A stretch of 64,000 nucleotides of DNA from Halobaculum sp. MBLA0147. Lineage in GTDB: Archaea > Halobacteriota > Halobacteria > Halobacteriales > Haloferacaceae. The stretch is from positions 186,001 through 250,000 of the forward strand of contig NZ_JBGKAD010000001.1 of NCBI RefSeq assembly GCF_041361345.1, written 5' to 3'. Every line of letters starts with the position of its first letter. Within the stretch, counting starts at the first letter, position 1. Made by a program: the position numbers and the translations under genes. Below, in pieces: positions 1 to 64,000 of the stretch. Below the pieces are notes generated by a model, which saw nothing but the letters and a program-made list of their open reading frames with translations, was not told the origin of the DNA and searched no databases.

Positions 1-1122
1 CCAGCCGAGCGTGCGGCGGGTGAGGCTACGGCGGCCGACGCCGACGCCGCCGACCGCGCCGCCAGCGACACCGCCACCGAGACGGAGACACCCACGCCGA
101 CGGCGACCGCGACTCCGCGGCCGAACCGACCGCTCGCGACCCGGACCAGCGCGGTCGTCTCGGAGGTGCGGTGGTTCGCACGCGAGTACCCCGACGCGAT
201 GGAGCGGTACCGCGAGGCACTCGACCGTGGCCAGGAGACTGCACTCGAGTTGGCCGACCAGGCGGAGGTGACACTCGCCGAGGCGGAGGCGTTCGACGAG
301 GACCTCTCGGCGGTCGCGGACGACGTGGCCGACGCCGTCGCGCCTCACTTCGGGATCCACAACGAGATCGACGACCGGCTCGCGGCGTACGGTGCCCGCG
401 TGAAGCGGTTTGCCCGACGTGGTGACGAGGACCGCGTCGAGGAGGAACTCCGACTCGCGGCAGAGTACGCCGACGGTGTCGGGTCGGACGTGTTCGTCGA
501 CGAGTCGCTGTCGCGTGACCCGATCAACAACCGACTCGTCCGCCGCCTCCGGAACGGCTCGTTCCAGCCGGCGCGACCGCTGTTGTACCAGATCGAGTAC
601 CTCACGAGCGGGTTCCGCGCGTACGCGTTCGTGACGCGACACCCACGGAGTCCGGCGCCGTACGACCTCGACCGGCCGCCTCTGACCGACGGGGAGCGAG
701 ACGCCGTGTTGCGTGCGTTCGACCCGCTGCGGGTGGATCGTGACCGTCGCGACGAGACGTTGATCGCGATCACACCCGGTCGCGCCACACGCGAGGAGCC
801 GTTCGGGACCACCGACCCGTCCGTCGGACGCGACCGGACGGTGTACGTCCAGCGGTACGAGTCGCGGGGGGCGGCCAGACGGGCGGCGGCCGTCGCGCTC
901 GGCCGGGTCGGTATCGACGAGTTCGCGGACGACCCGACCACCGTCGGCGACTCGCAGTGGGACCGAATATACTACCGCGTCGGCGGCGACACCTTCTACG
1001 CGTACCTCACCCGTGCCGGGCCACACCTCCTCGTCACCGGCGGTTCGGAGGTGGCCTGGGAGGAGCGAACCGGGTGGGGGGAGACCCACCGCCGGACGTG
1101 GCTCGCCGGGGACGGCGGGTGA
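1..1122 (+). CDS. Haloarchaeal hypothetical protein, 5' end outside window
   Basis: The frame is open from base 1 to a TGA at 1120-1122, so the gene begins before the window; 373 codons are visible. The first 45 or so visible residues are Ala/Thr/Pro-rich with a TETETPTPTATAT run, the usual linker after a haloarchaeal signal peptide or lipobox. A folded acidic region follows, with an early helical stretch and a later mixed part. I recognise no domain or catalytic motif. The linker suggests a secreted or membrane-anchored protein, but the signal peptide itself is not in view, so location is inference. The next gene is also a Thr-rich lipoprotein. Confidence 0.75.
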   Translation, partial: PAERAAGEATAADADAADRAASDTATETETPTPTATATPRPNRPLATRTSAVVSEVRWFAREYPDAMERYREALDRGQETALELADQAEVTLAEAEAFDEDLSAVADDVADAVAPHFGIHNEIDDRLAAYGARVKRFARRGDEDRVEEELRLAAEYADGVGSDVFVDESLSRDPINNRLVRRLRNGSFQPARPLLYQIEYLTSGFRAYAFVTRHPRSPAPYDLDRPPLTDGERDAVLRAFDPLRVDRDRRDETLIAITPGRATREEPFGTTDPSVGRDRTVYVQRYESRGAARRAAAVALGRVGIDEFADDPTTVGDSQWDRIYYRVGGDTFYAYLTRAGPHLLVTGGSEVAWEERTGWGETHRRTWLAGDGG

Positions 1123-1140
1123 CGACCCCACGAGGGACTA

Positions 1141-1149
1141 CTTTTATTC
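1141..1149 (+). promoter_or_regulatory. TATA-like box for the 1172 lipoprotein gene
   Basis: CTTTTATTC is centred about 27 bp before the GTG at 1172, the spacing expected for a leaderless haloarchaeal transcript. It supports the GTG start over earlier in-frame codons. Confidence 0.6.
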
Positions 1150-1171
1150 TGATCGCCGAGTTACACCTCCT

Positions 1172-1825
1172 GTGGCACGGACTCGGCGGGGGTTGTTGGC
1201 GTTACTCGCGGCCAGCACCGGCTGTCTCGGCTTCGGTGGTGGCAACGAGGTGACACCGGCACCCGTCACGGAGACGCAACCGGCGGACACGCCGACGCGG
1301 ACGCAGACGACGACCGACTCGGCGACGGCGACACGGACGCGGACGCAGACCCGGACGGGGTCGCCGACGCGGACGCAGACGGCGACCGACTCGCCGACGG
1401 CGACACGGACCGAGACGGGGACACCGACCGCGACACCGACACCGACGCCGCGGGCCGCACAGGTACCGCCGGCCGGAACGCTGTCCGTCGAGACGCTGTC
1501 GACGCGTGCCGAGCGGCGTGACGGCGGTGGCGTCGCGCTGGTCGACCTCGCAGTGTCGAACACCAGCGGCGGGTCGTCGGGGTCGGACGGTGGCTCGGTG
1601 ACGTTCACGGAGATCACGCTCCGTGTCGACGTGTTCTACGAGCCGATCGGACTCGACCGCGACCGGGTCGGTGTCGGCTACGTCACCTCGGAGTTCGACC
1701 GGCTCTCGCCGGGGTCGCGAGAACTGCTCACGGCGGAGGTGGAGTTGGACGACGACCTCGACGGGACGGAGTCGGACGGCCTGTTCGACGCCCAACACCA
1801 GGTTCGGAGTGTCGTCTACGAGTGA
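1172..1825 (+). CDS. Putative lipoprotein with Thr-rich linker
   Basis: 217 codons from GTG. The N-terminus MARTRRGLLALLAASTGC has Arg-Arg, a short hydrophobic stretch and a lipobox-like S-T-G-C, so a lipid-anchored, probably Tat-exported protein is likely. A repetitive Thr/Arg/Glu linker of about 70 residues (TRTQT, DSPTATRT) follows, then a domain of about 115 residues that resembles haloarchaeal extracellular beta-sandwich proteins. No enzymatic motif is seen. The start is chosen from the TATA box at 1141-1149 and the signal sequence. The stop codon lies inside a 40-bp tandem duplication. Confidence 0.75.
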   Translation: MARTRRGLLALLAASTGCLGFGGGNEVTPAPVTETQPADTPTRTQTTTDSATATRTRTQTRTGSPTRTQTATDSPTATRTETGTPTATPTPTPRAAQVPPAGTLSVETLSTRAERRDGGGVALVDLAVSNTSGGSSGSDGGSVTFTEITLRVDVFYEPIGLDRDRVGVGYVTSEFDRLSPGSRELLTAEVELDDDLDGTESDGLFDAQHQVRSVVYE

Positions 1826-1900
1826 GTGTTCGGAGTGGTGAGTGCTCCGTGTCGCCGACGAGTGAGTGTTGGGAGTGGTGAGTGCTCCGTGTCGCCGACG
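1821..1900. repeat. 40-bp tandem duplication carrying the stop codon
   Basis: Two adjacent 40-bp copies (1821-1860 and 1861-1900) differ at one base. Each begins AGTGAGTGTT, and the first TGA (1823-1825) is the stop of the lipoprotein gene. A partial third copy (AGTG) follows. Confidence 0.9.
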
Positions 1901-1966
1901 AGTGGGTTCTCGACACGGCGTCTGGCTCGACGGTCACCGAGAGTGTCTAGACCGCCCCGACCGCCA

Positions 1967-1974
1967 GTTTGATT
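1967..1974 (+). promoter_or_regulatory. TATA-like box for shikimate kinase
   Basis: GTTTGATT lies about 28 bp before GTG 1999 and supports that start over the TTG at 1969. Confidence 0.5.
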
Positions 1975-1998
1975 CGCTCGGGGACCGCCGGTGGTGAC

Positions 1999-2901
1999 GT
2001 GTACGGAACGGCGGTAGCCAGCGGTGCGGGGACGGTCGTCAACGCGCTCGCGACGGGTCGTGGCGCCGCGTTCGCACTCGACGTGTCGACACGGGCGCGT
2101 GTCGCACTCGATCCGACGACGACGGGCGTCGACGGGGAGATCGCCGACGCGCCGACGGAAGACACCACGCTGATCGAGCGCTGTGTCGAGCGTGTCGTCG
2201 ACGGGTACGGCGACGGCGAGGGTGGTCGTGTGCGGACCGACGGCGAGGTGCCGCTGGCGGCCGGTCTCAAGTCCTCCTCGGCGGCCGCGAACGCGACCGT
2301 CTTGGCGACGTTGGCCGCACTCGACGTGGCCGTCGGTCCCGACGGCAGCGTCTCGTACGCGGACGCCTGCCGGATCGGCGTCGCGGCCGCACGGGACGCC
2401 GGCGTGACGGTGACGGGCGCGTTCGACGACGCCGCGGCGAGTATGCTCGGCGGACTGGTCGTCACCGACAACACGGCCGACGAGTTGTTGACGACGGCCC
2501 CGTTCGACTACGACGCTGTGGTGTGGACGCCGCCAGCTCGTGCCTACAGTGCGGACGCGGACGTGGCGGCCTGCGAGGCGGTCGCCCCGATGGCGGAGTT
2601 GGCGATCCGACTCGCACGCGAAGGGTCGCCGACGGAGGCGATGACGGTCAACGGGCTGGCCTTCTCGGCGGCGCTAGAGTACCCGACCGACCCCGCGGTG
2701 GCGGCGATGCCCCACGCGGCCGGCGTCTCGCTGTCCGGGACCGGCCCCAGCGTCGTCGCCGTCGGCGAGGGGGACGCGCTGGACCCCGTGGCCGCCGACT
2801 GGCGCGAGCGACCGGGCGAGGTGGTGCGGACGACGACGACCGCCGAGGGCGCACGGATCCGCGACCGCGGCGACGGCGACCCGCCGAACGGGTGGTGGTG
2901 A
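1999..2901 (+). CDS. aroK: Archaeal (GHMP-type) shikimate kinase
   Basis: ATP-dependent phosphorylation of shikimate to shikimate 3-phosphate in the chorismate pathway, cytosolic. The protein has 300 residues and the GHMP-kinase pattern: an N-terminal Ala/Gly-rich strand (ASGAGTVVNALATG), the ATP-binding loop PLAAGLKSSSAAANA and a C-terminal SLSGTGPSVVAVG glycine motif. Archaea use this GHMP type instead of bacterial AroK/AroL. GTG 1999 was chosen because the protein then begins at the conserved first strand and a TATA-like box lies 28 bp upstream. Chorismate mutase follows 112 bp downstream on the same strand, a pairing that makes metabolic sense. Confidence 0.93.
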   Translation: MYGTAVASGAGTVVNALATGRGAAFALDVSTRARVALDPTTTGVDGEIADAPTEDTTLIERCVERVVDGYGDGEGGRVRTDGEVPLAAGLKSSSAAANATVLATLAALDVAVGPDGSVSYADACRIGVAAARDAGVTVTGAFDDAAASMLGGLVVTDNTADELLTTAPFDYDAVVWTPPARAYSADADVAACEAVAPMAELAIRLAREGSPTEAMTVNGLAFSAALEYPTDPAVAAMPHAAGVSLSGTGPSVVAVGEGDALDPVAADWRERPGEVVRTTTTAEGARIRDRGDGDPPNGWW

Positions 2902-3013
2902 GCGTGCGGGCGGCGGTCCCGTGGCGCGGACGCGAGTCGCCCACCCGACGACAGACGGTGCCTCGACGACGGCAGACACGGCGAGACGAGGACGGATCGA
3001 CGGGAGATACACG

Positions 3014-3370
3014 ATGACCGATCAGACAGACGACACAGACGAGACGACGGCAGACTGGGGGAGCGAACCCGGGGCGGGGACCGACGACCCCGATCCCGAG
3101 GAGATGACGCTAGCGGAACTCCGCGAGGAGATCCGCTCGATCGACCGCGAACTCGTGGAGTTGATCGCACGGCGGACGTACGTCGCCGACACCATCGCGG
3201 ACGTGAAGGCCGCCAAGGACCTGCCGACGACCGACGAGAGCCAAGAGCAGGCCGTGATGGACCGCGCGGGAGAGAACGCCGAGCAGTTCGAGGTGGACTC
3301 GAACCTCGTGAAGGCGATCTTCAGACTGCTGATCGAACTGAACAAGGTCGAACAACGCGAGCGGCGGTGA
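3014..3370 (+). CDS. Chorismate mutase (AroQ type)
   Basis: Converts chorismate to prephenate for Phe/Tyr synthesis. 118 residues: an acidic leader of about 30 residues, then the all-helical AroQ fold. The helix-1 pattern LAELREEIRSIDRELVELIARR is followed by a Lys-containing segment (VADTIADVKAAKDLPTTDESQE) and the closing helix ending LLIELNKVEQRERR. Conserved Arg and Lys positions of the AroQ active site are present in these helices. ATG 3014 is the natural start. It is downstream of aroK and probably co-expressed. Confidence 0.9.
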   Translation: MTDQTDDTDETTADWGSEPGAGTDDPDPEEMTLAELREEIRSIDRELVELIARRTYVADTIADVKAAKDLPTTDESQEQAVMDRAGENAEQFEVDSNLVKAIFRLLIELNKVEQRERR

Positions 3371-3422
3371 CCGGCCGAATCGGCGCGGTACGTCGACGCT
3401 GGCGAAAAGATGGGCCCGGACT

Positions 3423-4103
3423 TCAGTACGTCCAGAGCCGCGAGACGCGGTCGGCGACCGCCTCGTGGTCCGTCCGGAGTCGCTCCGGGTCGCGTTCGCC
3501 GTCGACGTTCACGACGTGGAGTTCGCCGCGGCGGCCGTCGTACACGTCTTGGAAGTCGTAGACGAGTCCCAGGATCGTCACCTCGTCGGGTACCTCGCCA
3601 CTCTCGAGACAGTAGTCGACCTGTCTGTCGACGTTGTACTCCACGAGGTGGTTAACCGCGGTGGCGCGGTCGAAGCCGTCCGGCAGCCGGTCGACACCCT
3701 CACCGATCGCCTCGGTCAACAGCTCCACGCAGTGACGGATCCCCGGCGGTCCCGAGGGCTCGTCGGTCACCGCGTCGTAGGTGGCGGTCACCGCTCCACA
3801 GCCGGTGTGGCCCACGACGGCGACGGTCTCGGTTCCGGTGTGGAGGAGCGGGTACAACACGTCCCCCGAGACGACCGTCTCCGACGCCGTGCGCTGGACG
3901 ACGCGGTTGCCGACGTTGCCGACGGTGAAGATCGCTCCCGGACGCTCGTTTCCCCACCCGTGATCCTGGAGCACGCGGGAGTCCGAACAGGCGACCGTCA
4001 CCATGTCCGGTCGCTGACTCTCCTGTACGTCGTCGAACCGCGACTCGAACTGGTCGGCGTGCCGGTCGTTGCCCCGGAGGTGGGCCAGGATGCGCTCGTC
4101 CAC
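3423..4103 (-). CDS. Beta-class carbonic anhydrase
   Basis: Zinc enzyme for reversible CO2 hydration. 226 residues. The beta-class motifs are clear: CSDSR (Cys39, Asp41, Arg43) and HTGCG (His99, Cys102), giving the Cys-His-Cys zinc site and the Asp-Arg dyad. The start is GTG 4103 (MDERILAHLRGND), which gives a normal family length; the frame runs on upstream only as Arg-rich non-coding reading. It is convergent with chorismate mutase, with 52 bp between the stops. Confidence 0.92.
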   Translation of the reverse strand: MDERILAHLRGNDRHADQFESRFDDVQESQRPDMVTVACSDSRVLQDHGWGNERPGAIFTVGNVGNRVVQRTASETVVSGDVLYPLLHTGTETVAVVGHTGCGAVTATYDAVTDEPSGPPGIRHCVELLTEAIGEGVDRLPDGFDRATAVNHLVEYNVDRQVDYCLESGEVPDEVTILGLVYDFQDVYDGRRGELHVVNVDGERDPERLRTDHEAVADRVSRLWTY

Positions 4104-4238
4104 GTGTGGAGGTGGTCGCGGTGGGGGTATCAAGACTGGGGCCAATCTCGTCGCGACTCCCTGTCGAACCCCCTCGCCTCCCACCGGTAGTCGACCGCCG
4201 AAACCGCCGTCCGGACCCGAGGATTCACACCGCCGCCC

Positions 4239-5036
4239 GTGTACCGACGAGACGTGTCTCGTGACGACCCGCGGTGGAACCCGCTGCCGGCGCGCGTCGC
4301 GTCGTTCTACCTGTCGACGCCGTGGACCCTGTCGCTGTTGCTCGTCGGGAACGGGCTCGCCTTCCTCGTCGGGGTCCGCTACTACCTCGACACGATGGGT
4401 GCCGTCCCGACGTTCCTGTGGCCGCTGTACGGGGACTCGCCGACCGCACTCGCACTCGGGACGCTCGTGTTGGCGACCGCGCTCCCGGCGCTTTCTGGGG
4501 ACTTCTGGGGTACGGATGTGGAGTCGGAGGAGGAGACACACGCGGGGACCGACGAGGAGACGAACGACCCGTCGAGCGGGTCGCGTGCGACGGCGCGACA
4601 CGTCCCCGGCCCACTGGCGGTGGTGACGACGCTGGCCGTGGTGTGGCTCGTCGAGACGGGCCTGTGGACTGCGGTGGCGCTGAACGTCCCGTTCGTCCGG
4701 CCGGATCTCCCCTTCGACCTGTACGTCGGGTTCGACGACGACTCGCTGTGGGCCTACTGGGGGATCCTCGCGACCCACGTCGCCTTCCTCGTGGAGGCGG
4801 CGCTGATCGCTCGCCTCGGCCGGACATCGCGACGACTCCTCGCGGGGGCGTTCCTGGCGGTGCTGTGCAACGACCTCTTCGACTACGGCTTCCTCGTCGG
4901 GCTCCCGACCGCCGGCCACCCGCCGGTTCGGTACGAGCCCACGTGGGTCCTCGCCGCCGGGAGCGTCGCCACGTCCGTCGTCGCCGTCGTCGTCGCCGGG
5001 TGGTTACTGCCGCGAGGGACGGTCGCTCGTGACTGA
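4239..5036 (+). CDS. DUF1405 family integral membrane protein
   Basis: 265 residues with several hydrophobic segments. The first (residues about 28-45, LSLLLVGNGLAFLVGVRYYL) is followed by a WPLYGDSPTALAL segment typical of the DUF1405/YpjA family. An acidic Thr/Glu-rich loop occupies residues about 88-118, and three or four more membrane spans follow. The family has no established function. GTG 4239 gives a plausible N-terminus. No operon partner is evident; the next gene is on the opposite strand, convergent, 8 bp away. Confidence 0.8.
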   Translation: MYRRDVSRDDPRWNPLPARVASFYLSTPWTLSLLLVGNGLAFLVGVRYYLDTMGAVPTFLWPLYGDSPTALALGTLVLATALPALSGDFWGTDVESEEETHAGTDEETNDPSSGSRATARHVPGPLAVVTTLAVVWLVETGLWTAVALNVPFVRPDLPFDLYVGFDDDSLWAYWGILATHVAFLVEAALIARLGRTSRRLLAGAFLAVLCNDLFDYGFLVGLPTAGHPPVRYEPTWVLAAGSVATSVVAVVVAGWLLPRGTVARD

Positions 5037-5044
5037 GCCCAGTC

Positions 5045-5545
5045 TCAGTCGTCGAACGAGACACCCAGTTCCACCTCGTACTCGTGCATCGCGTCGCCGT
5101 CGTCCGTCAACACGAACGTCGCACGGAACCGCCGGTCGTCGAGGAGGTGCGGGAGCCACACCCGGTCGTCGACCCACATCTCCTCGTACGGCGGGTCCGC
5201 GACCGGGTGCCACTCCGGGACTGCCTCGGGCGTCGACTGCGGGTCGCCGTCGATCCCGTCGGCGCGGAACGCGTGGGCGAACATCGAGTCGTCGTCCGGG
5301 TCGCGGTCGCGGAAGTGGAAGGCGAACTCGCCGACCTTCCGGACGTCGAGCGGGTCGACGCGGACCTCCTCGCGCACCTCGCGGACCACACACTCGCGTG
5401 GCGTCTCGCCCGCTTCGACCGCACCGCCGGGGCCGACGAGGTTGCCGGCGCCGACGCCGCGCTGCTTCCGGATGAGGAGCAGTTCGCCGTCGACGACCGG
5501 GTGGCAGATCGTGTACTCGTCCAACTCGGCGTGTGCGTCGGTCAC
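5045..5545 (-). CDS. Nudix hydrolase
   Basis: 166 residues. The Nudix box is complete: GPGGAVEAGETPRECVVREV followed by REEVRVD, matching GX5EX7REUXEEXGU apart from the final Gly position. The family hydrolyses nucleoside diphosphates linked to another moiety. The preceding LIRKQRGVGAGNLVGPGG resembles 8-oxo-dGTP diphosphatases (MutT/MTH1-like), but the substrate cannot be read from the sequence. It ends 8 bp from the DUF1405 gene, so the two transcripts converge. Confidence 0.88.
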   Translation of the reverse strand: MTDAHAELDEYTICHPVVDGELLLIRKQRGVGAGNLVGPGGAVEAGETPRECVVREVREEVRVDPLDVRKVGEFAFHFRDRDPDDDSMFAHAFRADGIDGDPQSTPEAVPEWHPVADPPYEEMWVDDRVWLPHLLDDRRFRATFVLTDDGDAMHEYEVELGVSFDD

Positions 5546-5685
5546 ACCGGCGACCGGGTCGGCGGCGAGTAAGTCGTTGCGGTCGCGTGCGGTGTGTCGT
5601 CGGTGGAGTCGCCGGTTCGCGTACGGGCGGCCGCTTCGGGGGAGTCACCGCGGTCGCGTGACGTGCGTCAGACACCGGCGTGAGG

Positions 5686-5693
5686 ACTTATCC
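5686..5693 (+). promoter_or_regulatory. TATA-like box for the HerA-like gene
   Basis: ACTTATCC is centred about 27 bp before ATG 5717, a standard leaderless spacing. Confidence 0.6.
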
Positions 5694-5716
5694 GGGCGGC
5701 GTGGGTGACTCCGGGT

Positions 5717-7651
5717 ATGAGCGAGGAGACGGAGACGATCACCGTCGCCGACATCAGCGACGGGCCGGGCGGGGCGTCGAACCTACAGCCGGGGACGCCG
5801 ATCTCGCTGCCGGTGGTCGAGATCCTCACCGGTCGCGGGTTCGTCACCGGCAAGTCCGGGTCGGGCAAGAGCAACACCGCGTCGGTGATCATCGAGAACC
5901 TGCTGGACAACAACTTCCCCGTGCTGATCGTCGACAGCGACGGCGAGTACTACGGGCTGAAAGAGGAGTACGAGATCCTCCACGCGGGCGCCGACGAGGA
6001 GTGTGACATCCAGGTCTCGGACGAACACGCCGAGAAGCTCGCCCACCTCGCCTTGGACCAGAACGTCCCGATCATCCTCGACGTGTCCGGCTTCTTGGAC
6101 GAGGATGTCGCCAACACCCTCGTCCGGGAGACGGCACGCCACCTCTTCGCCAAGGAGAAGAAGCTGAAGAAGCCGTTCCTGATGCTCGTCGAGGAGTGTC
6201 ACGAGTACATCCCCGAAGGCGCGGGGCTCGACGACACCGGCCGGACGCTGATCAAGATCGGGAAACGCGGCCGGAAACACGGCCTCGGGATCGTCGGGAT
6301 CTCCCAGCGGCCGGCGGACGTGAAGAAGGACTTCATCACCCAGTGTGACTGGCTCTGTTGGCACCGCCTCACCTGGGACAACGACACGAAGGTCGTCAAG
6401 CGGATCTTGGGCAGCGAGTACGGCGAGGCCATCGAGGAGGTCGACGACGGCGAGGCGTTCCTGATGACCGACTGGTCGGAGTCGATCCGCCGGGTCAAGT
6501 TCCACCGCAAACAGACGTTCGACGCGGGCGCGACGCCCGGCCTCGACGACTTCGAACGACCGGACCTGAAGAGTGTCTCGGGGGATCTGGTGTCGGAGCT
6601 GCAGGAGATCACCGACGAACAACAGCGTCGCGAGTCGGAGTTGGCGGACCTCAGACAGGAACTCGACGAGAAGCGCCAGCGGATCTCGGAACTCGAACGG
6701 GAACTGGAGGAGGCCCGCGACATGTCCGCGATGGCCGACGACTTCGCGCAGGCGCTGTTACGGAAGGCGGACGCCTCCTACCGCGGCGGCTCGGGGTCGA
6801 ACCCCGCGAAGGCTCAACTGGACCAGTTCACCGGGGCGGACGACGGTGGACAGACGGACGACGCCGAGCGAGTAGACGACACCGAGCAGGCTGACGACGC
6901 CGACCACGAAGCCACCAGCGGGCAGGCGGACGACGGCGGCGACGAGGGCGAGTCGCCCGCTGTCGTCGAGGGGAGTGACGAGTCCGTGACCGTCGACGGA
7001 GACAGTCGTGGCGAGGCCGTCGTCGACGCGACTGTGGACGACGTGGACGCAGCCGAGGCCGCGGCGAGTGACGGCGGATCACGGCGACCGTCGGCGGACA
7101 CGTCGATCCCGACGGCCGGACTCGGGTCGGAACCGACGACCAGCGCGACCGCCTCGTCGACGACCACGAGCGGAACGGCACGATCCGCACGCGAGGCGAC
7201 GGGTTCGATCCCGGAGGTGGGCGATGTGGACCTGCGAGCGGCAGCGAGTCGCTCCGGGTTCCGCGAGCACGCCGGGATCGCCGCCTTCGCCGCCGGGACG
7301 GAACTCCGGAGTCGCGAGGTCGTCGTCCAGGGGTTCGTCGACGCCATCGAGTCGTTCGACGAGGTGACCCGTGCGATGTTGGCCCACTACCGCGACAGTG
7401 GGAACGCGACGCCGGTCGCGGCACACGTCGCCGCCGGTGGCTCGGGACGGCGCGAGTTCGCCTACGCCCGCAACGGCACCCTCCGTCGAGCGGGCGTGAT
7501 CGAGCACGCCGGTCGCGGACGCTACCGCTACCGGCTCCCGGCGATCGTCCGCCGTGTCTACGGCGACGGTGCCGACGAACAGGAGATCGCCGAGACGGTC
7601 TCGATCATCGAAGGAAAGACGGGGCTCGCCGGCGAAGCGACGCCCGAGTGA
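5717..7651 (+). CDS. HerA-like (DUF87) ATPase with coiled coil and C-terminal domain
   Basis: 644 residues. The FtsK/HerA-superfamily ATPase is N-terminal: Walker A GKSGSGKS at 45-52, an IVDSDGEYY strand near 71-79, Walker B FLMLVEE at 154-160, and a C-terminal GKRGRKHGLGIVGISQRPADV segment typical of HerA-type proteins. A coiled coil (about 290-345) and a low-complexity acidic linker (about 375-490) precede a C-terminal region (about 505-640) that may be winged-helix. The family translocates DNA; here the partner is unknown. No NurA nuclease is nearby, so this is probably not the canonical HerA-NurA resection pair. A 4-bp GTGA overlap with the next gene argues for co-translation. Confidence 0.85.
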   Translation: MSEETETITVADISDGPGGASNLQPGTPISLPVVEILTGRGFVTGKSGSGKSNTASVIIENLLDNNFPVLIVDSDGEYYGLKEEYEILHAGADEECDIQVSDEHAEKLAHLALDQNVPIILDVSGFLDEDVANTLVRETARHLFAKEKKLKKPFLMLVEECHEYIPEGAGLDDTGRTLIKIGKRGRKHGLGIVGISQRPADVKKDFITQCDWLCWHRLTWDNDTKVVKRILGSEYGEAIEEVDDGEAFLMTDWSESIRRVKFHRKQTFDAGATPGLDDFERPDLKSVSGDLVSELQEITDEQQRRESELADLRQELDEKRQRISELERELEEARDMSAMADDFAQALLRKADASYRGGSGSNPAKAQLDQFTGADDGGQTDDAERVDDTEQADDADHEATSGQADDGGDEGESPAVVEGSDESVTVDGDSRGEAVVDATVDDVDAAEAAASDGGSRRPSADTSIPTAGLGSEPTTSATASSTTTSGTARSAREATGSIPEVGDVDLRAAASRSGFREHAGIAAFAAGTELRSREVVVQGFVDAIESFDEVTRAMLAHYRDSGNATPVAAHVAAGGSGRREFAYARNGTLRRAGVIEHAGRGRYRYRLPAIVRRVYGDGADEQEIAETVSIIEGKTGLAGEATPE

Positions 7652-7959
7652 CGCTGAAACTACCGCGCGCCGAGACCGCCGCCGACTCGCCGGCCGACGC
7701 GGCGTGGACGCTCCCCCAGCACGCCCGGCTCATCGTCTACGAGACGGACGACGGTAACGAACTGTTGACGATCTACGACTGTGGCGCGGCCCAGAAGCCG
7801 CCCTCGGGCCAGACCGTCGGCGTCCTCGGACGAGTGCGTGCCGACCACGAACTGGAACGGACGCCGACCGGCTACGTGGTGAAGATGCGAGAGCCGGCGC
7901 GACTGGTGCGGCAGGAGACCGATCCGGACCACTTCGTCGTGGAACGGCGCGAGGGGTGA
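7648..7959 (+). CDS. Small conserved-type hypothetical protein, partner of HerA-like ATPase
   Basis: 103 residues from GTG 7648, overlapping the HerA-like stop by 4 bp (GTGA), so it is almost certainly in one operon with it. The sequence is a compact beta-rich domain: ARLIVYETDDGNELLTIYDC, then GQTVGVLGRVRADHELERT and GYVVKMREPARLV. I recognise no family or active site. An accessory role for the ATPase is inferred only from gene order. Confidence 0.75.
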   Translation: MTLKLPRAETAADSPADAAWTLPQHARLIVYETDDGNELLTIYDCGAAQKPPSGQTVGVLGRVRADHELERTPTGYVVKMREPARLVRQETDPDHFVVERREG

Positions 7960-7990
7960 GTCGACGCGCTCACCACGTGCAGTGGGGTAG

Positions 7991-7999
7991 CCTTTTCAC
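7991..7999 (+). promoter_or_regulatory. TATA-like box for the AAA/TOPRIM pair
   Basis: CCTTTTCAC is centred about 29 bp before ATG 8024. It indicates that the pair has its own promoter, separate from the HerA-like operon. Confidence 0.55.
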
Positions 8000-8023
8000 C
8001 GGAGCCGCGGCAACGTGGGGTAG

Positions 8024-9175
8024 ATGAGTCACGTCGAACGCGTCCACATCTCTGACTTCAAGTGTCTCTCCGAGGTAGATCTCGAGTGCGGACAGTTCAA
8101 CGTGCTGACGGGCCGCAACGGGACTGGGAAGACCTCGATTCTGGAGGCGATTCGACTGGCGCACGATCCGACGGCGTTGGAGTCGTACAGGTCTGCCGTC
8201 GGGAATCTGATCGCGGTCGGAGAAAAATCCTTGAGCGTGGAGCTAACGACGGTGGATGACTCTCTACGTTTTCAACTTGATTGCCCAGATGCTAGCGAAA
8301 CGCACTCTTTGATGGCTGAAGCGGCTGTTGGCCACACTATGATCGAAAAGCCATCTGAATTAGTATTTTTGTCTAGTTATTATAATGATATTGGAGAGCA
8401 TGTAGAATGGATTGAGGATATGTTTCAGAAGACAGAGACTGAACCCGTCAATATGGCCGTCAGGGTTCAAACTGAGGACTACGACGACTTCTTCGTCTCT
8501 CTCGGATCCAGTGTCACTATCTCTTTATCCGAAATGGGGGACCGGCCAGAGTCACCCTACGAGGACAATACAGAAGGGGTACACATTAGAAGATTTGGAG
8601 AATTCACTGGAGAACCCCCAGCGGTAGAGCCGATCCGTCTAGTCGATCCAGCCGGCCAAACACCGGTACGGTCGCCAGAGGACTCCGAACTCCGCCGCGT
8701 CCGTGTCCGCGACTTCCTCCGCGAGCACGATATCCTCCCGAACCTCGAGTCGTTCGGCTTCGACGAACTCGTGTTCGACGAGAACGGGAGCCACCACTCC
8801 ATCCCCTACGAGTTCCTCGGTGAGGGGACGAAGACGGTCGTCGAAGTCGTATGGCAACTCCTCGCCGAGGAAGAGATTCCGGACGTGATCCTCTTGGAAG
8901 AGCCGGAGAACCACCTCCACCCGGGGTACGTGAAGGAACTCGTCGTGTTCCTGATCGAGTTCGCCCGTGAGGAGGACGTGCAACTGTTCGTCACCACGCA
9001 CAACGTCGACTTCCTGACGGAGTTCTTCAACGACGCCACCGTCGGCGACCACACCGATTGGCTCCGCGAGGAGTTCCGACTGATCCAGACCACCGAACTG
9101 TCGCCCAAACAGTTCGACTACGAGCGAGCACGAGAACACGTCGAAGACCTCCAGTTGGACCTCCGAGGCCTATGA
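8024..9175 (+). CDS. OLD-like AAA (ABC-type) ATPase, mosaic composition
   Basis: 383 residues. The start MSHVERVHISDFKCLSEVDL is the typical first strand of RecF/OLD-type ATPases. Walker A GRNGTGKT is at 30-37, a GEGTK signature-like loop at 266-270, Walker B DVILLEEPE at 287-295 and a switch His in TTHNVDF (His326). The gene lacks its own nuclease domain; the TOPRIM protein is encoded next, with an ATGA overlap. This matches the split OLD/PARIS-type arrangement (ATPase plus TOPRIM partner) used in phage defence; the function here is inference. Codons for about residues 66-206 are AT-rich and unlike both ends, as if a central sensor region had been exchanged. Confidence 0.85.
   Translation: MSHVERVHISDFKCLSEVDLECGQFNVLTGRNGTGKTSILEAIRLAHDPTALESYRSAVGNLIAVGEKSLSVELTTVDDSLRFQLDCPDASETHSLMAEAAVGHTMIEKPSELVFLSSYYNDIGEHVEWIEDMFQKTETEPVNMAVRVQTEDYDDFFVSLGSSVTISLSEMGDRPESPYEDNTEGVHIRRFGEFTGEPPAVEPIRLVDPAGQTPVRSPEDSELRRVRVRDFLREHDILPNLESFGFDELVFDENGSHHSIPYEFLGEGTKTVVEVVWQLLAEEEIPDVILLEEPENHLHPGYVKELVVFLIEFAREEDVQLFVTTHNVDFLTEFFNDATVGDHTDWLREEFRLIQTTELSPKQFDYERAREHVEDLQLDLRGL
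8221..8640. other. AT-rich segment inside the AAA ATPase gene
   Basis: By hand count about 196 of 420 bases are G or C (47%), with 8341-8400 at 18 of 60 (30%). Blocks at 8101-8220 are about 65%. The segment uses codons that are rare in its surroundings (TTA, GTA, TTT, TAT, AAT, ATT). The frame stays open throughout, so this is a foreign or diversified segment in an intact gene, not decay. Confidence 0.85.
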
Positions 9176-9771
9176 GCGGACACGTCGTGTTCACCGAGGG
9201 TCGCAACGACGTGTATTTCGTGCAGAAGGTGCTCGAACGGTGTAACGAGTCACCCGACGTGACGAAGTACGTCGCCGAGGACGAGCACAGGCAGACGATC
9301 TCCGTAGGAGAACAGGAGCGAGCACTCCGGGACTTCCGCCGTGACGATCACGACCACTTCCTCAAGTCCGAGGGCGGCGACGGCGGGCTGTACGACGTCT
9401 TCGCCTACTCTGCGGAGAAGATTGTCACGGGACAGTTCGACGCGACGCTCGTCTTGGACCTCGACGAACGTGGGTTCGAGCCGGTCGTCGGCGAGGTCCG
9501 AGAGAGCCTCACCGAGGAGTTCGACGGCTCGATGGAGTGGGACGACGGAGAACAGGTGGCTACGGAGGGTGACCTCTGGGTCGGTGAGGCGACGCTCGCG
9601 GACGTGAACACCGGCGACAGTTCGACGTTCGCGCTGGTGACGTTCGAAGACGACCTGGAGGCGGCAGTCGGCTGTGCGTCGACCGACGACCGGAGTGAGC
9701 GGTTCCGAGCGATCCGCGAGTACGCGCACCGGAGACCCGTGATCGAGGCGTTCCTCGAACTGTACGACTGA
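9172..9771 (+). CDS. TOPRIM-type nuclease partner of the AAA ATPase
   Basis: 199 residues, ATG overlapping the ATPase stop (ATGA). The N-terminus HVVFTEGRNDVYFVQKVLE is a TOPRIM first motif with the catalytic Glu (Glu9), and LVLDLDERG carries the DxD pair (Asp96, Asp98). The rest is acidic and ends in a short helical tail. TOPRIM partners of OLD-like ATPases cut nucleic acid when released or activated. The protein is shorter than the AriB-type partners I know of, so it may be a minimal or different TOPRIM lineage. Composition is host-like, unlike the centre of the neighbouring ATPase. Confidence 0.78.
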   Translation: MSGHVVFTEGRNDVYFVQKVLERCNESPDVTKYVAEDEHRQTISVGEQERALRDFRRDDHDHFLKSEGGDGGLYDVFAYSAEKIVTGQFDATLVLDLDERGFEPVVGEVRESLTEEFDGSMEWDDGEQVATEGDLWVGEATLADVNTGDSSTFALVTFEDDLEAAVGCASTDDRSERFRAIREYAHRRPVIEAFLELYD

Positions 9772-9825
9772 TACGACTTCGACCACCACGCCCGCTCCCG
9801 CGTCAGTGAGCTCGGGCCACTCCCC

Positions 9826-10872
9826 TCACCGGTCCAACTCGTACGGATCGTTCCGGTCTACGTCCGCACGGGCCTGGGCACGCTGCTCCGCGAGGTGTGG
9901 CGGCACCTCCGCGAACACCGGATCGAACAGCTCCTCGGGCTCCGGGCGCGGGACGGACTCGGCCGTCGCGACCGCCTCCGCCAACTCCTCGTCGGCGGCC
10001 TCGCGCGCCTCGGTGCGGAACGACTCGTCGACGATCCCCTGGTCGAGACACCACTCCTCGAAGCGGTCGACCGGGTCCGCGAGTCGCCACTCGGGGAGGT
10101 CCGGGTCGCCGTCGCGGTACTGACTCGGGTCGTCGGCGGTGGTGTGGGCGCCCTGCCGGTACGTCAGCGCCTCGACCAACACGGGGTCCCCCTGCCGCGC
10201 GTCGTCCAGGGCGTCGGTGACGACCGCCCGCACCGCCAACGGGTCGTTGCCGTCGACGCGGACGCCGTCGATGCCGTAGGCGTCGGCCTTGTCCGCGATG
10301 GTGTCACTGGCCGTCTGGCGGTGTCGTGGTAACGAGATCGCCCACCCGTTGTTCTCACAGAAGAACACGGACTGGGCGTCGAACACGCCGGCGAAGTTCA
10401 ACCCCTCGTGGAAGTCGCCCTCGCTCGTCGCGCCGTCGCCGAGACAACACAGCGCCGCCCACGGCTCGTCGTTGTGGGCGGCGTACATCCCCGCGCCGGC
10501 TGCGTGGGGGATCTGGGAGGCGATGGGGACCGCCTGCGGGAACACACGTTCGTCGTGGTCGGAGTGGTACTCCGGGAACCCGCGCCGGAACAGGAGGATG
10601 TCCGACATCGGGACCCCGCGAGCGATCTGGAGCGCGTTCGAGCGGTACGTCGGGAACAACACGTCCCGGCGCGCCATCGCGTGGGCCGCGCCGACCTGTG
10701 CGGCCTCCTGTCCCTCGTAGGGTGGGTAGCCGGACATCCACCCGCGCCGCTGGAGGGCGAGCGCGCGCTCGTCGAACCGGCGCGTCCGGACGAGATCCCG
10801 TAGCGCCGTCCGCGCGTCCGCCTCGTCGAACCGCGTCTCCTCGAGGTCCCGCTCGCCGACGATCCGGTGCAT
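9826..10872 (-). CDS. Thiamine-dependent 2-oxoacid dehydrogenase E1 alpha subunit
   Basis: 348 residues. The ThDP motif is complete: GDGATSEGDFHEGLNFAGVF, then NN about 30 residues on (CENNGWAIS). The phosphorylation-loop region (TYRQGAHTTADDPSQYRD) and the opening YPPYEGQEAAQVGAAHAM match pyruvate/branched-chain/acetoin E1 alpha. It acts with E1 beta, E2 and E3 to decarboxylate a 2-oxoacid to acyl-CoA. No E1 beta, E2 or E3 gene lies next to it, which is unusual. The ATG 10872 start is supported by a TATA-like box 27 bp upstream. Confidence 0.9.
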   Translation of the reverse strand: MHRIVGERDLEETRFDEADARTALRDLVRTRRFDERALALQRRGWMSGYPPYEGQEAAQVGAAHAMARRDVLFPTYRSNALQIARGVPMSDILLFRRGFPEYHSDHDERVFPQAVPIASQIPHAAGAGMYAAHNDEPWAALCCLGDGATSEGDFHEGLNFAGVFDAQSVFFCENNGWAISLPRHRQTASDTIADKADAYGIDGVRVDGNDPLAVRAVVTDALDDARQGDPVLVEALTYRQGAHTTADDPSQYRDGDPDLPEWRLADPVDRFEEWCLDQGIVDESFRTEAREAADEELAEAVATAESVPRPEPEELFDPVFAEVPPHLAEQRAQARADVDRNDPYELDR

Positions 10873-10895
10873 ACCGCGGGGGTGTCCCGGCGGCC

Positions 10896-10904
10896 GTAAA
10901 AGTT
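10896..10904 (-). promoter_or_regulatory. TATA-like box for the E1 alpha gene
   Basis: On the minus strand AACTTTTAC is centred about 27 bp before the ATG at 10872. Confidence 0.6.
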
Positions 10905-10975
10905 GCCGGACTCCGCGACGAGTCCCCCATCGGACCACCGACTCGTGACGACGACACGACGCCGGGCGCCCGCAG

Positions 10976-11926
10976 TCAGTCCATCGAGGGGACGGGGACG
11001 GCGTCGGCGACGCTGCTCAGTACGTCCCGCCGAGTCGCCCCCTCGATCTCGGCGTCGGCGGTGAGCACGAGTCTGTGTGTGAACACCGGCTGTAACATCC
11101 GTTTCACGTCGTCCGGGACGACGTACTCGCGGCCGTAGATCGCCGCGTACGCGCGTGCTGCCTCGAACAGATGTTGGATCCCACGTGGCGAGACACCCAC
11201 GTCGACGCGACTGTCTTCCCGCGTCGCCCGTCCCAGATCCACGATGTAGTCGCGCACGCCGGGTGCGACGCGGACACCCTCCGGCACCTGCCTGAGTGCC
11301 CGCACGCGGTCCCCGTCGATCACCGTCGACACCGTCGGGATCGAGCCGCTGCGGTCCGCGCGCCGGTCGATCAGCTCTCGTTCGCCGGCGCGGTCCGGGT
11401 AGCCGATGGCCGACTTGATCGTGAAGCGGTCTCGCTGTGCCTCCGGGAGCCCGAACGTCCCCTCCTGTTCGACGGGGTTCTGCGTGGCGATCACGAAGAA
11501 CGGCTCCGGCAGGGCGTGCGTCTCGCCGTCGACGGAGACCTGCCCCTCACCCATCGCCTCCAACAACGCGGCCTGCGTCTTCGGCGGCGCGCGGTTGATC
11601 TCGTCGGCCAGGACGACGTTCGCGAAGATCGGTCCCGGCGCGAAGGTGAACTCCCCGCCGGCCTCGTCGTACACGTTCGACCCGGTGATGTCCGCGGGCA
11701 ACAGGTCCGGGGTGAACTGGATGCGCTTGAACGACAGCCCCAGCGCGTCCGCCAGACTCCGCGCCGTCAGTGTCTTCCCCGTCCCCGGCACGTCTTCGAG
11801 CAGGACGTGCCCCCCGGCGACGACGCCCGTCAACACCGTCGCGAGGAACTCCTCGTCGGCGATCACCGCCGTCCCCACCTCCTCCAACACGGCCCCGGCG
11901 ACCCGGGACGCCTCCTCGACGTTCAT
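10976..11926 (-). CDS. MoxR family AAA ATPase
   Basis: 316 residues. Walker A (DVPGTGKT, 45-52), Walker B (VVLADEIN) with the MoxR signature RAPPKTQAALLEAMGE, sensor 1 (VIATQNPVEQEGTFGLPEAQRDRF) and a C-terminal lid. MoxR proteins are chaperone-like ATPases, often next to DUF58 and von Willebrand-factor genes; neither is present here. Two starts are possible, ATG 11926 and GTG 11935. A TATA-like GGTTTCAAG at 11953-11961 fits either. It is divergent from bioY. Confidence 0.9.
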   Translation of the reverse strand: MNVEEASRVAGAVLEEVGTAVIADEEFLATVLTGVVAGGHVLLEDVPGTGKTLTARSLADALGLSFKRIQFTPDLLPADITGSNVYDEAGGEFTFAPGPIFANVVLADEINRAPPKTQAALLEAMGEGQVSVDGETHALPEPFFVIATQNPVEQEGTFGLPEAQRDRFTIKSAIGYPDRAGERELIDRRADRSGSIPTVSTVIDGDRVRALRQVPEGVRVAPGVRDYIVDLGRATREDSRVDVGVSPRGIQHLFEAARAYAAIYGREYVVPDDVKRMLQPVFTHRLVLTADAEIEGATRRDVLSSVADAVPVPSMD

Positions 11927-12007
11927 CGCCTCCACACGGTTCCGGCGGGGGCTTGAAACCTCGGGTCGCCGTCCGGCCGTCGAGTTACGTCGTCTGTCGA
12001 ATCGGAT

Positions 12008-12028
12008 GACGTTCCGTAACGTCTAAGC
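12008..12028. promoter_or_regulatory. Palindrome abutting the bioY promoter
   Basis: GACGTT-CCGT-AACGTC (12008-12023) is a perfect 6-bp inverted repeat. Its right arm runs into the weak TATA-like region (about 12021-12028, 27 bp before ATG 12052). The position over the promoter suggests an operator, perhaps for biotin control; the regulator is not known from this sequence. Confidence 0.5.
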
Positions 12029-12051
12029 ACGGCTCACCGGAACGCGGTACC

Positions 12052-12636
12052 ATGTCGACACAGTACGACGCGGTCGATCCGGTCGGCGACGAGGTGGTCG
12101 CCAACCTGGCTCGTGCCGCGCTGTTCGCCGCCCTGATGGGGGCGTTCGCGTACGTCTCGTTCCCGAACCCGCTCGCGCCCGGGATTCCGGTGACCTTGCA
12201 GGTGTTGGGTGTGTTCCTCGCGGGGATCATGCTCGGTCCGGCGTGGGGCGCCTTCGCCCTCGTCGTCTACCTCGCGGCCGGCGCGCTCGGCGTGCCGGTG
12301 TTCTCCGGGGGGTCTGCCGGCGTGGGTGCGCTCTTGGGTCCGACCGGCGGCTACCTGTTGTCGTACCCACTCGCGGCACTCGCCGTCGGTGCGGTCGTCC
12401 ACCGCGGCCCGTCGCTGCGGGACTTCCGAGCCGCCAGCACGCCGATCCTCGTCGGTGGGATGGTCGCCGGCACCGCGCTGATCTACGCCGGCGGTGTGCT
12501 CGGACTGATGCTGTTCGGTGACTACGGGCTGGCCGGCGCGTTCACTGCCGGTGTGGTGTCGTTCCTCCCGGTCGAGGCGCTGAAGATCGCCGCCGCCGTC
12601 GGGGTCGTGCGCAGCGAACGGATCGCGGCCGCCTGA
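12052..12636 (+). CDS. bioY: BioY biotin transporter S component
   Basis: 194 residues with about six hydrophobic segments. It matches BioY: AALFAALMGAFAYVSFPNP near the start, PVTLQVLGVFLAGIMLGPAWG, then a GVPVFSGGSAGVGALLGPTGGYLL block that is the family hallmark. BioY is the membrane substrate-binding subunit of the ECF biotin importer. It is followed 6 bp later by the ATPase gene and then the T-component gene, so all three form one operon. A palindrome sits on its promoter. Confidence 0.93.
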   Translation: MSTQYDAVDPVGDEVVANLARAALFAALMGAFAYVSFPNPLAPGIPVTLQVLGVFLAGIMLGPAWGAFALVVYLAAGALGVPVFSGGSAGVGALLGPTGGYLLSYPLAALAVGAVVHRGPSLRDFRAASTPILVGGMVAGTALIYAGGVLGLMLFGDYGLAGAFTAGVVSFLPVEALKIAAAVGVVRSERIAAA

Positions 12637-12642
12637 GGAGTC

Positions 12643-13479
12643 GTGCTCGTCGTCGAGGACCTCGTGTTCGCGTACGACGGCGGTCCGGCTCTCGCTGCCG
12701 CACCCGCCGCGGAGCGTGGTGAAGGCCCGTCGGACGCGCAGACGGGTGAGGCGTCGTCGCAGACACACACGGTCGACGAGCCGTCGCCGTCCGACGACCG
12801 CCCACCGACCGCGGACAGGGTTCTCGACGGCGTCTCGCTGACGGTGCCGGACGGCGAAGTCCTCCTCCTCGCCGGCCCGAACGGCTCCGGGAAGTCCACG
12901 CTCGTCCGCCACTTCGTCGGACTCGCGGAGCCGGACGCGGGTCGGGTCCGCGTCGACGGCGTCGACCCGGTCACAGAGCCGGTGGCGGCACGCACCGCCG
13001 TCGGGATGGTGTTCCAGCGGCCCCGCGACCAGTTGGTCGCCGCGACCGTCGGCGCCGACGTGGCGTTCGGTCCCGAGAACCTCGGACTCGACCGCGCCGA
13101 GATCGACCGTCGGGTCACCGAGGCGTTGGACACGGTCGGGATGACCGGCCGTCGGGACGAACGGGTCGCTGCGCTGTCGGGCGGCGAGCAGGCCCGCGTC
13201 GCACTCGCCGGCGTCCTCGCGATGGAGCCGTCACACCTCGTCTTGGACGAGCCGTTCGTCGGCCTCGACGCGCCGGCACGCGACTCTGTGTTGTCACACG
13301 TTCGGACGCTGGCCGCCACCGACACGACCGTGATCATCGTGACACACGACCTCCGGGAACTCCTGCCGCTCACGGATCGTGTGGTGGTGCTGTCCGACGG
13401 GGAAGTCGCGCTCCGTGCGTCGCCGGAGACTGCTCGCGAGCGACTGCCGGCGTTGGGTGTCAGGGTACCTGAGTCGTGA
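12643..13479 (+). CDS. ecfA: ECF transporter ATPase (BioM/EcfA type)
   Basis: 278 residues. ABC ATPase motifs: Walker A GPNGSGKST (78-86), Q-loop FQRPRDQLVAATV with the ECF-type layout, signature LSGGEQARVALAGVL, Walker B HLVLDEPF, D-loop GLDA and switch THD. It powers biotin import with BioY and EcfT. Unusually, about 45 Ala/Ser/Thr/Asp-rich residues (about 14-58) are inserted between the first strand (VVEDLVFAYDGG) and VLDGVSLTV, where related ATPases have a short turn. The GTGA overlap with ecfT supports tight coupling. Confidence 0.92.
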   Translation: MLVVEDLVFAYDGGPALAAAPAAERGEGPSDAQTGEASSQTHTVDEPSPSDDRPPTADRVLDGVSLTVPDGEVLLLAGPNGSGKSTLVRHFVGLAEPDAGRVRVDGVDPVTEPVAARTAVGMVFQRPRDQLVAATVGADVAFGPENLGLDRAEIDRRVTEALDTVGMTGRRDERVAALSGGEQARVALAGVLAMEPSHLVLDEPFVGLDAPARDSVLSHVRTLAATDTTVIIVTHDLRELLPLTDRVVVLSDGEVALRASPETARERLPALGVRVPES

Positions 13480-14336
13480 CTCCGACCACCGCCCTCGGAC
13501 GACTCGATCCGCGGACGAAGCTCGCACTCCAGGCGGCGGTCGCGGTCGCTGCGTTCCGCCACACCTCGCCGCGCGGGCTGGCGGCGGTCACGCTCCTCGT
13601 CGCGGTCGGTGTCGCACTCACGGGGACGTCGCCGGTGACGCTGTTGCGTCCGTACGTGTTCGTCGCGCCGTTCCTCCTGTTGGGGCCGGCGTTCGCGGCC
13701 GCGGAGCTGGGTCCGCCGTGGATCGACCTCGCGGCGGCCGTCGACCCGGCGTTGGCGAGCTACCGCACCGTCCTCCTGTTGTTGGTCGGGGCCGTCTACG
13801 TGCGGACGACGCCGGTCCGCGAGTCGGAGGCGGCGATCCAGCGACTCGTCCCGGGGCGACTCGGCCGTCTCCTCGGTGTCGCGCTCGGCCTCGTCTTGCG
13901 GTTCCTCCCGCTCGTACGGCGGGAGGTGGTGCGGACGCGGGAGGCGATGCGGACGCGACTCGGCGACGAGCGCCCCCTGCGCGAGCGGATGCGACTGCTC
14001 GTCACCACGTCGCTCGCGAGCACGTTCCGGCGCGCCGACAGGCTGGCCGACGCGCTCCGCGTGCGGTGTCTCGCCTGGAACCCGACGCTCCCGCGACTCC
14101 GGTTCGCGCGACGCGACGTACCCGGGTTGGTGTTGGCGGCGCTGCTCTTCGTGCCGCCGAGTGTGGTGGAGTGGGTGGTCGCCACCACACCGAGCGTGGT
14201 AGAGTGGGTGGTCGCCACCACACCGAGCGTGGTAGAGTGGATGGTCGTCGCCGTGCCGGGTGGCGAGTGGTCGCTCCTCGTGGTTGCCGGCACGACACTG
14301 GTAGTGGGTGTCGTCGTCGACCACGGGAGCGGGTAG
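13476..14336 (+). CDS. ecfT: ECF transporter T component
   Basis: 286 residues, four to six membrane spans. The opening LGRLDPRTKLALQAAVAVAAF is typical of EcfT/BioN/CbiQ. The coupling-helix region contains REAMRTRLGD and ADALRVRCL, which resemble the two Ala-Arg-Gly-like motifs that dock on the ATPase. It couples ATP hydrolysis to BioY. The C-terminal part contains a repeated 11-residue unit (PSVVEWVVATT, 2.7 copies) just before the last hydrophobic span, probably a recent tandem expansion. GTG 13476 overlaps the ecfA stop. Confidence 0.88.
   Translation: MTPTTALGRLDPRTKLALQAAVAVAAFRHTSPRGLAAVTLLVAVGVALTGTSPVTLLRPYVFVAPFLLLGPAFAAAELGPPWIDLAAAVDPALASYRTVLLLLVGAVYVRTTPVRESEAAIQRLVPGRLGRLLGVALGLVLRFLPLVRREVVRTREAMRTRLGDERPLRERMRLLVTTSLASTFRRADRLADALRVRCLAWNPTLPRLRFARRDVPGLVLAALLFVPPSVVEWVVATTPSVVEWVVATTPSVVEWMVVAVPGGEWSLLVVAGTTLVVGVVVDHGSG
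14157..14245. repeat. 33-bp in-frame tandem repeat in ecfT
   Basis: Copies start at 14157, 14190 and 14223 (the last partial). The unit is 33 bp, 11 codons, so copy-number change would not shift the frame. Copies 1 and 2 differ at three positions or fewer. Confidence 0.9.
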
Positions 14337-14402
14337 CCGTCGCCGACCGGCTGCGTCGGACCGGGGTGAGACTCTTGCGTCTCGACCGCGCTACTGCCGG
14401 GT

Positions 14403-15041
14403 GTGACGGATCGGACACCGGCGGCGGCACGCGAGCGACTGGTCGCGTCGCTCCAGCGTCGTGGCCGACTCGCGGACTCGCGGACGGCCGACGCGCTGCT
14501 GTCCGTCCCTCGCCACCGGTTCGTCCCTCGGGCGAGTGTGGCGCGAGCGTACGCCGACCGGCCGCTCCGGATCGGGCGCGGCCAGACGATCTCGGCACCA
14601 CACGTCGTCGCGGCCATCTCCGAGTTGTTGGACCCGGCGCCGGACGCGCGAGTGTTGGAGGTCGGGACGGGCTGTGGCTACCACGCGGCGGTGACGGCGA
14701 CGCTGCTCGAGGAGGGCCACGTCTACTCCGTCGAGTACGACGCCGAACTGGCTCGGACTGCCCGCCGCCGACTCGACACGCTGGGCTACGACGTGACCGT
14801 CGCGCACCGGGACGGCTGGGACGGGTGGCCCGACCACGCCCCGTACGACGCCGCCTACCTCACCTGTGCGGCCCCGTCGGTGCCGTCGGCGGTGCTCTCG
14901 CAGGTCCGTCCCGGCGGCAGGGTCGTCGGCCCGATCGGAACCGACGAGCAACGACTGGTCCGGTTGCACGTCGACTCGGACGGCGTCGAGCGCGAGACCC
15001 ACGGCGCCGTCCGGTTCGTCGAGATGCGCGGCGGCGAGTGA
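14403..15041 (+). CDS. pcm: Protein-L-isoaspartate O-methyltransferase
   Basis: Repairs damaged aspartyl residues by methylating L-isoaspartate with SAM. 212 residues. Conserved landmarks are VPRHRFVP, IGRGQTISAPHVVA (substrate-binding region), SAM motif I VLEVGTGCGYHAAV and a post-I acidic SVEYDAEL. The C-terminal PGGRVVGPIG matches the family. GTG 14403 gives the normal length. It starts 66 bp after ecfT on the same strand but is unrelated in function. Confidence 0.9.
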   Translation: MTDRTPAAARERLVASLQRRGRLADSRTADALLSVPRHRFVPRASVARAYADRPLRIGRGQTISAPHVVAAISELLDPAPDARVLEVGTGCGYHAAVTATLLEEGHVYSVEYDAELARTARRRLDTLGYDVTVAHRDGWDGWPDHAPYDAAYLTCAAPSVPSAVLSQVRPGGRVVGPIGTDEQRLVRLHVDSDGVERETHGAVRFVEMRGGE

Positions 15042-15128
15042 CGCGACGACCGTCCAGAAGTGACCCGGCTCTCGTCCTGTCAGGCTCGTCCCACGCAGTT
15101 CTTGAGTCTCGCCCACGTGCGGCCGATC

Positions 15129-16043
15129 GTGTCCACCGGAGACGACCACGCGGTCGAGACGCTGCTGGCCGTGCGAGCGGCCCGCGAGACGGGTGTCCTC
15201 GAGGCCTACCTCGAGTCCGCGGGAACACCGGCGGAGGCCGCACGGATCGCGAACGTGACCGAGACGGGAGCGCGGGTCGCCGGCCGCGCGCTCGCCGACG
15301 TCGGCGTGCTCGAACGCGTCGACGGGGAGTACGAGCCCTCGAACCCGGCGTTGGGGTTGCTGACGAAACGCGACCCGCGCTCGATCGGCACGCTGCCACA
15401 CCGACTCGACGTGCTCGACACGCTCGTCGACCTCCCGGAGACGATCGAGACGGGGTCGCCGCCAGAACTCCCGCCAGAGTGGCGGCGGAACCGCGTCGGT
15501 GCCGACGAGGCGACACCCGAGGCGGTCCGGCGCGCTCGCGTGACGACTGCGGTCCGTGCGGCACCGGACGCGACCGACGCCCTGGACGTGTGTGGTGGCG
15601 CGGGGGCGACGGCGGCGGAACTGGCCGCGCGCGGGCTCGACGCAGCGTTCGTCGAAGCCCCCGAGATTCTCGACGAGGTGCGACCACTGGCGGAGAGTCG
15701 CGACGTGACCCCGCTCGTGGGGCCGCTGGACGATCTCGACCGCCGGTTCGGCTTGGTGACGCTCGTCGACGTGGTCGGCGAGCAGTCGGTCCCGGAGGCG
15801 GAGCAGACGCTCTCGGCCGCGGTCGGGCGTGTCGCACCCGGTGGAACGGTGGTCGTGCTCGACCGCTTCGCGGAGCCGGCGGCGACTCGGGCCGCCGTGC
15901 GGTCTCTCGCCCGTGGCGACGGCGAGCGACCCGACGAGTCCACCGTCGAGCGGGTGGTCGGCGACACCGACGCGACGGACGTGCGCTCGGAGTCCGTCCC
16001 CGGGACCGACTACGACGCCGTGATCGCCCGTCGTCCGGAGTGA
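15129..16043 (+). CDS. SAM-dependent methyltransferase-like protein with N-terminal helix-turn-helix
   Basis: 304 residues. The first 70 or so (AVETLLAVRAARETGVLEAYL, then a TPAEAARIANVTETGARVAGRAL helix pair) look like the dimerisation/winged-helix region of small-molecule O-methyltransferases. A Rossmann part follows: ALDVCGGAGATAAELAARG (motif I-like), LVTLVDVVGE, and PGGTVVVLDRF. The substrate is unknown. GTG 15129 was chosen because TTCTTGAG lies about 28 bp upstream; GTG 15117 or 15060 are alternatives. Confidence 0.75.
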   Translation: MSTGDDHAVETLLAVRAARETGVLEAYLESAGTPAEAARIANVTETGARVAGRALADVGVLERVDGEYEPSNPALGLLTKRDPRSIGTLPHRLDVLDTLVDLPETIETGSPPELPPEWRRNRVGADEATPEAVRRARVTTAVRAAPDATDALDVCGGAGATAAELAARGLDAAFVEAPEILDEVRPLAESRDVTPLVGPLDDLDRRFGLVTLVDVVGEQSVPEAEQTLSAAVGRVAPGGTVVVLDRFAEPAATRAAVRSLARGDGERPDESTVERVVGDTDATDVRSESVPGTDYDAVIARRPE

Positions 16044-16126
16044 GGTGCGGTCGGTCCCGGTGTCGTGCGACGTGGCGTCGTGACACCTCGGTCGTCGCCC
16101 GCGTGGCGTTCACGTGTTAACGCCGG

Positions 16127-16134
16127 GTTATTCC
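16127..16134 (+). promoter_or_regulatory. TATA-like box for the SDR gene
   Basis: GTTATTCC is centred about 29 bp before GTG 16159. It separates this start from an upstream in-frame TTG. Confidence 0.55.
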
Positions 16135-16158
16135 TCCGCGCCGCCGCCTCGGGGTAGT

Positions 16159-17142
16159 GTGACCGACAGCGACGCTACCGGGACGGCTTCGACGGACGAG
16201 GGGGGCGAGACTGGGACCCGCGAGACGGCGACCGACGGGACGGCAACTGACGAGACCGCGACCGACGAGCCCACAGACTCGGCGGAGGCGGGCGACGACC
16301 GCGTCACGGCACCGGAGGTGGGGCCGGACGACCCGCTCCTCCTGGACGACGACCGCTTTCACGGGGGGAACGTCTGTCTCGTCACCGGGGCGGCGTCGGG
16401 GATCGGCCGCGCCGTGGCGCTGGTCGCCGCCGCGAACGGGTTGACCGTCGTCGGCGGCGACGTGGACGAGTCGGGCCTCGCGGAGACGAGCGAGCGCGTC
16501 GACGGCCTCGGCTTCCCCGGACAGTTCCACGGCGTCGTCGCGGACCTCGCCGAGCAGGACGACGTCGAGCGGTTGGCCGAGCGTGCCCGCGAGGCGGGGA
16601 CGATCACGTACCTCGCCAACGTCGCCGGGCTCCAACACGTCGCGCCGATCGAGTCGTTCCCGACCGAGCAGTTCGACCGTCTCCACGACGTGATGGTCCG
16701 TGCGCCGTTCCTGTTGTCGCGCGCGGTCGTGCCGGACCTGCGGGCGGCCGACCACTGCGGCGCCATCGCGAACATGGCGTCCGTCCACGGCCACTACGTC
16801 ACGAGCGACAAGGTCGCGTACAACGTCGCCAAGTTCGGCGTCCGCGGGCTCACGAACTCGCTGGCGGCCGAGAGCGACGGCGACTTCCGCGCCTTCTCCG
16901 TCTCGACGGGGTACGTGAAGACGCCGCTGGTCGTCGACCAGATCCCGGAGACGGCTCGCCAGCGCGGCATCTCGGTCGACGAGGTCGTCGAGGACGTGAT
17001 GCTCGGCCAAGCCCGCGCGACGGAGTTGATGGAACCCGTCGAGGTCGCCAACCAGTTCCTCTACGGCTTCTCCGAGCACGCCGCACACCTCAACGGCACC
17101 GACCTGCGCCACGACGACGGGATGGTCGACACCTACGAGTGA
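16159..17142 (+). CDS. Short-chain dehydrogenase, 3-hydroxybutyrate dehydrogenase-like
   Basis: 327 residues. After an acidic Thr/Asp-rich extension of about 60 residues comes a classical SDR: TGxxxGIG (VTGAASGIGRAVAL), NVAG, the catalytic Ser/Tyr/Lys in MASVHGHYVTSDKVAYNVAKFG, and PxxV near FSVSTGYVKTPLV. GLQHVAPIESFP resembles bacterial 3-hydroxybutyrate dehydrogenase, so NAD-dependent oxidation of a 3-hydroxyacid is a reasonable guess, not proven. The disordered N-terminal extension is absent from most SDRs and may be a haloadaptive tail. Confidence 0.85.
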   Translation: MTDSDATGTASTDEGGETGTRETATDGTATDETATDEPTDSAEAGDDRVTAPEVGPDDPLLLDDDRFHGGNVCLVTGAASGIGRAVALVAAANGLTVVGGDVDESGLAETSERVDGLGFPGQFHGVVADLAEQDDVERLAERAREAGTITYLANVAGLQHVAPIESFPTEQFDRLHDVMVRAPFLLSRAVVPDLRAADHCGAIANMASVHGHYVTSDKVAYNVAKFGVRGLTNSLAAESDGDFRAFSVSTGYVKTPLVVDQIPETARQRGISVDEVVEDVMLGQARATELMEPVEVANQFLYGFSEHAAHLNGTDLRHDDGMVDTYE

Positions 17143-17163
17143 CTCGGGGTCGGACTGTCGGGC

Positions 17164-17517
17164 GTGCCCACCGACTCGCCCACCCTGATCGACCCAGGGA
17201 CGCACCTCCGACCGGTCGCCGATGCTGGTGACGGTGCCGGTGACGCCGACGCCGGGAATCGAGACGCTTGGGTCCGCGACGACGGCGACCGAGAACGGCT
17301 CCCACCGGCGGGTGTCTACCGGGTGGTCGGGCGGAGTGACGACGCGGTGACACTGTTGGCGGTAGGTGACGCCGACGGCGTGCGCGTACACTCCGGGCAG
17401 ATCCACCGCGTGTCACGCGAGCGACTGAGGGACTTCGAGCGCGTCCGCGCACCGGAGCCACCGGGCCTGCTCGTCGCGTTCGGACGGCGACTGTCGTCGC
17501 TCGTCGGCCTGCGGTGA
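17164..17517 (+). CDS. Small haloarchaeal hypothetical protein
   Basis: 117 residues from GTG 17164, 21 bp after the SDR stop. An Asp/Gly-rich N-terminal half is followed by GVYRVVGRSDDAVTLLAVGDADGVRVHSGQIHRVSRERL, which looks like a small beta-barrel. No known motif. Proximity suggests co-transcription with the SDR, but no functional link is visible. Confidence 0.65.
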   Translation: MPTDSPTLIDPGTHLRPVADAGDGAGDADAGNRDAWVRDDGDRERLPPAGVYRVVGRSDDAVTLLAVGDADGVRVHSGQIHRVSRERLRDFERVRAPEPPGLLVAFGRRLSSLVGLR

Positions 17518-17634
17518 CGGGCGCGGCGAGCGGCCACCGCGTCGAGGTGTCGGAGCGGACGACGGAGGAGAGACAGGGAGATTCGACGGCGAGAGCGAGT
17601 CAGAACTGCGGGACGACCGACCGACGAGCGCCGC

Positions 17635-18183
17635 TCAATCGGCGGGTTGCCGCACCTTGTCGGCGAACTTCTCGCGAACCTTCTGGATCTTCGGGTCGGC
17701 GTTGAACTGGCAGTAACGGTCGTTCGGGTTCTTCTCGTAGTAGTCCTGGTGGTACTCTTCGGCGACGTACCACTCCTCCAACGGCTCGATCTCCGTGACG
17801 ATCTCGTCGTCGTACGCCCCCTCGGCCGCCAGTTCCTCGACGAACGCCTCCGCAGTCTCGCGTTGGGCGTCGTCGTGGTAGTAGATCGCCGAGCGGTACT
17901 GTTCGCCCACGTCCGGCCCCTGTCGGTTCAGCGTCGTCGGGTCGTGGATCGTGAAGAACACCCGCAGGAGGTCGGGGTAGCCGATCACGTCCGGATCGTA
18001 GGTGATCTGGACCGCCTCGGCGTGACCCGTCTCCTCGCGGCAGACGGCCTCGTAGGTGGGGTCGGCGACGTGGCCGCCGGTGTACCCCGACTCCGCCTCG
18101 TGGACGCCGTCGAGTTCCTTGAACGCCGCCTCCACACACCAGAAGCAGCCACCCGCGAGGGTGGCCTGCGCAGTCTCTGTCAC
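17635..18183 (-). CDS. msrA: Peptide-methionine (S)-S-oxide reductase
   Basis: Reduces methionine-S-sulfoxide in oxidised proteins. 182 residues. The catalytic GCFWC motif is at residues 12-16 (AGGCFWCVEAAF), followed by ESGYTGGHVADPTYEAVC, GHAEAVQITYDP and the HDPTTLNRQGPDVGEQYRS block, all diagnostic of MsrA. Start GTG 18183 lies 27 bp after a clear TATA-like box. It stands alone, with no MsrB in the window. Confidence 0.95.
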   Translation of the reverse strand: MTETAQATLAGGCFWCVEAAFKELDGVHEAESGYTGGHVADPTYEAVCREETGHAEAVQITYDPDVIGYPDLLRVFFTIHDPTTLNRQGPDVGEQYRSAIYYHDDAQRETAEAFVEELAAEGAYDDEIVTEIEPLEEWYVAEEYHQDYYEKNPNDRYCQFNADPKIQKVREKFADKVRQPAD

Positions 18184-18206
18184 ACCCGAACGTAGGGCTG
18201 CTCGGC

Positions 18207-18214
18207 GGATAAGC
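18207..18214 (-). promoter_or_regulatory. TATA-like box for msrA
   Basis: Minus-strand GCTTATCC is centred 27 bp before the GTG at 18183. Confidence 0.6.
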
Positions 18215-18357
18215 CCCTCGGCAGCGGCGGCGACGGCGACCGCCGTGGCGTCGTCGCTGGCGGACTGTGTCGCACCGACGATCGGCGACCGCGCGGAGCC
18301 GTCGCTGGGTGGCTCGCGTCGAAAGAAGTGATCCCGTACGACTCGGTCGCGACCGGC

Positions 18358-18756
18358 TCAGAACGCGCCGGCGTTGACCGTCACGTCCGCGTACAGCGAC
18401 TCCTTCAGTGCGGCGTGGACGTGGCAGATGTCCTCGGCGTACCCGAGCAGCTCGTCTGCCTCCTCGTTCGTGAGGTCGGCCTCGACGTGGAGTGTGAACC
18501 GGATCGCGGTGAGGTCGTCCTCGTCGTCGAGGTCGGCCTCGGCGTCCGTCTGGATCTTCCCCAACTCGTCGAAGTCGTTACGCTGGGCACCCGCACGGAA
18601 CGCGTACGAGAAACACGCCGCGTAGTCCGCCACGAGCACTTCGTTCGGGTCCGGTCCCGACTCGCCCGTCGCGTCCGTGTCGATGTTGAAGTCGCCGACC
18701 TGACTCGTCGCCTGGAACCCCGCCTCGTTCACGGTGGTAGATTCGATGTCTGTCAT
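18358..18756 (-). CDS. OsmC family protein
   Basis: 132 residues, the usual single-domain length. The N-terminal strands (FQATSQVGDFNIDTD) lead to GPDPNEVLVADYAACFSYAFRAGA, the OsmC helix with its conserved Cys. ICHVHAALKESLYADVTV closes the domain; the usual second peroxidatic Cys may be the one in ICHVHAAL. OsmC/Ohr proteins reduce organic hydroperoxides, so this gene fits beside msrA as an oxidative-stress gene. The start is ATG 18756. Confidence 0.88.
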   Translation of the reverse strand: MTDIESTTVNEAGFQATSQVGDFNIDTDATGESGPDPNEVLVADYAACFSYAFRAGAQRNDFDELGKIQTDAEADLDDEDDLTAIRFTLHVEADLTNEEADELLGYAEDICHVHAALKESLYADVTVNAGAF

Positions 18757-19194
18757 GGCTCGTCTCCACCGAGGGTCTCTCCCAGCCTAAACCTGCCGAT
18801 GCACGGCGTGTGTCACCGTCTCGCATCGTCTCGTTCCGCCGATCACTCGCCGCAAGCGACTCGCTCGCGGGGAATTCCCGACTCGCGAGAACACGCTGGG
18901 GCGTTCAAACCCGCTCGTCCGCTCTCCGCAGACAGAGACACCGTCCGACCGACGAGGTTCCGCCGCGGGCTCGCGGCCGTTCCGCCGCTCGCGAGACGAG
19001 TGACCCGACTCGCCGCCGCTCCCCCGGTCACCACCCCCGAACACTAGCCACCCCCGACACGAGCCACGACTCCCGAACACGAGTCCATCCCCCAACACCA
19101 TGCTCACTGCATACACACGCGACAGACGCCCTACAGCGTCGCCGGCCGACGTACCGATCACAGAGTGTCGCGAACTCGACGGGGGTGTCGACCG
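18757..19194. other. Intergenic region between osmC-like and transducer genes
   Basis: 438 bp with no credible gene: all frames are Arg/Pro/Ser-rich. A minus-strand TATA-like GGTTTAGG near 18786-18793 may serve the osmC-like gene. 19021-19100 holds short degenerate repeats of the type CCCCCGAACACTAGCCAC. No clear promoter for the transducer was found. Confidence 0.6.
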
Positions 19195-20895
19195 GTGACC
19201 GACCTCCGCGAACGGTACGTGAACCTCCTCTACTGGTCCGTCGAGCGGGTCGGTGCCGACCAGTCCGTCCAGCGGACGATCCTCGCGGCCGTGACGATCC
19301 AGTTCGCCGTCTCGCTCGGTCAGGCGGTCGCGCCGTTCCTGTTGCCGACGGGTCCGATCCGGCTCGCGACTCAGGGCCTGTTGTTGCTCGGAGCGGCGGT
19401 CGCGTTCGTCAACACCGGGATCATCGCCCGGCGGAACCTGATCCGGCCGGTAGAGCGGCTCCACGCGACGGCGACCGAGATCGCCGGCGGCACCGTCCCA
19501 CGCGAGCCGGTGACGGCCCACCCGGCGGTCGATCCGGACCAGCCGGACGAGATCGGCGAGTTGGCTCGGTCCGTCGAGGAGATGCGGAGCGTCCTGGCGA
19601 CCGTCGAGGACCAGGCGGACGCACTCGCGGCGCGCTCGTTCGACGACGAGCGACTCGACGCGGAGGTACCTGGCGAGTTCGGCGCCGCACTCGCGGGAAT
19701 GCACGCCGAACTGGAGCGGTACACCCGCGAGTTGGAACGGGTGATCGACCGCGTCGGGGAGACCGCCGACGCGGCGGCCGGTGGTGACCTGACCGCTCGC
19801 GTCGACCCCGAGGCGGTGCCGGACGACTACGCCGCGCTGGCGCGTGCCTTCGACGACCTGTTGGACACGGTCGTCGCCTCGCTGGCGGAGGCGGCGGCGT
19901 TCGCGGACGAGGTCGCCGTCGCGACGGAGCAGGTGACCGACGGCACCGACGAACTGGCGACGACGGCCGAGACCGTCGCGACGACCGTCGACGGGATCTC
20001 CGAGCGCGCGGACAGACAGCGCCGCGAGCTGCGGACGGCCGCCGACGACGTGAGCGACCTCTCGGCGACCGTCGAGGAGATCGCCGCCTCCGCCACTGCA
20101 GTCCGCCAGACCACCGAGGAGGCGGACACACTCGCCGGCGAGGGGCGTGCGGCGGCGACGGACGCCGTCGACGACCTGGAGGCGGTCGCCGAGCGGATCG
20201 AGTCGACGACGGAGACCGTCGAGACGCTCGTCGCCGCCGTCGACCAGATCGAGGCGGTCGCGGCGGTGATGGAGAGCCTCGCCGAGGAGACGAACCTGTT
20301 GGCCGTGAACGCCTCCATCGAGGCGGCGCGAGCCGGTGGTGACGCCGGCGACGCCGCGGACGGCTTCGCCGTCGTCGCGGAGGAGGTGCAGGCGTTGTCC
20401 GACGAGGGGAAGACCCGCGCGGCGGAGATCCAGGCGACGGTGCGGGAGATTCAGTCACACGCCGACCGCGCCGCCCGAGAGGTGCAGGCGACTCGCGACG
20501 AGGTGCTGGCGACGGTCGACGGCGTCGAGGACGTGCTCGGACGGTTCGACGACCTCGCGCGTGTCGTCGGCGAGATCGACGACAGCGTCGCCGAGGTGTC
20601 GACGGCGACGGACCAGCAGGCTCGTGTCGCGGAGGAACTGTCGGCACACGTCTCCGAGGTGGCGTCGTTGGCCGACGAGACGGCCACGGAGACTGAGTCG
20701 GTTGCGGCGACCACCGACCAGCAGTCGGCCGTCGTGGACCGCGTCGCCGACGACGCGCGGCGGCTGTCGGACGACGCGGCGGAACTGTCGGCGCTGTTCG
20801 AGACGTTCACCCTCCCCGAGGCAGCCGCTCGCGGCGACGCGCACGATGGAGACGCACCCGTCGCCGCACCGGAGTCCAGTGCGTCCGGTCGGTGA
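19195..20895 (+). CDS. Methyl-accepting-type transducer with HAMP, no sensor domain
   Basis: 566 residues from GTG 19195. Two hydrophobic segments (about 27-50 and 56-80) are separated by only a few residues, so there is no extracellular sensor. HAMP regions follow (RRNLIRPVERLHATATEIAGG, and again near GETADAAAGGDLTAR). The cytoplasmic coiled coil contains the conserved tip VMESLAEETNLLAVNASIE and FAVVAEEVQALSDEGK. Such transducers signal to CheA/CheW. With no periplasmic domain it may sense membrane state or act through a partner. It is convergent with the glycosyltransferase, 24 bp apart. Confidence 0.93.
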   Translation: MTDLRERYVNLLYWSVERVGADQSVQRTILAAVTIQFAVSLGQAVAPFLLPTGPIRLATQGLLLLGAAVAFVNTGIIARRNLIRPVERLHATATEIAGGTVPREPVTAHPAVDPDQPDEIGELARSVEEMRSVLATVEDQADALAARSFDDERLDAEVPGEFGAALAGMHAELERYTRELERVIDRVGETADAAAGGDLTARVDPEAVPDDYAALARAFDDLLDTVVASLAEAAAFADEVAVATEQVTDGTDELATTAETVATTVDGISERADRQRRELRTAADDVSDLSATVEEIAASATAVRQTTEEADTLAGEGRAAATDAVDDLEAVAERIESTTETVETLVAAVDQIEAVAAVMESLAEETNLLAVNASIEAARAGGDAGDAADGFAVVAEEVQALSDEGKTRAAEIQATVREIQSHADRAAREVQATRDEVLATVDGVEDVLGRFDDLARVVGEIDDSVAEVSTATDQQARVAEELSAHVSEVASLADETATETESVAATTDQQSAVVDRVADDARRLSDDAAELSALFETFTLPEAAARGDAHDGDAPVAAPESSASGR

Positions 20896-20919
20896 CTCGG
20901 CTCGTCGGCGGGTGACCGC

Positions 20920-22038
20920 TCACTCGCGGATCTCGACGGAGAACGGGTCGGGCCACGCGTAGCGCCGGTCGCCCCAGACGAACGTCCGTCGCGCGGCGGC
21001 GTACGCGAACAACGGCGGCCCGGCGAGTGTGGCGGGGACCGCGAGCAGCCAACTCGGCCGCTCGACGCCGAGCCACGCGTACACCACCCACGCGAGGAGC
21101 GTGACGACGAGTGTGGCTGGCAGCGGGGCGAGCAGACAGGCGCAGGCGACGACCGTCGACAGCACCGTGCCGCCCCAGAATCCGGCCGGCTCCGTCCGTG
21201 CGACGATCTTCGCGAACCGGACGTGTCGCTCCAGCGTCGCCCGGATCGACCCGCCGGCCGGCACCGACCGGACGCGTCGCCGTGGCGTGGTGTCGAGGTA
21301 CATCGAGAGCAGCCCGTCGTCCGTCACCGTCCGCCGGAGTGCCCGGCGGAACACCGTCTCGTCCGATATGGTTCCCGTCGCATCCGGGGTGGTCCTCGTC
21401 GTGTCCGGGGTGGTCTCCGTCGCGTCCGAGGTAGCCCCCGTTGCGTCCGAGGTAGCCCCCGTTGCGTCCGAGACGGTCCCCGTCTCGTCGCCGAACCGCT
21501 CGCGGTGTGCGTCGGGTGCCTCGAGGTCTCCGCGTTCGAAGATCACGCCGCCGGCCCACGCCTTCCGCCCGGCGTACGTCCCGAGGGTGCCACCGAGCGC
21601 GTAGGCGGGCTCCAACAGTGTGGCGAGCGGGTCCCGCCCGACGAAGAACGGGAGTTCCGTCACCGGGCCGAACCGTTCGTACTCTCGCCGCAGCGTCGCG
21701 AGCCACGCCGGCGGGTGGTGGAAGTCGTCGTCGGTCCAGACGAGTCGCTCCGTCTCCGCGGCCGCCATCCCCGTCGCGACCGCGTTCGCCTTCCCGGAAC
21801 ACCGGTCCGGATCACCCGCACACACCACTCGCACCGTCCCGGCGAGTGTCTCCGCCTCGGCGTCGCCGCCTGCGTCGGACCGCCACGTCCCGTCTCGCAC
21901 CGCGTCGACGACCGGATCGGACTCGTGGTCCGCGACCACCACGAGGGTGTCCTCCGCGTGGAGTTGCTCGGCGACCTGGCGGCAGGCCGGTGTCCACTCG
22001 CGGGTCGCCAACACCACCGTGAGCGGCGTTCGAGACAC
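20920..22038 (-). CDS. Membrane glycosyltransferase (GT2/GT21-like)
   Basis: 372 residues. GT-A fold: PLTVVLATREWTPACRQVAEQL, SGKANAVATGMA and the metal-binding WTDDDF. The C-terminal half carries two hydrophobic pairs (about 285-310 and 318-345), like ceramide-glucosyltransferase-type enzymes. It probably moves a sugar to a lipid carrier at the membrane. Between the GT core and the acceptor region (TVTDDGLLSMYLD) is a low-complexity insertion of DATGATS units encoded by 21-bp repeats. Substrate unknown. Confidence 0.8.
   Translation of the reverse strand: MSRTPLTVVLATREWTPACRQVAEQLHAEDTLVVVADHESDPVVDAVRDGTWRSDAGGDAEAETLAGTVRVVCAGDPDRCSGKANAVATGMAAAETERLVWTDDDFHHPPAWLATLRREYERFGPVTELPFFVGRDPLATLLEPAYALGGTLGTYAGRKAWAGGVIFERGDLEAPDAHRERFGDETGTVSDATGATSDATGATSDATETTPDTTRTTPDATGTISDETVFRRALRRTVTDDGLLSMYLDTTPRRRVRSVPAGGSIRATLERHVRFAKIVARTEPAGFWGGTVLSTVVACACLLAPLPATLVVTLLAWVVYAWLGVERPSWLLAVPATLAGPPLFAYAAARRTFVWGDRRYAWPDPFSVEIRE
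21367..21489. repeat. 21-bp in-frame repeats within the glycosyltransferase gene
   Basis: Degenerate 21-bp units; the clearest two are identical copies of GTAGCCCCCGTTGCGTCCGA plus G at 21430-21471. They encode Asp/Ala/Thr/Gly/Ser heptads. The unit is a multiple of three, so length changes keep the frame. Confidence 0.8.
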
Positions 22039-22133
22039 GTCCGGGGGTGTCGGGCGAACGGGAATAACCTGGTCGGTCTGACTCGCAGCGTGTCACCACT
22101 GGTCTCGTCCGCCCGTCGGACACACCCCGCGAG

Positions 22134-22141
22134 GATTTACC
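22134..22141 (+). promoter_or_regulatory. TATA-like box for the cupin gene
   Basis: GATTTACC is centred about 28 bp before GTG 22166. Confidence 0.55.
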
Positions 22142-22165
22142 ACCCACGCCGGTCTCCACGGAGCC

Positions 22166-22714
22166 GTGACCAGCGCGAACGAGGCGGACCTGGACTGGGA
22201 GGCGGTCGACGAGACACACACCGGCCTCCGCCGCAAGCGGCTCGCCCGTGCCGCTGGCGGCGAGGAGCTGGGGTGTAGTCTGTACGAACTCCCGCCGGGC
22301 GAGCGCGCCTGGCCGTACCACTACCACACCGGCAACGAGGAGGCGCTGTACGTCCTCGCGGGCGAAGGTGGCGTCCGGCTCCCCGAGGAGACGCTCTCGG
22401 TCGAGCAGGGCGACTACGTGGCGCTGCCCGCGGGACCGGACCACGCACACGGCGTGTTCAACGACGGCGACGAGCCGCTGCGGTACCTCGCCGTCTCCAC
22501 GATGCGCGACCCGGACGTGACGGTCTACCCTGACTCCGAGAAGGTCGGCGTGTTCGCCGGAGCCGCACCCGGCGGCGAGGGAGAGCGGACGGTCCACGGC
22601 TACTACCGCCGCGACGACGACGTGGACTACTGGCTCGACGAAGACGGCGACTTCTCCGAGAGCGATCCGTCGGATCGAGCCGGTGAGGCGGAGGAACCGA
22701 CCCGAGAGAACTGA
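22166..22714 (+). CDS. Cupin-fold protein
   Basis: 182 residues. Cupin motif 1 is PYHYHTGNEEALYVLAGEG (metal-binding His-His-Glu pattern) and motif 2 is PAGPDHAHGVFNDGD, with DYVALPAGPDHAH supplying the further His. The family ranges from isomerases to storage proteins, so the substrate is open; homologues often bind sugars or act on sugar phosphates. The C-terminus is acidic (DEDGDFSESDPSDRAGEAEE). The last codons form the first unit of a 14-bp tandem repeat. Confidence 0.85.
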   Translation: MTSANEADLDWEAVDETHTGLRRKRLARAAGGEELGCSLYELPPGERAWPYHYHTGNEEALYVLAGEGGVRLPEETLSVEQGDYVALPAGPDHAHGVFNDGDEPLRYLAVSTMRDPDVTVYPDSEKVGVFAGAAPGGEGERTVHGYYRRDDDVDYWLDEDGDFSESDPSDRAGEAEEPTREN

Positions 22715-22790
22715 CTCGGGAGGACTGACCCGAGCGAACTGACCCGAGCGAACTGACCCGAGCGAACTGACCCGAGCGAACTGACTCGGG
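22700..22790. repeat. 14-bp tandem repeat starting in the cupin stop region
   Basis: Four perfect copies of CTGACCCGAGCGAA run from 22725 to 22780, bounded by CTGACTCGGG at 22711 and 22781. The gene end (CCCGAGAGAACTGA, 22701-22714) is itself a near copy of the unit and contains the stop. CCCGAG and CTCGGG are complementary, so the flanks can pair; no T-run follows. Confidence 0.9.
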
Positions 22791-22855
22791 TGCGGGACGC
22801 GAGCGGCGGCGTCCGCCTGCCGCCCGGACGCTCCGTCACCCTGCGGTCGGTCGAA

Positions 22856-23581
22856 CTACGCCAGAGTGAACGTCTCGTCGCCCTCGAGGACGCGCACGTC
22901 GGCGTCGCTGCCGGTGGCGGCGACCTCGCTGACGAACTGCTCGGTGTCGATCTCGACGGGCGGGAACGTGTCGTAGTGCATCGGGAACGCGGTGTCGACG
23001 TCCAACCAGTCGACGGCGATCGCCGCCTGTGTCGGCCCCATCGTGAAGTGGTCGCCACAGGGGACGGCGGCGGCGTCCGGTTCGAGGAACGCGCCGATCA
23101 CGTCCCGCATCTCCGTCATCAGTCCGGTGTCGCCGGCGTGGTAGAACGTCGTCGCCTCCTCGTCGGACTCCTGGGTGGGCTTCGAGTCGGAGAGCACGAA
23201 GCCGGCGGGCATCCCGACCTCGTGTTCGTAGTCGGTGTTCAGCCCACTCGTGTGGTCCGCGCGGTGCATCGTCACGAAGGCGTCGCCACACTCGACGGTG
23301 CCGCCGAGGTTCATCCCGATCGACTCGTCGAACCCGAGTTCGTCCTCGGCGTACGCCGTGATCTCCGGCGTCGCGACGACCGTCGCGTCCGCGAACTCGC
23401 CCGCGTGGGCGACGTGGTCCGCGTGCCCGTGTGTCAGCAACACGAAGTCCGGCGTGTCCACGTCGGCGGGTTCCAGCGACGTGTGCGGGTTGTCGAAGAA
23501 CGGGTCGATCAGCAGCTCCGTGTCGCCGACCGCGACGTGCCAGGTCGAGTGGCCGTGCCAGGTGAGGTCCATGGTGGACAT
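22856..23581 (-). CDS. UPF0173-type metal-dependent hydrolase (metallo-beta-lactamase fold)
   Basis: 241 residues. The start [16 protein letters not shown] and the metal motif THGHADH (HxHxDH) identify the family, with further ligands in [10 protein letters not shown] and [22 protein letters not shown] is typical of UPF0173. These are probably Zn-dependent hydrolases of unknown substrate. ATG 23581 is preferred to ATG 23572 because of the TATA-like box. The gene is convergent with the cupin. Confidence 0.88.
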
Positions 23582-23608
23582 GACGTGCGTGTGTTGTCCG
23601 GCAGGCGG

Positions 23609-23616
23609 GATAAAGC
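23609..23616 (-). promoter_or_regulatory. TATA-like box for the UPF0173 gene
   Basis: Minus-strand GCTTTATC lies about 30 bp before ATG 23581. Confidence 0.5.
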
Positions 23617-23692
23617 CGCGCGATGCGGTGCGGGTGACCGGGACACTCGTGACAGTGGCAACAGTCAACTACGGGCGGGCGCAACGACGGGT

Positions 23693-24481
23693 ATGGTCTC
23701 CCTCTCGACTCGCCCGCGGGCGTTCCTCTCCGGGTACGGACTCGGGCTCTCGGGTGCCGTGGCGGCACTGGTGTTGAGTCTCCTCGGCGTGTTGGTGTTG
23801 CAGGTGCTCGGACTCGCCGGGTTGGAGGTTCCGGCGGCGGGTCGCCTCGTCGCACTACTCGTGTTGGGCCAGTACGTCCCGTTCATGGGTCTCCCGCTGT
23901 TGTACCTCCGCGTCGGACGCGAGTTCTCGTGGCCCGAGGTGCGGTCGTACTTCGGCGTCCGACTCCCCTCGCTGATGGAGGTGGGTGTGTACGTCGGCGG
24001 ACTGATCGCGCTGTTCGCGCTCGTCTCCGGGACGGCGTTCCTCGTCACCGAGGTGCTGAACCTCACGCCCGCGAGCAACAACGCCGGGGAGTTGGCCCAG
24101 CAGTCCCCCGGACTCGCGCCGCTGTTGATCGTCGCCTCCATCCTCGTCATCGGCCCGTGTGAGGAGACGCTGTTCCGTGGGGTCGTCCAGAACCGTATCC
24201 GCGAGGCGTTCTCGGCACCGGTCGCCATCACCCTCGCCGCGGCGCTGTTCGCCGCGATCCACGTCACCGCACTCACCGGCGGACTGGGCGCTCGCGCGGT
24301 CACCATCGTGATCCTGCTGGTCCCGAGCTTCGTCTTCGGTGCCGCCTACGAGGTGACGGACAACCTCGTCGTCCCGGCCGCCATCCACGGCACCTGGAAC
24401 GCGCTGATCTTCACGAGCATCTACCTCGCCGCACGCGGCGCGATCCCGGCCGGCGAGACGGTGCTGCTCCCGTTCGTGTGA
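23693..24481 (+). CDS. CPBP family intramembrane protease
   Basis: 262 residues, about seven hydrophobic segments. The CAAX-protease (ABI/Rce1) motifs are present: EETLFRG (Glu-Glu-x3-Arg), FAAIHVTAL (His) and PAAIHGTWNAL (His and Asn). These place catalytic residues within the membrane. In archaea such proteins may process membrane or secreted peptides; the target is unknown. ATG 23693 starts just before the first membrane span. The 3' end resembles the downstream repeats. Confidence 0.9.
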   Translation: MVSLSTRPRAFLSGYGLGLSGAVAALVLSLLGVLVLQVLGLAGLEVPAAGRLVALLVLGQYVPFMGLPLLYLRVGREFSWPEVRSYFGVRLPSLMEVGVYVGGLIALFALVSGTAFLVTEVLNLTPASNNAGELAQQSPGLAPLLIVASILVIGPCEETLFRGVVQNRIREAFSAPVAITLAAALFAAIHVTALTGGLGARAVTIVILLVPSFVFGAAYEVTDNLVVPAAIHGTWNALIFTSIYLAARGAIPAGETVLLPFV

Positions 24482-24514
24482 GTGGCGGTACTACCGATAC
24501 GACAGGCAGTACTG

Positions 24515-24580
24515 CTCCCGTTCTGCGAGAGAGATGCTACTCCTCCCGTTCTGCGAGAGAGACGCTACTCCTCCCGATAC
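24515..24580. repeat. 28-bp tandem repeat downstream of the CPBP gene
   Basis: Two 28-bp copies (24515-24542 and 24543-24570, one mismatch) and a partial third. The unit start CTCCCGTTCTGCGAGAGAG resembles the CPBP 3' end (CTGCTCCCGTTCGTGTGAGTG), so it may derive from the gene tail including its stop. Confidence 0.8.
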
Positions 24581-24915
24581 CGTGAACTGCTCGGTGGCCG
24601 AGGAGTCGTCGCGACGAGGTACCCGACCCGTGGCAGAGCCACGGGCCCAACAACCCGAAACCACCCGATCACGCGGTGGTCACGGCGCCGATCGAGTCGG
24701 TCCCACCCGACCGTCTCGGACGCCGAGTGCCCGCGGGGCGCCCGTAGTCGCCGCGACTCCGGGGCCGCGGACCGTCTCACGGCCCGACACCGTGACGGGA
24801 ACCAGCCGGTCGCCACCGTCGCGTGCGTGTGGTGACACAGCGATGTGTGTCGTGTTCACGTACCTGTCTGCGACGCATAAGGGTTCCGGGGTCCTGCGTC
24901 GAGCGAGACGGCGCG
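24581..24915. other. Non-coding stretch with a perfect hairpin
   Basis: 335 bp before the Pus10 stop with no plausible gene. It holds a perfect 8-bp stem with 3-nt loop, CCCGTGGC-AGA-GCCACGGG (24627-24645). Two convergent genes end on either side (CPBP and pus10), so a transcript-end or structural role is possible. Confidence 0.6.
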
Positions 24916-26328
24916 TCACTCGGCCTCGTCCGTCGCAGTGTCGTCCGCGTCCACGTCCGTGTTCTGGGCCCCCTCGATCTCTGCCGCCTCGGTTTCGGCT
25001 GGCGGCGTCGTGTCACGGTCGTCGAGGAAGAACGACTCCCGCTCGAACGGCTCCGACTCCCCACGCACCGCCACGACGTCGAGAGCGGTCACCTCGGCGT
25101 CGACGCCGAGCAGTCCCGCGAGACTCGGCTCCGTGCGTCCCCCGTCGCCGGAGACGAGTTCCTTCACGTACAGTCCCCCTTCGCCGTGAATCTCCACGGT
25201 CGCGCGGGTCGGGTCCTCCGGGTCGCGCTCGCCGGTCACCTCGTAGGCGGTGCGCTCGCGGGTGAGCGACGCGCGCCGGTGGTCCACCCGCTCTGGCGTG
25301 TACTGCTCGACCGTCGTCCCGGACAGCTCCGCCGTGGCCGCGGCGAGCTCGTCGGGAGCGACCGCCTCCCCGAACTGCACCTGCGCGCGGTAGCGCTTGC
25401 TCGCGTCGAGTTCCTTCACGCGCTCGACCGTCTCGTACGTCGCGAGGCGGAGTCCATCGACCTCGACGGTACCGTCCGCGAACGCGTTCACGTCTCCCTC
25501 CAGGCGCTCCGCGTCCACGTCGCGGCGGCGTGGCTCCTCCACCTCGATCACGAACGGGCGGCCGGTGCCGAGCATCAGCGCGTCCACGTCCTCACGGCCC
25601 GCCCCGTGGAACGCGGTGTCGACGCCGTCCATCACGTCCTCGACGACCGGCGCCGTGAGCTGCTCGACGCTCTCCTCGTAGCGGTACCCCGACCCGTCAC
25701 AGACTTCACACGGGCCGTCGCCGGTGTACCCGGAGCCGCGGCAGTCCGAACAGGGCCACTCCGTCTGTGGCACGTCGCGTTCCAGCTTGCGGTACCGCCC
25801 GTAGACGAACGCGGAGTTCACGTCCGCCTCGACGGTGTCGGCCTCGAGGTCGATCAGGAACTGCACGTCCGGGCGGTCGAAGTCCACGTCCGTCTCCGTC
25901 GCGCGGCCGACTCGCTTGCCCACCTCGCGGTTGAGTTCCTTCCGGAGCGGTTCGCCGTCCTCCGGGTCCAGTCCGGCGTCCTCGCGGAGCAGGCGGTCGT
26001 TCTCCTCGTACAGCCCCGGGACGCGGCTCCCGACCTGGTAAGTCGCGAACTCGAAGCTGGCGACCGCGTCCGTCGCTCGCTCGACCAACTCGTCGAGACG
26101 GGTGAACACGCCCTCACACACCCAGCAGTCGTCGGGGTCGGCGGGCTCGAAGTCGGTGTCGTCGGCGAGGGCGACGGCGGTGCGGAGCCCGCGGCCGCGC
26201 TCGTCGTTGCCCAGGCCGAACGAGCGGTCGGCGAACGGCCGACCGAGACAGTGGTCACACAGCGGGCCGGACGCGAGGAGAGCGCGCGCCCGGTCGAGGA
26301 CGGCGTCGGCTCCGTCGGTGTCGCTCAT
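24916..26328 (-). CDS. pus10: tRNA pseudouridine synthase Pus10
   Basis: Makes pseudouridine 55 (and in some archaea 54) in the T-arm of tRNA. 470 residues. An N-terminal zinc site (CDHCLGR and CWVCEG) and a second cysteine set (CSDCRGSGY and CEVCDGSGY) precede the catalytic domain. The catalytic Asp is in GREDVDALMLGTGRPFVIEV, and ELDASKRYRAQVQF and EGGLYVKELVSGD follow, as in archaeal Pus10. The C-terminus is acidic. ATG 26328 gives the family length. The gene just upstream on the same strand has a T-arm-like hairpin in its leader. Confidence 0.93.
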   Translation of the reverse strand: MSDTDGADAVLDRARALLASGPLCDHCLGRPFADRSFGLGNDERGRGLRTAVALADDTDFEPADPDDCWVCEGVFTRLDELVERATDAVASFEFATYQVGSRVPGLYEENDRLLREDAGLDPEDGEPLRKELNREVGKRVGRATETDVDFDRPDVQFLIDLEADTVEADVNSAFVYGRYRKLERDVPQTEWPCSDCRGSGYTGDGPCEVCDGSGYRYEESVEQLTAPVVEDVMDGVDTAFHGAGREDVDALMLGTGRPFVIEVEEPRRRDVDAERLEGDVNAFADGTVEVDGLRLATYETVERVKELDASKRYRAQVQFGEAVAPDELAAATAELSGTTVEQYTPERVDHRRASLTRERTAYEVTGERDPEDPTRATVEIHGEGGLYVKELVSGDGGRTEPSLAGLLGVDAEVTALDVVAVRGESEPFERESFFLDDRDTTPPAETEAAEIEGAQNTDVDADDTATDEAE

Positions 26329-26440
26329 GTCACCGACTGGACGGTGACCGCGGGAACCTCTTTCGTTCGCCGCAGCGGGTGGCGGCGCGTGGGAGGTGCC
26401 CCGCGAGCGAGGCCGCTGGTGCCGCGACGGCGCTGGGTCG

Positions 26441-26776
26441 TCACACGGGGTCGGCCACCTCGTCGGGGGGATCGGCGCTGTCCTCACGCAACGCCGTCAC
26501 GGTCACGTCCGAGACGGCGAACGGCTCGGCGAGGTGGTCCGCGAGCGCCGCCGCGTCGGGCGCGTACTCGGGGTCGACGGCGAGCGTCGCCGTCACCTCC
26601 GCGGTCAACTCGTTCAGGCCGGGCTGGACGCCGTCCAGCGACGCGTCCTCGACGGACTCGACGGCCGGGACGCGGGTCAACCGCTCGCGGACGCCCTCGG
26701 CGAGACTCTGGCTGCCGTCACGAGACACTGCGACTGTCAGGCTGGCGTCGGCCAGCGTGGTCAGGTGGACCGACAT
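26441..26776 (-). CDS. Conserved-type haloarchaeal hypothetical protein upstream of pus10
   Basis: 111 residues from ATG 26776. Two alternating strand-helix halves (HLTTLADASLTVAVSRDGSQ and LNELTAEVTATLAVDPEYAP) suggest a small alpha-beta fold; the C-terminus is acidic. No catalytic motif. It lies 112 bp upstream of pus10 in the same direction. The leader has an unusual T-arm-like stem-loop 8 nt before the ATG. Confidence 0.72.
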   Translation of the reverse strand: MSVHLTTLADASLTVAVSRDGSQSLAEGVRERLTRVPAVESVEDASLDGVQPGLNELTAEVTATLAVDPEYAPDAAALADHLAEPFAVSDVTVTALREDSADPPDEVADPV

Positions 26777-26784
26777 AGGCTCCC

Positions 26785-26803
26785 GGCACGACTCGAACGT
26801 GCC
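26785..26803 (-). promoter_or_regulatory. tRNA T-arm-like stem-loop in the leader of the 26776 gene
   Basis: The minus strand reads GGCACG-TTCGAGT-CGTGCC: a perfect 6-bp stem with a 7-nt loop matching the T-loop consensus (G53, TTCRANN, C61). It is followed by GGGAGCCT and then ATG. No complementary 5' acceptor arm or D-arm was found within about 150 nt, so it is not a complete tRNA. Confidence 0.6.
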
Positions 26804-26911
26804 TGCGGGCCGTCACCCGGGGAGTGGGCGACGACCGGACCGGTCACCGAACGGGGGTCGGAGAAAGGTGTCCGCCTCCGTCCGGGCCGGGCCCGGTCGC
26901 CGTGTGCGCGT

Positions 26912-27100
26912 TCACGCGGCGATGGAGACGGACGGTGCGTCGGGCCGAGTCACCACGACCCCGCCGCCACCCCACGTGCCCAGTTCGAGATTGCCCTCGA
27001 ACTCGGACCGCGGCATGCCGACGGTGTCGCCCGCCTCCAGACCGCCATACGCGCCACTGCGTGGCAGGGCGCGCATCGGTGCGGCGGTGAGGCGGGTCAT
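26912..27100 (-). CDS. Possible 62-residue small protein
   Basis: ATG 27100 to TGA. The sequence (MTRLTAAPMRALPRSGAYGG, then GDTVGMPRSEFEGNLELGTWGGGGVVV) has balanced, protein-like composition and is not Arg/Pro-rich like the shadow frames around it. I do not recognise a family. An AT-rich patch at 27141-27160 could provide a promoter with a short leader. It may be a real small gene. Confidence 0.5.
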   Translation of the reverse strand: MTRLTAAPMRALPRSGAYGGLEAGDTVGMPRSEFEGNLELGTWGGGGVVVTRPDAPSVSIAA

Positions 27101-27270
27101 GGTGACTCGTTCCGACTTGCGTCGTGGTTGTCACAGAGGAGGGTATCTACTTAATTCTGTGGTCTGGTTGTGAGACTCTGACGTACGTGTTCGAGTGATC
27201 TCCGGGTGGATTTCGGGCGTCGACGCGTGTGGGGACACTCCGTGATGCGCGACCCACTCCCGTGCAGCCG

Positions 27271-27307
27271 AGTTCGACAGCCGAACTGTCGGACCGTCGT
27301 TTTGATG
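27271..27307 (+). promoter_or_regulatory. ileS promoter with overlapping inverted repeats
   Basis: A TATA-like GTTTTGATG (27299-27307) lies 28 bp before ATG 27331. Just upstream are two overlapping inverted repeats, AGTTCG/CGAACT (27271-27287) and GACAG/CTGTC (27276-27290), which cannot form at once. They lie before the presumed transcription start, so they would act as DNA sites. Confidence 0.5.
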
Positions 27308-27330
27308 TACGGGCGACCGGACGTACGAGT

Positions 27331-30300
27331 ATGGACGACAGCGAGATCCCGAACCAGTACGCCCCACACGAGGTCGAGGAGACCGTCGGGACACACTGGG
27401 CGGAGACGGACGCCTACGAGGCCGCGAAGGCGGCACACGAAGACGACCCGTCGTTCTTCTTCGTCGACGGTCCGCCGTACACCACCGGCCAGATGCACCT
27501 CGGGACGGCCTGGAACAAGTCGCTGAAGGACTCGGTGATCCGCTACAAGCGGATGACCGGCCACGACGTGACGGACCGCCCGGGGTACGACATGCACGGG
27601 CTCCCCATCGAGACGAAAGTCGAGGAGGAACTCGGCTTCGAGACCAAACAGGACATCGAGTCGTTCGGCATGGAGGCGTTCATCGAGGAGTGTCGTCGCT
27701 TCGCGGAGGAGAACCGCGAGGCGATGGACGAGGACTTCCAGTCACTCGGGGTGTGGATGGACTGGGACGACCCGTACAAGACGATCACCCCGGAGTACAT
27801 GGAGGCCGCCTGGTGGGCGTTCGCGCAGGTCCACGACCGCGGACTCGTCGAACAGGGGAAACGCTCCATCAGTCAGTGTCCGCGGTGTGAGACGGCGATC
27901 GCCAACAACGAGGTGGAGTACCACCAGGTGAGCAAGCCGTCCATCTACGTGAAGTTCCCCCTCGCGGACGAAGAGGGGTCGCTGGTCATCTGGACGACGA
28001 CGCCGTGGACGATCGTCGCCAACACGTTCGTCGCCGTCGACGCCGACCTCACCTACCAGAAGGTCCGCGCCGAACGCGACGGGGACAGCGAGGTGCTGTA
28101 CGTCGCCGCCGACTGCGTCGAGGAGGTGCTCTCGCGGGGCCGCTACGAGGACTTCGAGGTGCTGGCGGAGCTGTCCGGCGAGGAGCTGGCCGGCACCGCC
28201 TACGAGCACCCGCTGCCGGAGGAGGTCCCCGACCACGTGGACGCCGAGGGCACCCAGCAGGTGTACACGGCCGACTACGTGGAGGCGGACCGGACCGGGC
28301 TCGTCCACTCCGCGCCCGGCCACGGGGAAGAGGACTTCGAGCGCGGCCAGGAACTCGGCCTGCCGGCGTTCTGTCCCGTCGGGACGGACGGCGTGTACAC
28401 CGACGAGGCGGGCGCGTACGCCGGCCAGTTCGTCCGGGACGCGAACGACGACATCGTCGCGGACTTGGACGACCACGGCCTGCTGCTCGCCAGCGAGGAC
28501 GACCACACGGTCGACGAGGGGCAGTGTTGGCGGTGTGACACGGACATCGTCCGGATCGTCACCGACCAGTGGTTCGTCACCGTCACCGACGTGAAAGACG
28601 AGCTACTGGCGAACCTGGAGGACAGCGAGTGGCACCCGCCGGAGGCACGCGACAACCGCTTCCGTAACTTCGTCGAGAACGCGCCCGACTGGAACGTCTC
28701 CCGCCAGCGCTACTGGGGGATCCCGCTGCCGATCTGGGTGCCGACGGACGAGGACCGCACCGCCGAGGGGTCGTACACCGCCGACGAGACGCTCGTCGTC
28801 GCCACGCGCGAGGAACTCGCCGAGCGCGTCGACCAGGAGATCGACCCCGACGAGATCGACCTCCACCGCCCCAGCGTGGACAACCTGACGATCACCGAGG
28901 ACGGCGTCACCTACGAACGCGTGCCGGACGTGTTCGACGTGTGGTTCGACTCCTCCGTCGCCTCGTTGGGCACCATCGGCTACCCCGAAGACGAGGCCGC
29001 CTTCGAGGAGCTGTGGCCCGCGGACGTGATCTTGGAGGCCCACGACCAGACCCGCGGGTGGTTCTGGTCACAACTCGGGATGGGGACGGCCGCACTCGGA
29101 CAGGTGCCCTACGAGGAGGTCGTCATGCACGGGTTCGCGCGGCTCGGCGACGGGACGGAGATGTCGAAGTCCCGGGGCACCGTCATCACCCCCGACGAGG
29201 CCATCGAGGAGGCCGGCCGCGACCCGTTGCGGTGTTACCTGCTCAGCCAGGAACAGCACGGCGACGACCTGCGGTTCGAGTGGGACGGGCTGGCGGAGAC
29301 CCAGCGCACGCTGAACATCCTCTGGAACGTCTTCCGGTTCCCGCTGGAGTACATGGAGCTGGACGGCTACGACCCGGCGACGGCGTCACTCGACGACGGG
29401 GAGCTGACGACCGTCGACGAGTGGGTGTTGTCGCGGCTCCAGACCGTCGAGCGCGAGGTCGCGACGGCGTGGGCAGACTACCACGTCGACGACGCCCTGA
29501 ACGCGGTGTTGGACTTCGTCACGCAGGACGTGTCGCGGTTCTACGTGAAGGCGACCCGCGAGCGGATGTGGGAGGACGCCGACTCCGCGACCAAGCGAGG
29601 CGCGTACGCCACGATGGCCACGGTGCTCGACGAGGTGACGCGGCTGCTCGCGCCGTTCGCGCCGTACCTCACCGAACGGATGTACCAGCACCTCGACGGG
29701 GAGGCGACGACCGTCCACGCACTCTCGTACCCCGAGGCCGACGAGACGCTGCGAGATTCGGCGCTGGAGTCGGACGTGGCCGTGTTGCGCGCCGCCGAGG
29801 AGGCGGCCGCGAACGCCCGCCAGCAGGCCGAGCGGAAGCTGCGCTGGCCGGTCACGGAGGTCGTCGTCGAGAGTCCGGACGCGACCGTCCGGGAGGCGGT
29901 CGAGCGACACGCCGACCTGTTCGGGGAGCGCGTCAACGCACGGACCGTCACCGTCGCCGCCTCGTACGGCGAGTTGGTCGACGTGGCAGAGGCGGAGATG
30001 AGCGAACTCGGGCCGGCGTTCGGCGGGGCGGCACAGGACGTGATGGCGGCCGTGAACGGGGCGAGTCGCGACGAGTTGACCGCCGAGGGCGGCACGCTGG
30101 CGGTGACCGTCGACGGCGAGCGGTACGAGTTGACCGACGAGATGGTGTCGTTCCACACGGAGGCCCCCGAGGGCGTCTCCGGGACGCGGTTCACCGTCTC
30201 GGGTGCGGGCCCGGACGGCGCGGACGTGGACGGCAACGTGTACGTCGACACGGAACTCACCGACGACGTGGAGTCGGAGGGGTACGCACGCGACGTCGTC

Positions 30301-30564
30301 CGCCGGGTCCAGGAGATGCGGAAGGAACTCGACCTCGACGTCGAGGAACGGATCGTCTGTGCGGTGGACGTGGCCGACGAGCGCGTCGCCGGCTTCGTCG
30401 CGGACCACGCCGACTACGTCGCCGAGGAGGTGCGCGCCGACGACCTGCGACTGGGTGAGTCGCTGGACCGCGACCCCGACCTCACCGAGGAGTGGGACGT
30501 GGAGGGCGTCGCCGTGACGATCTCGGTCGCGCGCGTCGCCGCCGAGACGCCGGCCGACGACTGA
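27331..30564 (+). CDS. ileS: Isoleucyl-tRNA synthetase
   Basis: Charges tRNA-Ile. 1077 residues, the archaeal/eukaryotic-type length. The class I HIGH-equivalent is in GPPYTTGQMHLGTAWN (HLGT at 56-59), CP1 editing region around WTTTPWTIVANTF, the catalytic WNVSRQRYWGIPLPIW block, and KMSKS-type EMSKSRG near residue 612. The C-terminal anticodon-binding region is long and acidic. ATG 27331 is preceded by a promoter; the stop enters a tandem repeat. Confidence 0.97.
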   Translation: MDDSEIPNQYAPHEVEETVGTHWAETDAYEAAKAAHEDDPSFFFVDGPPYTTGQMHLGTAWNKSLKDSVIRYKRMTGHDVTDRPGYDMHGLPIETKVEEELGFETKQDIESFGMEAFIEECRRFAEENREAMDEDFQSLGVWMDWDDPYKTITPEYMEAAWWAFAQVHDRGLVEQGKRSISQCPRCETAIANNEVEYHQVSKPSIYVKFPLADEEGSLVIWTTTPWTIVANTFVAVDADLTYQKVRAERDGDSEVLYVAADCVEEVLSRGRYEDFEVLAELSGEELAGTAYEHPLPEEVPDHVDAEGTQQVYTADYVEADRTGLVHSAPGHGEEDFERGQELGLPAFCPVGTDGVYTDEAGAYAGQFVRDANDDIVADLDDHGLLLASEDDHTVDEGQCWRCDTDIVRIVTDQWFVTVTDVKDELLANLEDSEWHPPEARDNRFRNFVENAPDWNVSRQRYWGIPLPIWVPTDEDRTAEGSYTADETLVVATREELAERVDQEIDPDEIDLHRPSVDNLTITEDGVTYERVPDVFDVWFDSSVASLGTIGYPEDEAAFEELWPADVILEAHDQTRGWFWSQLGMGTAALGQVPYEEVVMHGFARLGDGTEMSKSRGTVITPDEAIEEAGRDPLRCYLLSQEQHGDDLRFEWDGLAETQRTLNILWNVFRFPLEYMELDGYDPATASLDDGELTTVDEWVLSRLQTVEREVATAWADYHVDDALNAVLDFVTQDVSRFYVKATRERMWEDADSATKRGAYATMATVLDEVTRLLAPFAPYLTERMYQHLDGEATTVHALSYPEADETLRDSALESDVAVLRAAEEAAANARQQAERKLRWPVTEVVVESPDATVREAVERHADLFGERVNARTVTVAASYGELVDVAEAEMSELGPAFGGAAQDVMAAVNGASRDELTAEGGTLAVTVDGERYELTDEMVSFHTEAPEGVSGTRFTVSGAGPDGADVDGNVYVDTELTDDVESEGYARDVVRRVQEMRKELDLDVEERIVCAVDVADERVAGFVADHADYVAEEVRADDLRLGESLDRDPDLTEEWDVEGVAVTISVARVAAETPADD

Positions 30565-30659
30565 GTTCGCGGTCGACTACCGAGGTTGCGGCCGACCACC
30601 GGGGTCGCGGCCGACTACCGGAGTCGCGGCCGACTGCCGAGGTCACGACCGACTACTCG
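30565..30659. repeat. 19-bp tandem repeat between convergent genes
   Basis: Five degenerate 19-bp copies (start at 30565, 30584, 30603, 30622, 30641) of the type GGTCGCGGCCGACTACCGG. The array begins directly after the ileS stop and overlaps the stop of the minus-strand methyltransferase (30653-30655). The ileS tail CCGGCCGACGACTGAGT resembles the unit. Confidence 0.88.
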
Positions 30660-31402
30660 CAGACGAGGTAGTAGTACGTCTGGTCGTGTCGCTCGACGGT
30701 CCCACTCTCGGTCACGCGGAAGTCCGCGTCCTCCAGCGTCTCGATCCAGTAGTCCAGCGGCCCGTCGTACTCGTCGGCCGCCGCCTCGTCGTGGATCGAC
30801 GGGAGCGCGAGCACGCCGAGCGTCCCACCCTCCCGGAGCACCCGCCGCGTCTCGGCGAGCGCGCTCACCGCCGCCGGTCGCGAGAGGTCGTGGAGCAGTC
30901 GACACGCCGTCACCACGTCTTGGGAGTCCTCCGCGATGGGCAGCCGACCGGCGTCACCCACGACCGGGTGTGGGTCGAGCCCCGCCGTGGCGGCGTTCGC
31001 GCGGAGTCGGTCGGGGGAGTTCCCGCGGATCACGCGGTCGTCGAAGCTGTCGACCGCCGTCACCGTCGTCTCCTCGGGCACCACGTCGCCGAGGCCGACC
31101 AGCGAGCGCCCCGTGCCGGCACCCAGATCCAGCCACCGGTCAGCGTCCTCGAAGTCGATCCCGCGGGCCAGCGGCGCGTACTTCCAGCGGTCCGGCACCC
31201 ACGGCGCGGGGACGAACAGCCGCTTGGCGGCGGGTTGGGCGTACCAGAGACCGCCGAGCACGACGACGAGGCCGACGGCGTACCCCACGTCCGTCGCGAG
31301 GAGGGTCCCGACGGCCGCGCCGACGGCGGCGACCCCGACGCCGATTCCGATCCGTCGGAGGCGACGGCGGAGGTGGTAGACGCCGAAGTAGTAGGTGAAC
31401 AC
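30653..31402 (-). CDS. Membrane-anchored SAM-dependent methyltransferase
   Basis: 249 residues from GTG 31402. Two hydrophobic spans near the N-terminus (about 17-35 and 37-55) precede a class I methyltransferase: RWLDLGAGTGRSLVGLGD (motif I), VTAVDSFDDRVI, and REGGTLGVLALP. The C-terminal strands (TVERHDQTYYYLVCE) end the fold. The substrate is unknown; membrane location suggests a lipid or quinone-like acceptor, which is inference. Its stop lies in the 19-bp repeat array. Confidence 0.8.
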   Translation of the reverse strand: MFTYYFGVYHLRRRLRRIGIGVGVAAVGAAVGTLLATDVGYAVGLVVVLGGLWYAQPAAKRLFVPAPWVPDRWKYAPLARGIDFEDADRWLDLGAGTGRSLVGLGDVVPEETTVTAVDSFDDRVIRGNSPDRLRANAATAGLDPHPVVGDAGRLPIAEDSQDVVTACRLLHDLSRPAAVSALAETRRVLREGGTLGVLALPSIHDEAAADEYDGPLDYWIETLEDADFRVTESGTVERHDQTYYYLVCE

Positions 31403-31540
31403 GCTCCGGGGTGACTCGGGCGGTGGGTTTGGCTCTGTCGCTCTCCCGGCGACTCGCCACCGGAACGGTGAAGTGTGCGACCACTTCCGGCCGCCGTCGT
31501 CCCCACAAGACACTCCACGACGCTCTCGTCACGGGATGGT

Positions 31541-31957
31541 GTGCGACGGCACGTGACGCTCGCGCTCGTCGGTCTCGTCGTCCTCGCCGGCTGTCTCGGC
31601 GGCACCAGCCCACTGGCGGACGACGAGACGGACGGCCCGACGGCGACACCCGGGGAGTTCCGCTCGGAGAACGAGCTGCGCGACCGTCTGCGGATCAACA
31701 CGCTGTCGGAGACGCCGATCCGCGTGGTCGGCCGGCTGGTGTGGCGCGACAACCGGACCGTGTTGAACCAGACGGTCCCGGCCGACGCCGGCGAGGTGCG
31801 CCTCGACGCGACGAGCGAGACTACGGCGGTCTACCACGTCCAGATCCGCAACCAAGGGCGTGTCGTCTGGAGCCGACGCCTCCCGTCGTCGGTCACGTAC
31901 GAACTGGTCGTCCGCGAGAACGGGACGGTCCGCGTCGAGAGTTTCGCCGAGGCGTGA
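31541..31957 (+). CDS. Putative lipoprotein
   Basis: 138 residues from GTG 31541. The start MRRHVTLALVGLVVLAGC is an export signal with a canonical lipobox (LAGC). After a short Thr/Pro linker the domain has alternating beta-strands (RVVGRLVWRDNRTVLNQTVP, TTAVYHVQIRNQGRVVWSRR) and ends in an exposed strand. It resembles small haloarchaeal surface proteins. No function is evident. Confidence 0.75.
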   Translation: MRRHVTLALVGLVVLAGCLGGTSPLADDETDGPTATPGEFRSENELRDRLRINTLSETPIRVVGRLVWRDNRTVLNQTVPADAGEVRLDATSETTAVYHVQIRNQGRVVWSRRLPSSVTYELVVRENGTVRVESFAEA

Positions 31958-32068
31958 CTCGCGGGACGACGCGACCGCGGGAGCGAGACCCGTGCGGGCC
32001 GAGACTCCTGGGACGCACCCACGACCGACGGACCTAACGGCCGGCTCCCCGAGAGTCGGACGAGAGCC

Positions 32069-32764
32069 GTGTCCGCAGACACACCCCTGCCGCCGCTGGC
32101 GTTGGACATCGACGGGACGTTGACCGACGAGGACGGACGGATCGACCCGCGGATCTTCGACCCGCTGCGGGAGTGGCCCACGCCGGTCGTCCTCGCGACC
32201 GGGAAGTCGTTCCCGTACCCCGTCGCCCTGACACAGTTCCTCGGGATTCCCGAACGCGTGATCGCCGAGAACGGCGGCGTCACGCTCGTCGACGGAGCAG
32301 TCCACTACGAGGGCGACCCCGACCGCGTCGAGCGGGCGACGGCGGCGTTCCGCGACCGCGGCGGCGACCTCGGGTGGGACGCGGCCGACACCGTCAACCG
32401 CTGGCGAGAGACGGAGGTGGCGGCCAGACTCACCGCCGACGAGTCGCTGCTGCGAGCCGTCGCCGACGAGTTCGACCTCGAACTGCTCGACACCGGCTAC
32501 GCCTACCACCTGAAGGCACCCGACGCGACGAAGGGTCGCGGATTAGAGCGCGTCGCGGCGGCACTCGACACCGACCCCGCGGAGTGGGTCGCGGTCGGCG
32601 ACAGCGAGAACGACGCGCCCACGTTCGCGACCGCGGGGCGGAGTTTCGCCGTCGCGAACGCCGACGAGACGGCCCGATCCGCGGCCGACGAGGTGCTGAC
32701 GGAGGGGTACGCCGCCGGGACGCTCGCCGCACTCGACCGCCTGCGAGCGGAGTTCGGGGACTGA
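32069..32764 (+). CDS. pgp: Archaeal-type phosphoglycolate phosphatase (HAD family)
   Basis: Hydrolyses 2-phosphoglycolate, a DNA-repair and photorespiration-type by-product. 231 residues, HAD subfamily IIB: LALDIDGTLTD (motif I with both Asp), VVLATGKS (motif II Thr), ATKGRGLERVAAAL (Lys region) and VGDSENDAPTFATAG (motif IV). The order and spacing fit the archaeal TA0175-like phosphatases. GTG 32069 is the start. The stop lies in a 15-bp repeat. Confidence 0.88.
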   Translation: MSADTPLPPLALDIDGTLTDEDGRIDPRIFDPLREWPTPVVLATGKSFPYPVALTQFLGIPERVIAENGGVTLVDGAVHYEGDPDRVERATAAFRDRGGDLGWDAADTVNRWRETEVAARLTADESLLRAVADEFDLELLDTGYAYHLKAPDATKGRGLERVAAALDTDPAEWVAVGDSENDAPTFATAGRSFAVANADETARSAADEVLTEGYAAGTLAALDRLRAEFGD

Positions 32765-32795
32765 TCGCGCCGGTGCGGGGTCGGGGACTGATCGC
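32754..32795. repeat. Duplicated stop-codon segment after phosphoglycolate phosphatase
   Basis: TCGGGGACTGATCGC occurs at 32754-32768, containing the real TGA stop, and again at 32781-32795. Confidence 0.85.
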
Positions 32796-32842
32796 TCTCG
32801 GGTGGGTTCGCCCGAGGGTCCCCGGTCCGCCGAGACGGAGCC

Positions 32843-32850
32843 GATAAGTT
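32843..32850 (+). promoter_or_regulatory. TATA-like box for the aldo/keto reductase
   Basis: GATAAGTT is centred about 27 bp before ATG 32873. Confidence 0.6.
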
Positions 32851-32872
32851 CGCGCGTCACCAACCCGAACCC

Positions 32873-33940
32873 ATGCAACACCGAGAACTCGGCGACTCCG
32901 GCGTCGCGGTCAGCGAGGTGGCGTTCGGCGCGTGGGTCGTCGGTACCGACTGGTGGGGCGACCGCTCCGAGGACGAGGCCGTCGAGATGGTCCAGTACGC
33001 CCTCGACGAGGGTGTCTCCTTCTTCGACACGGGCGACGTGTACGGCCACGGCCGCTCCGAGGAGTTGATCGGCGAGGCGCTGGGCGAACACCGCGACGAG
33101 GTGACGGTCGCCACGAAGGTCGGCTACGACTTCTACAACAACCCGCAGGCCGGCCACGGGGAACTCCCGAAGGAGTTGGACTCCGAGTACGTCCGCGAGG
33201 CCGTCGAGAAGAGTCTCGACCGGCTGGACATGGAGTACGTCGACGTGTTGTACCTCCACAACGCGAACGTCGACGAGGTGACGGACGAACTGCTGGAGAC
33301 GCTGTACGACCTGCGAGAGGACGGGTACGTCGACGCACTCGGGTGGGCGCTGGGCCCCTCCATCGGCTGGCTCGCCGAGGGTGACCGCGCGGTCGAACTC
33401 GACTTCGATGTCGTCCAGACCGTCTTCAACCTGTTCGAGCAGACCCCCGGCCAGCACTTCCTGGAGACGATCCGCGAGGAGGGCGCCGACACGAGTCTCG
33501 TCGCGCGCGTCCCCCACTCCTCGGGACTGCTCAACGAGCAGGTGACGCCGGAGACGGACCTCGGGAAGGGCGACCACCGGGCACACCGCCCGAACGAGTG
33601 GTTCGAGACGGGCTGGGAGAAGCTGGATGAGATCCGCTTCCTCGAACGCGACGGCGCCCGCACGATGGGCCAGGCCGCGATCCAGTGGCTGTTGGGTCAC
33701 GAGGAGGTCGCCTCCGTCACCCCGACGTTCCGGTCGCGGGCCGACGTGGACGAGTGGGCCGCCGCGCCGGAGACGCCGGCGCTGTCCGACGAGGAGCTGT
33801 CTCGCGTGGCCGAGCTGTACGCGGAGAACTTCGGCGTCGACCGCGACGACGGGATGAGCCCCGAGCAGTTCCGGAGTTCCGTCGACGGCGAGGACCTGCG
33901 TGCGGCCGGTGTGTTGCCCGCCGAAGCCGCGGGCGACTGA
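32873..33940 (+). CDS. Aldo/keto reductase
   Basis: 355 residues. The AKR pattern is complete: GDSGVAVSEVAFGAWVVG, DTGDVYGHGRSEELIGEAL (catalytic Asp and Tyr), VATKVGYD (Lys) and VLYLHN (His). The C-terminal barrel and NADPH region follow (TPTFRSRADVDEWAAA). It reduces carbonyls with NADPH; family members of this type include sugar and xenobiotic reductases. The substrate cannot be told. A TATA-like box supports ATG 32873. Confidence 0.92.
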   Translation: MQHRELGDSGVAVSEVAFGAWVVGTDWWGDRSEDEAVEMVQYALDEGVSFFDTGDVYGHGRSEELIGEALGEHRDEVTVATKVGYDFYNNPQAGHGELPKELDSEYVREAVEKSLDRLDMEYVDVLYLHNANVDEVTDELLETLYDLREDGYVDALGWALGPSIGWLAEGDRAVELDFDVVQTVFNLFEQTPGQHFLETIREEGADTSLVARVPHSSGLLNEQVTPETDLGKGDHRAHRPNEWFETGWEKLDEIRFLERDGARTMGQAAIQWLLGHEEVASVTPTFRSRADVDEWAAAPETPALSDEELSRVAELYAENFGVDRDDGMSPEQFRSSVDGEDLRAAGVLPAEAAGD

Positions 33941-33994
33941 TCGGCCGTCGGTGCTGGGGGCCGATCACTCTCCGAGCCCTCGGGTGACTGCGGA

Positions 33995-35632
33995 TCACTC
34001 CAGTTCGGGATCGGTCCGCACCTCGAAGCGGGCGCCACCGGACTCGCTGTCCGTCACTTCGACCGTCCAGCCGTGAGCGGCGGCCACGTCGGCGACGATG
34101 GCGAGGCCGTAGCCGGTTCCCTCCGCCGCCGTGGTGAACCCACGTTCGAACACCTGCTCTCTGTCTCCCGGGTCGATTCCCGGCCCGTCGTCGGCGACGT
34201 AGAAGCCGCCGGACTGGAGCGGCCCCACCTCGACGTGGACTCCGTCGCCGGCGTGGTCCAGTGCGTTCCGCAGGAGGTTCCCGAGCAACTCTCGGAGCCG
34301 CGAGGGGTCCGCCGACACGGTCCCGATCCCGTCCGCGACGGTCAACGCGGCGTCGGCGGTGTCCGGCCACTCGCGGCGTGCGAGGACGGCCACCTCCGTC
34401 GGCTCCGTCTCGCCGACGGACCGACCGTGTCGCGCCAGCGAGAGGAGGTCGTCGATCAGCGTCTCCATCTGCTCGTGGGCCTCCAGGGCGGCGTCGAGTC
34501 GGTCGGTCGCGGACTCCGTCTCGGCGGCGGCAGCGGCCAACTCCACCTGCCCGGTGGCGACGTTCAACGGGTTCCGGAGGTCGTGCGAGACGACGGAGGC
34601 GAACTCCTCCAGCCGCTCGTTCTGCCGGGCGAGTTCCGACTCGCGACGACGGAGTCGCGCCTGTCTGTCGGCGGCGTCCAGCGCCGCCTCGACGTTGGCC
34701 GCGAACACCCGCGCCAGCGAGAGGTCCGCCTCGTCGAACGCTCCGACCGTCGTCGAGGCGGCGACGAAGACACCGTGGTCGCCCAGCGGCAAGACGAGCA
34801 TACTCCGGATCGGCGTCTGCGGGTCCGTGACGCGCTCGTCGCGGCGCACGTCGTCGTGGAGCTCCGGCTCACCGTCGACGTACACGTCCCACGCGACGCT
34901 GCCGGAGTCCAACTCCGGCACCTCGGCGCCGACCGCCTCCCGCGCCTCGGCGGTGACGCCCACGGGGACGAGCCGGTCCTCCTCGGAGGCCGCCAGGAAC
35001 ACCCCGTTGGCGGTGAGTCCCAACACCTCGTGAGCCGCGTCCGTCGCCGTGGCGGCGACCGTCGCCGTGTCGCCGGCGGTCATCAACTCCCGGGCGGTCT
35101 CGTGGAGGCGGTCGAGTCGTCGCTCGCGCTCGAGTCTGTCGAGCGCCGCGGCGGCGTTCGCACACAGCAGTCGCGACAGCTCCACCGTCGTCTCGTCGGC
35201 CCGCTCGCCGGCGACGCGACCGGCGAGGAGCGTCCCGTGCTCGCCGACCGGCACCGCCACGTCCACCGGCGCGGTCGGCTCCCACCCGTCCGCCTCCGAC
35301 ACCCAGACTGTCTCGCCGTCTACGAACCCGCGCCACACCGGGTGTGTCGACTCGTAGGCGTCGAACCGGTCCGTCTCCGTCGGTGTCCTACCGGCCGACG
35401 CCGCGTCTCCGGACGCCACGTCCGTCGTCGCCGTCGGGACGAGACGCTCCTCCTCGTGGATGTACACCGCGGCGACCGGCAGTGACAGCACCGTCTCCGT
35501 CGTGGCGAGCACTGCCTCGCACAACGCCGACCGCGTGCGAGCCGTCAACAACTCGCGTGTGGCCGCGTACAGCGAGTGCAGCCGCTCCGGAGCGGGACTC
35601 GCGGGTCGTCGACCGGGGTCACGACCAGACAC
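33995..35632 (-). CDS. Sensor histidine kinase with two GAF domains
   Basis: 545 residues from GTG 35632, chosen because a TATA-like ACTTTTGA lies 27 bp upstream. Order: GAF-type domain (about 20-165), a second GAF (about 175-320), a short coiled coil, HisKA with His350 in EFASVVSHDLRNPLN, and HATPase_c with N-box NLLRNALDH, DDGPGI and GTGYGLAIV. No membrane segment, so a soluble sensor. No response-regulator gene is adjacent. Confidence 0.92.
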   Translation of the reverse strand: MSGRDPGRRPASPAPERLHSLYAATRELLTARTRSALCEAVLATTETVLSLPVAAVYIHEEERLVPTATTDVASGDAASAGRTPTETDRFDAYESTHPVWRGFVDGETVWVSEADGWEPTAPVDVAVPVGEHGTLLAGRVAGERADETTVELSRLLCANAAAALDRLERERRLDRLHETARELMTAGDTATVAATATDAAHEVLGLTANGVFLAASEEDRLVPVGVTAEAREAVGAEVPELDSGSVAWDVYVDGEPELHDDVRRDERVTDPQTPIRSMLVLPLGDHGVFVAASTTVGAFDEADLSLARVFAANVEAALDAADRQARLRRRESELARQNERLEEFASVVSHDLRNPLNVATGQVELAAAAAETESATDRLDAALEAHEQMETLIDDLLSLARHGRSVGETEPTEVAVLARREWPDTADAALTVADGIGTVSADPSRLRELLGNLLRNALDHAGDGVHVEVGPLQSGGFYVADDGPGIDPGDREQVFERGFTTAAEGTGYGLAIVADVAAAHGWTVEVTDSESGGARFEVRTDPELE

Positions 35633-35655
35633 TGTCTCCCGTTTCGTCACCCCGG

Positions 35656-35663
35656 TCAAAAGT
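35656..35663 (-). promoter_or_regulatory. TATA-like box for the histidine kinase
   Basis: Minus-strand ACTTTTGA is centred 27 bp before GTG 35632; it excludes the earlier in-frame starts at 35650 and 35659. Confidence 0.6.
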
Positions 35664-35761
35664 CTCTCTGATTGTTAGTGAGAATCGGAGCACGGAGAGA
35701 TCGACGAGTCGCGTCCGGCGACGCTTCGGCTCGTGGAGTCGGAGCCCGATCCGCGGGCGCG

Positions 35762-37366
35762 TCAGGCGAGGAAGACGTGTCGCGGCTGGTCGGCGAGGAT
35801 CTCGCGGCCCCACTGGACCGTCTCGCGGAAGTCGTCCGAGCGGAAGAACGCCATCGCGTCGTCTTTCGCGCGCCACTGACTGGCGATGAACATGTCGTTG
35901 TCGTCCTCGTGGTTCACGAGCAGGTCCGTCTCGAAGTGGCCGTCCATCCCGTCGAGTTTGTCGCCGACCACGTCGAACCGGTCGACGAAGTCCTCGCGGT
36001 GATCGGGTTTCACCGTGTAGAACATCCCCATCGTCCCGAAGCCGGACTCCTCGCCGGCGCGCTCGACGATACCGGGGAGCTCCGAGAGGAACCCGGCGGC
36101 CGTCTCGGCCGCGCTGGCGGTGTCCCAGATGGAGACGACCGCCGAGCGGTCCGTCTCGGTGCCGGCGTACACCGCCGTCTTCACGTGGGTGCCGTAGTGG
36201 TCGAAGTTCCCGCGGAGCCCCTCGACCTCGTCGAACAGCTCCTCGGTGTCCGCCTCCGAGTACAGCACCGTCGCGTACACGTCCTCGCCGTGGGGCGTGC
36301 CGGCGTAGATGTCCAGGTCGTCCAGCGCCGCCCGGATCTCGTCGGCATCCGCGTCGTCGTCCACCCGGTCGCCGCTCGGCGGGCCGCCACCGCTCCCGCC
36401 GTCGTCGCCACCGTGCTCGCCCTCGTCGTCGTGTGCACCGTGGTCGCCGCCCCGTCCGTGGTCGCTCTCGTCGTCGCCGCTACCGTGGCCACCACCCGCG
36501 TGCGGGTGGTCACCGCCGCCGCCGGACTCGCTGCCGTGCGGGTGGTCGCCGGCACCGGCCGCCGCGCCGGCACCCTCGTGAGCGCTCGTCGGCACCGGCT
36601 CGCCGTCGAGGAACGCCCGCAGGTCCGTCGGCGGGAAGCGTCGGCCGACGAAGAAGTCGCCGAACTCCCCGTAGCGGGCGGACACCTCGTCGAACCGCAT
36701 CTCGTAGACGATGTCCTTGAGGTCCGTCGGGTCCTCGGCGAACAGCGTCACGCCCCACTCGTGGTCGTCGAACCCGACGGAGGAGGCGATCACCTGCTCG
36801 ATCTTGCCGGCGTACTCCCGTCCCACCTCGCCGTGGTCCGCCATCAGCTCCGACCGCTCGTCGAAGGGGAGCTGGTACCAGTTGTCTTCCTCCCCGCGGC
36901 GCTTGCTCATCGGGTAGAAGGAGACGTACTCGTCGTCGGGGATCTCCGGCTTCATCTTCGACTCGATGTAGCGGCGCAGCCCCTCGTCCAGGTCGGCTTC
37001 GTCTTCCGTGAAGTAGTCGTCGGAGACGTAGCCGGACACCTCCGAGACGGAGACGTACGAGTCGGACCGCTCGGTGAACGCGGCGAACGCCGTCGACTCG
37101 AACCGGCGTTCGGCGGCGTTCAACGCGTCCAGCGTCGGGCGGAAGTGGAGGATCAGCAGGTCGGCGTCGTCGCCGAGGATCGTGAACACGGCGGAGTCGC
37201 CCTCGGTTGCGTCGGCGACCTGTTCGTGTCGTTCGAAGTGTGCGACACCCTCTTCGACGGCGCGTCGACGCCGTCGTTCCGGGGCCTCGCGCCACGCGTC
37301 CCAGTCGATCGTGCGGAAGTCGTGGAGTGCGAACCACCCTTCCTCCGTCGGAGGTACCTCGACCAT
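35762..37366 (-). CDS. pitA: PitA: chlorite-dismutase/HemQ-like domain fused to ABM domain
   Basis: 534 residues. The N-terminal half (about 1-245) is a chlorite-dismutase/coproheme-decarboxylase domain (EGWFALHDFRTIDWDAW, YVSFYPMSKRRGE, EYAGKIEQVIASSVGFDDHEWGVTLFAED). A His/Gly/Asp-rich linker of about 65 residues follows, then an antibiotic-biosynthesis-monooxygenase domain (GMFYTVKPDHREDFVDRFDVV). This fusion is described in haloarchaea as PitA. Haem-related function is likely: decarboxylation of coproheme or haem handling. The linker could bind metal. Confidence 0.9.
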   Translation of the reverse strand: MVEVPPTEEGWFALHDFRTIDWDAWREAPERRRRRAVEEGVAHFERHEQVADATEGDSAVFTILGDDADLLILHFRPTLDALNAAERRFESTAFAAFTERSDSYVSVSEVSGYVSDDYFTEDEADLDEGLRRYIESKMKPEIPDDEYVSFYPMSKRRGEEDNWYQLPFDERSELMADHGEVGREYAGKIEQVIASSVGFDDHEWGVTLFAEDPTDLKDIVYEMRFDEVSARYGEFGDFFVGRRFPPTDLRAFLDGEPVPTSAHEGAGAAAGAGDHPHGSESGGGGDHPHAGGGHGSGDDESDHGRGGDHGAHDDEGEHGGDDGGSGGGPPSGDRVDDDADADEIRAALDDLDIYAGTPHGEDVYATVLYSEADTEELFDEVEGLRGNFDHYGTHVKTAVYAGTETDRSAVVSIWDTASAAETAAGFLSELPGIVERAGEESGFGTMGMFYTVKPDHREDFVDRFDVVGDKLDGMDGHFETDLLVNHEDDNDMFIASQWRAKDDAMAFFRSDDFRETVQWGREILADQPRHVFLA

Positions 37367-37458
37367 ACCAGACAGTAGGTCGTTCGGGGTCTTCGACCTT
37401 CGGATTCGTGGGTGGCGTCACCACGACGGAGTGACCGTCGCTACAGTGTCCGCCCGAC

Positions 37459-38058
37459 TCAGGTCGGGAACTCGGCGTCGTGGTCGACGACGCGGTCGAC
37501 GGCCTCGGGGACGCGCCAGTCGGTGCCCAGCTCCAGCAGTTGGACGAGCATCCGACCCGTCGCACCCCAGACGGTGTAGCCGTCGACGTGGAAGAAGTGG
37601 AGGCGGATCGAGCCGTACTGCGGGTGGTCGCGCCGCTCCGACTCGTAGTTGGCGCGATCACACAGGGCCGGCACCGCGAGGGGGACGACCTCCGCCACTT
37701 CGCGGTCGTCGGGGACGTACTCGCGGTCCGGCACCCGCCCCACGAACGGGGTGACGGCGTACTCCGAGACCGTCTCGATCCCGTCGAGTTCCCCGACGAC
37801 CGTGACCTCCGACGGACGGAGGCCGATCTCCTCGTCCGCCTCGCGGAGTGCGGTTGCGGTGAGGTCGGCGTCCTCCGGCTCCGCGCCGCCGCCGGGGAAG
37901 CTCATCTGCCCCGGGTGTTCCCCGAGGTCGTCGGCACGGCGCGTGAACAGCACGTGCGCGACGCCGTCCCGCTCGAAGATCGGCGCGAGCACGGCGGCCC
38001 GCCGCGGAGCGGACGCCACCCGCGTCGGCGTGTGTGCGGCCACCGCCTCGTAGTCCAT
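37459..38058 (-). CDS. CoA pyrophosphatase-type Nudix hydrolase
   Basis: 199 residues. The family motif LFTRRADDLGEHPGQMSFPGG (positions about 37-57) precedes the Nudix box (GGGAEPEDADLTATALREADEEIGL). It matches the NUDT7/8-like group that cleaves CoA and its esters to adenosine-3',5'-bisphosphate and phosphopantetheine. The remaining C-terminal region includes a VWGATGRMLVQLL helix typical of this group. A TATA-like box lies at 38081-38088. Confidence 0.88.
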   Translation of the reverse strand: MDYEAVAAHTPTRVASAPRRAAVLAPIFERDGVAHVLFTRRADDLGEHPGQMSFPGGGAEPEDADLTATALREADEEIGLRPSEVTVVGELDGIETVSEYAVTPFVGRVPDREYVPDDREVAEVVPLAVPALCDRANYESERRDHPQYGSIRLHFFHVDGYTVWGATGRMLVQLLELGTDWRVPEAVDRVVDHDAEFPT

Positions 38059-38080
38059 ACCTCTCGTCTGGGCCGGTAGC

Positions 38081-38088
38081 GGTTTATC
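38081..38088 (-). promoter_or_regulatory. TATA-like box for the CoA Nudix gene
   Basis: Minus-strand GATAAACC lies about 27 bp before ATG 38058. A short inverted repeat TCCCA-GATT-TGGGA at 38145-38158 sits between this promoter and the small membrane gene and may end the latter's transcript. Confidence 0.5.
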
Positions 38089-38178
38089 CTTGCCGTCTGG
38101 TGCAACGGTGCTGTGACTCCGACGAGACGATCCGAGGTTCGTCGTCCCAGATTTGGGATCGAATATCTCTGGTAGCAG

Positions 38179-38355
38179 TCACTCTGCGTACAGCCTGTCT
38201 CCGACGATCTTCAGGCCGATACTCACGACGATGGTCGCCGGTATCGCCCAACTGGCGAACCCTTCGAGGTCACCGCCGGTCGCGAGGATGGCGACCGTGA
38301 GTCCGAGCATCACGAGAACGAATCCGCGGCGGACTCTCTGGGTCACTCTGGTCAC
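38179..38355 (-). CDS. 58-residue membrane protein
   Basis: GTG 38355 to TGA. Two hydrophobic stretches (FVLVMLGLTVAILATGG and ASWAIPATIVVSIGLKIVG) with a short loop, Arg-rich N-terminus. The start is backed by a minus-strand TATA-like TTTAGG 27 bp upstream inside a palindrome. No known family; GC is lower here than in its neighbours. Confidence 0.68.
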   Translation of the reverse strand: MTRVTQRVRRGFVLVMLGLTVAILATGGDLEGFASWAIPATIVVSIGLKIVGDRLYAE

Positions 38356-38379
38356 ACGTACCAGGCCGACAGAGTGGAA

Positions 38380-38404
38380 CCTAAACGTTTCTCTACGAAC
38401 GTTT
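38380..38404. promoter_or_regulatory. 22-bp palindrome over the promoter of the 38355 gene
   Basis: AAACGTT (38383-38389) - 8 nt - AACGTTT (38398-38404) is a perfect 7-bp inverted repeat. Its left arm overlaps the TATA-like CGTTTAGG (38380-38387, minus strand), so a bound factor would block the promoter. DUF1028 lies divergently 130 bp away. Confidence 0.6.
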
Positions 38405-38504
38405 CTTCCCAACCGTGTGAGTGTACTTCGGTCGTGAGCAGTGTGCTCTCCGAGTCGACTGCCGGAGCGACCAGACTCCTGGCAGAGACCCCCGGCGCGT
38501 GAAC

Positions 38505-38513
38505 GCTTTTCAC
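38505..38513 (+). promoter_or_regulatory. TATA-like box for the DUF1028 gene
   Basis: GCTTTTCAC is centred about 28 bp before ATG 38537. Confidence 0.55.
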
Positions 38514-38536
38514 GGGGCGCGACACACCGGGAGACG

Positions 38537-39457
38537 ATGACGTTCTCTATCGTCGCGCGAGACCCGGAGACGGACGCGGTCGGCGTCGCGGTCCAGTCGA
38601 AGTTCGTGAGCGTGGGCAGCGTGGTCCCGTTCGCGAGCGCCGACGCCGGCGCGGTCGCCACGCAGAGTTTCGCCAACGTCGCCTACGGCCCCGACGGTCT
38701 CGACCTCCTGCGGGAGGGTCACACCGCCGCCGAGGTGGTCGAGCGACTCACCGACGAGGATCCCGAGGCGCCACAGCGCCAGGTGGGGGTCGTCGGCCAG
38801 GACGGCTCCGTCGCGGCGTTCACCGGCGCGGAGTGTTTCGACTACGCCGGCGACCGGCAGGGGGAGACGTACACCGTCCAGGGGAACATCCTCGAGAACG
38901 AGGCGACCCTGGACGCGATGGCCGAGACGTTCGAGACCCGCCGCGACGACGGCGAGGGACTGCCGGAGGCGCTGCTCGCGGCGCTACACGCGGGCAACGA
39001 GGCCGGCGGCGACTCGCGTGGCGAGCAGGGCGCGGCGCTGTACGTCGCCAAACCCGAGGGCGGCTACGACGGCAACAACGACCGCTGGGTGGACGTGCGC
39101 GTCGACGACCACGAGACACCCATCGCGGAACTGGAGCGGGTGTTCAAGCTGTACGACGTGACGTTGTTGGAACGCGAGGAACCAGACGAGACGCGCGAAC
39201 TCGACGGCGAGACGGCGCGTGCGGTCGCCGAGACGCTCTCCGAGTTGGGGTTCTACGACGGGGAGCCGACCACGACGTTCGGCGAGGCGGAACGCGAGGC
39301 ACTGGAGGCGTTCCGCGGGATGAACAACTTCGAGAACCACCCGCTCCCCGTGATCGAGGACGCCCTCGCGGACGGCTGGGACGACGCCGAGGGCGAGGGG
39401 GAGGCGCGGATGGTCGACGCCATCTGGCACGGTCTCTCGCAGTACGACCGGGTGTGA
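38537..39457 (+). CDS. DUF1028 protein with C-terminal helical extension
   Basis: 306 residues. DUF1028 signature: MTFSIVARDPETDAVGVAVQSKFVSVGSVVPFA then GAVATQSFANVAYGPDGLDLL. The fold is Ntn-hydrolase-like; activity is uncharacterised. After about residue 215 is an added region (EPTTTFGEAEREALEAFRGMNNFENHPLPVIEDALADG) like the peptidoglycan-binding-type domain found with some DUF1028 proteins. The upstream promoter is clear; the palindrome at 38383 is divergent. Confidence 0.85.
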   Translation: MTFSIVARDPETDAVGVAVQSKFVSVGSVVPFASADAGAVATQSFANVAYGPDGLDLLREGHTAAEVVERLTDEDPEAPQRQVGVVGQDGSVAAFTGAECFDYAGDRQGETYTVQGNILENEATLDAMAETFETRRDDGEGLPEALLAALHAGNEAGGDSRGEQGAALYVAKPEGGYDGNNDRWVDVRVDDHETPIAELERVFKLYDVTLLEREEPDETRELDGETARAVAETLSELGFYDGEPTTTFGEAEREALEAFRGMNNFENHPLPVIEDALADGWDDAEGEGEARMVDAIWHGLSQYDRV

Positions 39458-39497
39458 TCGGTCGGCGCGATCCCGGCCCGACACCCACCCGACGCAG

Positions 39498-40106
39498 TTA
39501 CTCGCCGTCGCGCTCGCGCCGCTCGACCAGCCGGTCGACGATCTCGTTCGTCGAGAGGATCTCGCCGTCGTAGGCCGGTTCCCGACCCGTCGCGCGCGTC
39601 ACCTCGCAGTCGAGACCGCGCTCGCGGAGTTGCTCGCGGATCGCGTCGGCGTCGTGGTGTTGGTCGAACCCCAACACGATCACGTCCGGGTCGATCCGTT
39701 CGACGGGGACGAAGTAGTCGTCCGGGTGGCCGACGTGTGCCTCGTCGACGACCGACAGCGCGTCGAGTACGTCCCGGCGCTGTCGGTCCGGACACACCGG
39801 CGTGGGCTTGTGTGTCACGTTCTCGCGGCGGGCGACGACGACGTGGAGTGTGTCGCCGTGCCGCGCCGCCTCCGAGAGGTAGTGGAGGTGGCCCGGGTGG
39901 ATCAGGTCGAAGGTCCCCTGTGCGAGCACCACACGGTCGTCGGGGTCGGCGGCGGTGTCGTCGTCGGTGGTCGTCGTCCCGTCGCCGGTCGCCGTCGGTC
40001 CACCGCCGGTCCCGTCCCCCACTCCATCGTCACCTGTCTCGTCGGTCGTCGGTACACCGTCTCCGCCGTCGGCCACGGTCTGGCCGTCGTCGTGCTCGCG
40101 AGTCAT
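39498..40106 (-). CDS. ribL: Archaeal FAD synthase (RibL)
   Basis: Adenylates FMN to FAD. 202 residues. The cytidylyltransferase-type HxGH is in [20 protein letters not shown], and the C-terminal ISTNEI-like STNEIVDRL (equivalent to the ISSTKI motif) is at the end. A Cys pair typical of RibL is not obvious except in TPVCPDRQ and LDCEVT. The first 55 residues are an acidic Gly/Thr/Asp-rich extension. Its ATG overlaps the JAMM gene stop (ATGA), so both are in one operon. Confidence 0.88.
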
Positions 40107-40591
40107 TCGTCGTACAACTCCGCGTCGATGTCGGACTGGTCGAAGTCGAAGAACGCCTCGTCGCCCGGCAACGGCACCTCCAACACGGCCAACTCCGTCG
40201 GCTCGCCGTCGCGGTCGAACGCCCGCCAGTCGTCGCGCCCGTACGGCGCGCCGACGATGACGTGGACCTTCCCCGCGTGGAAGGTGCCCAAGTCGGCGTC
40301 GCTCGGTCGCAACACGCCGTTCGGGTGCGAGTGGACGGAGCCGACGGCCTTCCCGCCGGCCGGGATCTGGTTCTCGCGGACCGTCGCCGAGACGGAGTTC
40401 GAGGACGTCCCGGGGATCACCCACACGTCCGTGATCACCGTGCCGCTCCGGTCGAGGTCCAACTGGGCGGCGGGCGTCCCCTGGAAGAACGCCATGTACT
40501 CGTTCGGGTGGGCGTCGCGCGACGCCTCGAGGACGAACTCCAGCGTCTCCTCGGCGATTCCGAGGAGTTCGCTCGACCGGAACAGGCCCAT
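40103..40591 (-). CDS. JAMM/MPN-domain metalloprotease, desampylase-like
   Basis: 162 residues from ATG 40591. The JAMM motif is present: [16 protein letters not shown] (HxHx7SxxD), with an upstream Glu in [14 protein letters not shown]. In haloarchaea such proteins remove SAMP, the ubiquitin-like modifier, from targets. Size and motif spacing fit the known haloarchaeal desampylase group, but activity is inferred. It is directly upstream of ribL with a 4-bp overlap. Confidence 0.85.
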
Positions 40592-40655
40592 GACGAACGC
40601 TCCGAGCGGTCGAGGCAAGAGGGTGTCGATGCCGTCGGTGAGTGGGTCGACACAC

Positions 40656-40865
40656 TCACCGGTGTTCGTCGAACCAGGGAGCGTCGGGCTCCGGTGGCTT
40701 CGTCTGGTCGGCTTCTGCCGCAGCCGTCACCGACAGTGCCTCGTCTAGATTCGACAGCGCTGCCTGTCGATTCGGTCCCTGTGAGGCGACTCCAGTCTCT
40801 TCGTCGACCGCCGACCACCATCCGTCGTCTTCCTCGTGGAGCGTGATCTCTCGCCTCGTGGTCAC
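40656..40865 (-). CDS. Orphan HicB-like antitoxin
   Basis: 69 residues. EEDDGWWSAVDEETGVASQG and AALSNLDEAL form the HicB-type partial RNase H fold, and it closely resembles the divergent HicB of the HicBA pair (DEGDWWVARDTETGVTSQG). No HicA-like gene follows it; the JAMM gene begins 64 bp downstream. It may be a decoy or regulator of the neighbouring system. GTG 40865 is placed by a TATA-like box 27 bp upstream. Confidence 0.78.
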   Translation of the reverse strand: MTTRREITLHEEDDGWWSAVDEETGVASQGPNRQAALSNLDEALSVTAAAEADQTKPPEPDAPWFDEHR

Positions 40866-40886
40866 ACCCGGACTGAGTCGTTATAG

Positions 40887-40954
40887 GTAATAAAAACTCG
40901 GACGGGAGCGCCGTCGTGTGTTGCCCAGATGGGCCACTCTCCCGAAGGTTTAGG
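40887..40954. promoter_or_regulatory. Divergent promoters of the two hicB genes
   Basis: Minus-strand TTTTTATTAC (40887-40896) precedes the orphan hicB by 27 bp. Plus-strand GTTTAGG (40948-40954) precedes hicBA by about 30 bp. The 116-bp region between the two starts is AT-richer than the coding DNA around it. Confidence 0.6.
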
Positions 40955-40981
40955 CGTGGAGACGACCCACTTCTGGCCGAG

Positions 40982-41230
40982 ATGAGTACGGAACTAGACC
41001 CGACCATCACACTCACCGACGAGGGAGACTGGTGGGTTGCACGCGACACCGAGACCGGCGTGACCTCGCAGGGAGAGACACGAACGGAGGCGTTGGACAA
41101 CTTGGACGAAGCCATCGCGGCGTACCACGGTGCAGGCTCCGAGCCGACCGACGCGGAGTTGGCCGCTCTCGGAATCGATCCGGACGACAACGAGTCGACA
41201 CCACTCGACGAGTCGGACCTGTTCGAGTGA
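40982..41230 (+). CDS. hicB: HicB family antitoxin
   Basis: 82 residues from ATG 40982. HicB fold: TLTDEGDWWVARDTETGVTSQG, EALDNLDEAIAAYHG, and an acidic C-terminal tail that in HicB proteins contacts the toxin. It binds and neutralises HicA and usually represses its own operon. HicA starts 8 bp after its stop. A second HicB-like gene reads in the opposite direction from the shared promoter region. Confidence 0.88.
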   Translation: MSTELDPTITLTDEGDWWVARDTETGVTSQGETRTEALDNLDEAIAAYHGAGSEPTDAELAALGIDPDDNESTPLDESDLFE

Positions 41231-41237
41231 GTCGACA

Positions 41238-41492
41238 GTGTCTCACTCTCCCTTCTCTGGCGACGAGGTGGTGTCGGTGATGGTCGGAAGCGGGATCTAC
41301 GAACTCGACCGAATCAGCGGCGATCACGCAATTCTCGTCTGGAATCCACCGGCCGATCACGACGCAGACGCACGGACCGTTCCGGTCCCACTCCACGACG
41401 AACTGTCGGAGGGGACCCTCAGAGAGATCGGAGAACAAGCCGGTATGCGTGACTTCCAACGGTTCAAAGACTGGCTCGACGAAAACTGCTGA
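41238..41492 (+). CDS. hicA: HicA-type mRNA interferase toxin
   Basis: 84 residues from GTG 41238. The HicA dsRBD-like fold has a GDEVVSVMVGSGIYEL opening, the catalytic His in RISGDHAILVW (His35), and the closing pattern TVPVPLHDELSEGTLREIGEQAG. HicA cuts mRNA and stops translation when HicB is lost. It is 8 bp behind hicB, a canonical hicBA order. It is the only toxin in the window. Confidence 0.85.
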   Translation: MSHSPFSGDEVVSVMVGSGIYELDRISGDHAILVWNPPADHDADARTVPVPLHDELSEGTLREIGEQAGMRDFQRFKDWLDENC

Positions 41493-41535
41493 GACGCGGG
41501 GGCGACCGGGGAGTGGGTGAACGAGCCGGCGAGGA

Positions 41536-42363
41536 TCACTCTCCCCGGAACTCGGGGTCACGATCCTCGAGGAAAGCGTCGATCCCCTCGTTGGTGTCGT
41601 GGGAGTCGAACAGCCCGACGAACAGTTCGCGCTCGTACGCCAGCCCGTCGTCGAGTGGCTTCTCCGCGGCCGCACGCACCGCCTCCTTCGCGCGCCGCAC
41701 CGCCAGCGGACTGTGGGCGGCGATCTGGCTCGCCAACTCGTCGACCGTCTCGTCCAACGCCGCCGCCGGGACCGCCTCCTCGACGAGCCCGATCTCGGCG
41801 GCCTCGGTGGCGTCGAGCAGCTCCCCCGAGAGGATCATCCGTAGTGCTTGGCCCTCGCCGACGAGTCGCGGGAGCCGTTGTGTACCGCCGCCGCCGGGGA
41901 TCAGTCCGAGGCCGATCTCCGGCTGGCCGAGTTTGGCGTCCTCGCTCGCGATCCGTACGTCACACGCCTGTGCGAGTTCACAGCCCCCGCCGAGCGCGTG
42001 GCCGCCGATCCGTGCGATCACCGGGACGGGACAGTCCGCGACGGTCTCGTACACGCGCGGGAACTCGCTGGCGGCGCGCTGTTCGACGGCCGAGCGCTCG
42101 CGCAGTTCCGTCACGTCCGCGCCCGCGACGAACGCCCCCGCGTCGTCGGCGCCGGTGAGTACGACCACGCGCACCGCGTCGTCGTCGGCGACGGCCTCGA
42201 AGGCCGCCTGCAACTCCGTCCTGACCGTCGCGTTCAGAGCGTTGCGCGCGTCCGGGCGGTCGATCACGACCGTCGCGACCCCCTCGCCGCGCTCGCCCAC
42301 CGTCGCCTCGACGAACTCGTTGCCGGCCGTCGCCGCGAGGAGTCCGCTCGCGTCGTCGCTCAT
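41536..42363 (-). CDS. Enoyl-CoA hydratase/isomerase family protein
   Basis: Hydrates trans-2-enoyl-CoA in fatty acid beta-oxidation. 275 residues. Crotonase landmarks: GVATVVIDRPDARNALN, AFVAGADV (oxyanion hole), IGGHALGGGCELAQACD (catalytic Glu) and GQPEIGLGLIPGGGGTQRL (second Glu). Its ATG overlaps the dehydrogenase stop by 4 bp, so the two act as consecutive steps from one transcript. Confidence 0.93.
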   Translation of the reverse strand: MSDDASGLLAATAGNEFVEATVGERGEGVATVVIDRPDARNALNATVRTELQAAFEAVADDDAVRVVVLTGADDAGAFVAGADVTELRERSAVEQRAASEFPRVYETVADCPVPVIARIGGHALGGGCELAQACDVRIASEDAKLGQPEIGLGLIPGGGGTQRLPRLVGEGQALRMILSGELLDATEAAEIGLVEEAVPAAALDETVDELASQIAAHSPLAVRRAKEAVRAAAEKPLDDGLAYERELFVGLFDSHDTNEGIDAFLEDRDPEFRGE

Positions 42364-43265
42364 CGCTCCACCCCGACGCCGTCGGCGACGCCGACGATCT
42401 CCCCGTCCTCCCAGACGTAGAACCCCTCGCCGGTCTTCTTCCCGAGTTTCCCGGCACGCACCTTCCGCCGGAGCAGCGCGGGCGGTTTGAACCGCTCGCC
42501 CAACTCCTCGCGGAGGTGTTCGAGGATGTCGAGTCGCACGTCGAGCCCGACCACGTCCGTCAACTCGATGGGCCCCATCGGGTGACCGTAGCCGAGTTCC
42601 ATCCCGGCGTCCACGTCGCGGGGGTCCGCGACGCCGGTCTCCAGCATCCGGATCGCTTCGACACCCTGCAGGGCGCCGAGTCGCGAGGTGGCGAACCCCG
42701 GCGCGTCCGTCACCGTCACCGCCGTCTTCCCGAGCGTGTCGACGAACGACTCCGCCAACTCCCGGACGGCGGCGCTCGTCTGCTCGGCGAGGACGACCTC
42801 CACGAGGTCCATCGCGTGAACCGGGTTGAAGAAGTGGAGTCCGACGGCCCGCTCCGGGTCGTCCAGCGCGGCCGCGACGCTCGTCAACGGCAGCGAGGAG
42901 GTGTTCGACGCGACCACTGCGTCCGCCGGGACGTGCTCCTCCGCCTCCGAGAGCACGGAGCGCTTGAGTTCGAGGTCCTCCGGGACGGCCTCGACGGCAA
43001 CGTCGACGCCGTCGGCGGCCGCCGCGAGATCCGTCGTCGTGGTCACGCGGTCGCGGGCCGCGTCCGCCTCCGCCTGCGTGAGGAGGTCCCGCTCGACCCC
43101 GCCCGCCAGCGTGTCGTCGAGGTACGACTCGGCCTCGGCCAACTGCTGGTCGTCCACGTCGCGGAGCCGCACCGGGAGTCCCGCGACGGCACAGGCGTAC
43201 GCGATGCCGCGTCCCATCGTCCCCGCACCGAGGACACACACCGTCGTCTGCGTGTCGGCGTCCAT
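42360..43265 (-). CDS. 3-hydroxyacyl-CoA dehydrogenase
   Basis: Oxidises 3-hydroxyacyl-CoA to 3-oxoacyl-CoA with NAD. 301 residues. Rossmann motif VCVLGAGTMGRGIAYACA near the start, VASNTSSLPLTSVA, the catalytic His in VGLHFFNPVHAMDLVEVV and the C-terminal domain GFATSRLGALQGVEAIRML. It is the first gene of a two-gene operon with the enoyl-CoA hydratase. A minus-strand TATA-like GCAGTTTTTG lies 28 bp upstream of ATG 43265. Confidence 0.94.
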   Translation of the reverse strand: MDADTQTTVCVLGAGTMGRGIAYACAVAGLPVRLRDVDDQQLAEAESYLDDTLAGGVERDLLTQAEADAARDRVTTTTDLAAAADGVDVAVEAVPEDLELKRSVLSEAEEHVPADAVVASNTSSLPLTSVAAALDDPERAVGLHFFNPVHAMDLVEVVLAEQTSAAVRELAESFVDTLGKTAVTVTDAPGFATSRLGALQGVEAIRMLETGVADPRDVDAGMELGYGHPMGPIELTDVVGLDVRLDILEHLREELGERFKPPALLRRKVRAGKLGKKTGEGFYVWEDGEIVGVADGVGVER

Positions 43266-43288
43266 ACCTCCGAGAGCGACCCGAGGAG

Positions 43289-43297
43289 GCAAAAACT
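43289..43297 (-). promoter_or_regulatory. TATA-like box for the beta-oxidation operon
   Basis: Minus-strand AGTTTTTGC is centred about 28 bp before ATG 43265. Confidence 0.55.
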
Positions 43298-43393
43298 GCG
43301 GTGGTCTCGCGCGAGGCCGGTGTCGTGGCTCGACGTCGGCGGCCGTCCACACGGCTCCAAGACGGGTACTCGCCCCCGAGTCGTAACTCGAAG

Positions 43394-43401
43394 ACTTATC
43401 C
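43394..43401 (+). promoter_or_regulatory. TATA-like box for pyruvate kinase
   Basis: ACTTATCC lies about 30 bp before ATG 43429. Together with the minus-strand box at 43289 it makes a divergent promoter pair. Confidence 0.55.
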
Positions 43402-43428
43402 GTGCGGTGGAGAGACTGCCGAGCAAGG

Positions 43429-45183
43429 ATGCGACGCGCGAAGATCGTCTGCACGCTGGGACCCGCCTCGGACGACGAGGCGACGGTTCGGGCGCTCGCG
43501 GACGCGGGGATGTCGGTGGCACGGCTCAACGCCAGTCACGGGACGACCGAGGACCGGGCGGCGCTGGTGCGGACGATCCGGGCGGTCGACGACGCCGCGC
43601 GGCGACCGTTGGCGGCGATGCTCGACCTCCAGGGCCCGGAGATCCGAACGGCCGAGATCGACGGCACGGTCCAGTTAGAGACGGACTCGGAAGTGACCTT
43701 CTACCGCGGTGAGGACGCGACGCCCGAGCGAGTCGGCCTGTCGTACACTGTCGCGTCGGCCGAACCGGGCGACCGAATTCTTCTCGACGACGGCCGGATC
43801 GAGACGACGGTCACCGCCGTCGACGGCGACGAGGTGACGGCGACGGTCGACTCCGGCGGCGAGTTGGCCTCGCGGAAGGGGGTGAACCTCCCGGGCGTCG
43901 ACCTCGACTTGGACCCGGTGACGGACAGCGACGCGGCGGAACTCGACGTGGCCGCCGCGGAAGACGTCGACTTCGTCGCCGCGTCGTTCGTCCGCGACGC
44001 CGCGGACGTCCACGCCGTCCAAGACGCACTTGAGGCGCGCGGCGCCGGCAACGTACCGGTCGTCGCGAAGATCGAACGCCGCGGCGCGGTCGAGAACCTG
44101 GCGGGGATCGTCGACGCGGCGTACGGCGTGATGGTCGCCCGCGGTGACCTCGGGGTCGAGTGTCCGCTGGAGGACGTGCCGATGATTCAGAAACGGATCA
44201 TCCGGACCTGCGTCGAGACTGGGACGCCGGTGATCACCGCGACGGAGATGCTGGACTCGATGGTCTCCGAGCGGCGCCCTACCCGCGCGGAGGCGTCGGA
44301 CGTGGCCAACGCCGTCTTGGACGGGACGGACGCGGTGATGCTCTCCGGGGAGACGGCCATCGGCGAGGACCCGGTCCACGTGGTCGAGACGATGGACCGG
44401 ATCGTCCGCCAGGTGGAGTCCAGCGACGAGTACGCGGAGGTTCGCGAGGAACGTGTCCCGCTGGCGGACGACGACTCCCGGACGGAGGCACTGGCGCGCT
44501 CGGCGCGGTTCCTCGCCCGCGACACGGACGCCGCGGCGGTCGTCGCCGCCTCCGAGTCCGGCTACACCGCTCGCAAGACCGCGAAGTTCCGTCCGGGCGT
44601 GCCCGTGATCGCGACGACGCCCGCCGACAGGGTCCGTCGCCAGTTGGCGCTGTCGTGGGGCGTCCACCCGGTCGCGTCGGGGTACTCGGACAGCGTCGAG
44701 GCGATCATGGACGACGCGGTCGACGCCGCGCTCGACGCGGGCGTCGCCGAGTCGGGCGACACGTTGGTCGTGCTCTCCGGGATGATGACGGAGTTGGAGG
44801 GGAACACGACGAACACGCTGAAGGTCCACGTCGCCGCCGAGACGGTCGCGACTGGTCGCCACGTCGTCGGTGGTCGCGTCTGTGGGCCGCTCCGGCGGAT
44901 CGACGACGGAGACCTCTCCGCGTTCCCCGAGGGCGCCGTCGCCTACCTGCCGGCGACGTTCGAGGGGGAGTTCCACGGCGACACCGGCCGCCTGGGTGGG
45001 ATCGTCGACGCCCGCGCCGGGATGACGGGCTATCCGGCGATCGTCGCCCGCGAGCGGCAGATTCCGATGGTGTCGGGCGCGCCGCTGCCGGACCGGCTCG
45101 GGGACGGGGACACGATCACCGTCGACGCCGAGCGTGGCGTCGTCTACGAGGGTGACGTGATCCGACAGGCGCGGAAACGGTAG
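43429..45183 (+). CDS. pyk: Pyruvate kinase with C-terminal phosphohistidine-like domain
   Basis: Converts PEP and ADP to pyruvate and ATP. 584 residues. The catalytic barrel has KIVCTLGPAS, LNASHG, LDLQGPEIRT, AASFVRDA, VAKIER and TATEMLDSM. The usual alpha-beta domain (AAVVAASESGYTARKTAKFRPGVPVIATTP) follows, then an extra PEP-utilising-type domain (about 480-584) with a GGIVDARAGMTGYPAIVAR loop. This extended form is common in haloarchaea. Confidence 0.95.
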   Translation: MRRAKIVCTLGPASDDEATVRALADAGMSVARLNASHGTTEDRAALVRTIRAVDDAARRPLAAMLDLQGPEIRTAEIDGTVQLETDSEVTFYRGEDATPERVGLSYTVASAEPGDRILLDDGRIETTVTAVDGDEVTATVDSGGELASRKGVNLPGVDLDLDPVTDSDAAELDVAAAEDVDFVAASFVRDAADVHAVQDALEARGAGNVPVVAKIERRGAVENLAGIVDAAYGVMVARGDLGVECPLEDVPMIQKRIIRTCVETGTPVITATEMLDSMVSERRPTRAEASDVANAVLDGTDAVMLSGETAIGEDPVHVVETMDRIVRQVESSDEYAEVREERVPLADDDSRTEALARSARFLARDTDAAAVVAASESGYTARKTAKFRPGVPVIATTPADRVRRQLALSWGVHPVASGYSDSVEAIMDDAVDAALDAGVAESGDTLVVLSGMMTELEGNTTNTLKVHVAAETVATGRHVVGGRVCGPLRRIDDGDLSAFPEGAVAYLPATFEGEFHGDTGRLGGIVDARAGMTGYPAIVARERQIPMVSGAPLPDRLGDGDTITVDAERGVVYEGDVIRQARKR

Positions 45184-45225
45184 GCTCGGCGCTCCACATC
45201 GCCCGATCTTCCCCGTCTCGACTCC

Positions 45226-46818
45226 TCACTCCCCACCGTCGTCCGCCACCCGCTCTAGCGTGCCGCCGCCGAGCCCCTCCCACGCGACGCGGTAGCCGAG
45301 TCGCGTGAGGGCGGCGTTCGCGTCCGGGACCCCGGCGTCCGCGAGCCACTCGCTCGCCGTCTCGAACTCCATCCCCGGCTCCAGTCGGTCCCGAACACGC
45401 TCCAACACCGCCGGGCGGACGAACGTGTCGCCGACCCGCTCGTGGTCGGGGAGCGACACGTCGTCGAGCGCGGACTCGGGGACGCCGTACTCCGCGGCCA
45501 GCGTCGCCACGCCCACCGCGTCGGCGTCGGGGACCAGTTCGGCGGGGAGATCCGCGGTCGCCGTCTCGCGCAGGTCCGTCTCGTAGCGTCGCAGCACGTC
45601 GACCACGGGTTTCGGGCGGACCGTTCCGTCGTACTCGATCACCTCCGCGCCGGTCGCGGCGACCGCCTCGCCGACGCCCAGCGATGCGTCGACGGCGACG
45701 AGCAGCGCCACGTCCTCCAGCCCGCGGAACTGCGCCAGCTTCTTCTCGACGTACTCTGGCGTCCAGAACCCCATCACCTCGAAGAACAGACGGAAGTCGG
45801 CGTGGTCGTACACGAACGCGAAGTCGGGGACGGCGACCCGCGTCTCCCCGTCCGGACCGTCGACGCGCAGCGGTTCCGGCTCGCGGACGAGCGTCCAGTC
45901 CACCTCCAGCGCGCGGAACCGCGCGGCGAAGGCGGACTCGACGCCCGAGTCGAACGCCGGTTCGCCGGTCGGATCACCCGACGGGACCGGTACGTCGGCG
46001 TCGGACAGTTCCAGCGTGCGCTCGCGGCCGCGGTCGTCGACCGTCGCCGTCAGCTCCCACCGGGTCGCCGTGCGCGCGACGGTCCGCAGCAGGTCCGCGA
46101 ACGCCGTCCCGTAGCGGCGCGTCCGCCGGAACAGCGCGTCTGGCCCGGTGACGACTACCTCCCGCGTCGAGAGGGTCGCGTCGGCGGAGTCGCCGGTCGC
46201 GCCGGATTCGGAGGCGGACTCACTCGTGTCGTACACCTCGTACAACAGGCCGTTCCGTTTGACGGCCGAGACGAGCGCGGCGGGGTCCGAGGAGCGCAGT
46301 CGTACCTCCGTCGCGTCGAGTAGCGACGCGGCCGCCAGCGCGAAGTCGTACCGGACGCACAGCGACGCCGGCGTGGGGTCCGCGTCGAGGTCTGCCAACA
46401 CCTGCTCGGCGTCGCGGTCTGCGTACAGCGACCGCTCGACGGTCTCCGGCTCCGTCCCGAGCCCGTCGGCGGCGTCGGCCAGTGCCTCGCGGCGCTCCGT
46501 CTCGTCCGTGACGCCGACCGACTCGGCCGCCTCGAAGACCGCCCGGCGGACGCGATCGGGCGGCAACGGCGCGCGCGTCTCGAACGTCGCCGACCGCTCC
46601 AACAGCTTCGCGAACCCGCGGACGAGCTTGAAGTCGTCCGTCTCGCGCTCGACGGTCTCCAGCGCCTCCTCGAGATCGCGGCGTCGCTCCCCGACGTGAC
46701 CCTGGTAGACCCCGATCACGCGCGCCGCGAGTCGTCGGGCCTCGTCGTCGTCCCCGACGAACTGCGGGTGGTAGCCGCCGCCGGCTCTGGAGATCCGACG
46801 GAGGTCCTTCGTGAGCAC
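45226..46818 (-). CDS. Bax1-like DUF790 endonuclease
   Basis: 530 residues. MLTKDLRRISRAGGGYHPQF is the typical start of DUF790 proteins. In archaea Bax1 is a structure-specific nuclease that partners the XPB helicase in DNA repair. The nuclease region shows SPVFDSGVESAFAARF-like and FAFVYDHADFRLFFEVMGFWTPEYVEKKL, the latter with Asp and Glu-x-Lys-type nuclease residues. No XPB gene lies next to it in this window. GTG 46818 is chosen on homology; an earlier GTG at 46848 with an upstream TATA-like GTATCC is an alternative. Confidence 0.85.
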   Translation of the reverse strand: MLTKDLRRISRAGGGYHPQFVGDDDEARRLAARVIGVYQGHVGERRRDLEEALETVERETDDFKLVRGFAKLLERSATFETRAPLPPDRVRRAVFEAAESVGVTDETERREALADAADGLGTEPETVERSLYADRDAEQVLADLDADPTPASLCVRYDFALAAASLLDATEVRLRSSDPAALVSAVKRNGLLYEVYDTSESASESGATGDSADATLSTREVVVTGPDALFRRTRRYGTAFADLLRTVARTATRWELTATVDDRGRERTLELSDADVPVPSGDPTGEPAFDSGVESAFAARFRALEVDWTLVREPEPLRVDGPDGETRVAVPDFAFVYDHADFRLFFEVMGFWTPEYVEKKLAQFRGLEDVALLVAVDASLGVGEAVAATGAEVIEYDGTVRPKPVVDVLRRYETDLRETATADLPAELVPDADAVGVATLAAEYGVPESALDDVSLPDHERVGDTFVRPAVLERVRDRLEPGMEFETASEWLADAGVPDANAALTRLGYRVAWEGLGGGTLERVADDGGE

Positions 46819-46848
46819 ACGCGCACTCGGGTGGCCGGCGTCGTACAC

Positions 46849-47194
46849 CTGTCGGCTCTCGACGGCGGGGATACTCCGACGACCCTACACTGGGGACGCC
46901 ACCTGCCCACACCCGACTGCGGTGGCGCGTGCGAGGCGCGAGTGAAACGAGCGCCTCGACTGCGAACGGGGAACGGAGTGACCCGTGAGCCGCGCAAGGG
47001 GCTCGCGAACGGAGTGAGCGAGTCGGCTGGGGAGGTGTGTGGGCTGGGCGGTGTGGTGAGGTGTGGTGCGGTGTGGTGAGGTGAGGTGTGGTGCGGTGTG
47101 GTGAGATGTATCGGGGTGTGGCCCAGCGCTGCACCCCTCCCCACCGAGGCGACGCCACCGGAAGACACACAGTCGCGGGCCCGAACCGCGACAC
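46849..47194. other. Repeat-rich non-coding region
   Basis: 346 bp without a plausible gene. It holds a 7-bp inverted repeat GAGGCGC/GCGCCTC (46933-46957), GCGAACGGAGTGAGCG-like motifs near 46975-47025, and a GT-rich simple repeat at 47050-47108 (GTGTGGTGAGGTGTGGTGCG units). No promoter for the next gene was recognised. Confidence 0.6.
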
Positions 47195-47557
47195 ATGGGA
47201 CTCGGAAGCACGGCCAAGAAGCTCCAGAAGGTCGCCGACATCGCAGAGAAGCTGTTCAAGCGGATCAACCAGATGCGGAAGGAGATCCAGCAGCTGCAGG
47301 GCGCCGTCGACAGCGCCGAGACGGACACCGCCGAACTCCGCCGCGAACTCGCCGAGACGCGAGCCATCGTCGAGGCGCTGGCCGACGAGGAAGGGGTCGA
47401 CACGGAGGCCGTCCTCGCGGACCTGGAGTACCCCGAACCGGAGGGTCGCACGGTCGCAGACCGCGAGGCCGAGGCCGAGGCTGCGGCCGACGCCGGCGAC
47501 GCCGAGGCGGCCGCAGACAGCGGCGACGGGCAGAGCCAGAGTCAGAACGAGAACTGA
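47195..47557 (+). CDS. DUF5798-like coiled-coil protein
   Basis: 120 residues from ATG 47195. The N-terminal MGLGSTAKKLQKVADIAEKL leads into a coiled coil (IAEKLFKRINQMRKEIQQLQGAVD, then ELRRELAETRAIVEALADEE), and the C-terminus is an acidic Ala/Glu/Asp tail. It looks like the haloarchaeal DUF5798 group, function unknown. The region upstream is repetitive. Confidence 0.78.
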   Translation: MGLGSTAKKLQKVADIAEKLFKRINQMRKEIQQLQGAVDSAETDTAELRRELAETRAIVEALADEEGVDTEAVLADLEYPEPEGRTVADREAEAEAAADAGDAEAAADSGDGQSQSQNEN

Positions 47558-47705
47558 TCGACACACCGCCTCCGGTGGCGTCCGGCCACGCGTCGGGGAC
47601 CGACTCCGCGGCCGGTGATGAACCCGAACGGACGACTCCGCGACCGGCGACGACTCGCACCTCGCGACAGCAAGATACAGATAGTCGGGGCAACTCTTGC
47701 CAGCC

Positions 47706-48686
47706 GTGACGACTCACACCGAACCGCTCGACTCCGTGATGGACACCGTGGGCGAGACGCCGCTGGTGCGGGTCGCGGCCTCGCCGGACGCGGTGCCCGT
47801 CTACGCGAAACTGGAGTCGTTCAACCCCGGCGCGTCGGTGAAAGACCGGATCGGGAAGTACATGCTGGAGGGGATGATCGAGGAGGGGACCCTCCCGCCC
47901 GACGGCACCGTCGTGGAACCCACCGCGGGCAACACCGGGATCGGATTGGCCGTCGCCGCCGGGCAGCTCGGCCTCGACGCCGTCTTCGTCGTCCCCGAGC
48001 GCTTCTCCGTCGAGAAACAGCAGTTGATGCGCGCCCTCGGTGCGGACGTGATCAACACCCCCACCGACGAGGGGATGGGTGGCGCCATCGACCGCGCACA
48101 CGAACTCGCCGAGGAATTGGACGGCGCAGCCGTCCCCCAGCAGTTCGCGAACCCGCTGAACGCGGAGGCCCACTACGAGACGACCGCGCCGGAGATCTAC
48201 GAGGCGCTCGACGGCGAGGTCGGCGCGCTCGTCGCCGGGATGGGCACCGGCGGGACGCTGATGGGGCTGGCCGAGTACGCGCTGGAACGGAACCCGGACA
48301 CGCGTATCGTCGCCGTCCAACCCGAGGGGTCGACGTACGGCGACCTCTTCGGCGAGGACCCCGAGGAGGGCGAGTACAAGACGGAGGGGATCGGCACTCA
48401 CGACACGGAGACGAACCGGCTGGTCGACCCCGAACTGATCGACGACCTCCTCACGGTCCCCGACGAGGACACCCACGCGGAGATGCAGCGACTCGCCGCC
48501 GAGGAGGGGCAACTCGTCGCCTCCAGCGCGGCCGCGAACTCGCTGGCGGCGCGACAGGTGGCGCGCGACGTCCGCGACGGCGAGGTGGACGCCCCACACG
48601 ACAGTGTCGTCACCGTGTTCTGTGACTCCTCCGAACGGTACCTCTCGAAGGGTGTCTACCGTTCCTTCGAGGAGTGGGAGGGGTAG
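47706..48686 (+). CDS. cysK: Cysteine synthase (PLP-dependent, CysK/CBS family)
   Basis: 326 residues from GTG 47706. The PLP lysine is in FNPGASVKDRIGKYML; the TAGNTGIGLAVAA loop, AGMGTGGTLMG phosphate-binding segment and C-terminal CDSSERYLSK match O-acetylserine (or phosphoserine) sulfhydrylases. The substrate could also be cystathionine-related, since the family is close. It makes cysteine from sulfide or thiosulfate equivalents. An alternative start upstream (TTG 47697) is less likely. Confidence 0.92.
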   Translation: MTTHTEPLDSVMDTVGETPLVRVAASPDAVPVYAKLESFNPGASVKDRIGKYMLEGMIEEGTLPPDGTVVEPTAGNTGIGLAVAAGQLGLDAVFVVPERFSVEKQQLMRALGADVINTPTDEGMGGAIDRAHELAEELDGAAVPQQFANPLNAEAHYETTAPEIYEALDGEVGALVAGMGTGGTLMGLAEYALERNPDTRIVAVQPEGSTYGDLFGEDPEEGEYKTEGIGTHDTETNRLVDPELIDDLLTVPDEDTHAEMQRLAAEEGQLVASSAAANSLAARQVARDVRDGEVDAPHDSVVTVFCDSSERYLSKGVYRSFEEWEG

Positions 48687-48770
48687 ATTCGGCGACCCGA
48701 CGAGTCGCTCCGGGGCGACGCGACGGATCGTTCGTTCGGTGCCGTTCCTACGCATCGCTCTCTCGGGAGC

Positions 48771-48870
48771 GACGGCTCACGACCGGTGTCGACGGCTCAC
48801 GACCGGTGTCGACGGCTCACGACCGGTGTCGACGGCTCACGACCGGTGTCGGCGGCTCACGGTTCGTGTG
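48771..48870. repeat. 20-bp tandem repeat between convergent cysK and maoC genes
   Basis: Four exact copies of GACGGCTCACGACCGGTGTC (48771-48850) and a diverged fifth to 48870 that contains the stop codon of the minus-strand MaoC gene (48857-48859). Each unit carries TCAC at the equivalent position, so every copy repeats a stop-like TGA on the minus strand. Confidence 0.92.
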
Positions 48871-49255
48871 GCACCGAGAGGATCGTCGCCTCGCCGCGCA
48901 AGACCGTCTCGCCGTCGACCGTCGCGGTCGTCTCGACCCGCAGGCGGTCGTCGCCGAGGTGCTCGACGACCTCGACGTCTGCGACGACCGTCTCGTCGGG
49001 ACGGACCGGCGCCTCGAAGGAGAACTCCTGTGCGACGTAGACGATGTCACCCGGGAGCGCGGCGAGGGCGGCGCTGACGACGCCCGCGGTGAACATCCCG
49101 TGGGCGACGCGGCCGCCGAACAGCCCCTCGCTCGCGTAGTCGGCGTCGACGTGGAGCGGGTTGTCGTCCCCCGTGACGGCGGCGTACTCGTTGATCGTCT
49201 CGGTCGTGACGGTGCGCTCGGCGCGTTCCGTGTCGCCGACGGCTGCGACTGGCAT
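48857..49255 (-). CDS. MaoC-like (R)-enoyl-CoA hydratase
   Basis: 132 residues. The hot-dog fold hydratase motif is VTGDDNPLHVDADYA (Asp and His) followed by FGGRVAHGMFTAGVVSAAL. Such proteins hydrate enoyl-CoA to (R)-3-hydroxyacyl-CoA, often feeding polyhydroxyalkanoate or acting in acyl-CoA degradation. ATG 49255 gives the family length. The C-terminus (HEP-stop) sits in the tandem repeat. Confidence 0.9.
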   Translation of the reverse strand: MPVAAVGDTERAERTVTTETINEYAAVTGDDNPLHVDADYASEGLFGGRVAHGMFTAGVVSAALAALPGDIVYVAQEFSFEAPVRPDETVVADVEVVEHLGDDRLRVETTATVDGETVLRGEATILSVPHEP

Positions 49256-49343
49256 ACCCACGAGTCGACGACCGTCCGGCGAAAACACCCGGGTTAACAT
49301 GTGAAACGGGTGGTTGAAGTCGCAGGCCACGCCACTCGGGCGT

Positions 49344-50153
49344 ATGGAGACAGTCACACGAGCGGGCGTCGAGATCGCCTACGAGGAGCGGGGGCAGCCG
49401 GCGGCAGACGCCGAGACGGTGGTGTTCCTCGAAGGACTCGGGTACGGCCGGTGGATGTGGCACCGACAGGCCGACGTACTGGCCGACGACTACCACCTCG
49501 TGCTCCCGGACAACCGGGGGACCGGCGAGTCGGACGCACCCGAGGGCCCGTACACGATCGCGCAGATGGCCGCCGACACGGAGGCCGTGTTGGCCGACGC
49601 GGGCGTCGAGACGGCCCACGTCGTCGGCGCGAGTATGGGTGGGATGATCGCCCAGCGGTACGCCCTCGACTACGACCGGGCGGCGTCACTGGCACTGTTG
49701 TGTACCTCGCCGGGCGGCGACGACGCGGTGCCGACGCCGGACGCGACGCTGGCGCGGATGTTCGACGTGCCCGACGACGCCGACGAGCGCGAGGCGATCC
49801 GGTACAAGATGCAGCCGGCGCTGTCGGACGGGTTCGCAGACGCGAACCCCGACCTGATCGAGCGGATCGTCGACTGGCGACTCGACAGCGACGCGCCGCC
49901 GGCCGCACGGCAGGCGCAGGCCGCGGCCGTCGAGGCGTTCGACGTCAGCGGCGAACTCGACGAGTTGTCCCTGCCGGTGCTGATCGCACACGGCACCGCC
50001 GACCGCGTGCTCCCGGTCGCGAACGGGGAACTGCTCGCGGACGCACTCTCTCACGCCGAGACGGAGTGGATCGACGACGGGTCGCACCTGTTCTTCCTCG
50101 AAGAGGCGGAGCGCGTGAACGACACGCTGGAGGCGTTCCTCGATGGGGTCTGA
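49344..50153 (+). CDS. Alpha/beta-fold hydrolase
   Basis: 269 residues. Oxyanion region EGLGYGRWMWH, nucleophile elbow VVGASMGGMIA (Ser100), acid in VLIAHGTADRVLP and His in DGSHLFFLE. These give the Ser-Asp-His triad of esterases/lipases. The substrate is unknown. The acyl-CoA ligase ATG lies 11 bp before its stop, so the two are translated together; a shared acyl substrate is plausible. Confidence 0.9.
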   Translation: METVTRAGVEIAYEERGQPAADAETVVFLEGLGYGRWMWHRQADVLADDYHLVLPDNRGTGESDAPEGPYTIAQMAADTEAVLADAGVETAHVVGASMGGMIAQRYALDYDRAASLALLCTSPGGDDAVPTPDATLARMFDVPDDADEREAIRYKMQPALSDGFADANPDLIERIVDWRLDSDAPPAARQAQAAAVEAFDVSGELDELSLPVLIAHGTADRVLPVANGELLADALSHAETEWIDDGSHLFFLEEAERVNDTLEAFLDGV

Positions 50154-51789
50154 GTTCGTCGCCGCGCCGCCGGCCGACGAGTGGGTGGGTGACTGGAGCG
50201 CACGCCGTCGTCGGCTCTCGCCGGACCGCGTCGGGCTCGTCGACGCGACGACGGAGACGGAGTACACGTACGCGGAGTTGGACGACCGCGCGAACCGCGC
50301 GGCGCGGCTCTGTCGTGCGGCGGGCGTGAAGAAGAGCGACCGTGTGGCGGCCATCTCGCGGAACCGACCGGAGCTGGTCGACCTCTTCTTCGCGACCGGG
50401 AAACTGGGCGCGGTGTTGGCGCCGCTGTCACACCGCCTCGCGCCGCCGGAGTTGGCGTCGATGCTCTCGGACGTGGACCCGGAGGTGCTCGTCGTCGAGG
50501 CGCCGTTCGCCGAGTTGGTCGCGGACGTGCTCGCACACGAGGCGTTCGACGTGGCCACGGATCTCACCGTCGTCGCGGTCGGCGACGGACCGGTCGCTAC
50601 CGGCACGGCAGCAGACGAGGAGTCCGCCGTCGTCGCGGCGGCGGACACCACGTGGACGGACACACTCCCGGCGGACGACACGCCCGTCGACCGGCCGGCC
50701 GTGTCCCGCGAGGACCCACACCTCTTCTTGCACACCGGCGGCTCGACGGGGGTGCCGAAGGAGACGGTGATCCCACACCGGCAGGTGTTGTGGAACTCCT
50801 TCAACACGATCACGGCGTGGGGCCTCCGGCCGGCGGACACGACGCCGATGACGTTCCCGATGTTCCACACCGGCGGGTGGAACGTGATCACGGTGCCGCT
50901 GTTCCACCTCGGTGGCACCGTCGTGATCGCACGCGAGTTCGACGCCGGGCAGGTGTTGCGACTGATCGACGAGCGCGACGGGAGCGTCCTCGTCGCGGTG
51001 CCGGCGGTGTTGCGGACGATGGCGAGCCACGACCGCTGGGCGGAGACGGACCTCTCTTCGCTACGGGTCGCGAAGTCCGGGGGTGGCCCGTGTCGCCAGT
51101 CCGTGCTGGAGGCGTGGTGGGACCGTGGCGTCGACCTCTCGCAGGGATACGGGCTGACGGAGTGTGGGCCGAACAACTTCGCGATGCCGGACGGGTGGCC
51201 CCGCGAGAAGGCCGACTCCGTCGGCGTCCCGGCGATGCACGTCGACGCCCGCGTCGTCGACGAGGCTGGCGAGGAACTGCCGGCCGGCGAGGTCGGCGAA
51301 CTGGAACTGTCGGGTCCCCACGCGGCAGACCGCTACTGGCGCAACCCGGCGGAGAGTCGCGGGACCTTCGGCCCCGCGGCGGGCGACACCTCCGACGGCG
51401 CTACCGAGCGATCCGGGTGGGTGTCGACGGGTGACCTCGCGCGAGTCGACGACGACGGCTACTACCACGTCGAGGGGCGCAAAAAGAACATGTTCGTCTC
51501 GGGTGGGGAGAACGTCTACCCGCCGGCCGTCGAGGACGCGGTCGCAGATCACCCGAAGGTCGAGGAGGTGATCGTGATCGGCGTCCCGGACGAGCAGTGG
51601 GGGACCGTGGGCCGTGCGGTCGTGGTCGGCGACGAGACGCTGGCTCTCGACGAGTTGCGTTCGTTCCTCGACGACAGACTGGCGCGGTTCAAACACCCGC
51701 GGTCGCTGCGGTTCGTCGACCAGATGCCGACCTCGGGGCCGTCGAAGATCGACCGCGGTGCCGTTCGCGACCGGTTCGGCGAAGAGTAG
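50143..51789 (+). CDS. Acyl-CoA synthetase (AMP-forming)
   Basis: 548 residues. ANL superfamily: P-loop LHTGGSTGVPKETV, A5 region QGYGLTECGP, STGDLARVDDDGYYHVEGRKKNMFVSGGENVYP (hinge Lys and signature) and the C-terminal catalytic Lys in GPSKIDRGAV. It activates a carboxylic acid to acyl-AMP then acyl-CoA; the substrate is probably a medium- or long-chain or aromatic acid, not determined. ATG 50143 overlaps the hydrolase end. Confidence 0.93.
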   Translation: MGSEFVAAPPADEWVGDWSARRRRLSPDRVGLVDATTETEYTYAELDDRANRAARLCRAAGVKKSDRVAAISRNRPELVDLFFATGKLGAVLAPLSHRLAPPELASMLSDVDPEVLVVEAPFAELVADVLAHEAFDVATDLTVVAVGDGPVATGTAADEESAVVAAADTTWTDTLPADDTPVDRPAVSREDPHLFLHTGGSTGVPKETVIPHRQVLWNSFNTITAWGLRPADTTPMTFPMFHTGGWNVITVPLFHLGGTVVIAREFDAGQVLRLIDERDGSVLVAVPAVLRTMASHDRWAETDLSSLRVAKSGGGPCRQSVLEAWWDRGVDLSQGYGLTECGPNNFAMPDGWPREKADSVGVPAMHVDARVVDEAGEELPAGEVGELELSGPHAADRYWRNPAESRGTFGPAAGDTSDGATERSGWVSTGDLARVDDDGYYHVEGRKKNMFVSGGENVYPPAVEDAVADHPKVEEVIVIGVPDEQWGTVGRAVVVGDETLALDELRSFLDDRLARFKHPRSLRFVDQMPTSGPSKIDRGAVRDRFGEE

Positions 51790-51848
51790 CGCTGCGTCGT
51801 CGTCTCGGTGGTCGCCGACGGGCGTCGGCTCTCGTGGTTCGGCGGACG

Positions 51849-52514
51849 TCAGTTACCGTCGGACGCGTCGTCCTCGCCGTCGGTCGCGTCGTCCTCGCCG
51901 TCGGTCGCGGCGCCCTCGTGGGTCTCCCCGTGCTCGTCGCCTTCGACTTCGCCGTCGTGGTCGTCACCGTGGGCCGCGTCGTCGTGGTCGTCGTCGACTC
52001 CCGCCGCCGACTCCTCGGCCTCGTGAACGGCGTCGTCGGCCTCGTCGAGTTCGATGGACGCGGGGCCGTCGTCCGTCTCGTCGGCGGGTTCGTCGTCGAC
52101 GGCGACACCGTCGTCCTCGGTCTTCGGGACGCGGACGTGGAGCGCGCCGTGTTCGGTCAGTGTCGCGTCGGCGCCGGTTGGGTCGACGGACGCGCCCTCC
52201 GGTAACTCCGCGCTCCCGTCCAGCGACAGGCCCCGACCCGGGAACCGCATCTCGAACTCCTCGTGGAACTCGCGGAAGCGGTCGACCTTCACCTCGACGG
52301 CGCCGTCACGGAACTGCACCTGCACGTCGCTGTTCGTCGCCCCGGGGGCGTCGAACACGACGAGGTACTCGTCGTCGGACTCCAACAGGTCGTACGCGAG
52401 CGGGCGTCGCTCCTGGACTTTGCTCACGCCGCGTCCGACCCGGTCGAGCACCGTGTTGACCGCCGACTCACCCAACTGCTTCAGCCCGTCCGCGGGACTC
52501 TCGTCGCCGCTCAT
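51849..52514 (-). CDS. Hsp20/alpha-crystallin-like protein with acidic His-rich tail
   Basis: 221 residues. The alpha-crystallin core (about 40-145) runs from YLVVFDAPGATNSDVQVQFRDGAVEVKV to LTEHGALHVRVPK, and the N-terminus is helical. Unlike most small heat-shock proteins it has a C-terminal tail of about 80 residues rich in Asp, Glu, His and Ala ending in 7-residue repeats (DGEDDAT). The zinc-ribbon gene ends inside its start codon (ATGA-like overlap). Confidence 0.82.
   Translation of the reverse strand: MSGDESPADGLKQLGESAVNTVLDRVGRGVSKVQERRPLAYDLLESDDEYLVVFDAPGATNSDVQVQFRDGAVEVKVDRFREFHEEFEMRFPGRGLSLDGSAELPEGASVDPTGADATLTEHGALHVRVPKTEDDGVAVDDEPADETDDGPASIELDEADDAVHEAEESAAGVDDDHDDAAHGDDHDGEVEGDEHGETHEGAATDGEDDATDGEDDASDGN
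51867..51908. repeat. 21-bp in-frame repeat in the Hsp20 tail
   Basis: Two identical 21-bp copies (51867-51887 and 51888-51908) encode the minus-strand acidic heptad ending the protein. Confidence 0.88.
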
Positions 52515-52669
52515 AGGTCGATCTCTTCGAGGGTGTCCGTCTCACCACAGTACGGGCACGAGAGGTCCTCGACGGTGTGGTCGTCGGGTACGTCGTACGT
52601 GTAGTGGTTCTCGAACATGTCCAACTCGCAGTCGTCGTCGACACACTTGATCTCCTTCGTGGCGGGCAT
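52511..52669 (-). CDS. Small zinc-ribbon protein
   Basis: 52 residues from ATG 52669. Two Cys pairs, IKCVDDDCELDMFE and LSCPYCGETDTLEE, form a likely zinc-binding finger; the rest is acidic. A minus-strand TATA-like GTTTATAC lies 28 bp upstream. It is translationally coupled with the Hsp20-like gene. Small zinc fingers of this kind are frequent in haloarchaea; a role in protein or RNA binding is possible. Confidence 0.82.
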   Translation of the reverse strand: MPATKEIKCVDDDCELDMFENHYTYDVPDDHTVEDLSCPYCGETDTLEEIDL

Positions 52670-52692
52670 ACCACGACGTAGGCCGGGCGATC

Positions 52693-52700
52693 GTATAAAC
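52693..52700 (-). promoter_or_regulatory. TATA-like box for the zinc-ribbon/Hsp20 pair
   Basis: Minus-strand GTTTATAC is centred about 28 bp before ATG 52669. Confidence 0.6.
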
Positions 52701-53185
52701 GGCGTGGGGGACGCTGGCACCGTGAGACACTGGCTCGGTGAGCGCGTCGCGACCGGCCGCCCTTCGCCACGTCGGTCGTGGGGGTACACCCGGGCGGCGA
52801 ACTCACAGCCGCCCCGCCGAGGTCGCGTCCGCGGCCGCCGCCGCGAGTGCCGTCTCGGTGAACGGGTCGACCCGCTCGTCCCCGACGATCACCGTCGGGT
52901 CGGGCGGGGGCGACGCTCCCGTCGACGGCCGCACAGCAGTGCCGCGCGGCGACGGCTCAGCCCACCGGCGACGGGTCGGGACCTCCCGAGTGGTAGTCTC
53001 GTCCGACCGCTCGTCCGTATCTGGACACTCCCGTGTCTCCGGTAGTCGAGGACTCCGGCCCGTGCGACCCTCGGCGACCGTCGCCAGCTCACTCGGACTC
53101 CACCGCGGCGTGTTCCGGACGCGTCGCGGACTGTGCCGGCGGCCGAATGGAAACACCCTTGTGCGACACGGAGCGACTCGGAGGT
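52701..53185. other. Long non-coding region with one possible tiny ORF
   Basis: 485 bp without a clear gene. On the minus strand 52803-52934 could encode 43 residues ending DPTVIVGDERVDPFTETALA and so on, which has protein-like composition; nothing else supports it. An exact GGAGGT lies directly against the ATG of the HEAT protein (53180-53185), with no spacer. Confidence 0.5.
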
Positions 53186-54484
53186 ATGAGCGACGACGCA
53201 CCCGCGGACGGCGACGGGGGCGGTGGCGACGACGAGGAGACCGCCGTCGAACTGTCCGTCGACGAGTTCGAGGAGCGCTTCGACGACCTCGCCGCAGCCG
53301 TCGAGGACGCCGAGACGGAGGCCGACCTCGACGACGTGGAGGCCGACCTCGACGCCCTCGCGGACAAGCTCGAAGCGGCCGACCTCCCCGAGGCCGACGA
53401 CGAGGACGAGGAGGACCCGGCGGCGGCGCTGGACGACCGGCTCTCGTCGGTCCGCGACGAGTTGGAGGCGGCGCGTGGGCCGTACGCCGCGGACGTGGCC
53501 GACGAGTTCGACGACGTGCGCGGGACGATCGAGGACACCCGCTGGACCGACGACGGACTCGAGAGTCTCGCCGAGGCCGTCGCCACGGCAGTCGCGGCGG
53601 TCGGCGACGCCCTCGGAGCGGAGGTCGACGCCACCACGTCGGCCGACGAGGAGAGTCTCGCCGACGCTCTGGAGACGGTCGCGACGGCCGTGACCGACGC
53701 CGGGCTGGACGCGGACGACGACGCCGAGACGATCGCAGCGCTGTTGACTGCCACGGACGAGTTGGCCGAGGCCGTCGAGGCGGCCGAGGAGTGGGACGAC
53801 CTGGAGACCCGTGAGCAGTTGGAGGCACAGGGGTTCTACGACGTGCTGGGCCACTACAAGGACTTCCCGCCGGAGTGGGCTGCAGTCAAGGAGTGGGAAC
53901 AGCGCGGCAACGTGGAGATGGTGCTGTTGGCACTCGACAGTCTCCAGTCGGAGTTCATGGAGAAACGGTGTCTGGAGAGTCTCACCCGGATGAACGACCA
54001 GGGCGCGTTCGACGCGATGCACCAGCGCGCGCAAAAGCGGGACCAGCCCGGAATCCGTGCGCTGGGGAAGATGGCCGCCGCCGACGCCGTCGAGACGCTG
54101 TTGGAGTACGTCGACGCGGACTCGAACCCGCAGCTCCAGGAGGTGACGTTCAAGGCGCTGGGGGAGATCGGCCACGAGGACGCCGTCCAGCCGCTCGCGA
54201 ACAAGTTGGTGATGGAGAACGACCAGGTGCGGCCGTACGCGGCCCGTGCACTGGGGATGATCGGCGACACGCGCGCCGTCGAGCCGCTGCGCGACACGCT
54301 GGCCGACGACGAGGTCGACACGGTTCGCGCCGCCGCGGCGTGGGCGCTGCGCCAGATCGGGACGGAACGCGCCCTGCGTGCCGCCAGCGGGGCGACGGAC
54401 GACGAGGCGTACATCGTCCAGGCGGAGGCGGACCGCGCCGCCGACGCACTCGACACCGACGAGGAACCCGCCGCGACCGCCTGA
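53186..54484 (+). CDS. HEAT-repeat protein
   Basis: 432 residues. Long Ala/Glu/Asp-rich helices occupy about 1-200. From about 205 a HEAT/PBS-lyase-like array follows: AVKEWEQRGNVEMVLLALD, AAADAVETLLEYVD, VTFKALGEIGHEDAVQPLAN, AARALGMIGDTRAVEPLRD, and a last AAAWALRQIG unit. Such arrays bind proteins and scaffold complexes; no enzyme domain is present. ATG 53186 has a GGAGGT immediately before it. Confidence 0.85.
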   Translation: MSDDAPADGDGGGGDDEETAVELSVDEFEERFDDLAAAVEDAETEADLDDVEADLDALADKLEAADLPEADDEDEEDPAAALDDRLSSVRDELEAARGPYAADVADEFDDVRGTIEDTRWTDDGLESLAEAVATAVAAVGDALGAEVDATTSADEESLADALETVATAVTDAGLDADDDAETIAALLTATDELAEAVEAAEEWDDLETREQLEAQGFYDVLGHYKDFPPEWAAVKEWEQRGNVEMVLLALDSLQSEFMEKRCLESLTRMNDQGAFDAMHQRAQKRDQPGIRALGKMAAADAVETLLEYVDADSNPQLQEVTFKALGEIGHEDAVQPLANKLVMENDQVRPYAARALGMIGDTRAVEPLRDTLADDEVDTVRAAAAWALRQIGTERALRAASGATDDEAYIVQAEADRAADALDTDEEPAATA

Positions 54485-54561
54485 CACGCGCCTCCGTTCG
54501 CACACCGTTCGCCGTCGAGTCGTTCGGGTCGCTCGGGTGTGGCCGTCCGTCGACCGTCTCC

Positions 54562-54801
54562 TCACAGTAATTCGCCGACGAACAGCAGCGAGAACCCGGC
54601 GGACACGAGGAGGCCGCCGGTACGACCGAGCCAGGTGTGTTCGGTCACCTCGGCCGGTGCGATGTCGACGTCCCAACTGTCGTACTCCGGGTCGTAGCGG
54701 ACGTACGAGGGCTGTTGGAAGAACTCCAGTGCGACCAGTGCGCCGCCGACGGCGCCCAGCGCCGCCCCGACGAGGCGGACGGTCTCCGCGAGTGTCACCA
54801 T
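54562..54801 (-). CDS. Small membrane protein
   Basis: 79 residues from ATG 54801. Two hydrophobic stretches (VRLVGAALGAVGGALVALEFF and GLLVSAGFSLLFVGELL) flank a short polar part (YDPEYDSWDVDIAPAEVTEH). Function unknown. A minus-strand TATA-like TCCTTTTC lies 27 bp upstream. It is convergent with the HEAT gene. Confidence 0.75.
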   Translation of the reverse strand: MVTLAETVRLVGAALGAVGGALVALEFFQQPSYVRYDPEYDSWDVDIAPAEVTEHTWLGRTGGLLVSAGFSLLFVGELL

Positions 54802-54823
54802 ACCCGAGCGTCCGTCGGTCGCC

Positions 54824-54831
54824 CGAAAAGG
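54824..54831 (-). promoter_or_regulatory. TATA-like box for the small membrane gene
   Basis: Minus-strand CCTTTTCG is centred about 27 bp before ATG 54801. Confidence 0.55.
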
Positions 54832-54882
54832 ACACCGAACCCGACCCGTAGCCTCTTGTACCGAGCCGGGACCAGACACTCC

Positions 54883-56703
54883 GTGTCCCCGACAGTCGCC
54901 GACTGCCCCGTCGTCCGGCCACGCCGCCTCGTCCGCCTCGTACTCGTCGTCGTGGCGCTCGCCTGTCTCGCGGTCGTCACCACCGCGTGTGGACCGGTCG
55001 CGGCGGCCGACCACGCCCACGCCACGGACGACGCCTCGGTCGACACCGACGAGGGGGTGCGGCCGCCGAACCCTCCGCCGGTACTGACCGTCGCCTCGAA
55101 CGAGAGCGACCACGCGAGGAACGCCAGCGACGCCGCCTCGAACGGGAGTCGGATCGTCGCGGTGTTCCCGAACCCGACGGCGGAGGGCGACAGCGGCGAG
55201 TACGTCGCCGTCGTCGTCGGCGCGGGGAACTGGACGGTCTCGGACGGCGAGACGACCGCGGTCGTCTCCGGACCCGGACGTGTCGTCCTCGCCGCGGCTC
55301 CCGAGGCGGTGCCGTCGGACACCCGCGGTCGTCGCGTCGCCGCCGACTTCGGACTCGCGAACGGTGGCGAGCGGGTGACCCTACGTCGCGGACGACCGGG
55401 GGCGAACGACACGGCAGTGCGGCGGGGTGCGAACGGCACTGCAGTCGTCGACCGCGTGCGGTACCGCGAGGCCCCGGCGGGTGCGCGGTGGCTCCCGGCC
55501 GACCGAACGTGGCGTCACGTCGACTACGACCCACGCCCGGCGGCAGCCGTCGGCCCGACGAACGGGACGGTGTTCGTGCTCCCGGACGCCGACGGCGTGC
55601 CAGTGGAGACACTGCGTGGTGCCGACCGGCGGCTCCTGTTTGCGGGGTACACGTTCGGCTCGGAGCGCGTCGTCGCGGTGCTCACCGCGGCACGGGAACG
55701 CGGGGTCCGCGTGCGCGTCTTGCTGGACGCAGATCCCGTCGGTGGGATCTCGGGTCGGCAGGCACGACTCCTCGACCGTCTCCGAGACGCCGACGTGCCC
55801 GTCCGACTCGTCGGTGGTGCGGCGGCGCGGTACCGCTTCCACCACCCGAAGTACGCCGTCGTGGACGACCGCGTGCTCGTGCTCACGGAGAACTGGAAGC
55901 CGGCCGGGACCGGTGGGAACGGGAGCCGCGGCTGGGGTCTCCGTCTCCGCGACCCCGGGCTCGCCGGGGAGTTGGCGGCCGTGTTCCGGCACGACTGGCG
56001 CGGGGATGACGCCCGCCCGTGGCGACGGGTACGGCGGGGCAGGACGTTCGAGCGTGCGGGTCCCGCGAGAGGGGCGTACCCACGTCGGTTCGCTCCCCTG
56101 GAGGTCACCCCCAACGAGACGGTGCTCCTGACCGCACCGGGGAACGCCGGTCGCGGCGTCGTCGCCGTCCTCGACACCGCCGACCGGCGGATCGACGTAC
56201 TCCAGCCGACAGTCGAGCGCGGCCGCCTGTTACGGGCGACGAAACGCGCCGCCGAGCGAGGGGTTCGCGTCCGTATTCTCGTCTCCGGGGCGTGGTACGT
56301 CCGAGAGGACAACCGCGCGCTCGTAGACCGACTGACGGAGTGGGCGGGGCGGACCGGCGCGTCACTCGTCGCCCGCGTCGCGGAGCCCGGCGACGCCTTC
56401 GGGAAGATCCACGCGAAGGGTGTGGTCGCAGACGACACCGTCGTCGTCGGCTCGCTCAACTGGAACCCGACGAGCGTCGGCGAGAACCGCGAGGTGGCCG
56501 TGGCGGTCCGCGGTGGCGGCGTGGCCGACTACTTCCGGCGCGTCTTCGCCGCCGACTGGCGTGGGCCGCGTCGCGGGCTCTTCGACGTGCTCGGGGGGGA
56601 GGGAGAGACCGGCGTTCCACCGCTGTTCGCCGTGGCCGCCGTCGGCCTCGTCGCGGCGACCGCACTGGGGGTGGCTCGACGCCTCCGGTTCGCAGCAGAG
56701 TGA
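54883..56703 (+). CDS. Exported phospholipase D-type nuclease with lamin-tail-like domain
   Basis: 606 residues from GTG 54883. A signal-type hydrophobic segment is at about 15-38. A lamin-tail-like domain (VAVVVGAGNWTVSDGETTAVV, RVVLAAAPEAVPS, GGERVTLRRG) precedes two PLD catalytic units: HHPKYAVVDDRVLVLTENW (HxK(x4)D) and KIHAKGVVADDTVVVGSLNW. A C-terminal hydrophobic segment (LFAVAAVGLVAATALGV) should anchor it. It probably cleaves phosphodiester bonds outside the cell, for example extracellular DNA; this is inferred from the domains. Confidence 0.88.
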   Translation: MSPTVADCPVVRPRRLVRLVLVVVALACLAVVTTACGPVAAADHAHATDDASVDTDEGVRPPNPPPVLTVASNESDHARNASDAASNGSRIVAVFPNPTAEGDSGEYVAVVVGAGNWTVSDGETTAVVSGPGRVVLAAAPEAVPSDTRGRRVAADFGLANGGERVTLRRGRPGANDTAVRRGANGTAVVDRVRYREAPAGARWLPADRTWRHVDYDPRPAAAVGPTNGTVFVLPDADGVPVETLRGADRRLLFAGYTFGSERVVAVLTAARERGVRVRVLLDADPVGGISGRQARLLDRLRDADVPVRLVGGAAARYRFHHPKYAVVDDRVLVLTENWKPAGTGGNGSRGWGLRLRDPGLAGELAAVFRHDWRGDDARPWRRVRRGRTFERAGPARGAYPRRFAPLEVTPNETVLLTAPGNAGRGVVAVLDTADRRIDVLQPTVERGRLLRATKRAAERGVRVRILVSGAWYVREDNRALVDRLTEWAGRTGASLVARVAEPGDAFGKIHAKGVVADDTVVVGSLNWNPTSVGENREVAVAVRGGGVADYFRRVFAADWRGPRRGLFDVLGGEGETGVPPLFAVAAVGLVAATALGVARRLRFAAE

Positions 56704-56737
56704 GCGGGCGACGAGCGGCGGCGACCGAGCGCCGAAC

Positions 56738-58636
56738 TCAGTCCTCGACGGCGGCCGCCGAGAGGTCCTCGTCGAGGGCGGCATCGCCCATCTTCTCGAC
56801 GAGCGCGTCGATCACCTGCTCGCGGCGGCCCTTCACGAACTTGATCGAGCCGACGACGAGGTGCCCGCCGCCGGAGACGCCGGCCCCTGGCAGTTCCTCG
56901 TTGAGTTCCGAAACCATCTGCGGGATGTCCAACCGGACGCCGTCCGACCGCAACACGGCGAAGTCCGGGCCGTACCCCACCGTGATCACCGGCTCCTGGT
57001 GTTCGCGGACCAACTCGTCGTGGAGTTCGCCCGTCGTCTTCCCCGGCGCCGGGTAGGTGAACCGGTGGGCGAACCGCTCCAGGTCGACGCGGTGGAACCG
57101 CACCCCCGAGTCCAGCCGCTCGGACTCCACGTGTGGCCGGACGGCGTCCAACTGCTCGGCTACGTCGCGTTCGGCCCGCGTCGAGAGGAACTCGACGAGT
57201 TCCTCGTGGCGCGCCTCGTCGTCACAGCCGACGTTCAGGGCGTCGCTGACGACGACCTCGCCGTCCTTGTAGCGCAGCCAGTGGGCGGCGTAGTCCAGCG
57301 CCTCGCCGACGGCGGTCAAGTCCTCGCGGTCGTACCCCTCCTCGGCGGCCAGATCGAGGTAGTCGTCCATCGCCGCGGCGTCCGACCGGTCCGACAGCCC
57401 GGCGACCGCCGGGACGTGTCGCAGGTCGTCGGTGATCCCCGGGTGGATCAGCCGCGCGAGTTCGACACACATCATCCCCGTCGTGACGGCGTAGTCGAGC
57501 CCGTGGAGGTACGGGTTGACGTGCGCGTCCAGCAGCGGGTCGACCGCCTCGGGGTCCGGGTGGTGGTGGTCGACGACGGCGATGGGTACGTCGTAGTGCG
57601 CGAGGTTCTTGTACGCGGGCACGTCCTCCTCCGTCGACCCGTTGTCCAGCATCAACAGGAACGGGAGCTTCTGCCCGTGGCGCGCCTGGCCCTCCAGCGC
57701 GAAGTTGAGGTCGCGCGTCACGTCCTCCATCTCGTAGAACGGCGCCTTGCTCGGGAGGCGCTTGAGCCGGTGGCGCGCGGCGTCCTCTGTCCCGTGCACC
57801 TCCGCGAGGAACGCCTCCAGCGCCTGCTGGACCGGGATCGCCGCACACATCCCGTCACCGTCTGCGTGGTGACGGATCCGGATCGGTCGCCCCTCCAGTA
57901 CCGTCTCGCGGAGCAGACGTGCGACCTCCACGAGTTCGTCGTGGAGTTCCTCGAACGCCTCCCACTCGACGAGCGGCGACACGTCGGCCGGCTCCGCGCG
58001 CTCGGCACGCTCCGCGGCGATCTCCGAGCGTGCGTCAGCGGCGGCCTCGCCGTCGAGGATGGTCAGATCGTCGATCTCGATCTGGACGGTGTCGCCGTGT
58101 GACTCCGCCTCGCCGCGGATCCGCACCACGTCGTCGACCGCCACGTCGGGGTACGCACGCACCCCGGCGCCGGCGAAGGCTGCACAGGCGGCGATACCGG
58201 TCTCGTCGGCGACGTGTAGCAGGGTCGGCCCGCCGGTCTGTTTGATCTGGACCACCTCGCCGCGGATCGTGACCGTCTCGCCGACCCGCAGGTCCGTCGT
58301 CGGCGTCAACTCGGGATCGTGTTCGACCGCCTCCGTGCGGTAGTCCGTCGGGTCGACGAGGTCGAACGCCACGTCGCCGTTCTCCTTCAGTTCGGTCAAC
58401 TCGACGATCAGTCGGTCGCCGACGGCGAACCGCTCGCCGTCCATGTTCGACTCGTGGACCAGTCCGGACACGTCGTCCGACACGTCGACGAAGACGCCGT
58501 AGTCGACCACACCGTTCACGGTCGCGTGGTAGCGGTCGCCGACCGACACGTCCGAGAGCGTACAGTTCGGAGCGAGATCGTAGACGACGGGACGCGAATC
58601 GTCCCCGCCGGAATCCCCGGCAACGTCGTTGCTCAT
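56738..58636 (-). CDS. DHH family phosphoesterase with S1 and OB domains (RecJ-like)
   Basis: 632 residues. Order: S1 RNA-binding domain (DVSVGDRYHATVNGVVDYGVFVDVSDDVSGLVHESNM), a second OB-fold (TVTIRGEVVQIKQTGGPTLLHVADETG), then the DHH core: IRHHADGDGMCAAIPVQQA, AVVDHHHPD and the DHHA1-like GVSGGGHLVVGSIKF. It should cleave single-stranded nucleic acid from one end or hydrolyse short oligonucleotides. In archaea related proteins act with GINS/MCM or in RNA turnover; I cannot decide which. ATG 58636 is preceded by a TATA-like box. Confidence 0.9.
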   Translation of the reverse strand: MSNDVAGDSGGDDSRPVVYDLAPNCTLSDVSVGDRYHATVNGVVDYGVFVDVSDDVSGLVHESNMDGERFAVGDRLIVELTELKENGDVAFDLVDPTDYRTEAVEHDPELTPTTDLRVGETVTIRGEVVQIKQTGGPTLLHVADETGIAACAAFAGAGVRAYPDVAVDDVVRIRGEAESHGDTVQIEIDDLTILDGEAAADARSEIAAERAERAEPADVSPLVEWEAFEELHDELVEVARLLRETVLEGRPIRIRHHADGDGMCAAIPVQQALEAFLAEVHGTEDAARHRLKRLPSKAPFYEMEDVTRDLNFALEGQARHGQKLPFLLMLDNGSTEEDVPAYKNLAHYDVPIAVVDHHHPDPEAVDPLLDAHVNPYLHGLDYAVTTGMMCVELARLIHPGITDDLRHVPAVAGLSDRSDAAAMDDYLDLAAEEGYDREDLTAVGEALDYAAHWLRYKDGEVVVSDALNVGCDDEARHEELVEFLSTRAERDVAEQLDAVRPHVESERLDSGVRFHRVDLERFAHRFTYPAPGKTTGELHDELVREHQEPVITVGYGPDFAVLRSDGVRLDIPQMVSELNEELPGAGVSGGGHLVVGSIKFVKGRREQVIDALVEKMGDAALDEDLSAAAVED

Positions 58637-58660
58637 ACCGGTGGCTACGGCGATGGGCCG

Positions 58661-58668
58661 TGTTAAGT
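58661..58668 (-). promoter_or_regulatory. TATA-like box for the DHH gene
   Basis: Minus-strand ACTTAACA lies about 29 bp before ATG 58636. The inserted element begins only 18 bp further upstream. Confidence 0.55.
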
Positions 58669-58685
58669 CTTCGAAGTCGTCGCGC

Positions 58686-58970
58686 GGTAGTGTTCAGATA
58701 AGGGTGAGTAGTCGGACGAGACTACCACTCAGGAAGCCCCGATCCGCTCGCGGTCGCTCGGCGATATATCGCGCCTCTCGGCACCGTTCGGCGCGATAGG
58801 GGTCGCCGAGACGACTGAATTGAACGCGAGCGGATCGCCCCTTCCAATCCCGGCCGAATCCACCCCGCACAGCGCCTCACCCTCCCCAGCCTCGTCGCTC
58901 GCTCCGCTCGCTCCTCCCTCGCGCGTTTCTCGCGCGCCACCCGCAACCATCGGCTTATCTGAACACCACC
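58686..58970. mobile_element. Miniature inverted-repeat element (285 bp) with 8-bp direct repeats
   Basis: Ends are GGTAGTGTTCAGATAAG (58686-58702) and its inverted copy CTTATCTGAACACCACC (58954-58970), 17 bp with one mismatch. Both ends are flanked by an identical 8-bp CGTCGCGC (58678-58685 and 58971-58978), the footprint of insertion. There is no transposase. GG-ended TIRs with 8-bp duplications recall IS1595/ISH4-type elements (family knowledge, not checked here). It lies just upstream of the DHH gene promoter. Confidence 0.88.
58740..58837. repeat. Very long nested hairpin inside the inserted element
   Basis: CGATCCGCTCGCG (58740-58752) pairs with 58825-58837; GTCG (58753-58756) with 58812-58815; CTCGGCGA (58757-58764) with 58803-58810; TATCGCGCC (58767-58775) with GGCGCGATA (58790-58798). 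That is 34 base pairs, with a 9-nt bulge and a 14-nt terminal loop. Confidence 0.9.
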
Positions 58971-59082
58971 CGTCGCGCTCGCGTCGTGAATCGCCGCGGA
59001 TAGAACGGGAACATAGAACCCGCGTCGCGAGGGGACTGAGCGCCCACGTCGCGACGAGCCGCCTCCAGATAGAACGAGAGCG

Positions 59083-61308
59083 CTACTGGAACCCGACCGG
59101 ACCGCCGGCGTCGCGCCGGAGCTGCTGTTGGCTCCCGGAACGGAACTCGTCTTCGACGTTCTCGTAGTACTCCTCGATCTCCTCGGTCACCGTCGGGCGG
59201 ACACCGTCGAGTGCGCGCTCGAAGTGTCGCATCTCGACGTGTTCGGCGTCGTCGGCGTCACGCAGCGCCTCGATGGCGGCCTCCCGCGAGATGGACTCCA
59301 GATCCGAGCCGACGTAGCCGTCGGTCAACTCCGCGATCTCGCGGAGACTCACGTCCGGTGCCAGCGGCGTGTCCCGCGTGTGGATCTTCATGATCTGCTC
59401 GCGACCCTCGGCGTCCGGTTGACCGACCATCACGAGTCGGTCGAACCGCCCCGACCGGATCAAGGCCGGGTCGATCATGTCCGGCCGGTTCGTCGCGCCG
59501 ATCACCATCACGTTCTCCATCTCCTCGAGGCCGTCCAACTCCGTCAACAGCTGGTTGACGACCCGCTCGGAGACGTTGTTCCCCATCTCCTGGCCGCGGG
59601 AGGGTGCCAACGAGTCGAGCTCGTCGAAGAAGATCACCGTCGGCGCGACCTGTCGCGCCTTCCGGAACGTCTGGCGGATCGCCTTCTCCGACTCGCCGAC
59701 CCACTTCGAGAGCAACTGCGGGCCGCGGACGCTGATGAAGTTCGCGTTCGTCTCGTTGGCGACCGCCTTCGCCATCAGCGTCTTCCCGGTGCCGGGTGGC
59801 CCGTACAACAACACACCCTTCGGCGCCTCCACGCCCATCCGCTCGAACTTCTCGGGCGAGGACAGCGGCCACTCGACGGCCTCCTCGATCTGCTGTTGGG
59901 CGTCCGAGAGCCCACCAACGTCGTCCCAGTTGACCTTCGGGAGTTCGACCAACACCTCCCGCATCGCGGAGGGTTCCACCTCCGAGAGCGCCCCCGAGAA
60001 GTCGTCCCGCTTGATGATCATCCGGTCGATCAGACTCGGCGGGATGTCCTCCTCGTCCAAGTCGATCTCGGGGAGGTACCGACGCAGCGCCTTCATCGCC
60101 GACTCCTTCGTCAGACTCTCGATGTCGGCCCCGACGAACCCGTGGGTCTCGTCCGCGAGCCGACCCAGATCCACGTCGTCCGACAGCGGCATCCCGCGGG
60201 TGTGGATCTGGAGGATCTCTTTGCGACCCGCCTCGTCCGGGACGCCGATCTCGATCTCGCGGTCGAACCGTCCAGGTCGACGCAAGGCCGGGTCGACGGA
60301 GTCGACGCGGTTCGTCGCCGCGATGACGACGACCTGTCCGCGCGACTCCAGCCCGTCCATCATCGTCAGCAGTTGCGCGACGACACGGCGCTCCACCTCG
60401 CCGGTCACGTCCTCGCGTTTCGGCGCGATGGAGTCCAGCTCGTCGATGAAGATGATCGACGGCGACTCGTCTTGGGCGTCCTCGAACACCTCCCGGAGCT
60501 GTTGTTCGGACTCCCCGTAGTACTTCGAGATGATCTCGGGGCCGGCGATGGAGAAGAACGACGCCGAGGTCTCGTTGGCGACCGCCTTCGCGAGCAGGGT
60601 CTTCCCGGTGCCCGGCGGGCCGTGCAGCAAGACACCGCTGGGCGGCTCGATCCCCAGCTTCTTGAAGATCTGGGGGTGTTTCATCGGCAGTTCCACCATC
60701 TCGCGGACCCGCTGGATCTCGCTCTGCAGCCCGCCGATGTCCTCGTAGGTGATCCCGCCGCCGGTCTTCTCGAACCCGGAGATCGGCTCCTCGCGGAGCT
60801 CCACGTCCGTGTCCTCGGTGACGAGACAGACGCCGTCCGGCTCCGTCTCGACGGCGATCAGCGGGATCGCCTGGCCCGGGGACCGCATGAACGGGTGGTT
60901 CGTCGAGGACATCACCGGGACGATGTCGCGTTCGACGACCGGGCGCTTGAGGATCTGCCGTTTCACCATCCCGGCGGCGTCCGAGCCGAACTGGACGCTG
61001 GCCTCCTCGGGCGGAGCCAGCGTCAGTGTCTCCGCCTTCTCGGCTTCCGCCTTCCGGATGGTGACACGCTCGCCGATCCCCACGTCGGCGTTCTGGCGCG
61101 TGAACCCGTCGATCCGGACGGTGTCCGTGTTCCAGTCCTGTCGGTCGGCCCGCCACACCTTCGCGGCCGTCGTCTCCGCGCCCTCGATCTCGATGATGTC
61201 GCCGGGCGAGAGCTTCAGGTGCAACAGCGTGTCGGGGTCGAGTCGTGCGATACCGCGCCCCGAGTCGTTCGGGTACGCCTTCGCCACTTCGAGTTGAACT
61301 TCGTTCAT
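59083..61308 (-). CDS. cdc48: Cdc48/VAT-type AAA ATPase
   Basis: 741 residues. N-domain (1-190) with the double-psi barrel, D1 ATPase (Walker A GPPGTGKT 230-237; Walker B IIFIDE 285-290) and D2 (Walker A 503-510; [15 protein letters not shown]). Second-region-of-homology Arg residues are present in both rings ([18 protein letters not shown]). It unfolds proteins for the proteasome and in archaea is the Cdc48/p97 homologue. ATG 61308 ([15 protein letters not shown]) is the family start. The acidic C-terminal tail is short. Confidence 0.96.
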
Positions 61309-61538
61309 CGTTGTCCGTGTAGTCGTGGGTCGGGGTCGGCCTCGCCGCCTCTTGAAGTCTGTGGCGAGGCACCCGACTGGTCGCCGGCTGTGCGCTCGTC
61401 TCACTGTCGGGGTGCCAACGGGAAAACACCCCGGGTCGGGGAGGTGACGGCGAACTAACAGGTTCGACTCGCGTGGTCACCGCTGCGGCCGGTGGCTACA
61501 CCACGCTGGTGGACGTAGCGTCGGGTGGTGATCACTCG

Positions 61539-61925
61539 ATGCGACTCAGAGCCGTCGGACTGGCACTGCTCGCCGGCGTCGCGGGATTCCTCCTCGCGGG
61601 TGTCGCCGTGACGGCCGCGGCCGCCTCCTACACGGAGTTCTCCGTGTTCCTCGGAATCCCCGCGGGACTCGTCGCGGGTGTCGTGGCGACGCTCGCGGTG
61701 TTGCTCGGCGTGGGTGATCCGGCGCCGGGGCGGCGACGCGCCGCGCGAGCGATCGCGGCGTTCGGACTCGTCTTCGTCGTCGGGCTCGTGGTCGGGATCG
61801 GCGCGATCGGGACGCCGGTGGTCGTCTCAACCGGCGGTGCCGCCGTCGTCGGACTCGTCGCCGCACTCGTCGTCTGGCTCCGTGGCCTGCGCGGACCGTC
61901 CCGGGAGGCGGAACCCGAGCGGTGA
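61539..61925 (+). CDS. Four-span membrane protein
   Basis: 128 residues from ATG 61539. Hydrophobic spans are at about 4-28, 38-58, 68-88 and 92-112, with short loops and an Arg/Glu-rich C-terminus. No known motif. Related-looking small haloarchaeal membrane proteins have no assigned role. An upstream GTG at 61473 is an alternative start. The 33-bp repeat follows its stop. Confidence 0.68.
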   Translation: MRLRAVGLALLAGVAGFLLAGVAVTAAAASYTEFSVFLGIPAGLVAGVVATLAVLLGVGDPAPGRRRAARAIAAFGLVFVVGLVVGIGAIGTPVVVSTGGAAVVGLVAALVVWLRGLRGPSREAEPER

Positions 61926-61960
61926 GAGGGGGCTCCGTCTCCGTCCGAGACTGACGACGA

Positions 61961-62070
61961 ACCGCAGTTCGCAGACTCGGGTCGCGAGGACACACCGCAG
62001 TTCGCAGACTCGGGTCACGAGGACACACCGCAGTTGACGGACTCGGGTCGCGAGGACACACCGCAGTCCG
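61961..62070. repeat. 33-bp tandem repeat between convergent genes
   Basis: Three copies start at 61961, 61994 and 62027 (unit beginning ACCGCAGTTCGCAGACTCGG), with the last running on to 62070. The minus-strand CDF gene tail (GTCGTCGCGACGTGAACACT..., containing the stop) aligns with the unit as a diverged copy. Confidence 0.9.
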
Positions 62071-62075
62071 AGTGT

Positions 62076-62981
62076 TCACGTCGCGACGACCGCTTCGTCG
62101 GCCTCCTCCCACTCGTCGAGGCCTGCGGGGTCGAGGTGGACGTGCACGTCGGACACGTCCGTCTCCGCGAGGACGCGCTCGCGCAGGTCGGTCTCCAAGT
62201 CGTGGGCGGCGGCGAGACTCATGTCGCCGTCCACCTCCGCGTGGAACTCCACCTCGATCGTGTCGCCGCGGTAGAAGGCGGTGAAGTCGTGGACGCCGTA
62301 CACACCCTCGTGGTCTCTGACGACACCGCGGAGGCGATCGCGTGTCGCCTCGTCGGGAGCGGCGTCCAGCAGGTACGTCAGGTTCTCGCGAGCCACCTCG
62401 ACCCCCTGGTGGACGACGAGCAGACTCACGACCCCACCCGCGAGAGGATCGAGGATCGGCACACCGGCGGCCATCCCGAGGACGCCGATCATCGCCGCGC
62501 CGGTCGTCCACACGTCGTTGCGGCTGTCGGCCGCCAGCGCCGCCAACCCCGTGGAGTTCACCTCGCGGTTCACCCGGACGGTGTACCAGTAACAGGCGCC
62601 ACGGTCCACCAGCGCGAAGACGAGCCCCGCGAGCAGTATCACACTGTAGCGCGCCTCCGGACCCGCGAGCAGGGTCGTCGCGGCGTCGCGGAACAACAAC
62701 ACGCCGAGGAGGATCAACACCGCGCCGACGAACAACGCCGTCAGCGGCTCGAACCGCTCGTGGCCGTGCGGGTGGTCCTCGTCCGCGCCCGCGAACGAGG
62801 CGCGGCCCCACACGAGGACGACCCCCGAGGCGAGGAGGTCCGCGACGGAGTGGACCGCGTCGGCGGTGAGCGCGACGCTCCCGAACACGATCCCCAGCGC
62901 TCCCTCGACGACGATCTTCAACAGACTCGACACGACGTTGACCCACGAGGCCGTGAGGAACGCCGACCGCCGGTCGCTCAT
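62076..62981 (-). CDS. Cation diffusion facilitator family transporter
   Basis: 301 residues, six membrane spans. The metal site residues are in LTADAVHSVADLLAS (His-Asp) and ADSRNDVWTTGAAM (Asp); a His-rich loop (DEDHPHGHERFEP) lies between spans. The C-terminal cytoplasmic domain (EVEFHAEVDGDMSL) is ferredoxin-like. The family exports Zn, Fe or other divalent ions in exchange for protons. ATG 62981 has a TATA-like box 29 bp upstream. Confidence 0.92.
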   Translation of the reverse strand: MSDRRSAFLTASWVNVVSSLLKIVVEGALGIVFGSVALTADAVHSVADLLASGVVLVWGRASFAGADEDHPHGHERFEPLTALFVGAVLILLGVLLFRDAATTLLAGPEARYSVILLAGLVFALVDRGACYWYTVRVNREVNSTGLAALAADSRNDVWTTGAAMIGVLGMAAGVPILDPLAGGVVSLLVVHQGVEVARENLTYLLDAAPDEATRDRLRGVVRDHEGVYGVHDFTAFYRGDTIEVEFHAEVDGDMSLAAAHDLETDLRERVLAETDVSDVHVHLDPAGLDEWEEADEAVVAT

Positions 62982-63005
62982 CGCGCTCCAATCGGCGGTA
63001 CGGGG

Positions 63006-63013
63006 TGAAAAAC
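63006..63013 (-). promoter_or_regulatory. TATA-like box for the CDF transporter
   Basis: Minus-strand GTTTTTCA is centred about 29 bp before ATG 62981. Confidence 0.55.
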
Positions 63014-63063
63014 CCACCTCTCGAACGTCCCCTGCCCGTCGCTGCCGGCGGCGCGTCTCGACC

Positions 63064-63114
63064 CACACTCGCCCGATCCACACTCTCCCCGGCACACACT
63101 CGCCCGATCCACAC
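63064..63114. repeat. 20-bp direct repeat pair upstream of 63127 gene
   Basis: CACACTCGCCCGATCCACAC occurs at 63064-63083 and 63095-63114, 31 bp apart. Confidence 0.8.
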
Positions 63115-63126
63115 CCACGCCGACCC

Positions 63127-63408
63127 ATGCTCGTTCCGACTCACACTCGCGTCGAGACCGAAACGCACTCGTCGGTCGCCGGGCCACGACCGGTCGTGAA
63201 CCTCCGCGAGTTCGTCGGCACGTACCCGTTGCCGGTCGTCCTGACACTCGGTGCCGTCGCCGCACTCGGGTGGACGGTGCTGGAGGCGACGACGCCGGGG
63301 TCGACCGCGACGACGCTGCGTGCGGCCGCGCTGACGACGGTGTTGGTGATCTTCGCCGCCGGCTTCTGGGTGGAGCCGGCGGGTGAGTGGTACGCGGACA
63401 GAGAGTGA
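63127..63408 (+). CDS. Small membrane protein
   Basis: 93 residues from ATG 63127. After about 30 polar residues there are two hydrophobic spans (YPLPVVLTLGAVAALGWTVLEA and AAALTTVLVIFAAGFWV). A GTG at 63196 is an alternative start (MNLREFVGTYPLPV). The end EPAGEWYADRE-stop lies inside a duplicated 24-bp segment. Function unknown. Confidence 0.65.
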   Translation: MLVPTHTRVETETHSSVAGPRPVVNLREFVGTYPLPVVLTLGAVAALGWTVLEATTPGSTATTLRAAALTTVLVIFAAGFWVEPAGEWYADRE

Positions 63409-63441
63409 CCCGCGAGCGAGTGGTACGCGGACAGAGAGTGA
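63385..63441. repeat. 24-bp repeat containing the stop codon
   Basis: GAGTGGTACGCGGACAGAGA plus GTGA occurs at 63385-63408 (its TGA is the real stop) and again, unchanged, at 63418-63441. Confidence 0.92.
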
Positions 63442-63442
63442 G

Positions 63443-63451
63443 CGTTTTTGC
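63443..63451 (+). promoter_or_regulatory. TATA-like box for the 63475 gene
   Basis: CGTTTTTGC is centred about 28 bp before GTG 63475. Confidence 0.6.
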
Positions 63452-63474
63452 CCGGTCGGTGCGACCGTCGAGAC

Positions 63475-64000
63475 GTGACAGTCAGACACGACGGCCTCAC
63501 GGTGGAGTGGCTTGGGTACGCGACGGTGCGGATCGAGACGCGCGACGGTTACGTCGTCTACCTCGATCCGGGGCGCTACGGCGTCCTCGACGGGGAGTAC
63601 CCGAAAGACGGCGACCTCGTCTGTGTGACCCACGACCACCACTACGACTCCGACGGGATCGAGCGCGTCGCCGCCCAGGACGCAACCGTCGTGGTGTACG
63701 AGGGTGTAGACGCAACCGGGATCGACCGCGACGTGGTGCCCGTCGAGGAGATCGACCGCCACGCGGTCCGGATCGGCGAAGAGGAGCACCTCGTCCCCCC
63801 GAACGCGGACGCGGCGACGAGCGGCGCCACGCCACCGGTCGACGTGTGGAGCGTCCCGACGCACAACGAGCCCGACGGGCCGCACACCGACGCAGACGGG
63901 GAGCCGTACCACCCGGAGGGGTTCGGCGTCGGCTACCGGCTCTCGATCGACGGGGTGTCGGTGTTCTGGCCGGGTGACGGCGACGCCCTCGACGGGTTCG
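63475..64000 (+). CDS. Metallo-beta-lactamase-fold hydrolase, 3' end outside window
   Basis: 175 codons are visible from GTG 63475, then the window ends. VEWLGYATVRIETRDGYVVYLDPG and the metal motif THDHHYDSD (HxHxxD-like) indicate a metal-dependent hydrolase related to the UPF0173/RNase Z-like group. Later strands (VDVWSVPTHNEPDGPH, EGFGVGYRLSIDGVSVFWPGDGD) fit the fold. It is distinct from the complete UPF0173 gene at 22.9 kb. The C-terminal ligands are not in view. Confidence 0.8.
   Translation, partial: MTVRHDGLTVEWLGYATVRIETRDGYVVYLDPGRYGVLDGEYPKDGDLVCVTHDHHYDSDGIERVAAQDATVVVYEGVDATGIDRDVVPVEEIDRHAVRIGEEEHLVPPNADAATSGATPPVDVWSVPTHNEPDGPHTDADGEPYHPEGFGVGYRLSIDGVSVFWPGDGDALDGF

Follow-up and report, generated by a model that had tools for sequence, protein, structure and literature searches.

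A split OLD-like ATPase–TOPRIM gene pair of Halobaculum with an exchanged ATPase core: a probable antiviral conflict system of haloarchaea

Halobaculum sp. MBLA0147 carries adjacent genes for an OLD-like ATPase and a predicted TOPRIM nuclease, and sequence comparison gives good support to the view that the AT-rich core of the ATPase gene has been replaced by recombination or transfer and has a separate, older genealogy than the rest of the ATPase. The pair lies in a stretch of 64 kb (hereafter the window) of a 4.29 Mb genome (G000), and represents a family of archaeal split ATPase/TOPRIM pairs bearing an invariant C-terminal DLRG tail. It is probably a conflict system made up of a split OLD-like sensor and a nuclease, most likely antiviral and PARIS-like, with an exchangeable sensing core. 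Conflict systems with TOPRIM-linked OLD ATPases are already known (PMC12839542), and the archaeal pair with its exchanged core is a variant of these.

The ATPase gene (8024–9175, + strand; 383 amino acids) and the TOPRIM gene (9172–9771, + strand; 199 amino acids) are both intact and overlap by ATGA, as the first-pass annotation had described. The ATPase, the proposed sensor, matches Pfam AAA_21 (4e-25) and AAA_15, and its model (mean pLDDT 74) resembles the heads of SMC, Rad50 and retron PtuA (Foldseek E 1e-9 to 1e-11). It consists of a constant N segment (8024–8220, + strand), an exchangeable AT-rich core (8221–8681, + strand; approximately residues 67–219) at the position of the arm or dimerisation insert of ABC heads, and a constant C segment (8682–9172, + strand), an architecture that is also present at other loci of the genus. 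The core is modelled as low-confidence helices (residues 90–172) in place of the arm. Walker A (GRNGTGKTS, residues 30–38; 8111–8137) is located in the N segment, and the C segment contains the signature-like LGEGTK (8813–8830), the Walker B/D-loop stretch ILLEEPENHLHPGY (8888–8929), which includes Walker B ILLEEPE, and the H-loop TTH (8993–9001); the earlier placement of the Walker motifs in the two ends is therefore correct. Walker A, signature, Walker B, D-loop, H-loop and an inserted domain are thus all found, as in an OLD-type ABC ATPase. In the TOPRIM protein, as in TOPRIM nucleases, a Glu follows strand 1 and a DxD follows a later strand; the model (pLDDT 86; no Foldseek match in the PDB below E 0.001) places these residues at the ends of strands. 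Its conserved acidic and basic residues are E9 (9196–9198), K65 (9364–9366), D96 (9457–9459), D98 (9463–9465) and E163 (9658–9660), and the first-pass assignment of Glu9, Asp96 and Asp98 holds in all 23 relatives.

A predicted TATA-like box, TTTTCA (7993–7998, + strand), precedes the ATPase start codon (8024) by 26–31 nucleotides; TTTATC/TTTATA-like boxes occur at about equal distance from the ATG in paralogues and orthologues (L008, L004, L060, L003). The promoter of its own that had been ascribed to the ATPase gene is plausible on this basis, as is a leaderless transcript. The pair is flanked by genes for a HerA-like ATPase, an E1 dehydrogenase, a MoxR-type AAA protein and BioY, which is a housekeeping neighbourhood, and no defence island surrounds it within the window. 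The HerA-type (DUF87) ATPase upstream (5705–7651) gives no sign of belonging to the system. Gene order 3′ of the pair (9724–14106 compared with L149) differs between the congeners, and 11981–14106 matches the congener G001 in inverted orientation, which implies a rearrangement endpoint close to the pair.

The composition of the core is unique in the window. Its GC content is 46.7% (8221–8640), that of the window 69.8%. Of 63,581 segments 420 bases long, only 19 are at or below the core value, and every one of them starts at 8185–8224, on the core. The lowest 60 bases (8341–8400) have 30.0% GC, and 60-base stretches equally rich in AT are found in the window only on the core. These values agree with the hand counts of the first-pass annotation for the middle of the gene (about 47 and 30%); its figure of about 65% for the ends was too high, the measured values being 59.9% for the left end, 60.9% for the right end and 63.7% for the TOPRIM gene. 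GC3 is 76 in the N end, 46 in the core and 83 in the C end, and is likewise low in the cores of L011 (40) and L032 (37), the ends beside these three cores having 76–91. Intergenic DNA neighbouring the pair has 64–72% GC.

The ends had been regarded as a conserved, host-like scaffold. Their conservation stands, but a host-like origin does not, because the whole pair is AT-rich in several other haloarchaea: it has 37–38% GC in Halorubrum californiense, Natrarchaeobius and Halopiger, whose genomes have about 60–70%. Wholly AT-rich pairs of this sort form a pool on which core exchange could draw, and in the genus of the window the core looks like the younger piece, beside ends that seem to have been ameliorated. 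No donor of the window core itself was found in class genomes, viral contigs or plasmids; the only matches are the diverged core of a congener (28%, 2e-10) and one match in G116 at 0.008. The Halorubrum californiense pair (L063:10001–11900; 37% GC) has abrupt edges in DNA of about 70% GC, like a compact two-gene insertion. A PADLOC 'pVip' match in the flanks was set aside as probably MoaA, because a gene beside the L063 pair is Radical_SAM/Mob_synth_C. The Halopiger pair (L067:8182–9348) is located near a modification-dependent restriction enzyme of AspBHI/Mrr type.

The boundaries of the core are also visible in alignments between species. Comparison of the window with the syntenic locus of G001 by blastn gives nucleotide identities of 87% (5654–6838), 78% (7286–8222) and 79% (8681–9724); the alignment breaks off at 8222 and restarts at 8681, which coincides with the independently defined AT-rich segment, and a gap at the core is also present at two other orthologous loci in the genus. 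Searches of whole genomes with the ATPase return family matches that cover the first 80 or so residues and then about 190 to 383, but not the middle. Residues 1–75/80 of the N segment are 71–73% identical to the congener orthologue. Conserved ends with a divergent centre, the pattern that the first-pass annotation expected along ATPase homologues, were obtained in six comparisons: protein identities of ends and core are 82 and 31% for the window ATPase and its syntenic congener orthologue (L001/L008), 90 and 28% for L011/L032, 81 and 27% for L033/L060, 75 and 20% for L004/L033, 73 and 26% for L004/L060, and 80 and 23% for L053/L056, of which three share members of one locus and so are not all independent.

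Silent sites distinguish replacement from rapid protein evolution. After correction for composition, third-position identity between the window ATPase and its congener orthologue is 0.48 (ends) and 0.00 (core); across the six comparisons it is 0.36–0.55 in the ends and 0.00–0.07 in the cores, where all 95% intervals include zero, although core alignments at 20–30% amino-acid identity are uncertain and single silent-site values carry uncertainty. First and second positions of the cores retain homology (0.14–0.34). Among fourfold-degenerate sites at which the amino acid is unchanged, 36 of 109 are identical in the cores and 305 of 513 in the ends (Fisher p 5e-7). Some pairs within the family have no sign of exchange; the control L012/L050 has corrected values of 0.43 in the ends and 0.39 in the core, and L003/L061 is intermediate (0.44 and 0.24).

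ABC heads generally vary in their arm and dimerisation inserts, so that fast divergence in place of a weakly constrained or positively selected insert, without any exchange, might produce a divergent centre. L012/L050 and L003/L061 do fit such a process better, their amino-acid identities being 67 vs 87 and 52 vs 72 with silent identity retained. Faster amino-acid evolution alone is nevertheless insufficient for the six comparisons, because their core silent sites are at chance (those of the ends are not) and the control retains silent identity. A core GC3 of 46 amid intergenic DNA of 64–72% GC and the reciprocal tree conflict at a single Halorussus site (see below) also argue against divergence in place, which we consider quite improbable as a general account. 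A diversity-generating retroelement or hypermutation was rejected as the cause, since about 450 bases are replaced, with a different base composition and with tree conflict at related loci. The recombination or transfer of the centre proposed in the first-pass annotation is thus upheld by silent sites, by reciprocal tree conflict and by synteny that is broken exactly at the core.

The tree conflict was found at one site in the Halorussus group, which is occupied in three genomes with a shared flank of 80–85% identity (L053, which has the same genus code as L056; L056, identical with L064, of Halorussus amylolyticus; and L068 of Halorussus ruber). L056 is close to L053 in the C end (85%, compared with 65% to L068) and in the TOPRIM protein (71% compared with 31%), but close to L068 in the core (62%, compared with 21% to L053). 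The AU test rejects the grouping of L056 with L068 on the C end plus TOPRIM (delta lnL 73, p 0.0001) and, for the core, that of L053 with L056 (delta lnL 22, p 0.003). Because the groups were named after the identities had been seen, these p-values somewhat overstate the case, although the crossover in identity is a large one. The core and the block of C end plus TOPRIM therefore have different trees at this site. Recombination via the conserved ends is the best account of the separate core genealogy, in the window as well as here. The TOPRIM cassette appears to have been exchanged too at some loci, for example at the Halorussus site, and in L033/L060 the TOPRIM protein (39%) is far more diverged than the C end (84%), or exchanged. 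Trees of the ATPase ends and of TOPRIM otherwise agree in their main groups, which implies that the partner genes usually travel together.

The OLD dimerisation domain sits inside the ABC domain (PMC10568477) and the host genome has four paralogous loci, so that the insert could be a dimerisation domain that is exchanged to keep paralogous ATPases unmixed, with the trigger read elsewhere. Exchange is also found in the Halorussus-group genomes G172 and G196, in each of which one copy was found and there would be nothing to avoid; we therefore regard this reading as unlikely. Put forward tentatively, with somewhat less than even confidence, is a further reading: the pair may be a modular archaeal immune receptor, in which sensing core and TOPRIM effector are swapped independently at fixed sites, with the nucleotide-binding segments serving as homology arms, to yield new sensor/effector combinations.

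Conservation in the family is concentrated in the catalytic parts and the tail. Residues invariant in 25 ATPase relatives are K13, G30, N32, G35-K36-T37-S38, P261, G266, G268, E292-E293, H299-P300, Y302, T324-T325-H326 and D379-L380-R381-G382. A TOPRIM gene of about 190–215 codons is located directly downstream in 23 members, which are all those whose partner gene is readable whole, and E9, G10, D13, K65, G69, D96, D98, F158 and E163 are invariant in these; E9, D96 and D98 are invariant or nearly so in a further 18 wider relatives. The C-terminal tail, DLRG plus one residue before the stop (9158–9172, + strand), is invariant in all 25 members from haloarchaea and in all 20 from archaea more widely, including relatives from Thermoplasmata, methanogens and Nitrososphaerota, and several bacterial split pairs finish in DLR or similar, (D/E)LR, followed by an overlapping TOPRIM-like gene. 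The tail is a natural candidate for the contact of the ATPase with TOPRIM. A purely translational signal was rejected, since Asp and Leu are constant as residues but are encoded by freely varying codons. The Arg-Gly codons are mostly purine-rich (Shine–Dalgarno-like), and because the third base is a purine in 32 of 37 Arg codons, they may add a ribosome-site role for the TOPRIM gene.

Several known systems resemble the pair. The best matches of the ATPase are defence models, namely AriA of PADLOC (1.4e-25), NsnB, AbiLi, PDC-M38A (1.7e-21) and mad3 (1.6e-18), but these have a generic ABC head in common, and TOPRIM is the more telling partner. The window TOPRIM alone has no match in Pfam; among relatives, DUF3226 matches 9 of 18 wider TOPRIM proteins (best 7e-6) and OLD-like_TOPRIM matches at 2e-4. 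PDC-M38B matches 7 of 23 TOPRIM proteins (best 5e-7), the window protein itself at 0.045 and over 22 residues only, so that kinship with PDC-M38, a PADLOC phage-defence candidate made up of an ATPase and a TOPRIM protein, is plausible for the family but uncertain for the window pair. mad4 matches the TOPRIM of some relatives (6.5e-4); the pair thus resembles MADS in mad3 and mad4, whereas the multigene MADS cluster is absent among the window neighbours checked. The literature search returned no paper on PDC-M38 and no useful description of MADS.

In PARIS (AriA/AriB, Class 4 OLD), a hexameric AriA sequesters AriB, which is set free by a viral trigger such as Ocr. PARIS is similar to the haloarchaeal pair in having split adjacent genes for an OLD-type ATPase and a TOPRIM protein with Glu and DxD, and in this system the ATPase AriA is the sensor and releases a TOPRIM tRNase (PMC12409363). 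However, neither DUF4435 nor AriB matches the window TOPRIM (DUF4435 matches 1 of 23 relatives, at 0.015, and DUF3226 is the better match), and in the literature searched neither the DLRG tail nor an exchanged core is described for PARIS. Of the PARIS-type pair named in the first-pass annotation, the split ATPase plus TOPRIM arrangement is therefore retained; a PARIS-like working is proposed, but membership of PARIS is not supported by sequence, because the TOPRIM is nearest to DUF3226/PDC-M38B and not to AriB. Class 4 OLD has been reported as restricted to bacteria, and the OLD clade U8 of Halobacteriales was left uncharacterised (PMC12796447). Class 1 and 2 OLD, Gabija GajA and Cran1 share the ABC head with an inserted domain and the two-metal TOPRIM logic; those proteins are fused, whereas the haloarchaeal genes are split, and unlike in Gabija and Class 2 OLD no UvrD-like helicase adjoins the pair.

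The distribution is patchy: at E 1e-20 with the ATPase as query, the pair was found in 17 of 394 genomes of the class and 8 of 171 of the family, and so is not the housekeeping gene of every haloarchaeon that would have spoken against the first-pass interpretation. Two of the four loci in the host genome are broken. L150 (G000:C1:369400–371213) is disrupted by a frameshift within its AT-rich core and by a TAG codon in TOPRIM. At locus 3, the ATPase frame is open in both orthologues, L151 (G000:C1:1663408–1665260) and L155 (G001:C1:~2726500–2728316), but TOPRIM is cut short by in-frame stops that differ between the two species. The ATPase core of this locus is conserved (54%), with no exchange, and this combination of TOPRIM loss with an unexchanged core is suggestive with regard to mechanism, but small. 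A third congener has a remnant of the ATPase N segment alone, without core or C segment (L158, G003:C83; 6614–6754, − strand).

Searches for mobile carriers gave little. The whole ATPase has no match in phages and a single weak one in plasmids (Methanocaldococcus), a second family member (L049) has none in plasmids, viral contigs yield distant matches that are mostly P-loop, and prophage or plasmid carriage of the pair was not found in these searches. An anti-plasmid or selfish-element conflict system, or a toxin–antitoxin-like module with the same ATPase–nuclease logic and no viral trigger, would fit the anatomy and mobility of the pair, and ABC and TOPRIM modules do occur in plasmid defence (MksBEFG/Wadjet), but nothing was found that favours plasmids over viruses, and we judge this rather unlikely. 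A cellular role, in DNA repair or as a cell-cycle nickase, has a precedent in Cran1, an OLD ATPase of Sulfolobales that is a cell-cycle protein, apparently essential and not antiviral (PMC12796447), and synteny between two congeners extends over the locus and its upstream flank. Such a role is very unlikely for the present pair in view of its occurrence in 17 of 394 class genomes, its broken copies and the independent truncations of TOPRIM; Cran1 (Class 5 OLD) is, by comparison, a fused protein that is conserved throughout Sulfolobales, is inherited vertically and tracks the species tree.

Defence is favoured because the distribution is patchy, AT-rich insertions are sharp, copies have decayed and the closest models are defence ATPases and TOPRIM proteins; from distribution, decay, exchange and this kinship we infer an antiviral function. 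The housekeeping neighbours, the failure to find prophage or plasmid carriage and the precedent of Cran1 (PMC12796447) count against defence. In the proposed antiviral mechanism, the ABC ATPase would act as sensor and switch, and TOPRIM as a metal-dependent nuclease effector that is held or licensed by it. The core, at the arm or dimerisation-insert position of SMC, Rad50 and OLD heads, would recognise a viral trigger; recognition would alter the state of the ATPase, which would release or activate TOPRIM, and the activated nuclease would cut nucleic acid and abort the infection. The sensing role of the core is suggested by its position and variability, the core being of low confidence in the model. 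If the core does read the trigger, a swap would shift specificity while ATP hydrolysis and control of TOPRIM are kept intact.

In the literature searched, with most subscription papers outside the search, no description was found of the pair, of the DLRG tail or of an exchange of cores among OLD/TOPRIM systems. For the question of how the ABC-ATPase sensors in OLD, PARIS and similar defence systems detect their triggers, the haloarchaeal loci provide natural domain swaps: orthologous ATPases that occupy one site in sister species have near-identical catalytic parts around cores that are unrelated or diverged long ago. The type I restriction subunit HsdS likewise has constant parts around a segment that is replaced through recombination; HsdS and the haloarchaeal ATPase have no homology, and in the latter the exchanged part is a head insert with a putative role in specificity. 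If the proposed reading is true, an archaeon would retune detection by cassette exchange, as type I restriction trades specificity domains.
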